From NCBI GenBank assembly GCA_003223555.1, contig QHVM01000001.1, positions 1 through 32,446 of the forward strand: a stretch of DNA of 32,446 nucleotides, read 5' to 3'. Position numbers and translations under genes: made by a program. The notes under the pieces were generated by a model. The model did not search any database, was not told where the DNA came from, and saw only the letters and a program-made list of their open reading frames with translations. Source of the stretch: Acidobacteriota bacterium. GTDB lineage: Bacteria > Acidobacteriota > Vicinamibacteria > Fen-336. This document shows positions 1 through 32,446 of this stretch, in pieces. Position 1 is the first letter of the stretch. Every line of letters begins with the position of its first letter.

Positions 1-1841
1 TTCTTCTGCTGCTCGGGGAGGAGCTGCATGGTCACCGGGTACTGCTCGTCGCCTTCCTTGTATGTGGAGATCTGGTCCTCCCCCGCGATCATCAGCCGGA
101 CCGCCGTCGCGACGTCGGCCGCCCGCACCCCGAGGTCGGAGGCGCGCTGGCGGTCGATGCGCACCTGCAGCTCGGGGCTGTTGAGGCTCACCATGGGATC
201 GACGTCCAGCAGGCCCTTGACGCTGCGCACGCGCGCGGCAACTTCCTTGGCGATCTCGGCCGTGCGGTTGAAGTCGGGGCCCAGGATGACGGCCCGGATC
301 GGGAAGAACATCTCGCCGCCGCCGAGGGCGGAGGGGATCATCACCTTCGAGCGCAGGTTGGGGTAGCTGGCGGCGAGCTTGCGGGCCTCCGCCGCCAGCT
401 CCAGGTTCGACTTGTCCCGCTCCGAGATGTCCTTCAGGCGGACGTAGATGTGGCTGTGGCTGGACAGGCCGCCCTCGTGGATGAAGGGGTTGGTGAACTC
501 CACGCCGGGCAGGCGGTCGATGCGGCGGGACAGGTCGGTGGCCAGCTTGGACGTGCCCTCGAGCGACGTGCCCTCGGGCAGGTTCAGCAGCACCGTCAGC
601 TCGCTCTGGTCGTCGGGCGGGATCCAGTCCCGGCCCACCAGCGCGTTCAAGGGAAAGGTCAGCAGGAAGACGAAGGCGGCCAGGGCCATGACCAGTCCCC
701 GGTTGGCGAGGCTCCACTCCAGCAGGCGGCCGTAGTGGCCGGAGGTCCAGGCCCACGGCCGCGACTCCTTGGAGCCGTGGCCGCCCGCCCCCTCCCCGCC
801 CGGCTTCAGCAGCCGCGAGCTGAGCATCGGCGTGAGGGTGAAGCTCACCAGCATCGAGACCATGATCGAGAAGGCCATCGTCCAGCCGAACTGGTTCACG
901 TAGCGCCGGGCGTAGCCGGTCATGAAGGCGATGGGAAGGAAGATGATGACGAGCGAGAGGGTGGTGGCGAGCACGGCCAGCGTGATCTCGCGGGTGGCGT
1001 CGATGGCGGCCAGGAACGGGCGATACCCTTTCTCCTCGACGTAGCGGACGATGTTCTCCAGCACGACGATGGCGTCGTCGATGACGATGCCGACCGCGAG
1101 GGTCAGGGCCAGCAGCGTCATGTTGTTGAGCGTGAAGTCCATCACATTCAGGAGGGTGAAGGTGGCCACGATCGAGGTGGGGATGGCCACCGCCGCGATC
1201 GCGACCGAGCGCAGGTTGCGGATGAAGAGCATCACGACCAGGCTGGCCAGCAGGCTGCCGAAGAAGAGGTGCTCCTCGAGGGACTTGACCGAGGCGTTGA
1301 TGAAGACGGACTGGTCGCGGGTGACGCGCAGCTCGATCCCCGCGGGCAGCGTGCGGCGGATCTGGCCGAGCTTGCCCTTCACCGCGTCGATGATCTGGAC
1401 GGTGTTGGTGCCGGACTGGCGCCGCACGTCGAGGGTCACCGCCGGGCGGCCCTGGAGGGTGTTCCACGAGGTCGGCTCGCCAAAGCTGTCCTCCACCCGG
1501 CCGAGGTCGCTGACCCGGACGGGCGTGCCGCCCACGTTGGCGACGATGATCTCCCCGAACTGGTCCACCCCCGAGAGCCGGCCCAGCGTCCGGACGCCCA
1601 GCTCCGACTCCCCCCGCACGATCCGGCCGCCGGGCGTCTCGACGTTCTCGTTCTGGACCGCGGCCTCCAGCTGGCTGATGGTGATGCCGTAGGCGCTCAG
1701 CTTGTCGGCATCGGCGTAGATGCGGACCTGCCGCTCCCGGCCGCCGGTGAGGCTCACCTCGCCGACGCCGTCCACCGTCTCCAGTTGCCGCTTGATCTGC
1801 TTGTCCGCGATCTCGGTCGTTTCCCGCAGGCTGCGGTCGCT
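1..1841 (-). pseudogene. RND efflux pump permease, main part (frame-disrupted, cut by window edge)
   Basis: This is the body of an inner-membrane RND transporter of the hydrophobe/amphiphile efflux (AcrB/MdtB) type, which exports substrates by proton antiport. Read on the minus strand from about 1841 it gives SLRETTEIADKQIKRQLE, then the porter domain and the TM4 signature GIVIDDAIVVLENIVRYVEE (around 1030-1090), whose paired Asp residues carry protons. The frame is still open at base 1, so the C-terminus lies outside the window. It continues the N-terminal piece at 1754-2200 in another frame. Compared with the intact RND pump at 25677-28712, about 22-25 residues of the first porter segment are missing at the junction. 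It may be a true pseudogene or an assembly error. Confidence 0.85.
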
Positions 1842-2200
1842 GGCAGGTCCCGTGCGGCCCCCGCCACCTTCTCCCGCACGTCCTGGGCGGCGCTCTCGAT
1901 GTCGCGCTCGAGGACGAACTTGCAGGTGATGCGCGACGTCCCCTCGGTGCTCTGGGAGCTGAGCTCGTCGAGGCCGCTGATCGTGCTGAGGGCTTCCTCC
2001 AGCGGCAGCGAGACCTGGGTCGTCATCTCCTCGGGGCTCGCGCCCGGCAGCTTGATGTTGACGTTGACGGTGGCGGGGTCGGCGCGCGGGAAGAGGTCCA
2101 CCCCCAGCTCGCGGAAGGAGAAGACCCCCAGCACGACCAGGAAGCACGCGAGCATGACCGCGAAGACCGAACGCCGGACGCACAGCTCGGCCAGGGTCAT
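1754..2200 (-). pseudogene. RND efflux pump permease, N-terminal part (frame breaks near 1841-1846)
   Basis: This is the N-terminal segment of the pump whose body lies at 1-1841. It starts MTLAELCVRRSVFAVMLACF, with TM1 at about residues 11-28, followed by the FPRADPATVNVNIKLPGASP segment usual after TM1 in HAE1-type pumps. Homology stops after DVREKVAGAARDLP (about residue 119); the remaining residues to the stop near 1754 are out of frame. The start lies 9 nt past the stop of the membrane-fusion gene, so the two form an operon. If the frameshift is real, no functional pump is made. Confidence 0.85.
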
Positions 2201-2209
2201 GCCTGCCCC

Positions 2210-3403
2210 CTACCGGACCGCATCCACCGGCGCCCCGTCGCGCGGCTCCTGGCCGGGGACCGGCACCGCCACCCGCTGCCGGTCGCTCAGCCCCTCCACG
2301 ATCTCGACCGAATCCTCGGCCCGGTCTCCGAGCTTCACCTCCCGCTCCTTCAGCGATCCGCCGTCGACCGTGAAGACCTTGTACACGCCGTAGGCGTAGC
2401 GCACCGCCTGCGACGGCACGAGCAGCATGGTCACGACCTGGCGCGAGGCGATACGCGACTTGGCGAAGAAGCCCGGCTTCAGCAGCCCGCCATGGTTCTC
2501 GAGCAGGGCCTCCACCTCGAACGAGCGCGTCTGCGGGTCGACCGACGGGTTGATGCGGCCGACGGCGCCTTCGAACGAGCGGTCGGGATAGGCTTCCACC
2601 GCCACCGTCAGCGGCTGCCCCACCGCGATCCAGCCCGCCATCTTCTCCGGGACCTTGAGCCGCACCCGCAACGGGTCGGTGTTGACGATCACCATCACCG
2701 GGGACTGGACCTTGAGGTACTGGCCGGCGGTCACCATCCGCTCCTTGACCTGCCCGCCGAACGGCGCGCGGATCACCGCATCTCCGCGCTTCTTGCTCGC
2801 CACCGCCACCGCCGACCGGCGCTGGGCGAGCTGCGCGCGGAGCGTCTGTACCCCCTGCACCGCCACGTCATAGGCCGCCCGGGCGGAGTTGTAGCGGGTC
2901 TCCGCCTCGTCGAAGGTGCCCTGGGCGATGAGCCCGTCCGCGAAGAGCGACCTCGCCCGAGCGTACTTCTGATCGGCGTCCTTCATTTCCGCCGCCGCCC
3001 GCTTCACCTCCGCCGCCTGGCTCGGATCCTTGAGGTCGTCGCGGCCTTCGGGCAGGCCCAGGTGGGCCCGCACCTGCTCGAGCGCCGCCCGCTCCTGCTG
3101 CAGGGCGAGCTCCAGCTCGACCGGCGCCACCTCCACCAGCGGCTGGCCGCGCCGGACCCGGTCGCCGACGTCGGTGAGGACGCGCGCGACCTTGCCTTCC
3201 ACCTCCGAGCTGACCGTGACCTCTTCGTAGGGAAAGAGCGAGCCCACCGACTCGACCACCTGCTGGACCCGTCGTACCTCGACCGGGACCACCCGGGCCT
3301 TGACCGGCGGTCGAGAGTCGGTCTCGCTGGCCCGGCCCTTGGTGCAGCCGGTCGCGGCGAGGAAGGCGAGGATCAGGATCGCCTTTCCTGCGGCATGACG
3401 CAT
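2210..3403 (-). CDS. RND efflux periplasmic adaptor (membrane-fusion lipoprotein)
   Basis: This HlyD/AcrA-type adaptor would link the RND pump encoded just downstream to an outer-membrane channel. The chosen ATG at 3403 gives 397 residues beginning with a lipoprotein signal (hydrophobic stretch, then AATGC with Cys20), which anchors it on the periplasmic face. A biotinyl-lipoyl half motif (VEGKVARVLTDVGDRVRRGQPLVEV), an alpha-helical hairpin rich in E, A and R, a second lipoyl half (APFGGQVKERMVTAGQYL) and beta-barrel/MP domains follow in the usual order. The frame stays open upstream to 3634, but those residues are R/A/P-rich and overlap the toxin gene. No outer-membrane partner is encoded next to it. 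Confidence 0.9.
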   Translation of the reverse strand: MRHAAGKAILILAFLAATGCTKGRASETDSRPPVKARVVPVEVRRVQQVVESVGSLFPYEEVTVSSEVEGKVARVLTDVGDRVRRGQPLVEVAPVELELALQQERAALEQVRAHLGLPEGRDDLKDPSQAAEVKRAAAEMKDADQKYARARSLFADGLIAQGTFDEAETRYNSARAAYDVAVQGVQTLRAQLAQRRSAVAVASKKRGDAVIRAPFGGQVKERMVTAGQYLKVQSPVMVIVNTDPLRVRLKVPEKMAGWIAVGQPLTVAVEAYPDRSFEGAVGRINPSVDPQTRSFEVEALLENHGGLLKPGFFAKSRIASRQVVTMLLVPSQAVRYAYGVYKVFTVDGGSLKEREVKLGDRAEDSVEIVEGLSDRQRVAVPVPGQEPRDGAPVDAVR

Positions 3404-3474
3404 GGCGCGAACGTCAAGTCTAGCAGCTTTGGCAGTTTCGCCCCTAGCCGCAGGAGCGAGCGGGGCGCACCGAC

Positions 3475-3819
3475 TCAGAGCCCCAGGATCAGCCGCATGC
3501 CGTCTTCGACCTGCTTCATGAGCCGTCCCGGCACCGTGCCCGCCTTCTCGACCAGGCGGCGCCTGTCGGCAACGGTCAGCTGCGACACGTTGACGACGGA
3601 TGCTTTCGGCAGGCCCGAGTCGCGTGGGCGGCAAAGCACGTTGCCCGGCGCCGACGCCAGCTCCAGGGTCTTCGTCAGGGGGATCAAGAGGACGGTCCGG
3701 ATCGTGCTCTGGTTGAATGGATCCGCCTGCACCACGAGCGCGGGGCGCCGGTAACCAGGCTCAGACCGGAACGGCTGACCGAAGTCGGTCCACCAGATCT
3801 CGCCCCGGCGCGCTACCAC
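3475..3819 (-). CDS. MazF/PemK-family toxin endoribonuclease
   Basis: This 114-residue protein has the usual length of MazF/PemK toxins, which cleave mRNA in the cytoplasm until bound by their antitoxin. The N-terminal pattern GEIWWTDFG...RRPALVVQADPFN and then VLLIPLT matches the conserved SH3-like core. It starts with GTG at 3819 and overlaps the antitoxin stop by 7 nt, so the pair is probably translationally coupled. An RNase role follows from the family; the cleavage site cannot be read from the sequence. The gene ends 71 nt before the adaptor lipoprotein and probably forms its own module. Confidence 0.9.
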   Translation of the reverse strand: MVARRGEIWWTDFGQPFRSEPGYRRPALVVQADPFNQSTIRTVLLIPLTKTLELASAPGNVLCRPRDSGLPKASVVNVSQLTVADRRRLVEKAGTVPGRLMKQVEDGMRLILGL

Positions 3820-4055
3820 TTCTCGCGCCGCAGGACCTCGAGAGACACGCCTTCGATCGCGGGCTCGAGCCTCGAGGAGACCCTCGCGTACACCTCGTTC
3901 AGCCGTCGCGTGATCTCGTCACCGGAGTGCTCGTTGACGTAGGCCTCCAGGGCCCTCGCGTACAGTTGGCTCCGCGGCACGCGCATGCGTCTGGATACTC
4001 GCTCGGCCTCCTCGAAGATCGGATCGGGGATCGAGACCGCGACTTTCATGTCCAT
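3813..4055 (-). CDS. Ribbon-helix-helix antitoxin partner of MazF
   Basis: This 80-residue protein lies directly upstream of, and overlaps, the MazF-type toxin. Its N-terminus (KVAVSIPDPIFEEAERVSRR, then VPRSQLYARALEAYV) has the beta-strand, helix, helix pattern of MetJ/Arc/CopG repressors seen in MazE-like antitoxins. The charged C-terminal half (about residues 45-80) would wrap the toxin. ATG at 4055 was chosen because a palindrome at 4056-4074 abuts it, as expected for an autoregulated operon. The frame stays open further upstream, but only through a shadow of the neighbouring peptidase gene and the 109-bp repeats. Confidence 0.85.
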   Translation of the reverse strand: MDMKVAVSIPDPIFEEAERVSRRMRVPRSQLYARALEAYVNEHSGDEITRRLNEVYARVSSRLEPAIEGVSLEVLRREKW

Positions 4056-4074
4056 GGTATTACCACGACATACC
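4056..4074 (-). promoter_or_regulatory. Candidate toxin-antitoxin operator
   Basis: GGTATTACCACGACATACC has 5-bp inverted arms (GGTAT/ATACC), and its first 9 bp are themselves an inverted repeat (GGTA-T-TACC). It touches the antitoxin start codon. Ribbon-helix-helix antitoxins usually repress their own operon at such short palindromes. It is an AT-richer spot in GC-rich DNA; binding is inferred. Confidence 0.45.
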
Positions 4075-4099
4075 CGCGGTGCCAACGAGCGTCTGGGGT

Positions 4100-4909
4100 T
4101 CACCCGGGATGGCGGTCGGCGGCGCGCCCCCTCTTCCGCTTCTCGAGGTCGAACGTCTCCCCCGGATTGAGCAGATGGACCCGCAGCTCCGCCCGGTGGC
4201 TCCCGTCCACCACCATGACCTGCCCCCCCACCGCCTCCGCATGACGGCCTCCCGCCACCAGCAGCCCCGCGCCTTCGTCGATCCCGAGGCCCAGCAGCCG
4301 CGGATGCGCGAGGACCAGCGAGAAGAGCCGGTTCTCGCGCTGGCGCCGGAGGAAATGCTGGTCGAGAATGACTCCCGGGAGCAGGCCGAGCCCGGTGCGC
4401 ACGCCGACCGCGCGCGCGTCGACGACCGTGAAGTCCCCCTCGCCGGTGATGGCCAGGGTCGAGATGACGGCCGTGCCGGCGCTGGAGCCGGCGAAGGCGG
4501 CGCCCCCGCGATACCGGGCGCGCAAGGCCCCCGCCACCGCGTCGTCGGAGAGCACGTCGAGCAGGCGCTGCTGGTCCCCGCCGGCCAGGAAGACACCGGT
4601 CGCGCGCTCCAGCCGCCGCTCCAGCTCGGACCGCGACTCGTCCCGCAACGGCGCGGACGGAGCGGCTTCGACCGACGCCGGGGCGAAGGGACGCAGGGCG
4701 TCCCGGACGGCCTCCAGGCCCTCGGACGGCTCGGCCCCCCACGTCAACACGACGATGCGCGCCCGTGAGCCGCCTGCCCACTGCACGAAGCGGCCGAGGG
4801 CGGCTTCGGGCGGCCGTCCGCCGCCGAGCAGGACCAGGTGCGCCTCGGCGGCCGCCCCGGGCCGAGCGGCCAGGGCGACGAAAATGACGGCCGCGACGCG
4901 AGCGCGCAT
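4100..4909 (-). CDS. Exported cyanophycinase-like serine peptidase (family S51)
   Basis: Cyanophycinases hydrolyse the Asp-Arg storage polymer cyanophycin to dipeptides. The ATG at 4909 gives 269 residues with a signal peptide (MRARVAAVIFVALAARPGAAAEA), so the product is predicted to be periplasmic or secreted. Family signatures are clear: GGDQQRL (about 110-116), the nucleophile elbow GSSAG with Ser143, LGLLPG followed by DQHF (His185), and GIDEGAG (Glu212). No cyanophycin synthetase is in the window, so the substrate may be another peptide; extracellular cyanophycinases are known. Upstream sits the 109-bp repeat array and a TACACT hexamer 8 nt before the start codon. The longer open frame to 4963 reads into the repeats and lacks the signal peptide at its start. 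Confidence 0.85.
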   Translation of the reverse strand: MRARVAAVIFVALAARPGAAAEAHLVLLGGGRPPEAALGRFVQWAGGSRARIVVLTWGAEPSEGLEAVRDALRPFAPASVEAAPSAPLRDESRSELERRLERATGVFLAGGDQQRLLDVLSDDAVAGALRARYRGGAAFAGSSAGTAVISTLAITGEGDFTVVDARAVGVRTGLGLLPGVILDQHFLRRQRENRLFSLVLAHPRLLGLGIDEGAGLLVAGGRHAEAVGGQVMVVDGSHRAELRVHLLNPGETFDLEKRKRGRAADRHPG

Positions 4910-4917
4910 GACCCCGC

Positions 4918-4923
4918 AGTGTA
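4918..4923 (-). promoter_or_regulatory. Candidate -10 element of the cyanophycinase-like gene
   Basis: TACACT on the minus strand ends 8 nt before the ATG at 4909, which would put the transcript start at or next to the start codon. No good -35 element was seen at 16-18 bp. Confidence 0.3.
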
Positions 4924-4940
4924 ACCGCGTCACGTCCGGC

Positions 4941-5282
4941 GCGCGGAGCGGAGCGCGCCGCATTCGTGGCGTTCGGCGCGCGCAGCGGAGCGTCTCCGAT
5001 GTCGTCCGGCGGCGGATTCACTCCGACGCCGGACGCTTTATGATGACGAGCGCGGAGCTGAGCGCGCCGCATTCGTGGCGTTCGGCGCGCGCAGCGGAGC
5101 GTCTCCGATGTCGTCCGTCCGACGCCGGACGCTTTATGATGACGAGCGCGGAGCGGAGCGCGCCGCATTCGTGGCGTTCGGCGCGCGCAGCGGAGCGTCT
5201 CCGATGTCGTCCGGCGGCGGATTCACTCCGACGCCGGACGCTTTATGATGACGAGCGCGGAGCGGAGCGCGCCGCATTCGTG
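4941..5282. repeat. Tandem array of a 109-bp hairpin-rich repeat (3.3 copies)
   Basis: Units start at 4941, 5050, 5146 and 5255, each opening with GCGCGGAGC. Units 1 and 3 are 109 bp, unit 2 is 96 bp because 13 bp are missing, and the fourth stops after about 28 bp (CATTCGTG). Copies are nearly identical; unit 2 also has a T for G (GAGCTGAGC). Each full unit can form a 33-nt hairpin (5003-5035 in unit 1: 14-bp stem with one mismatch, loop TTCAC), a second with arms GCGCGCC/GGCGCGC, and CGGAG-CGT-CTCCG. The 13 bp lost from unit 2 remove one arm of the long hairpin. This fills most of the 4910-5352 gap between divergent genes. Period 109 is not a multiple of three, so it is not a repeated protein. 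Confidence 0.9.
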
Positions 5283-5284
5283 TC

Positions 5285-5314
5285 TTGACGCTCTCGCGGA
5301 GCCTCGCATAGACT
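5285..5314 (+). promoter_or_regulatory. Promoter of the gap-pgk-tpiA operon
   Basis: TTGACG (5285-5290, 5 of 6 to the sigma-70 -35 consensus) and TAGACT (5309-5314, 4 of 6) are separated by 18 bp. A good Shine-Dalgarno sequence, AGGAGAGG (5341-5348), precedes the gap start. The -35 box begins 2 bp after the last repeat remnant. Confidence 0.6.
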
Positions 5315-5352
5315 GAGCGTTCGGGCGTTCGACGATCGAGAGGAGAGGGACG

Positions 5353-6363
<1,011 letters not shown>

Positions 6364-6373
6364 AAAGGCTTTC

Positions 6374-6456
6374 AAACGCAGAGGACGGCAGAGGTTCGCC
6401 GAGAACCCAAGATGATCCTTCTCCGTCCCTGCGGATCTCTGCGATCTCTGCGTTAA
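6374..6456. repeat. Palindromic intergenic repeat of CGCAGAG-type heptads between gap and pgk
   Basis: The left arm (6375-6394) reads AACGCAGAGGACGGCAGAGG. The right arm (6428-6454) is its imperfect reverse complement and ends CTCTGCGATCTCTGCGTT, with the outer 9 bp (AACGCAGAG/CTCTGCGTT) perfect. Each arm holds two to three direct CGCAGAG-like heptads, so the transcript can fold into a long stem. From memory, similar CTCTGCGT/CTCTGTGT palindromes are scattered in intergenic regions of many environmental bacteria. It fills most of the 109-nt gap inside the operon. Confidence 0.75.
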
Positions 6457-6472
6457 GAGGCCGGTCCTGGGC

Positions 6473-7653
6473 ATGCCAAAGCGTACGATCAGGGACCTCC
6501 ACGACCTCAAAGGCGCGCGGGCCTTCGTGCGGGTCGACTACAACGTTCCCCTCGACCACGGCCAGATCAGCGACGACACGCGCATCCGCGCCTCGCTTCC
6601 CACCCTCGACGAGCTGGTCAAGGGGGGAGCGCGGCTGGCCCTCGCCTCCCACCTCGGCCGGCCCAAGAAGGGACCCGTCCCGGAGCTGAGCCTGAAGCCC
6701 GTGGCGGACCGCCTGCAGGACCTGCTGGGGGTCACGGTGGCCATGGCCCCCGACTGCGTGGGGCCCGAGGTCAGGAAGCTGGCCGAGACGCTGCGCGACG
6801 GCGAGGTCCTGCTGCTGGAGAACGTGCGCTTCCACAAGGAGGAAGAGGCGAACGATCCCGCTTTCGCGGGCCGCCTCGTCGCCGACACCGGGGCGACCGT
6901 CTTCGTGAGCGACGCCTTCGGCTCCGCCCACCGCGCCCACGCCTCGACCGAGGGCGTCTCCCACCACGTGCGGACGTCGGTGGCCGGCCTCCTCATGGAG
7001 AAGGAGCTCCGCTACCTGGGCATGGCCCGCGACAACCCGGCCCACCCGTACGTCGCGGTGCTGGGCGGAGCGAAGGTCTCGGACAAGATCGCGGTCATCG
7101 AAAGCCTGCTTCCCAAGGTGGACGCCTTGCTGGTGGGCGGCGGCATGGCCTACACCTTCCTGCGCGCCGAGGGCCTCCTGACCGGCAAGAGCCTCGTCGA
7201 AGAGGACAAGGTCGAGCTGGCCCGGCGCCTGCTCGAGAAGGCGGGACCCAAGCTGCGTCTGCCCACGGACCACGTGGTGGCCTCCGCCTTCAGGGAAGAC
7301 GCCGAGCGCCGCACGCTGCCCGTCGACCAGATCCCCGGCGACTGGATGGGCCTCGACATCGGACCGGCCACCGTCGCGGCCTACACGGAGAAGGTGCGAC
7401 CGGCGAAGCTCGTCTTCTGGAACGGCCCCATGGGCGTCTTCGAGATGAAGCCGTTCGCGGAGGGTACCCTCGCCATGGCCCGCGCCCTGGCCGGCAGCGG
7501 AGGGACCTCGATCGTGGGCGGCGGCGACAGCGTGGCCGCGGTCACCCAGATGGGCCTGGCCGACCAGATCGACCACGTCTCGACCGGCGGCGGCGCCTCC
7601 CTGGAGTTCCTGGGCGGCGACGAGCTGCCCGGGGTCGCTTGCCTGCAAGACGC

Positions 7654-7657
<4 letters not shown>
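6473..7657 (+). CDS. pgk: Phosphoglycerate kinase
   Basis: This enzyme transfers phosphate from 1,3-bisphosphoglycerate to ADP, the first ATP-yielding step of glycolysis. It has the standard 394 residues. Substrate-binding residues appear as RVDYNVP (Asp22, Asn24), DTRIRASLPT (Arg37) and SHLGRP (His60 onward), followed by LLLENVRFHKEEE and FVSDAFGSAHRAHAST. In the C-terminal nucleotide domain VLGGAKVSDK, GPMGVFE and the GGGDSVAAV loop are intact. The start codon follows the CGCAGAG palindrome with little Shine-Dalgarno sequence. The stop overlaps the tpiA start by 4 nt (ATGA), so the two are translationally coupled. Confidence 0.98.
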
Positions 7658-8415
<758 letters not shown>

Positions 8416-8476
8416 CGTTGCCTGCCCGCCTCGAGCGGTGTATGAAGGTGGCACCACGAAAACGAGGAGGCCGCCC

Positions 8477-9082
8477 ATGGACTGGAAGGCTGCCGGTGTT
8501 GTCGCGTTGGGCTTCGCCGTTTCCGCCGCCTGCGGCGGGCCGGAGGCCCGGCCTGCCGCGACCGCGCCTCCGCCGACCGCAGCCCCCGGCATCGTGGCTT
8601 CCGCCGCCGCCCCGCCCGCCGCGGCCACCGTCGCGCCGGCCACGGCTCCCGCCGCGGCTCCGGTCGCGGCCGCGCCGCCGGCCGGCGCGCCGGCCGCCGG
8701 AGTGCTCGCCCGCGAGGAGACGAAGTGGCCGGGCGTCGTCGCCGAGGTGACGGAGTTCCGCCGCAAGGGCAACACGCTCACGGCCAAGGTCCGCTTCCGC
8801 AACCAGGGAACCGCGGCTCCGGAGCCCGACATCAACTACGCCGAGGCCTACCTGATGGACGCGGCGGCCGGAAAGAAGTACTCGGTGCTCAAGGACGAGA
8901 ACGGCTCGTACATCGCCGCGCTCCGCCAGGGTTGGAAGGACCGCTGGTACGACCACATTCCCGCGGGCCAGGACATGGTGGTCTGGATGAAGTTTCCCGC
9001 CCCCCCGGCCGACGTGAAGGCGGTGACCCTCCAGCTTCCCGGCGTCCCGCCTTTCGACGATCTCGCCATCCAGGATTTCTGA
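8477..9082 (+). CDS. Lipoprotein with Ala/Pro-rich linker, function unknown
   Basis: The product has 201 residues. A signal peptide ends in a lipobox (VSAAC, Cys19), followed by a low-complexity A/P linker to about residue 75 that could span the periplasm. The folded part (about 80-201) alternates hydrophobic and polar residues as expected of a beta sandwich (LTAKVRFRNQGTAAPEPDINY, then VVWMKFPAPP and VTLQLPGVPPF). It recalls DUF4352-type immunoglobulin-like domains, but I do not firmly recognise the family. GAGGAGG (8464-8470) lies 6 nt before the ATG; a more upstream in-frame start at 8438 has no such site. The stop shares one base with the OmpA-type gene start, so the two probably act together at the outer membrane. 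Confidence 0.8.
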   Translation: MDWKAAGVVALGFAVSAACGGPEARPAATAPPPTAAPGIVASAAAPPAAATVAPATAPAAAPVAAAPPAGAPAAGVLAREETKWPGVVAEVTEFRRKGNTLTAKVRFRNQGTAAPEPDINYAEAYLMDAAAGKKYSVLKDENGSYIAALRQGWKDRWYDHIPAGQDMVVWMKFPAPPADVKAVTLQLPGVPPFDDLAIQDF

Positions 9083-9708
9083 TGGCCGCTGGCCGTGGGC
9101 GCCGCTGTCTCGGCGCGGTGACGCTCGCGCTCGTCCCCGTCCTCGCCGCCAGCGCGGATCCCCCCTACGCAGGCCCCTGGGACCCGGCGACCGAGGCGGC
9201 GGCCGAGGCGGCAGTCGCCCGGCTGGGCGCCCGGCGCGCGATCGACGTGAACGGGGCGGTGGTCACGGTGATCGGCCTCACCGCCGGCGTGACGGCGACG
9301 GTCCAGCAGGTCAAGCAAGCCATGCAGGACCTGGGGGCGAAGGAGACCGACCTCGAAGTCCACGTCGAGCTGCCGGCCGACGTGCTCTTCGACTTCGACA
9401 AGGCCGACATCCGCTCCGACGCCGCGGCCGCCCTCGGCAAGGTGGCGACGATCATCCGCGCCTATCCCTCCGGCAGCGCGAACCTCGAGGGCCACACCGA
9501 CTCCAAGGGCGACGATGCCTACAACCAGCGTCTTTCCGAGCGCCGGGCGGAGTCGGTCCGGCGCTGGCTGATCGACCGGGAGCGGCTCGATCCGTCCCGG
9601 CTCGGCGCCCGGGGATTGGGCGAGAGCCGGCCGGTGGCGAGCAACGACACCGACGCCGGCCGGCAGAAGAACCGCCGGGTCGAGGTGGTGATCCGCAAGG
9701 GGCGCTAG
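9082..9708 (+). CDS. OmpA-family peptidoglycan-binding protein
   Basis: The 208-residue product has an N-terminal signal sequence (about 1-25). A short segment of about 70 residues follows that may be a BON-like fold (AIDVNGAVVTVIGLTAGVT), then a C-terminal OmpA domain (about 98-205). That domain shows VLFDFDKADIRSDA, LEGHTDSKGDDAYNQRLSE with Asp140, and RRAESV with Arg155, which bind diaminopimelate in peptidoglycan. There is no N-terminal barrel. It overlaps the preceding lipoprotein by one base (TGATG). It converges on the histidine kinase gene, and the two stop codons share the palindrome CTAG. Confidence 0.92.
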   Translation: MAAGRGRRCLGAVTLALVPVLAASADPPYAGPWDPATEAAAEAAVARLGARRAIDVNGAVVTVIGLTAGVTATVQQVKQAMQDLGAKETDLEVHVELPADVLFDFDKADIRSDAAAALGKVATIIRAYPSGSANLEGHTDSKGDDAYNQRLSERRAESVRRWLIDRERLDPSRLGARGLGESRPVASNDTDAGRQKNRRVEVVIRKGR

Positions 9709-10955
9709 CGCGGCGGCAAGGCCGGCAGCTCCACCTCGAAGCAGCTCCCGCCGCCTTCGCGCGCGAGGCAGCGCGCCTCGCCGCCGTGGCGGCGCGCGAT
9801 CTGGCGCACGAGGGCCAGTCCCAACCCGGAGCCGCCGTCCCCGAGCGGCCGCGACGACGGCCGGTAGAAGGGCGCGAAGATCCGCTCCCGCTCGTCCTCC
9901 GGCACGCCCGGGCCGCGGTCACACACCCGCAGCCACACGCGGCCGGCGGCGGCGTGGACGCTCGCCTCCACCGGGGGTGCCCCGTGGCGCAGGGCGTTCT
10001 CCAGCAGGTTGCGCACCAGCCGCCTCAGCAGCCGCGGGTCGCCGTGGACGGCGATCGGCTCGCCGGTCACCTCGGCTGTACCGCGCGCGGCCTCCTCGGC
10101 CACCAGACCGAGCAGGTCGACCTCCTCGCGGTGGTCGAGCTGCTCCACCGTCTGCAGGCGGCTGGCCAGCAGCAGCTCTCCGATGAGCTCGTCCAGCTCC
10201 GCGACGTCCTCGGCCACGCGCTCCCGCAAGTCGGGGCGCCCGGCGCCCATCAGCTCCAGGGCCACCCGGATCCGCGCGAGCGGCGAGCGCAGCTCGTGCG
10301 ACGCGCTGGCCAGGAGCGTGCGCTGCGCGCCCACCAGGGCCTCGATCCGGTCCGCGGCGCGGTTGAAGCTCGTCGCCAGATCGGCCACTTCGTCCCGCCC
10401 CTCCACCCGGACCCGCGCGCCCAGGTCACCCGCGGCAAGGCCCTCCACGCCCGCGCGCAGGCGCTCCAGCCGGCGCGTCAGGCGGCGGGCCACCGGATAG
10501 GCCCCGATCGCGACCGCCACCGCGAGCAGCGCCAGGACGAGGAGGAGGCCGCCGTGGACCACCCGGGGGCGCCACTGGCGGGCCACCAGCCAGCGCCCGT
10601 CCGGCAACCGCAACGCGCCGGCTGGTCCGCCTCGAGCCGGCACCCAGCCGCTCTGCGCGCGCTGGGGACCGGGAAACGGCAGCGGCTCGCCCACCGAGGC
10701 GAGCAAGCGGCCGTCCGCGCTCCAGAGCGTGAGGTTGAGCCCGAGAGTGGAGGCCAGCGCCCGCAGGGCTCCCTGCTGCTCGGCGGGCCCTCCGCCGGAA
10801 GGAAGCCGATCGGCGACCAGCGCAGCCGCGCCTTCCAGGGTCTCGTGTCCCTGGGGCGAAAGGCCGCCACGATGCCAGGCGGCGCCCACCAGCACCGCGA
10901 ACACGAGGAGGATCGCGACGAAGGCGAGATAGATCTGGAGGTACAGCCGGCGCAT
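9705..10955 (-). CDS. Sensor histidine kinase, CpxA/RstB-like architecture
   Basis: This inner-membrane sensor kinase has 416 residues. TM1 is at about 8-25, a periplasmic loop of roughly 105 residues follows, and TM2 is at 133-155. Then come HAMP (about 156-208), the dimerisation/phosphoacceptor motif SHELRSPLARIR with His220, and an ATPase domain with the N box (LLENALRHG, Asn320), G1 (DRGPG) and G2 (GGSGLGLALV). It should phosphorylate the response regulator whose stop shares one base with its start (TGATG). The CpxP/Spy-like protein upstream in the same operon suggests sensing of envelope stress or metals; the signal itself is not visible. Confidence 0.95.
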   Translation of the reverse strand: MRRLYLQIYLAFVAILLVFAVLVGAAWHRGGLSPQGHETLEGAAALVADRLPSGGGPAEQQGALRALASTLGLNLTLWSADGRLLASVGEPLPFPGPQRAQSGWVPARGGPAGALRLPDGRWLVARQWRPRVVHGGLLLVLALLAVAVAIGAYPVARRLTRRLERLRAGVEGLAAGDLGARVRVEGRDEVADLATSFNRAADRIEALVGAQRTLLASASHELRSPLARIRVALELMGAGRPDLRERVAEDVAELDELIGELLLASRLQTVEQLDHREEVDLLGLVAEEAARGTAEVTGEPIAVHGDPRLLRRLVRNLLENALRHGAPPVEASVHAAAGRVWLRVCDRGPGVPEDERERIFAPFYRPSSRPLGDGGSGLGLALVRQIARRHGGEARCLAREGGGSCFEVELPALPPR

Positions 10956-11650
10956 CAGTCGCCGTCCTGGACGCGCGCGAAGACGTAGCCGGCGCCCCTC
11001 ACGGTGAGGATGCGGCGCGGGTGGCGCGGATCATCCTCGATCGCGGCCCGGATGCGGGACACGTGCACGTCGATGCTGCGGTCGAAGGCCTCCACCGCGT
11101 CGCCGCGCACGCGCTCCATCAGCGCGTCGCGCGAGAGCACGCGGCCGGCGCTCTCGGCCAGGGCCGTCAGCAGGTCGAACTGGTGGCTGGTCAGCGGCCG
11201 TTCCCGTCCGTCCAGGCGCACCACGCGCGCCTCCCGGTCGATCTCGAGCCGCCCGAAGCGCATCATGGGCCGGCGGTCGGGGCCGGCGCGGCGACGCCGG
11301 AGGATGGCCTTCAAGCGGGCGAGCAGCTCCCGCGGGTTGAAAGGCTTGGGCAGGTAGTCGTCGGCGCCTAGCTCGAGGCCGACGATGCGGTCCGTGTCGT
11401 CGCCGCGCGCGGTCAGCATCAGCACCGGGATGTCGCCCCGGGCACGGATCCGGCGGCAGACCTCGAAGCCATCGAGGTCGGGCAGCATCACGTCCAGGAG
11501 CACGGCCTGGAAGGCGCCCCGGGCCAACAGGGAGAGGCCGCGCTCGCCGCCGGGCGCCACCGTGACCTCGAAGCCGTTGGACGAGAGGTACTCGGACACC
11601 ATGGCGGCCAGGTGCTCATCGTCCTCGATCATGAGGATGGGGTCCGCCAT
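10955..11650 (-). CDS. OmpR-family response regulator
   Basis: The 231-residue product has an N-terminal receiver domain with acidic pocket Glu9-Asp10-Asp11, phosphoacceptor Asp53 (LLDVMLPDLDG), Thr in LMLTARG and Lys in DDYLPKPF. A C-terminal winged-helix DNA-binding domain (about 130-228) has LTSHQFDLLTALAESAGRVLSR and RGAGYVF. It pairs with the kinase encoded immediately downstream. Its ATG sits inside a perfect 16-bp palindrome (11647-11662) and no Shine-Dalgarno sequence is visible, so its expression may be controlled at that site. The architecture matches CpxR/RstA, but orthology cannot be claimed from this alone. Confidence 0.96.
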   Translation of the reverse strand: MADPILMIEDDEHLAAMVSEYLSSNGFEVTVAPGGERGLSLLARGAFQAVLLDVMLPDLDGFEVCRRIRARGDIPVLMLTARGDDTDRIVGLELGADDYLPKPFNPRELLARLKAILRRRRAGPDRRPMMRFGRLEIDREARVVRLDGRERPLTSHQFDLLTALAESAGRVLSRDALMERVRGDAVEAFDRSIDVHVSRIRAAIEDDPRHPRRILTVRGAGYVFARVQDGD

Positions 11651-11662
11651 CGGCGCCGATGG
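11647..11662. promoter_or_regulatory. Perfect 16-bp palindrome over the response-regulator start codon
   Basis: CCATCGGCGCCGATGG is its own reverse complement and includes the start codon at 11650-11648. It could be an operator for a dimeric regulator or an RNA structure that hides the start. Function is inferred. Confidence 0.4.
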
Positions 11663-11690
11663 TACGCCCTCGGCCTTCCTGCCGTGGAGG

Positions 11691-11720
11691 GCGCAGGGCC
11701 CCGGCGAAGGGGGCCTGCGC
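11691..11720 (-). promoter_or_regulatory. Intercistronic stem-loop between spy-like gene and response regulator
   Basis: The arms 11691-11702 and 11709-11720 pair over 12 bp with one mismatch around the loop 11703-11708. There is no T tract in the minus-strand direction, so it is more likely an mRNA stabiliser or weak attenuator than a full terminator. It could keep the stress chaperone more abundant than the regulator. Confidence 0.5.
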
Positions 11721-11746
11721 GCCTCTGCGGTGAAGCCGGCGAGTGG

Positions 11747-12280
11747 TCAGCGGCTATGACGATCGTGCATGCGATCGACGAGGGCCTGGCGTTGCTCGGG
11801 GGTGAGGACGTCGGACGCGTCGGCCAGCGCCTGGACGAGCCGCTTCGACGCCTGGTCGGCCAGCCCCATCTCGGACTTGCGGATCTCCTCCAGGGCGGCG
11901 CGGTCGACGGTGGCGCCGCCGAGCTGGGCGCGGAAGGCCTCCCGGTTTTCCTGGTGCTGCTGCCGGAGGCGGAACAGGTCGTCGACGGCGCCGGCCACGA
12001 TGGCGTTGACGCGATCCTGCTGCTCCTGGGTCGCGTCGATATCCCTCAGCGCCCACTTGGCGGCGGTCTGCAGGTGCTCCTTGGCCGCCTGGGGGTTCAT
12101 CTCGTGATGGCCCCAGTGCCCGGCCCACCGCCGGTGCAAGCCGCCGACGTCCTGGATGGCGGCGGCGATCGGCCGAGCGGCGACGAGCGCGACGAGCGCG
12201 GCGCCGCCCAAAAGCGCGTACAGGATGCCCCGGCGCAAGATCGGCCGCTTCCGCTCCGTGGCTTCGGTCTTGTCCTCCAT
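11747..12280 (-). CDS. CpxP/Spy-family periplasmic stress protein (LTxxQ motif)
   Basis: The 177-residue product has a basic N-terminus and one membrane segment (about 18-42) acting as anchor or signal. The rest is nearly all helical. It has an IDATQEQQ motif near 81-88 and LTPEQRQALVDRMHDR at 159 onward, the pair of LTxxQ-like motifs of Spy/CpxP proteins, plus a His-rich patch (GHWGHHE, about 54-60) that might bind metal. These proteins act as periplasmic chaperones or as inhibitors of their sensor kinase. ATG at 12280 was preferred because GGAGGAGG lies just before it; an in-frame GTG at 12292 overlaps that site. It is the first gene of the operon with the response regulator and kinase. Confidence 0.85.
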   Translation of the reverse strand: MEDKTEATERKRPILRRGILYALLGGAALVALVAARPIAAAIQDVGGLHRRWAGHWGHHEMNPQAAKEHLQTAAKWALRDIDATQEQQDRVNAIVAGAVDDLFRLRQQHQENREAFRAQLGGATVDRAALEEIRKSEMGLADQASKRLVQALADASDVLTPEQRQALVDRMHDRHSR

Positions 12281-12295
12281 GTCCTCCTCCACTCC

Positions 12296-12313
12296 GGCCG
12301 TGGCTCCACGGCC
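12296..12313. promoter_or_regulatory. Palindrome in the leader of the spy-like gene
   Basis: GGCCGTGG and CCACGGCC are perfect 8-bp arms around a 2-bp centre. The palindrome lies a few bases upstream of the GGAGGAGG ribosome site of the spy-like gene and could be an operator or leader hairpin. Confidence 0.4.
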
Positions 12314-12377
12314 TCACCATCAGAAGATAGGGCGCGCGCTTTTCCGGCGTCTTTCCGCCGGATGAAGTTTTGTAAAG

Positions 12378-12386
12378 TGGTATACT
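12378..12386 (+). promoter_or_regulatory. Extended -10 promoter of secG
   Basis: TGGTATACT contains the extended -10 pattern TGn followed by TATACT (5 of 6 to consensus). There is no convincing -35, as is common for extended -10 promoters. The leader to the secG ATG would be about 33 nt. Confidence 0.5.
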
Positions 12387-12425
12387 CGGCGTTTCGGGCG
12401 GGAGTCGACCGCCGCGGAGAGGGTC

Positions 12426-12797
12426 ATGTCCTTCGTCTACTATGCGATCATCCTGGTCCACGTGCTGGTGTGCCTGTTCCTCATCGGCGTCGTGCTGCTC
12501 CAGCAGGGCAAGAGCCAGGACCTGGCCAGCGCGTTCGGCGGAGGCGGCACCCAGACCGCCTTCGGTCCCCGCGGTTCGGCCAACGTGCTGTCCCGCGCCA
12601 CCACGGTGCTGGCCGGGGTGTTCATGGTCACGAGCCTGGCCCTCTCGATCCTGCGTCCGCACGCGAGCACCATCCTGGACACGGTGAAGGCGCCGGCGGG
12701 CGGAGCCTCACCCGCGCGGTCCGCCGCCCCCGCGCCGCGGACGACCGCTCCCGCGGCGCCCGCGGCTCCTGCTTCGGCGCCGCCCGGTCGTCATTGA
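12426..12797 (+). CDS. secG: Preprotein translocase subunit SecG
   Basis: SecG is the small inner-membrane subunit of the SecYEG channel. The 123-residue protein shows two membrane helices (about 5-22 and 53-72). The family loop between them reads VVLLQQGKSQDLASAFGGGG, then TQTAFGPRGSANVLSRAT. A disordered A/P-rich tail (about 88-123) follows and is not part of the core fold. GGAGAGGG (12416-12423) is a good ribosome site. In many bacteria secG directly follows tpiA; here a 4-kb block of envelope genes lies between them, and secG has its own promoter. Confidence 0.95.
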   Translation: MSFVYYAIILVHVLVCLFLIGVVLLQQGKSQDLASAFGGGGTQTAFGPRGSANVLSRATTVLAGVFMVTSLALSILRPHASTILDTVKAPAGGASPARSAAPAPRTTAPAAPAAPASAPPGRH

Positions 12798-12800
12798 GCA

Positions 12801-12825
12801 AGGGGGTGCTAGCGGCGCACCCCCT
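12801..12825 (+). terminator. Stem-loop after secG
   Basis: AGGGGGTGC and GCACCCCCT form a perfect 9-bp stem around a 7-nt loop, starting 4 nt after the secG stop. No T run follows. It probably ends or protects the secG transcript. Confidence 0.5.
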
Positions 12826-12847
12826 GGAACCCCCGCTCGCGTCTTCC

Positions 12848-12880
12848 GCGGCGGCGGAGTAGATTCGCCGCCGCTTATTT
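12848..12880 (+). terminator. Intrinsic-type terminator downstream of secG
   Basis: GCGGCGGCG (12848-12856) and CGCCGCCGC (12866-12874) form a perfect 9-bp GC stem with a 9-nt loop. It is followed by TTATTT (12875-12880), the only T-rich stretch nearby. It lies between the convergent secG and VWFA genes. Confidence 0.6.
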
Positions 12881-12984
12881 GAGCGGGCCCGCTTCGCAGC
12901 CCAGGGGAGTGAATCCCGCTCCGCTCGCAGCCGCGGCGCATGACCTATGGCTGCGGCACACCGCCTTGCCGCTCTAGCGCGGAG

Positions 12985-15153
12985 CTAGTTGCCTGCTACC
13001 GCGGCGGTGAGGGTGAAGGGCTCCTTGAGCTCCAGCGTCTTGCCCGATATCTCGTCGCGCACCGTGAGCACGAACTCGTACTCCCCCGGCTCCGCCCCCA
13101 CCAGCCGCGCGCCCACCAGCCGGGACAGCTTGCCGAGCGAGGTCGGCTGGATGCGGGAAGGATTGGCGATCGTCTGCACTTCACCGTCCAGGCGGCGGAT
13201 CACGTAGCCGGCGGTGACCTTCGGCATGCCGCTGGCCTTGTCCTTGGCCGCGCCGTAGACGTCGAACTCCGCGTACAGCATCGTCCCCGAGGCGAACGTC
13301 CGGCGGGCGAGCAGGGAGGGGCGCGGCGCCGACTTCTGCCCCTCGGGGGTCGGCTGCAGCGTGTCGCTGAGGACGGGGGTCGAGACGCGGAACTGAGAGA
13401 CGTCGGGCACCTCGAACTCGTGCACCACGGTGCCGATGCGGCCGCTGTTCTTGTCCCGGACCACGATCTTGGCCTGGTAGCCGCCCGGCGCCAGCTCGAA
13501 GTCGCGCACGACGGGGAACCAGGACTTGACGAGCCGCTCCCGCGTGGCGGCCTGCAGCTTCATCTCCACCTTCTGGTCGTAGCGGAAGTACTCGCCCGTC
13601 TCGCGGTGGGCGACGACGAGCAGGAACTCCAGGGTGTCGAGGAAGCGGTTCTCCTTCTCCTGGAAGGAAAAGGACGAGAGGTCGACGTCGGTCGCCACCA
13701 GCACGCTCGCCTTGCCGAGGATGGTCTCGTCGAAGACGTAGGCCGTCATCCGCATGGGCACGTCGCCCTCGTCGTAGGGAGCGTCAAGGGCGGCCTGGAT
13801 GTCGGGATCGCCGGGCCCGGCGGCGCGGCGGTCGAGGGGGCTCTTGCCGCCTTCCAGCGGCGCGAAGTACCCCTTCCGGTACCGGAGCTGGAGCCCCTTG
13901 CGCCCCGGCATCTTGACCTCGATCTTGCGGAAGCGGCCGTCGCGCTGGGTGTGGGTCGAGTTGTAGCCGATGAGGTAGTAGACCCGCGACTCGTCCGCGA
14001 TGCGCTGGATGCCCTTGCCGAGGTCGTTGGTGTTCTTCACCGTGAAGCCGCCGGTGTCGGCGGCCAGGGACTCGGAGCCTTCCGAGGCCTCGAGGTTCTC
14101 GGTGAAGGCCGCCCCGATGTCCTGGGTGTCGATGGGGGGGCCGAACTGGGCCGTGAAGTAGTCCGGCATGCCGGTCAGGCCGCGGGTGTCGAGGAAGTAG
14201 ATCGCGACGTTGGAGCGGCGCGAGGCCTGCACCGCGCGCTTGAAGTCGTCGAGGTTGGGGTCATAGATGAAGCCCTCGGAGACGAGGATGAGCGACTTGC
14301 GTCCCTTGGTGGCGGCCAGCGACGTGAGCACCCGCTCCAGGATCTGCAAGGTGATGCGGTTCCGCGTGACCGCCTGGAAGTAGACCTCGGACGCCTTGCC
14401 CTCCACCATGGGATCGCCCCCGGTGCCGAGCCCGGAGCCGGAGGAGGAGCTGTTGCTGCTGTCGGTCGTTCCCTGCCGCGTCGACGCCCCGTACTGCTCG
14501 AACCGGCGGGAGACGCGGTCCTCCACCTGCGGGTCGTGGTAGACGTGGATGCGCATCGCCTCGTAGTCCGACATCCGGTCGGGAGACATGTCGGGGATGT
14601 AGCGGCCGTCGAGGCGCTTGAGCAGGGTCATCAGCTCCTCGCGCCCCGCTTCCATGCGCGCGCTCCACCACGCGCTGCCGCTCGTGGAGACGAGGCTCAC
14701 CCGGTCGCCCTCCCGCACCCCGCTCTTCAGGAACTCCGCCACCGCCCCCTTGGCCCGGTGGGCCTGGGGCGGGGCGAGGTGGATGTCGTCGAAGACGATC
14801 ATGAACGTGCGACCGGTGTGCACCTCGGGGGCGGTGTTGGTCGAGATCACCGGCCGGGGCCGCGGGGTAGCCGAGGGAGCGGCCGGCAGCTGGACCGCTT
14901 CGAAGCTGGCGATTGCCTGGGGATCGCCGTCCTCCGAGAGCGCGAAGTCGGCCGCGGTGAGGTCGGGGATCGGCGCCCCCTTCTTGTCCGTGACGACGAG
15001 GTCCACGGTCACCAGCTCGATCTGGGAGGGGAAGGTGGGCGTCGCGGCGGCCGGGGAGGGCGAGGGCGCGGGAGCCGGGGGGATGGCCTGGGCACCGGCC
15101 AGGCAGGGAACGACCAGGAAAGCGGAGAGGCTCAGTATGGGTTTCCAGTTCAT
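12985..15153 (-). CDS. Secreted VWFA-related domain protein (acidobacterial type)
   Basis: The ATG at 15153 gives 722 residues with a signal peptide (MNWKPILSLSAFLVVPCLAGAQA) and a short A/P/S linker. The family opening follows: IELVTVDLVVTDKKGAPIPDL, then ADFALSEDGDPQAIASF. The von Willebrand A-type region (about 110-420) has the strand FMIVFDDIHL in place of a classic DxSxS site, and later KSLILVSEGF. A Ser/Gly-rich insert lies near 245-270. The C-terminal third, from GRFRKIEVKMP onward, looks like beta domains. This architecture is abundant in Acidobacteria and its function is unknown; adhesion or complex assembly is a guess. The frame is open up to 15243 but lacks a signal peptide there. 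A strong leader hairpin lies 14 nt upstream. Confidence 0.9.
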   Translation of the reverse strand: MNWKPILSLSAFLVVPCLAGAQAIPPAPAPSPSPAAATPTFPSQIELVTVDLVVTDKKGAPIPDLTAADFALSEDGDPQAIASFEAVQLPAAPSATPRPRPVISTNTAPEVHTGRTFMIVFDDIHLAPPQAHRAKGAVAEFLKSGVREGDRVSLVSTSGSAWWSARMEAGREELMTLLKRLDGRYIPDMSPDRMSDYEAMRIHVYHDPQVEDRVSRRFEQYGASTRQGTTDSSNSSSSGSGLGTGGDPMVEGKASEVYFQAVTRNRITLQILERVLTSLAATKGRKSLILVSEGFIYDPNLDDFKRAVQASRRSNVAIYFLDTRGLTGMPDYFTAQFGPPIDTQDIGAAFTENLEASEGSESLAADTGGFTVKNTNDLGKGIQRIADESRVYYLIGYNSTHTQRDGRFRKIEVKMPGRKGLQLRYRKGYFAPLEGGKSPLDRRAAGPGDPDIQAALDAPYDEGDVPMRMTAYVFDETILGKASVLVATDVDLSSFSFQEKENRFLDTLEFLLVVAHRETGEYFRYDQKVEMKLQAATRERLVKSWFPVVRDFELAPGGYQAKIVVRDKNSGRIGTVVHEFEVPDVSQFRVSTPVLSDTLQPTPEGQKSAPRPSLLARRTFASGTMLYAEFDVYGAAKDKASGMPKVTAGYVIRRLDGEVQTIANPSRIQPTSLGKLSRLVGARLVGAEPGEYEFVLTVRDEISGKTLELKEPFTLTAAVAGN

Positions 15154-17336
15154 TGGCTCTTCGTGGCCTTCCCCGGACGGCCGGGGAAGGGCGGTGGGCA
15201 TGGGCCCTGGAGATTTTTGCCACAGCGGCAGGGAAAAGTCCACCCGGAGGCCGGCTTGACAGGCGTACGCCTTCGCGCTGTGATGCTCGCCTGGAGCTGA
15301 CCGACCCGTCCCTCCTCCTCCTCCGGGAAGAGGTCGGGGACTGTTACGAGGCCGTGACCCGCAGCGTCGCGGCGGCGATGGGGGCCGAGAGCTGCCACCT
15401 CGCCCTCTACGACAGCACGCGGCGCGAGGTCGTGGCCCGCCGGCCGGCCTACACGAAGCGCGCCAAGAGCGTCCCCCAGTACCGTTTCCCGCTCGAGGCC
15501 TCCGCCGCGTCGTCCCACGTCATCGAGACCGAGCAGCCGCACCTGTCGAACGACCCCCAGAGCGATCCGCTCTACGACCCGTCGATCAAGGAGCGCGGCG
15601 TCCACTCGGTCCTCACCGCGCCCGTCCATCGCGAAGGCCGGGTAGTGGCGCTGCTCTACGTCCTGAACAAGCCGGGCGGCTTCACGGCCGACGATGCCCG
15701 CGACCTCGTGACGCTCGCCCGCCCGGTCGGCCTGGCGCTGGAGAACGTCCGCATCTACGGCGGGGAAAAGGACCGGCGCGTGCTGAACGAGAGCCTGCTC
15801 GAGGTCTCCCGGGTGCTGCTCGGGACCCCGGCCGAGGAGAACGCGCTCGGCACCGTCCTCGACCAGATGTGGCGGGTCGTGCGCTATCAGGCCGCGGCCG
15901 CCATCGTGCTGGAGCCGGACCGGCTGCGGGTCGCGGCCTCGCGCGGGGGCCGGGCGGACGTCCACGTGCCGCTCGGCTCCTCGGGCGAGCTGGGCCTCGT
16001 CCTGGAGGGGGGGGCGCTGCGCGTGCTGTCCGACGCGGCCACCCTGCTTCCCGAGCTGGGCGTCCGCGGCGCCACCGGCAAGGCGATGGCGGCCCCATTG
16101 AAGTCGAAGGAGAAGGTCCTCGGCGCGCTGGTGGTCGCCTTCGAGGACGAGCACGCCACCGAGGCCCGGGAAGGCCAGCTGCTGGCCGCGTTCGCCGACC
16201 ACACCGCCCTGTTCCTGGACGCCGCGCGGCTGCTGGGCCGCGAGCGCCAGGCCCGGGTCCGCGCCGCCAACGTGGCCCGCTTCACCCGACTGGCCGCCAC
16301 GCGCCTCGAGCCGGAATCGCTGCTCGGCGCCGCCGGGGAGGAGCTGCTGCCCTTGAGCGGGGCTGACCGCGTGGTGCTGTACGTCGCCCACGCACGCAAC
16401 GCGGTGCTGATCCCGGTCGCCCACCAGGGCACCGCCCCCGCGGAGGAGAAGCGGGTGACCGAGCTGCGGCTCGACCTCAGCGCGCCGCTGCTGGCCCCGC
16501 TCGTCGAGGAGCGCAAGCCCCTCGTCTTCCAGGGCGAGACCGGCTCGCCGCCCGATTCGGTGACGCCGTTCCTGGGCGCCCGCTCGCTGCTGCTCATCCC
16601 GCTCGTGTCCCGGGACGTGGTCGTCGGCGCGGTCGCGGTCGCCCACCTCTCGCACGCCGAGCCCTTCGACCGCGTGCTCATCGAGTTCCTCCACGACGTC
16701 TGCCAACCCCTCGCCCTCGGCCTGGAGAACGCGCGACTGTTCATGACCCTGTCGCAGATGGCCGCCACCGACGAGATGACGGGCGTGGCCAACCGCCGCA
16801 AGTTCATGGAGACGCTGCGGGTCGAAACCGTCCGCTCCCGGCGCGGCAGCGATCCCCTGTCGCTGCTGCTGGTGGACCTCGACCACCTCAAGAAGATCAA
16901 CGACACGCAGGGCCACCAGGCGGGAGACGCGGCGATCCGGCACGTGGCCGACATCCTCACCCGGAGGCGGCGGGCCAGCGACCTTCCCGGGCGGCTGGGG
17001 GGCGAGGAGTTCGCCCTGCTCATGCCCGCGACTCTCAAGGACGGGGCGGTCCTCACCGCGGAGCGCATCTGCCGCGAGGTCTCGGGCTACCCGGTGCCGA
17101 GGGTCGGCACCGTGACCGTCTCCATCGGAGTGGCCACGATGCCGGAGGACGCCCGCGAGGAGGAGCCCCTCATACGCGTCGCCGACCGCCGGCTCTACGC
17201 GGCCAAGGCGGCCGGCCGCAACCAGGTCCGAGCCACCAGCGTGCCGGCGGAGCTGGGCGAGTCGTCCGGCGAGCCGCCGGCGCCGCCAGGGTCCCCGGAC
17301 GCGCCGGCCGACCTGGGCAACCCCGGAGAGTCCTAG
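15153..17336 (+). CDS. GAF-domain diguanylate cyclase (GGDEF)
   Basis: This protein should make cyclic di-GMP from two GTP. Counting from the TTG at 15153 (727 residues), a GAF domain lies at about 60-205. Two further GAF-like segments are at about 215-365 and 375-530, and a GGDEF domain at about 540-700. The active-site motif is GGEEF (616-620), a competent variant, and the inhibitory I-site RxxD (RASD, 607-610) sits five residues before it, so product inhibition is likely. No membrane segment is seen, so it is a cytosolic sensor. The start is uncertain: the first 48 residues look non-coding and a promoter lies inside them, while the next in-frame starts are GTG 15354 and ATG 15378, neither with a good ribosome site. 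It converges on the Rieske gene, sharing CTAG at the stops. Confidence 0.9.
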   Translation: MALRGLPRTAGEGRWAWALEIFATAAGKSPPGGRLDRRTPSRCDARLELTDPSLLLLREEVGDCYEAVTRSVAAAMGAESCHLALYDSTRREVVARRPAYTKRAKSVPQYRFPLEASAASSHVIETEQPHLSNDPQSDPLYDPSIKERGVHSVLTAPVHREGRVVALLYVLNKPGGFTADDARDLVTLARPVGLALENVRIYGGEKDRRVLNESLLEVSRVLLGTPAEENALGTVLDQMWRVVRYQAAAAIVLEPDRLRVAASRGGRADVHVPLGSSGELGLVLEGGALRVLSDAATLLPELGVRGATGKAMAAPLKSKEKVLGALVVAFEDEHATEAREGQLLAAFADHTALFLDAARLLGRERQARVRAANVARFTRLAATRLEPESLLGAAGEELLPLSGADRVVLYVAHARNAVLIPVAHQGTAPAEEKRVTELRLDLSAPLLAPLVEERKPLVFQGETGSPPDSVTPFLGARSLLLIPLVSRDVVVGAVAVAHLSHAEPFDRVLIEFLHDVCQPLALGLENARLFMTLSQMAATDEMTGVANRRKFMETLRVETVRSRRGSDPLSLLLVDLDHLKKINDTQGHQAGDAAIRHVADILTRRRRASDLPGRLGGEEFALLMPATLKDGAVLTAERICREVSGYPVPRVGTVTVSIGVATMPEDAREEEPLIRVADRRLYAAKAAGRNQVRATSVPAELGESSGEPPAPPGSPDAPADLGNPGES
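15167..15190 (-). promoter_or_regulatory. Strong leader hairpin upstream of the VWFA gene
   Basis: CCTTCCCCGG and CCGGGGAAGG are perfect 10-bp arms around a 4-nt loop. On the minus strand the arm nearer the gene carries GGGGAAGG, the only purine-rich candidate ribosome site, about 14 nt from the ATG. Folding could hide it. There is no T tract, so a terminator is less likely. Confidence 0.45.
15256..15284 (+). promoter_or_regulatory. Candidate promoter of the diguanylate cyclase gene
   Basis: TTGACA (15256-15261, perfect -35) is followed after 17 bp by TGTGAT (15279-15284, 4 of 6). Transcription would start near 15291, inside the most upstream open frame of the GGDEF gene. This argues for a start codon downstream of that point. 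Confidence 0.5.
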
Positions 17337-17641
17337 TCGAGCCTGACCAGCACCTGGCCGTCCTCCACCTTCACTTCGTACGCGGGGATCTTCAGCTCGG
17401 GATTGGCCGCGTTCTCGCCCGTCGCCACGTCCCACGTCCAGGCGTGCCAGGGGCACATGACGTGGCGCCCGTCGAGCAATCCCTGCCCGAGCGGACCGCC
17501 GCGATGGAGGCACACGTTGCTGGTGGCGAAGAAGGTGCCGTCGACGTTGTAGATCGCCACCGGCTTGCCCGCCACCATGACCTCCGCGCACCGGCCGGGC
17601 GCCAGTTCGGCGGCCGCCATCGCGCGGACGAAGTCAGCCAT
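17333..17641 (-). CDS. Rieske [2Fe-2S] ferredoxin-like protein
   Basis: The 102-residue single-domain protein has the Rieske ligands in CLHRGGPLG and CPWHAWTWD, that is C-x-H and C-x2-H, which hold a 2Fe-2S cluster with two Cys and two His. The length and lack of a signal or anchor match soluble Rieske ferredoxins and NirD-like subunits, which pass electrons to oxygenases or reductases. The start at 17641 lies 8 nt past the aminotransferase stop, so it is the last gene of the permease-aminotransferase operon. No oxygenase partner is nearby, and its electron acceptor is unknown. Confidence 0.92.
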   Translation of the reverse strand: MADFVRAMAAAELAPGRCAEVMVAGKPVAIYNVDGTFFATSNVCLHRGGPLGQGLLDGRHVMCPWHAWTWDVATGENAANPELKIPAYEVKVEDGQVLVRLD

Positions 17642-17649
17642 GGGGGAAA

Positions 17650-18768
17650 CTATCCCACCTGCCGGGCGAGGTCGTCCAGTCCCGCGCCCAGCCGCTCCAG
17701 CCCCCCGGCCAGCGTCTCGGACAGGCACCCGTAGGAGATGCGGAAGTGGTCACTGCGGCCGAAGAAGCGCCCGGGCACGACGGTCGTCTCGTACTTCTTA
17801 CGGAGCAGGTCGGCCAGCTCATCGACGCTGCCGTTGCGCAGGCGCGGGAAGGCGATCATCCCGTGCTCCAGGGGCGGCGCGTCCAGCTCGGCGCGCGCGG
17901 CGAAGAAACGCTGCAGGGTCTTCCGGTTGGCCTCCAGAAGGCGCCTCGCCCGGGCCGCGATGGGAGCCAGGTGGTCCAGGGCGACGATGCTGAGCCGCTC
18001 GGCCGGGTGGGCCGGCACGGAGCCGAACAGGTCGTTGAGCCGCCAGATCCGGCGGGCCGACGGCGGGTCGGCGATGATCCAGCCGCAACGCAGGCCACTG
18101 AGGCCGTAGGCCTTGGTCAGACTCCCCGTCACCACGAAGCACCCGGGGTCGAGGTGGAAGGCGGAGCGAGGCGCGCGCTCGAAGAGCGCGTCCAGGTAGA
18201 CCTCGTCCACGAGCACCCGCGCGCCGGCGTGGCGGGCGATCTCTCCGACCCGGCGCAGGCTCTCCTCCTCGGCGAGGGCGTTCGAGGGATTGTGCAGGTT
18301 GCTCAGCACCACCAGACGGGTGCGCGGCGCCAGGGCCTTCTCCACCTCGCGGGGGTCGAGGGCAAAGGCGCTCTCGGACCGCCGCGGGAACCGCCGCACC
18401 TCGGCGCCCAGGTACGACGCCGCGTCGACCAGCGGGCCGTAGGTCGGCTCCTCGACGAGAGCCTGGTCCCCGGGCTCCAGGAAGGCGGCCAGCGCGAGGT
18501 GGTTCGCCATCGAGGTGCCGGTAGCGGCGACCACGCACCCGGGATCCACGCCCGCCTTCCGGGCCAGCCGCTCCTGCAGGGGGGGATAGCCGTAGAAGCT
18601 GGGCCCGGTCAGCTCCAGGTCCTCCAGGCGGACCGGCAGCTCGGCCAGGGGCAGCTCCGCCACCCCGCTCGAGGCGAGGTTGAAGCGGGCCTGCGAGCAC
18701 GTCTTCGCCCACTCCATGTACTCCGAGCCCGTGGCGCGCGAAGAGGTCAAGCTTCCCTTCTCCGCCAC
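17650..18768 (-). CDS. PLP-dependent class I/II aminotransferase
   Basis: The 372-residue product has the fold-type I aminotransferase pattern. It shows GTSMANHLAL for cofactor phosphate binding, VVLSNLHNPSNALAEEESL (the N-P segment), VDEVYLDALF with the pyridine-nitrogen Asp, and the Schiff-base Lys in VTGSLTKAYGLSGLRCGW. The C-terminal RISYG supplies the carboxylate-binding Arg. Substrates cannot be named; the family transaminates amino acids to 2-oxo acids. The GTG start at 18768 overlaps the permease gene by 22 nt and keeps the SEYMEWAK segment I recall from relatives; ATG 18717 with GGAG upstream is an alternative. Context suggests it acts on the amino acid imported by the permease. Confidence 0.9.
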   Translation of the reverse strand: MAEKGSLTSSRATGSEYMEWAKTCSQARFNLASSGVAELPLAELPVRLEDLELTGPSFYGYPPLQERLARKAGVDPGCVVAATGTSMANHLALAAFLEPGDQALVEEPTYGPLVDAASYLGAEVRRFPRRSESAFALDPREVEKALAPRTRLVVLSNLHNPSNALAEEESLRRVGEIARHAGARVLVDEVYLDALFERAPRSAFHLDPGCFVVTGSLTKAYGLSGLRCGWIIADPPSARRIWRLNDLFGSVPAHPAERLSIVALDHLAPIAARARRLLEANRKTLQRFFAARAELDAPPLEHGMIAFPRLRNGSVDELADLLRKKYETTVVPGRFFGRSDHFRISYGCLSETLAGGLERLGAGLDDLARQVG

Positions 18769-18985
18769 AGGAAGTAGACGGGGACGCCGGCGAGCAGGAT
18801 GACGAGGCCGATGACCGTGTTCGCCGGGTAGGTGTAGACGGTGTTGATCACGACCAGCAGGCAGGCGGCCACGAAGAAGAGCGTCGTCACGGGATGACCG
18901 GGGGTGCGGAAGGAGCCCGACGGGCCCTGCCGGCGGCGGAAGACGAAGAGCGACGCGCCCGTCGCGCCGAAGAAGCGCCGCGGCC
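18747..18985 (-). pseudogene. APC amino-acid permease, C-terminal part (out of frame)
   Basis: This piece, reading RFFGATGASLFVFRRRQGPSG and then two membrane helices (TTLFFVAACLLVVINTVYTY; NTVIGLVILLAGVPVYFLW), completes the permease at 18887-20014. It does so in another reading frame. Relative to usual APC permeases, about 12-14 residues before FFGATGASLF are missing at the junction near 18976-18986. Its stop lies inside the start of the aminotransferase gene. Confidence 0.8.
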
Positions 18986-20014
18986 CGACGCGGCGATCAC
19001 GGCGGCGGCCAGGCCTTGCAAGGCGATCGCCACCACCGGGACCAGCGTGCGCGGGTGGAGGAGGCCCACGACGCGGAGGAAGACGCGGTCTTCCGCCATG
19101 GCGTAGTAGACGCGGGGCGCGGTGAGGATCCCCTGGCTGAGGAAGCCCAGGGTCGAGATCGCGATGCCGGCGGCGATGAGGGACGCTCCCCGGCCGCCGA
19201 GGGCCCGCCGCATCACCGCCGAGGCCGGCGTGGTGGTAGCGGCCAGGCCCTCCGGCCCGAGCGCCCGCACGCAAACCGCGTTGACCGCCAGGTAGAGAAG
19301 GATCACTCCCGACACGCCGAGGAGCAGGCCGCGGGGCAGGTCGCGCTCCGGCCGGCGCAGCTCTGCGGCCACGAAGCTGGCCGTCTGCCAGCCACCGTAG
19401 GCGAAGAGGACCGGCACCAGCGCCGCTCCGATCGCGGACAGCAGGCCGAACGAGGGCGGCCGGTCGAGCAGCGGATGCGGTCCGCCCGATTCCGGCCGCA
19501 CGAGCAGCCATCCCGCCGCCACCAGGCCGAGCACGGCCCCGATCTTCAGGACCATGAGCGCGCTCTGGACGGTGGCCCCCGCTCGCACGCCGAGACAGTT
19601 GATCGCGGTCAGGGCCCCCAGCGTCCCGACCGCGACGGCGGTCTCACCGGCGCGGAACCCGGTCAGCTCGAGCACGTATCGGGCGAAGGTCACCGACACC
19701 GCGGCCATGCCGCCGCTCTGGGTCACGAGCAGCAGCCCCCAGCCGTACACGAACGCCGCCGCCGGATGGAACGCGTCGCGCAAGTAGGCGTACTGGCCGC
19801 CGACCTCGGGGCGCAGCGCGGCCAGCTCGGCGTAGATGAAGGCCCCCGCCAGCGCGATGAGCCCGCCCAGCACCCACGAGCCGAGGATCAGGGCCGGAGT
19901 GCGGACCTGGCGGGCGACGACATAGGGGTTCTTGAAGATGCCGGATCCGACGATGCCGCCCATCATGAGCATGGTGGCGTCGAACAGGCCGAGCCGGCGG
20001 GCGAGGGCGGCCAT
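18887..20014 (-). pseudogene. APC-family amino-acid permease, main part (frame breaks near 18980)
   Basis: This inner-membrane amino-acid transporter of the APC superfamily (LAT/YfnA-like) begins MAALARRLGLFDATMLMMGG. TM1 carries the substrate-binding GSGIFKNP motif, and about ten membrane helices follow, including the TM6 region LFAYGGWQTASFVAAELRRP with the conserved E-x-R-P. Homology ends at IALQGLAAAVIAASGR; the remaining residues to 18887 are R/A/S-rich shadow sequence. The last two helices are encoded in another frame at 18747-18985. It heads the operon with the aminotransferase and Rieske genes and diverges from the class V aminotransferase across 29 bp. Confidence 0.85.
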
Positions 20015-20025
20015 GGACGCGGCAG

Positions 20026-20035
20026 AGTATATGAT
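20026..20035. promoter_or_regulatory. Overlapping divergent -10 elements (permease / class V aminotransferase)
   Basis: In the 29-bp gap, TATACT on the minus strand (20031-20026) and TATGAT on the plus strand (20030-20035) overlap by 2 bp. The plus hexamer ends 8 nt before the ATG at 20044, and the minus hexamer 11 nt before the ATG at 20014. Both transcripts would have almost no leader. No -35 elements are evident. Confidence 0.4.
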
Positions 20036-20043
20036 GCGCTGCC

Positions 20044-21333
20044 ATGACGACCCGGCGCAGCTTCCTGGGCGGGCTGGCGCGGGGAGCGGGAGCGCTCGCC
20101 TCGTTCCGCGCGGGCGCCCTCGGCTCCGTCCTCGCCGCCGGCCGATCGGTCGCGGGCCGGGCCGCCGACGAGGTGGCCGCCGACGAGGACTACTGGCGGG
20201 AGATCCAGCTCGCCTTCACGGTCGACCGCAGCCTCGTCAACCTCAACAACGGCGGCGTGTCGCCCTCGCCCCGCGTCGTCCAGGAAGCGATGCGGCGCTA
20301 CCTGGAGCTGTCGAACGAGGCGCCGGTCTACACGATGTGGCAGCTCCTGGAGCCGCAGATCGAGTCCGTGCGCCGGCGGCTGGCCACCGCGTTCGGCTGC
20401 GACCCCGAGGAGATGGCCGTCACCCGCAACGCCAGCGAGGCGCTCGAGATCTGCATCCTCGGCCTGGACCTGAAGCCGGGAGACGAGGTCCTCACCACCA
20501 ACCAGGACTACCCGCGCATGCTCACCACCTGGCGCCAGCGCGAGCGCCGCGATGGCATCGTGCTGAAGACGATCTCGTTCCCGGTGCCGCCGCCGAGCCT
20601 GGCCGACCTCGCCGACCGCTTCCAGCGCGCCATCACCCCGAAGACCAGGGTCATCCTCGTCTGCCACATCACCAACCTGACCGGCCAGATCTTCCCCGTG
20701 AAGGAGATCTGCCGCATGGGCCGCGAGCGCGGGATCGAGGTCATCGTGGACGGGGCGCACGCCTTCGCCCACTTCCCCTTCACGCTGGCCGACCTCGACT
20801 GCGATTACTACGGCACCAGCCTCCACAAGTGGCTGCTCGCCCCCCACGGCACCGGCTTCCTCTACGTGCGCAAGGCCAAGATCGAGAAGCTGTGGCCGAT
20901 GATGGCCGCCCCGCCGGAGATGAACGCCAACGTCCGCAAGTTCGAGGAGATCGGCACCCATCCCGCCGCCAACCACAACGCGATCGCCGAGGCGCTCACC
21001 TTCCATGAGGGCATCGGCATCGAGCGCAAGGCGGCCCGCCTGCGCTATCTGAAGGACCGCTGGGCACGCCGGCTGGAGAAGCAGCCGGGCGTGCGGATCC
21101 TGACCAGCTTCGATCCCGCGATGTCGTGCGGCCTGGCCAACGTGAGCGTCGAGGGCTTCGACCCCGCCCGGCTCGCCGCCCAGCTGTGGGACCGCCGGCG
21201 GATCATCGTCACCCCCATCGTCCACGAGGAGTTCCGCGGGCTGCGGGTGACCCCCAACGTCTACACGACCCTCGGCGAGATCGACGCGTTCGTGGAGGAG
21301 ATGGAGCGGGCGATCGCCCGCGGCCGCGGGTGA
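20044..21333 (+). CDS. Tat-exported class V aminotransferase (isopenicillin N epimerase-like)
   Basis: The 429-residue PLP enzyme has a twin-arginine signal at the N-terminus ([20 protein letters not shown]), so it should be exported folded with its cofactor. The mature part matches class V aminotransferases of the CsdA/CefD group. It shows [27 protein letters not shown] (phosphate-binding), [14 protein letters not shown] (Asp to the pyridine ring and His stacking) and the Schiff-base Lys in [19 protein letters not shown]. Members are desulfurases, epimerases or lyases, so the reaction is open. No [Fe-S] assembly genes are nearby. Its stop overlaps the tdh start (GTGA), linking it to threonine/serine-type substrates. 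Confidence 0.9.
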
Positions 21334-22361
21334 AGGCGCTCGTCAAGAGCCGCGCCGAGGCCGGCCTCTGGCTGGAGGACGTGCCCGAGCCCCGGATCGG
21401 CATCAACGACGTGCTCATCCGCGTGCACCGGACGGGGATCTGCGGCACCGACGTGCACATCTACAAGTGGGACGCCTGGGCGGCCCGGACGATCCGGGTC
21501 CCCATGGTCATCGGGCACGAGTTCGCGGGCGAGATCGTGGAGGTCGGCTCGAACGTGACCGACTTCCACCCCGGCCAGGTGGTGAGCGGCGAGGGCCACG
21601 TCGTCTGCGGGCGCTGCCGCAACTGCCTGGCCGGCCGCCGCCACCTGTGCGCCGACACCAAGGGCGTCGGCGTCGACCGCGCCGGAGCGTTCGCGGAGCT
21701 GCTGGCGCTGCCGATGACCAACGTCTGGGTCCACCCCCGGACGATCGACAAGGACGTGGCCGCCGTCTTCGACCCCTTCGGCAATGCGGTGCACACGGCG
21801 CTCTCGTTCCCGGTGCTGGGCGAGGACGTGCTGGTGACGGGCGCGGGCCCGATCGGGATCATGGCCGCCGCCGTCGCCCGCCACGCCGCCGCCCGGTACG
21901 TCGTGATCACCGACGTCAACCCCTATCGCCTCCAGCTGGCCCGCCGGATGGGAGTGACCCGCGCGGTCGACCCGCGGGAGCGCAGCCTGAAGGACGTGCA
22001 GAAGGAGCTGGGGATGCTGGAGGGGTTCGACGTGGGAATGGAGATGTCCGGCAACGCGCAGGCCTTCCGCGACATGCTCGGCAACATGGCCCACGGCGGA
22101 AGGATCGCGATGCTGGGCATCCCCGAGCAGGAGATGACCGTCGACTGGAACACGGTCATCTTCCACATGCTGACGATCAAGGGGATCTTCGGCCGGGAGA
22201 TGTACGAGACCTGGTACAAGATGAACGTGATGCTCGAGAGCGGCCTCGACATCAAGCCGGTCATCACCCATCGCTTCCCGTACCGCGAGTTCCAGCATGG
22301 CTTCGAGGTGATGGCGAGCGGCAACTCGGGGCGGGTGGTCCTCGACTGGGAGGCGCGCTGA
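21330..22361 (+). CDS. tdh: L-threonine 3-dehydrogenase (zinc-dependent)
   Basis: This cytoplasmic enzyme oxidises L-threonine to 2-amino-3-ketobutyrate with NAD. The GTG start at 21330, inside the GTGA overlap with the preceding gene, gives 343 residues, against 341 for E. coli Tdh. The catalytic zinc site (Cys38, His63, Glu64), Thr40-His43 in [13 protein letters not shown], and the structural zinc cysteines 93, 96, 99 and 107 ([15 protein letters not shown]) fall at the numbering I recall for the E. coli enzyme. The Rossmann motif is [17 protein letters not shown]. The usual partner kbl (2-amino-3-ketobutyrate ligase) is absent here; instead a Tat-exported PLP enzyme is coupled upstream. 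Confidence 0.95.
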
Positions 22362-22373
22362 GCGCGTTGCCAG

Positions 22374-22390
22374 CGCCGCTCGGGGCGGCG
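22374..22390. terminator. Short GC stem-loop between convergent genes
   Basis: CGCCGC and GCGGCG form a 6-bp stem with a TCGGG loop in the 37-nt gap between tdh and the convergent barrel gene. No T run is present, so the terminator role is weakly supported. Confidence 0.3.
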
Positions 22391-22398
22391 AGCCCCCG

Positions 22399-23196
22399 CT
22401 ACCGGCCGGCCTTGAAGGGGTACTGGCGGGGCAGGTTGAGCTGGAGACCGGCGTACACGAGCAGCCGCGGCCGCTCCTCGGCCGGGCCGCTCACGGCCTT
22501 GCCCGCGGCCAGCATCAAGATGACCCGCCGCGTCAGCTTCTGGCGCGCGCCCACGTTGACGATGAGCTCGGTCGGCTCGGAGCCGCGGCGCTCGCCGTGC
22601 AGCTCCGCCAGCAGCTCCAGCCGGCGTGACACGCCGGCCTCGGTCGAGATCCCGTAGATCCACCCGCTCCGGCCGTGCTCGACGAGGTTCCGCCCGACCT
22701 CGCCGTTGACCTCGAAGTGCCCCATCTCCAGCGTGACCTCGGTCGGGAGGAGCAGCTGGCGGCCCTCCTCGACCAGGCCCTTCGCCACCGACGCGTGATC
22801 GAGGTTGAACTCGAGCTGCGGGTAGACCGACCAGGCCAGCGTCTGCCCCTCCTGGCCGGCGAAGCGCCACTTGACGCCGGCGACCGCATCGCCGGCGCCG
22901 GTCCGGGTGGGCCCGGCGGTGTCGCGCACGCGCAGCCAGGGCAGCTCGAGCTTGAGCTGGATGCGCGGGCCGAGGCCGTAGTTGATGTCGAGGCGCGGCG
23001 TCTCGAGCCGGCGCTCGCGCCGGTTCTTCTCCACGAACGCCGAGACGTTGATCTCCCAGTGGCCCGGACCGGGGGTGTCGGGATCGTCCGTGATGAGGGG
23101 AGGGCCCCCTTGCGCGCGGGCGCGCACGGGGGTGAAGGCGGCCAGCGCCAGGCCCAGACCGGCGACGAGGAACGATTGCCTGGTGCTGCGCCGCAT
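22399..23196 (-). CDS. Predicted outer-membrane beta-barrel protein (phenol-degradation MetA-like family)
   Basis: The 265-residue product has a signal peptide ending ARAQ (about residue 29). The opening PLITDDPDTPGPGHWEINV is typical of the 'MetA-pathway of phenol degradation' porin-like family as I remember it. The rest alternates short strands ending in aromatic or basic residues (LDINYGLGPRIQLKLELPWL, GWIYGISTEAGVSRRLELLA), as in an outer-membrane barrel, and ends near QYPFKAGR. These proteins are thought to pass hydrophobic compounds across the outer membrane. It is divergent from the tripartite efflux operon across 142 bp, so shared control is possible. Confidence 0.7.
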   Translation of the reverse strand: MRRSTRQSFLVAGLGLALAAFTPVRARAQGGPPLITDDPDTPGPGHWEINVSAFVEKNRRERRLETPRLDINYGLGPRIQLKLELPWLRVRDTAGPTRTGAGDAVAGVKWRFAGQEGQTLAWSVYPQLEFNLDHASVAKGLVEEGRQLLLPTEVTLEMGHFEVNGEVGRNLVEHGRSGWIYGISTEAGVSRRLELLAELHGERRGSEPTELIVNVGARQKLTRRVILMLAAGKAVSGPAEERPRLLVYAGLQLNLPRQYPFKAGR

Positions 23197-23301
23197 GCGT
23201 CGAGCGCTCCACGTGGCGGAAGGCCCGGCGGGCCCCCACCCACCATGCTAGCGGGGCATTGCCGCACCGTACGGCCTGCACGATCGAAAATGCGATGCCC
23301 G

Positions 23302-23330
23302 TTGAAGGTCTCCGGGTCCTGCCCCATGAT
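23302..23330 (+). promoter_or_regulatory. Candidate promoter of the RND efflux operon
   Basis: TTGAAG (23302-23307) and CATGAT (23325-23330) are separated by 17 bp; each matches consensus at 4 of 6. The -10 ends 8 nt before the TolC-like start, so the mRNA would begin near the ATG. Confidence 0.35.
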
Positions 23331-23338
23331 GGGAAAGG

Positions 23339-24595
23339 ATGGGCGAGCAGCGGTGGATCCTCAGCCTGATCCTCATCACGGCGGCTGCGGCTCCCTCCGC
23401 CGCTCCGCAGGCCGCTGCTCCGCCCCCCCCGCCCTCTTCCACGGTGGAGGAGGCTCTCACCCTGGACCAGGCCTTCGCCCTCGCCGCCGCGAACAATCGA
23501 ACGATCACCGCCGCCCGCTTGCGTCGGGCCGTCGACCAGGCCGGGATCGACGTCGCGCGCGAGCGCCCCAATCCCGAGGCGAGGTACGAGCAGACGAAGG
23601 AGACGCCGCGGCAGGCCCTCACCGCCAGCCAGCTCCTGGAGCTGGGGGGAAAGCGCGGGCGGCGCATCGCGCTCGCCCAGGCGGTCGCCCGCACGGGGGA
23701 GGCCGAGCTGGCCCGGGTCATGGCCGAGGTGCGCAGCGAGGTGCGGCGGGCCTACTATGGCCTGGCCGCAGCCCAGGCGCGGCTGGCGATCGCGCTCGAC
23801 CTGCAGTCCATCGCCGGCCACGCCCGCGACGCCGCCCGGGAGCGCTTCGAGGCGGGGGACGTGGCCCGCCTCGAGGTCTTGCAGGCCGAGCTGCTCCTGG
23901 CCCAGGCCGAGAACGAGGCCACGGCCATCGTCGGTGAGCGCGAGGCCTCGCGCTCGGAGCTGAACGCGCTCCTCGGCCGTGATCCCCGCGCTCCCACCCA
24001 GGTGGTGGAAGAGCCGGTCGAAACGACGCTGCCCGCGGCGGAAGCCGCCGCGACCGCGGCGATGGCCGGCAACGCCGAGCTGGCGGTGCTCGACCGCCAG
24101 GTGGCCGAGGCGGTGGCGCGGGCGGCCCTGGCCCGCGCCCAGCAGGTCCCCGATCCCACCGTGGAGGGCGCGGTGACCCACGACGCGCCGGGCGAGTTCG
24201 TGTGGGGCTGGCGCTACGCGGTGGGAGTCGCGGTGCCGCTCTTCACGCGTCACCGCGCCGCGGTGCGGGTCGAGGAAGCGACGATCGCCCAGCTCCGCGC
24301 CCAGCGGGAGGCGCTCGTCCAGCGCCTGGAAGGGGCGGTGGGGTCGGCGCTCGCCAGGGCGACCACCCAGCGCCAGCAGTACCTGCGCTACCGGGACGAG
24401 ATCCTGCCCCGCAGCCGGGAAGTGGAGGCGATGGCTCAAGAGTCCTACCGGGCGGGCCAGACCGGCCTCGTGGCGCTGCTCCAGGCGCTCCAGGCTGCGC
24501 GCGAAGCCCGGGCCAAGGCGGTGCAGGCGGCCTACGACTACCAGACTGCGCTGGCCGAGCTGGAGCGCGCGGCGGCGGTGGGGCCGCCACCGTGA
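23339..24595 (+). CDS. TolC/CzcC-family outer-membrane efflux channel
   Basis: The 418-residue product has an N-terminal signal (MGEQRWILSLILITAAAAPS), then two OEP repeats of about 190 residues each rich in long Ala/Glu/Arg helices. Recognisable segments are LTLDQAFALAAANNRTITAA at the start of repeat 1, QLLELGGKRGRRIALAQA, which is typical of CusC/CzcC-like channels, and YRAGQTGLVALLQALQAARE in repeat 2. It should form the trimeric channel for the adaptor and pump encoded downstream. Its stop overlaps the adaptor start by 4 nt (GTGA). Confidence 0.93.
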   Translation: MGEQRWILSLILITAAAAPSAAPQAAAPPPPPSSTVEEALTLDQAFALAAANNRTITAARLRRAVDQAGIDVARERPNPEARYEQTKETPRQALTASQLLELGGKRGRRIALAQAVARTGEAELARVMAEVRSEVRRAYYGLAAAQARLAIALDLQSIAGHARDAARERFEAGDVARLEVLQAELLLAQAENEATAIVGEREASRSELNALLGRDPRAPTQVVEEPVETTLPAAEAAATAAMAGNAELAVLDRQVAEAVARAALARAQQVPDPTVEGAVTHDAPGEFVWGWRYAVGVAVPLFTRHRAAVRVEEATIAQLRAQREALVQRLEGAVGSALARATTQRQQYLRYRDEILPRSREVEAMAQESYRAGQTGLVALLQALQAAREARAKAVQAAYDYQTALAELERAAAVGPPP

Positions 24596-25680
24596 AGAAG
24601 CGGAACCGGGTCGCGGTGGCCCTCGCCTTGGCGGCGACCGTGGGCGCCTGCCACAAGGCGGCCGACGAGCAGACCGAGACGTCCGCCGCGGTCCCGGTGG
24701 AGGTGGCCGAGGCCCACATCGACACGGTCCGGGCCGTGGTCGCGACCACGGGAATCGCCGACCCCGCGCCAGGCGCGGACTGGACGATCATCGCGCCCCA
24801 GCCGGCCCGGGTGGCGGTGATCACCAAGGCGGAAGGCGACCGGGTGCGCAAGGGCGAGTTGCTCGTCCGCTTCGACGCCCCGCCCCTGCGCGCCGACGTG
24901 GCCACGCGCACCGGCGAGCTGGCCGCCGCCCGCGCCCGGCTGGACAACGCGCGCAAGAACGAGACCCGCCTGGCCGGCCTGCTCGAGCGCGGCATCGCCG
25001 CCCGCAAGGAAGTGGAGGACGCCCAGAAGGAGCTGCGGGAGGCGGAAGCGGCGGTGCGCCAGTCGAGCGGCACCCAGGCCGCGGCGTCGGACCTGGCCGC
25101 CCGGGCCACCGTCTACGCCCAGTTCAGCGGGATCGTCGCCCACCGGGCCCACAACCCCGGCGACCTCGTGGACGCGACGGCCAGCGACGCCGTGCTGCGG
25201 GTCGTCGATCCGTCGCGCATGCAGGTCACCGCCTCGGTGCCGGTGGGCGAACTGGTCCGGATCAAGGTCGGCCAGCCGGCCAAGGTCTTCGTGCCCGGCG
25301 CGGATCCCGATGCGTCGGAGCCGGCCCGCGTCATGAGCCGCCCGGCGGCGGTCGACGTCGCCACCGGCACCGCGGTCGTGCGCCTGTCCCTCGGGTCCGG
25401 CGCTCATCTGACCGCCGGCACGCCGGTCCAGGTGCAGATCCAGACCGAGGAGCACAAGGACGTGGTGGTCGTCCCGTCGGCCGCGATCGTGCGCGACGAG
25501 GACAAGACGTTCGTCTACGTCGTGGACGGGGCCCAGAAGGCCCATCGCAAGCCCGTCGTCGTGGGCATCATCGCCGGAGAGGACGCCGAGGTCCGCTCCG
25601 GAGTCGTCGCCTCGGAGAAGGTGGTCGTGAAGGGCCAGGAGGAGCTTCCGGATGGCGCCACCGTGACCGTGCAGAAATGA
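24592..25680 (+). CDS. RND efflux periplasmic adaptor lipoprotein
   Basis: Starting at the GTG within the overlap with the channel gene, the product has 362 residues. A lipoprotein signal ends TVGAC (Cys20). Lipoyl halves (VAVITKAEGDRVRKGELLVRF and TVYAQFSGIVAHRAHNPGDLV) flank a helical hairpin (about 105-165), followed by beta-barrel and membrane-proximal domains (VVVVPSAAIV to VVVKGQEELPDG). It should bridge the TolC-like channel and the RND pump. The His-rich metal-binding N-terminus of some CusB/CzcB proteins is not obvious. The stop overlaps the pump start (ATGA). Confidence 0.93.
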   Translation: MKKRNRVAVALALAATVGACHKAADEQTETSAAVPVEVAEAHIDTVRAVVATTGIADPAPGADWTIIAPQPARVAVITKAEGDRVRKGELLVRFDAPPLRADVATRTGELAAARARLDNARKNETRLAGLLERGIAARKEVEDAQKELREAEAAVRQSSGTQAAASDLAARATVYAQFSGIVAHRAHNPGDLVDATASDAVLRVVDPSRMQVTASVPVGELVRIKVGQPAKVFVPGADPDASEPARVMSRPAAVDVATGTAVVRLSLGSGAHLTAGTPVQVQIQTEEHKDVVVVPSAAIVRDEDKTFVYVVDGAQKAHRKPVVVGIIAGEDAEVRSGVVASEKVVVKGQEELPDGATVTVQK

Positions 25681-28600
25681 ACCTGGCGCGCGTCTCCGAG
25701 CATCACGGGCGGGCGGTGCTGCTGCTGACCGGGCTGCTGGCCGGGGCGGGGGCGCTGGCCGTCTTCTCGCTGCCGGGCGACATCTATCCCCCGCTGAAGT
25801 TCCCGCGCGTCGTCGTCATCGCCCACGTGGGCACGGTCCCGGCGCGCTCGATGATGCTGACCGTGACCCGGCCGATCGAGCAGGCGATCATGGAAGTGCC
25901 GGGAATCCGGCGCGTCCGCTCCAAGACGTTCCGCGGCTCGACGGAGATCTCGGCCCAGTTCGACACGAACACCGACATCGTGCTCGCCCTCCAGCAGGTC
26001 CAGAACCGGGTGGCCGAGCTGCGGACCGATCTGCCCGCCGAGTCGGAGCTGACGGTGGAGCGGCTCACCACCTCCACCTTCCCCATCCTCAGCTACAACC
26101 TTACCGGCGGGCTGCCCGAGGCCGACCTGCGCGACTACGCCTTCTACGTGATGCGCCCCGAGCTGGCCCGGATCCCGGGCGTGGGCCGGGTGGAGGTGAT
26201 GGCCAGCGACACGCGGGAGATGGAGGTGGTGGTCGACCCCGCCAAGCTGCTGCCCGCCGGCCTCACCGCCGCGGACGTGGCCGACGCGCTGAAGGCGGCG
26301 AACACGCTCACGCCCGTGGCCCGCTACCCTTCGCGTGGCGTGCAGTACCTCGTCCTCGCCTCCGGGCTGTGGCAGAACGCCGCGGACATCGCCAAGGCCC
26401 CGATCGTGGTCAAGAAGGGGGCCGCGCTGCGGGTGTCCGACGTGGCGGACGTCTTCCCGGGCGCTCCCGACCGGGTCACCCTCGTCACCGGCAACGGCCA
26501 ACCGGCGGCGCTCGTCAACGTCTCCCAGCAGATCGGCGGCAACATCCTCGACGTGCGGACGGGAGTGGAGGCGCGGCTGAAGGAGCTGGCCCGGACGCTC
26601 CCCGCCGGCCTGCACATCTCGAAGGTTTACGACCTGGCCGGCTTCGTCTCCGACGCCATGGGCAGCGTGCGCGACGCCATCGTCATCGGGGGCCTGCTGG
26701 CAGTGGCCGTGCTTTTCGTCTTCCTGCGCGACTGGCGGGTGACCCTGGTGGCGTCGGTGACGCTCCCTCTCACCGTCATCTCGACGTTCCTGTTCATGAA
26801 GCTCTTCGGCGAGACGATCAACCTGATGTCGATGGGCGGCCTGGCGGTGGCCATCGGCCTCGTCATCGACGACGCGGTGGTGGTCGTCGAGAACATCCAC
26901 CGCCACCGCGCGCGCGGAGAAGGCCCGGAAGCCGTCGACAAGGCGGTGGCCGAGCTGGTCGCGCCGGTGGTCGGCTCGACCCTGACCACGGTCGTCGTCT
27001 TCGCCCCCCTCGGCCTGCTGTCGGGTGTGGTCGGCCAGTTCTTCCGCGCCCTGTCGATCACGCTCTCGGTCTCCGTCATCGTCTCGCTCTTCCTGGCCCT
27101 CACCCTTATTCCGCTGCTCGCCCAGTGGAGCCGGCCCGAGAAGGGGCACGAAGGCCAGGGACGCGCGATGGAAGAGCGCTACGGGCACGCCCTCGAGCGG
27201 GCCATGGGCCATCCGCGCCTGCTCGGCCTGGGGGTGCTGGGGCTGATCCTGGCCGCGGTCGTCCTCTACCGCTTCACCCCCACCGGCTTCCTGCCCAAGA
27301 TGGACGAGGGCGGCTTCGTGATCGACTACCTGACGCCGGCCGGCACCGCGATCCAGGAGACCGATCGGCAGATCCGCAAGGTGGAGAAGCTGGTGGCGGA
27401 TACGCCGGAGGTGGCCTCGTTCTCCCGGCGCACCGGATCCGAGCTGGGCCTCTTCGCCACCGAGCCCAACAAGGGCGACCTGCTGGTCCGGCTCAAGCCG
27501 CGCGGCCAGCGCCACCGTTCGGCGGAGGCGGTGATCGAGGACCTGCGGCCCAAGATCCATGACGCGGTGCCGTCGATGGACGTGGAGTTCGTCCAGCTCC
27601 TGCAGGACATGATCGGCGACCTCGAGGGCAACCCCACCCCGATCGAGGTCAAGATCTTCGGCGACGACCCCCAGCGCCTGGAAGACCTGGCCGAGGAGGT
27701 CCAGCCCAAGGTCGAGGAGATCAAGGGCATCGTCGACGTGGTCGGCGTCGAGAAGGGCAACCCCGAGGTCACGTGGGAGATCGATCCCGCCGCCGCCGGA
27801 CGGCTGGGCCTGACGACCGCCCAGGTCTCCGACCAGCTGGCGGCGGCGTGGCTGGGAGAGGTCCCGACCCAGCTCCGCCTGTTCGATCGCACGATCCCGG
27901 TACGCGTGCGCTACCCCGACGCGGTGCGGTTCAATCCCGTGCGCCTGGCCCAGATGCCGATCCGCGGGGCGGAGGGCAAGATGGCGCCCCTGACCGCCCT
28001 CGCCCACTCGGTCCCCGCTCCCGCGCAGGGCATCCTCTGGCGGGAGAACATGCGGCAGATGTCCCTCATCACAGGCCGGCTCGAGAACAAGGACCTGGGG
28101 ACCGGCGTGAAGGAGGTGAGGGACAAGCTCTCGACCATCAAGCTGCCGGTGGGCTACAGCTTCGAGGTGGGCGGCCAGTACCAGTCGCAGCAGGAGGCCT
28201 TCCGCCAGCTCCTCACCGTCCTCGCCATCGCCGCCTCGCTGGTGCTCGTGATCCTGGTGGTGGAGTTCCGCTCCTTCACTCCCGCCCTGCTGATCCTCGC
28301 TGCCGCCCCGCTCTCTTTCGGCGGCGCCCTCCTGATGCTCCTCCTGACCCGGACCGAGCTGAACGTGTCGTCCGCCATGGGATTCATCCTGCTCATCGGG
28401 CTGGTGGTGAAGAACGGGATCGTGATGATCGACTACGCGCACCACCTCCACGCCGGCGGCAAGCCGTTCCGGGAGGCGGTGGCGGAGGCGGCCCGGATCC
28501 GCCTGCGGCCGATCCTGATGACGACCCTGTGCACGCTGTTCGGCCTGCTGCCGCTGGCCCTCGGCCTCGGTGCGGGGGCCGAGCTGCAGAAGCCGTTGGC

Positions 28601-28712
28601 TCTCGTCGTCATCGGAGGGCTCAGCCTGTCGACGCTGGTGACCCTGCTCGCGGTGCCGACTTTCTACGTCGCGGCGCGGTCGCGGAGGGAGGACACGGCG
28701 GCGCCACGCTGA
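25677..28712 (+). CDS. RND efflux pump permease (intact)
   Basis: This full-length inner-membrane RND transporter has 1011 residues, the proton-driven pump of the tripartite system with the two genes upstream. TM1 is at about 12-32, two large periplasmic porter/docking loops are present, and the TM4 motif VAIGLVIDDAVVVVENIHRH carries the paired Asp residues of the proton relay. The TM11-12 region reads GLVVKNGIVMIDYAHHL. IDDAVVVVENI favours the HAE type over the heavy-metal CzcA type, although the channel gene looks CzcC-like, so the substrate is open. It shares ATGA with the adaptor gene. It served as internal reference for the damaged pump at 1-2200. Confidence 0.95.
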   Translation: MNLARVSEHHGRAVLLLTGLLAGAGALAVFSLPGDIYPPLKFPRVVVIAHVGTVPARSMMLTVTRPIEQAIMEVPGIRRVRSKTFRGSTEISAQFDTNTDIVLALQQVQNRVAELRTDLPAESELTVERLTTSTFPILSYNLTGGLPEADLRDYAFYVMRPELARIPGVGRVEVMASDTREMEVVVDPAKLLPAGLTAADVADALKAANTLTPVARYPSRGVQYLVLASGLWQNAADIAKAPIVVKKGAALRVSDVADVFPGAPDRVTLVTGNGQPAALVNVSQQIGGNILDVRTGVEARLKELARTLPAGLHISKVYDLAGFVSDAMGSVRDAIVIGGLLAVAVLFVFLRDWRVTLVASVTLPLTVISTFLFMKLFGETINLMSMGGLAVAIGLVIDDAVVVVENIHRHRARGEGPEAVDKAVAELVAPVVGSTLTTVVVFAPLGLLSGVVGQFFRALSITLSVSVIVSLFLALTLIPLLAQWSRPEKGHEGQGRAMEERYGHALERAMGHPRLLGLGVLGLILAAVVLYRFTPTGFLPKMDEGGFVIDYLTPAGTAIQETDRQIRKVEKLVADTPEVASFSRRTGSELGLFATEPNKGDLLVRLKPRGQRHRSAEAVIEDLRPKIHDAVPSMDVEFVQLLQDMIGDLEGNPTPIEVKIFGDDPQRLEDLAEEVQPKVEEIKGIVDVVGVEKGNPEVTWEIDPAAAGRLGLTTAQVSDQLAAAWLGEVPTQLRLFDRTIPVRVRYPDAVRFNPVRLAQMPIRGAEGKMAPLTALAHSVPAPAQGILWRENMRQMSLITGRLENKDLGTGVKEVRDKLSTIKLPVGYSFEVGGQYQSQQEAFRQLLTVLAIAASLVLVILVVEFRSFTPALLILAAAPLSFGGALLMLLLTRTELNVSSAMGFILLIGLVVKNGIVMIDYAHHLHAGGKPFREAVAEAARIRLRPILMTTLCTLFGLLPLALGLGAGAELQKPLALVVIGGLSLSTLVTLLAVPTFYVAARSRREDTAAPR

Positions 28713-28728
28713 CCGCGTGAGAGGACAT

Positions 28729-29775
28729 ATGCGCGATCGAAGCCCGAAGGCAGGTCTCCTCGCGTTGGTGCTGGCAGCGGCCTCATCGGCCTGCCTGCTG
28801 AAGCCCAACGTCGGGCCCGCCGGCCCCCCCGGGCCGCTCGGCGCGGTGACCGAAGCGGAGCGCCTCACCTACATCCGGCAGGCGCAGGTCTGGCACCGCA
28901 CCGACGTCGCCTCCATGGACCTCTTCCGCGGCCCGCAGGGTCCGAAGAGCTTCACCCCCTTCCAGACGATCACCTGCGACTACGTCGAGCGGCCGCGGCG
29001 CGGCACCACGCCGAAGTTCGCGTGCGCGCTGGCTCCCGACGACGTGGTGAAGGTCAAGTACGGAAGCGCCGAGGGCAAGGTCTACACGGAAGCGGTGGCC
29101 ACGCGACTGTTCTGGGCGCTCGGCTTCGGAGCCAACGGGGAATATCGGGTCAAGGTGCAGTGCCGCAATTGTCCGGCGGATCCCTGGAACGCGACCCAGC
29201 CTCGACTGCCGCTCGCCACCTTCGAGCCCGCCGTGGTCGAGCGCGAGCTTCCGGGCGAGGAGATCGCCCACAAGCCCGACGAGGGCTGGAGGTTCAAGGA
29301 GCTGGACCTCGTAGACGAGTCCCGGGGGGGAGCGCCGGCCGCCCAGCGCGACGCGCTGCGGCTGCTGGCCGCGTTCGTGCAGCATAGCGACAACAGCCCG
29401 AACAACCAGCGGCTTCTCTGCCGGCCCGAGGGAGTTCAAAAGGATGCGAGCGGGCGCACGACCTGCACGGCGTCCCTCATGTACATCGAGGACCTGGGCA
29501 GCACGTTCGGCCGGGGCAACTTCTGGCACCAGACGACCACCGCCCGGGGGAATTACCGGGAGTGGTCGCGAGTGCCGGTGTGGGAGGACGGCGCCGGTTG
29601 CCGCGCGCGCCTCAAGCCGGGCATGAGGGAACCGACCCTCAAGGATCCCGTCGTGAGCGAGGCGGGCCGCCGATCCCTGGCCGACCTGCCCGGGCAGCTC
29701 AGCGACGCCCAGATCCGGGACATGTTCGCCGCGGGCACGATCGACCAGCCAGGCTGGCCTTCCCCCCGGCACTAG
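28729..29775 (+). CDS. Lipoprotein with kinase-like catalytic motifs, unknown family
   Basis: Starting at ATG 28729 (AGAGGA 3 nt upstream; GTG 28717 is an alternative), the product has 348 residues. A lipobox (SSAC, Cys22) and a Gly-Pro stretch precede the domain. I do not recognise a named family, but the order of motifs resembles a protein-kinase-like fold: DDVVKVKYG (Lys108/110, strand 3), KVYTEAVATRLFWALGFG (Glu121, helix C), FVQHSDNSPNNQRL (His219-x-Asp221-x4-Asn226, catalytic loop), and MYIEDLGSTFG (Asp255, DFG-like). Cysteine pairs (CRNC at 145-148; 231 and 246) suggest disulfides outside the cytoplasm. It begins 16 nt after the RND pump gene and probably belongs to that operon. Kinase activity is inferred. 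Confidence 0.75.
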   Translation: MRDRSPKAGLLALVLAAASSACLLKPNVGPAGPPGPLGAVTEAERLTYIRQAQVWHRTDVASMDLFRGPQGPKSFTPFQTITCDYVERPRRGTTPKFACALAPDDVVKVKYGSAEGKVYTEAVATRLFWALGFGANGEYRVKVQCRNCPADPWNATQPRLPLATFEPAVVERELPGEEIAHKPDEGWRFKELDLVDESRGGAPAAQRDALRLLAAFVQHSDNSPNNQRLLCRPEGVQKDASGRTTCTASLMYIEDLGSTFGRGNFWHQTTTARGNYREWSRVPVWEDGAGCRARLKPGMREPTLKDPVVSEAGRRSLADLPGQLSDAQIRDMFAAGTIDQPGWPSPRH

Positions 29776-29877
29776 GGTCGACGCGACGAGGTCGTGAACC
29801 ACCACTGCCCGTCCTGAGCCGCACGTCGAGGCGCGTCGCCAGCGCGTGGCAATGGCTGGACGTCGCCACGGGTATCG

Positions 29878-29897
29878 GCGCCGGCCGATGGCGGCGC
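29878..29897. terminator. Short GC stem-loop between convergent genes
   Basis: GCGCCG and CGGCGC pair over 6 bp around an 8-nt loop in the 193-bp gap between the kinase-like lipoprotein gene and the convergent gene at 29969. No T tract. Nothing else was recognised in this gap. Confidence 0.25.
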
Positions 29898-29968
29898 TCG
29901 CCTGCCGGCGCTCGCGCGCGTCCAGGATGTCGGCGACCGGATCGTGCCCACCAAACGGCGGACGCGGA

Positions 29969-30418
29969 TCACTTCGCCGCGGCGAGCCTCGCTTCGGCCT
30001 GCTTCCGGACGCGGGCCTGGATGTTCTCGAACATGTCACGCCCCGCCGGGCACTTCAGGGCGGCCCACTCGGCGTTGCGGAAGCCGAAGGGCCCCACCTC
30101 GCGCCGGTAGGCCTCGAGGTACGGAAGGACCTTGGCGAAGAGGAAGAAGCCCTCGCCGTTGCTCTCCAGGAAGTACTCGGGGTTCACGACGCCGTGCTTG
30201 ACCATCCCGTACGCCATCTCCCAGTAGCTGGCGACCTGGCGGAAGGGGCGATTCAGGTGGTGGTCGCGCTTGGTCACGGCGAGGAGATCGTCGAAGCTGC
30301 GCGGCCAGAACTGGGCGTTGATGACGTCGCGCGACTCGCGCATGACCGTCTCCCGCCGCAGCTCGTAGAGCCGGAGGACGATCTCCGCGTCGTGGTAGTC
30401 GGGATGATCCTTGGTCAT
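29969..30418 (-). CDS. Conserved hypothetical cytosolic protein (DUF4760-like)
   Basis: The product has 149 residues from ATG 30418 (AGGA about 7 nt upstream); the longer frame to 30457 lacks a ribosome site. There is no signal or membrane segment. The sequence is helical with aromatic-rich motifs: DHPDYHDAEIVLRLYELRRE, VINAQFWPRSFDDLLAV, FRQVASYWEMAYGMVKHG and FFLFAKVLPYLEAYRREVG. It resembles uncharacterised bacterial proteins of the DUF4760 kind as I recall them, but this is not secure. It has its own divergent upstream region shared with the Ser/Thr kinase gene. No function is proposed. Confidence 0.75.
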   Translation of the reverse strand: MTKDHPDYHDAEIVLRLYELRRETVMRESRDVINAQFWPRSFDDLLAVTKRDHHLNRPFRQVASYWEMAYGMVKHGVVNPEYFLESNGEGFFLFAKVLPYLEAYRREVGPFGFRNAEWAALKCPAGRDMFENIQARVRKQAEARLAAAK

Positions 30419-30491
30419 GGCGAGTCCTAGGGTAGCCAGGAGGCGGAGCGGTTTCAAGGTCTCCCGCGGGAGGCGGAGGAATTCGGTCGGC

Positions 30492-30497
30492 TATAAT
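30492..30497 (+). promoter_or_regulatory. Consensus -10 element of the Ser/Thr kinase gene
   Basis: TATAAT matches the -10 consensus perfectly and lies 25 nt before the ATG at 30523. No recognisable -35 sits 16-18 bp upstream, so an activator or alternative sigma factor may be needed. Confidence 0.45.
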
Positions 30498-30522
30498 CCG
30501 CGCCGGCCGCCACCTACAAGCG

Positions 30523-32067
30523 ATGCCCTCCCTGATCGGGACTACCGTCTCGCACTACCGCGTCCTCGAGAAGCTGGGCGGGGGCGGCATGGGCGTCGTT
30601 TACGAGGCCGAGGACCTGCGCCTGGGCCGCCGTGTCGCGCTCAAGTTCCTTCCTCTCGAGATGTCGAAGGATCCGCACGCGGTGGAGCGCTTCCAGCGGG
30701 AGGCCCGCGCCGCCTCCGCGCTCAACCACCCGGGCATCTGCACCATCCACGACATCGGTGAGCACGAGGGCCAGCACTACATCGTCATGGAGCGCCTCGA
30801 GGGCGAGACGCTCAAGCACCACGCGAGCGCCGCGCGCCTCGAGGTCGACAAGATCGTCGACATCGGGATCCAGATCGCGGACGCCCTCGACGCCGCCCAC
30901 GGCAGGGGAATCATCCACCGCGACATCAAGCCGGCGAACGTCTTCTACACACGCCGGGGCCAGGCCAAGATCCTCGATTTCGGCCTCGCGAAGCTCACCT
31001 CCATCGCGGCGGCCGGTCAGCGTGCTCACGCCGACGAGGCCGAGCCGACGCTCTCCCGGCCGGACGACTCCCTGAGCAGCCCCGGGATGGCGCTCGGGAC
31101 CATGGCCTACATGTCGCCCGAGCAGGCGCGAGGCGAGGACCTCGATGCGCGGACGGATCTCTTCTCCTTCGGCGTGGTCCTCTACGAGCTGATCACCGGC
31201 CGGCACGCCTTCTCCGGCCGCACCTCGGCGGTGATCTTCGACGCGATCCTGCACGCGGCGCCGGTGGCGCCGGTGAGGCTCAATCCCAACTGCCCGCCGG
31301 AGCTGGAGCACATCGTCAACAAGGCGCTCGAGAAGGACCGCTCGCTGCGCTACCAGAGCGCGGCCGAGATGCTGGCGGACCTGAAGCGGATGCGGCGGGA
31401 CTCGGGATCAGGCGTGACGGTCGCCGCGAGCGGGGCCCGCACGTCCGGGGTGCGGCAGCTCGCGTGGAACCGGCAGGCGTGGGTCGGGGCCGCGGCGCTG
31501 ATCGCCGTGATCGCGGTGGTGGCGTTTTTCCTGAACTCACGCCGAGCGCCTGCGCTTACCGAGCGCGACTCCCTCGTGCTCGCCGACTTCGTCAACACCA
31601 CCGGCGACCCGGTGTTCGACGGCACGCTGCGTCAGGCGCTGGCGGTTCAGATCGAGCAGTCGCCGTTCCTGCACGTCGTCTCTGAGGAGCAGGTGCGGAA
31701 GGGCCTGCGCTTGATGGGCCGCGCTCCCGACGAGCGCCTCACCAGCGTCCTGGCGCGTGAGGTTTGCCAGCGCGAAGGCGTGAAGGCGATGCTGTCGGGC
31801 TCGATCGCCAGCCTGGGACAGAATTACGTCGTCGACCTCGAGGCGACCAGTTGCCACGACGGAGAGTCACTGGCTCACGAACAGCAAGAAGCCGACCGCC
31901 GCGAGAGGGTGCTGCAGGTCCTCGGCGAGGCGGCCACGACCCTGCGCGGCAAGCTTGGCGAGTCCCTGGCATCGATCCAGAAGTTCGACACCCCGGCCGA
32001 CGACGCGACGACGTCGTACCTCGAAGCCCTGAAGGCTTATAGCGGATCAGCGCGCGCGGGCGGGTGA
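30523..32067 (+). CDS. Receptor-type serine/threonine protein kinase (Pkn family), frame breaks near 32043
   Basis: The N-terminal kinase domain (about 12-290) is complete: glycine loop [14 protein letters not shown], Lys41 in VALKFL, Glu60, HRDIKPANV (Asp134, Asn139), DFGLAKL (Asp152), and [21 protein letters not shown] in the activation and P+1 loops. One membrane helix (about 320-337) follows. An extracytoplasmic TolB/CsgG-like region comes next ([20 protein letters not shown] to [20 protein letters not shown]). This layout is characteristic of Acidobacteria. After YLEALKAYS the frame is lost and a stop appears at 32067; the expected TPR tail continues in the next frame from 32042. A TATAAT element precedes the gene. 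Confidence 0.92.
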
Positions 32068-32446
32068 TCCTCAATCTGTCCCCTTCTACAAGAAGGCGAT
32101 CGATCTGGACCCCAACTTCGCCCTCGCCCTCGCCCGGCTGGGCGTTGTCTACTCGAACATCGGCGAGTCGAATCTCGCCCGCGAGTACATGAAAGAGGCC
32201 TTTGCGCTGCGCGACCGAGTGAGCGAGCTGGAAAAGCTCTACATCGAGCACCATTACTACGACATCGTCACCGGTGAGATCGAGAAGGAGATCGAGACCC
32301 TCGAGCTTTACCGAAGCACCTACCCGCGAGACTCGACACCGAGCAACAACCTCGCGCTTGCTTATTTCTTCATCGGCCAGCCGGAGAAGTCTTTGGCCGC
32401 CGCGCAGGAGACGCTGCGCCTCGCGCCGGATCACCAAATGTCGTAC
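32042..32446 (+). pseudogene. TPR tail of the Ser/Thr kinase in shifted frame, cut by window edge
   Basis: In the frame beginning at 32042 the sequence reads [20 protein letters not shown] and then DLDPNFALALARLGVVYSNIGE, with repeats such as TPSNNLALAYFFIGQPEKSLAAAQETLRLAPD. These are tetratricopeptide repeats, normally fused behind EALKAYS in this kinase family. It is therefore the continuation of the gene at 30523, separated by a loss of very few bases near 32043. It is open to the window end. Confidence 0.8.

Follow-up and report, generated by a model that had tools for sequence, protein, structure and literature searches.

A family of kinase-like proteins from Acidobacteriota, represented in the window (the whole stretch of 32,446 nucleotides that was analysed) by a 348-residue product, is likely to consist of exported phosphotransferases with a kinase-like fold of the HipA/CtkA type, working together with phosphatase partners that would reverse or process the phosphate mark; on the same reading, the gene in the window is probably a decaying side copy. 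Little is known of bacterial kinases that act beyond the cytoplasm, or of the donor from which they take their phosphate. The phylum Acidobacteriota has few studied signalling systems. With its near-invariant active site, its export signals and its recurrent exported phosphatase, the family provides a concrete test system for extracytoplasmic phosphorylation.

The open reading frame from which the 348-residue product was originally predicted is borne out by translation and by homologues (Table 1). An outer-membrane efflux protein, HlyD and an RND transporter are encoded ahead of it, and its ATG is located 16 bases past the RND stop codon on the same strand, which makes co-transcription with the RND gene plausible. 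The original prediction attached the protein to this efflux operon, and a component or regulator of the neighbouring RND system would fit such an arrangement. However, an adjacent RND gene was found in none of 33 related loci, the same-genus sister locus L025 included, and the nearest one seen is a single gene about 6 kb away in L038. Lack of conserved adjacency speaks against an accessory role in RND efflux. We have therefore dropped the functional link, and a part for the protein in the pump or its regulation is extremely improbable. On its other side the kinase-like gene is convergent with a gene for a DUF4760 protein (PF15956, 70.7 bits; 29969-30457, minus strand). Further along is a Ser/Thr protein kinase gene (PF00069; 30523-32067, plus strand). 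L032 has a 71% identical relative of it some 4.7 kb away from its own kinase-like gene, and the two loci may therefore have part of their neighbourhood in common.

Table 1. Features of the kinase-like gene and its upstream neighbour (positions in the window; residue counts refer to the aligned family members).
Feature	Position	Strand	Basis
RND transporter gene, upstream	25677-28712	+	PF00873; adjacency not kept elsewhere, context only
CDS of the kinase-like protein, 348 aa; ATG at 28729, stop TAG (29773-29775) included	28729-29775	+	ORF call, translation, homologues
Signal-peptide-like N-terminus, residues 1-22, ending at Cys22 (non-canonical lipobox ASSA-C)	28729-28794	+	Sequence and family comparison
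Lys110, beta-strand lysine of the kinase-like core	29056-29058	+	Lys in 94/96, Arg in 2
Position 117, Lys in the window protein	29077-29079	+	Glu in 94/96
Glu121, probable helix-C glutamate	29089-29091	+	Glu in 92/96
Asp221, probable catalytic base	29389-29391	+	Asp in 95/96
Position 223, Ser in the window protein	29395-29397	+	Lys in 83/96
Asn226, probable metal ligand	29404-29406	+	Asn or Gln in 96/96
Asp255 of the DLG motif	29491-29493	+	Asp in 96/96
In-frame TAG, then remnant of the family's C-terminal end, GRRDEVVNHHCPS*	29773-29817	+	Profile match reads through the TAG

The motifs proposed originally are all present in the window protein: V-K-V-K at 107-110, E121, H-x-D-x4-N at 219-226 and D-L-G at 255-257. 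Their conservation was counted in an alignment of 96 family members and ranked over 348 positions. D255 ranks 2nd, D221 4th, K110 5th, E121 9th and N226 22nd. Five random positions would all fall within the top 22 with a p of about 6e-7, so the motif pattern is beyond chance. G257 is invariant as well. Both the helix-C glutamate and the D-L-G motif thus stand as predicted, and the two aspartates whose loss from homologues would have spoken against a kinase-like core are kept almost without exception. The proposal was too wide at two points. Lys110 is near-invariant, but Lys108, named along with it, is variable (rank 148 of 348). In H-x-D-x4-N the aspartate and the Asn or Gln at 226 (Gln in 22 of the 96) are general, but the histidine is not, position 219 being H in 37 of the 43 members of one clade and N in 46 of the 53 members of the other. 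Note that both members with K110R belong to the four that lack E121, as would be expected if K110 and E121 form an ion pair. Strand lysine, helix-C glutamate, presumed catalytic aspartate and the presumed metal-binding Asn and Asp are thus conserved in the order that is the hallmark of the PKL fold.

AlphaFold2, run with the family alignment, predicts a two-lobed kinase-like fold with its structural elements in kinase order, confidently both for the window protein (pLDDT 86.6, pTM 0.85) and for L032, a complete relative (pLDDT 91.3, pTM 0.88). A Foldseek search of the PDB put the HipA-type kinase CtkA at the top for both models (E 1.8e-4 for the window protein, 1.1e-5 for L032), with HipA, PI4KII and CotH ranking behind. 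TM-scores to solved kinases, CtkA among them, are modest (0.36-0.53), so the relation to CtkA is distant. When the family was compared by HHalign with HipA proteins from related genomes, 120 columns were aligned with a score of 35.0, at a probability of only 21%; the controls reached at most 19.9 in 60 block-shuffled alignments and 16.1 with a reversed alignment, and a narrower family alignment (A2) scored just 22.3 against HipA. In this register Lys110, Glu121 and D221-x4-N226 fall on their HipA equivalents. HHalign comparison of the family with CotH gave no similarity, and a PF00454 search in the phylum gave marginal matches only. Judging from the models, a kinase-like fold is very likely for the family. 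Neither of the two results named in the original prediction as counting against it was obtained.

The expectation that the protein fits no known kinase family held against every named family searched. The window protein has no match in Pfam, NCBIfam, PHROGs or the PDB sequences, and neither this protein nor 33 members have a Pfam match to HipA_C (PF07804), CotH (PF08757), Fam20C or PF00454. Among the PDB sequences, the CtkA chains match neither the window protein nor the family profile. A literature search, with subscription papers and preprints outside its coverage, found no publication on the family. It is therefore undescribed in the libraries and literature searched: a new family with a known fold in an unusual setting, and an unnamed branch added to the kinase-like superfamily.

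All 96 aligned members come from Acidobacteriota as far as searched. Scanning species genomes with the alignment as query gave loci from Acidobacteria/Acidobacteriota groups plus one titled Cyanobacteria; a scan of genome contigs with the single sequence gave nothing, while the alignment query did give matches. In 60 related genomes, the single sequence finds a match in 12 and the profile in 24; across the phylum, the profile matches 51 of the 297 genomes sampled. Contigs C79 (55% identity) and C134 (44%) of the window's genome carry other copies. In the C134 copy (L089) the N-terminal part has no family match and the same-genus copy L091 is complete; a frameshift or an assembly error is a possible cause. 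A weak, longer relative is found on contig C100 of this genome, where the C-terminal half of a 692-residue ORF (L090:4402-6477, plus strand), itself having no Pfam match, is a weak match to the family. Frames of 550-900 residues of this kind are present in other genomes. Neither the window protein in phages nor the distant member L056 in plasmids gave a match, so a mobile origin is without support.

Export, as proposed, agrees with the family at large: 92 of the 96 members have a signal-like N-terminus. The N-terminus of the window protein is of this kind, but its lipobox is non-canonical, and a lipobox-like motif occurs in about 25 of the 92, so the predicted lipoprotein status is uncertain. 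Cysteines divide the family into two clades, one of which has them and the other mostly not. Invariant in the cysteine clade are Cys at 83, 99, 145, 148, 231, 246 and 291 and a C-terminal Cys; the window protein has seven of these eight because its C-terminus is cut. The cysteines behind the probable disulfides of the original prediction accordingly mark one clade and are lacking in the other. The signal-like N-termini and the cysteines together fit an extracytoplasmic site.

The cut end, overlooked in the original prediction, is peculiar to the window copy. In the same frame past the TAG, the remnant given in Table 1 matches the end of the family, and the conserved C-terminal helix is short of about 14 codons as compared to L025. 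By this TAG and deletion the protein has lost the C-terminal helix and the terminal Cys, as the sole case among 46 cysteine-bearing members. It also has the changes E117K and K223S. The tree pairs it with L025 at a support of 100/99, and the C79 copy and L032 adjoin this pair; L025 has K110R, E117K and E121A and a long branch, and the other copies in the genome of the window keep the motif. The window and L025 copies appear to evolve under relaxed constraint, and the window gene is probably a side copy behind the RND operon that is losing function. It is on balance probable that this copy is a pseudokinase or decaying paralogue with the same fold, non-catalytic and with a binding role or none. 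The dead pseudokinase that the original prediction left as an alternative is thus plausible for this gene, but not for the family. The retention of K110, E121, D221, N226 and D255, the 348 open codons and the confident AF2 model argue the other way, and since the genome comprises 151 contigs, mis-assembly might account for the TAG and the deletion. Catalysis by the window copy is doubtful. Decay of this copy can be compatible with our explanation for the family.

The family has recurrent gene partners. An exported Metallophos protein recurs near the relatives, often directly downstream and convergent. Within 2 kb of the kinase-like gene, a metallophosphoesterase is encoded at 28 of 91 loci, a PLD-like protein at 20 and a DUF4956-like membrane protein at 13. 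At least one of these partner kinds lies within 2 kb at 45 of the 91 loci, at least two at 14, and none at 46. The density of partners near the gene, as compared to further away at the same loci, is about 25-fold higher for metallophosphoesterases, about 34-fold for PLD-like and about 7-fold for DUF4956-like proteins, values that are inflated because the profiles used to find the partners started from genes of these same loci (12, 5 and 2, respectively). Among 60 genomes, a close relative of the phosphoesterase is present in 14 of the 16 with a kinase-like gene (E ≤1e-20) and in 3 of the 44 without (phosphoesterase E ≤1e-60; both thresholds set after inspection; Fisher p 4e-9, kinship ignored). 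Such a phosphoesterase lies 740 bases downstream of the C79 copy. In a single ORF at L030:7797-10022 (plus strand) the kinase-like domain is followed by a fused C-terminal PAP2 domain (PF01569, 70.8 bits), and in G001, of the same genus, as well as on C134 of the window's genome, a PAP2 gene overlaps the kinase-like one. The copy in the window is without a phosphatase partner. A search of the genome of the window did not find the PLD-like partner, which has no signal peptide, and the full module is for this reason not claimed there. The recurrent phosphatase neighbours hint that a system for phosphorylation may operate beyond the cell membrane.

Several single loci add to this picture of the surroundings. 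A complete polyphosphate kinase (Ppk1) gene (L055:5546-7816, plus strand) is located directly upstream of a distant family member. An 821-residue ORF (L119:2230-4692, plus strand) has a kinase-like domain and a C-terminal part that matches Omp85 (PF01103, E 8e-7). In three related genomes (G011:C84, G013:C21 and G020:C45) a true CotH gene and a metallophosphoesterase match are no more than about 350 bases apart, a parallel to the kinase-like/phosphatase pair.

If the family is enzymatic, the nucleotide would be held by Lys110 and Glu121, with Asp221 as the catalytic base and Asn/Gln226 and Asp255 as ligands of Mg or Mn. Phosphorylation of the target, which may be a protein or an envelope lipid or glycan, would take place at the cell surface or within the periplasm. 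A phosphatase encoded alongside, either the exported metallophosphoesterase or the PAP2 enzyme, would reverse or process the phosphate mark. The DUF4956-like membrane protein and the PLD-like protein also belong to the set in many genomes. Catalysis in the family seems fairly likely. Against this explanation as a whole stand the modest TM-scores (0.36-0.53), the HHalign probability of 21%, the partnerless loci (46 of 91) and the scarcity of ATP outside the cytoplasm. As ATP is not expected outside the cytoplasm, the whole family might instead be non-enzymatic, the kinase fold being reused as an exported nucleotide- or ligand-binding protein; Gln at position 226 in 22 of 96 members and an HRD-type residue pair at 219 that is not strictly kept point the same way. 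In typical pseudokinases, however, the aspartates are not kept as Asp221 (95 of 96) and Asp255 (96 of 96) are here, and the phosphatase partners recur. We regard a non-enzymatic family as rather unlikely.

Assuming that phosphotransfer does take place, the partners and the fold suggest different targets. The nearest folds, CtkA and HipA, favour a protein, whereas the PAP2 and PLD-like partners favour lipids or glycans. In the latter case PAP2, PLD-like protein and phosphoesterase would act in the same lipid-phosphate pathway, consistent with the PAP2 fusion in L030, the overlapping PAP2 genes, the PLD-like neighbours and the presence of PI4KII among the fold matches. But the top fold match CtkA, as well as HipA, acts on proteins (PMC9758233), and metallophosphoesterases have many substrates. 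A lipid or glycan target is a possibility of less than even weight. A bolder form of the phosphotransferase explanation is a cross-envelope phosphate module in Acidobacteriota, where the PLD-like and DUF4956-like proteins would make or export the donor, the exported HipA/CtkA-type kinase would transfer the phosphate to envelope targets, and the exported metallophosphoesterase or PAP2 would remove it. This is speculative and, as a whole, quite unlikely. If this is true, it would explain how a kinase can work where ATP is scarce, and the module would parallel the CotH/polyphosphate-polymerase/DUF4956 sets of Gram-positives.

Among known systems, CtkA, the HipA-type Ser/Thr kinase of Helicobacter pylori (PDB 3akk, 3akl), is the most similar by fold (Foldseek probability 1.00 with both models), and it is likewise a single kinase-like domain of about 300 residues. 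The similarity is structural only, with about 10% identity and the modest TM-scores given above. CtkA acts through a type IV secretion system (PMC5536186), whereas members of the present family carry signal peptides and have phosphatase genes as neighbours, with paired cysteines in one of the clades. For HipA (PF07804) the profile comparison, in which Lys, helix-C Glu and D-x4-N coincide, suggests a possible relationship, and HipA structures are among the fold matches. It differs in that the family has no HipA_C match and HipA's D-x-H-x2-N is without the family's D-x-K; HipA is also cytoplasmic and paired with HipB, whereas the family is exported and its neighbours, as far as scanned with Pfam, include no HipB. 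PI4KII and PI3/PI4 kinases appear among the fold matches (4hne, 5i0n, 9hhm), but the family has no PF00454 match. FAM20C and its relatives are alike by analogy only, as disulfide-bearing kinase-like enzymes outside the cytosol (PMC7948968); there is no Fam20C Pfam match, and FAM20C is absent among the 50 fold matches listed. Membership in CotH (PF08757) is rejected since there is no PF08757 match and the profile comparison was negative, and the genome of the window has a separate true CotH (L152). CotH nevertheless has a kinase-like fold and a weak fold match to the family (5jda/5jd9), and the acidobacterial CotH examples seen have exported-type N-termini. In Gram-positives CotH clusters with polyphosphate polymerase and DUF4956 (PMC7112168), a gene set parallel to that of the family described here.
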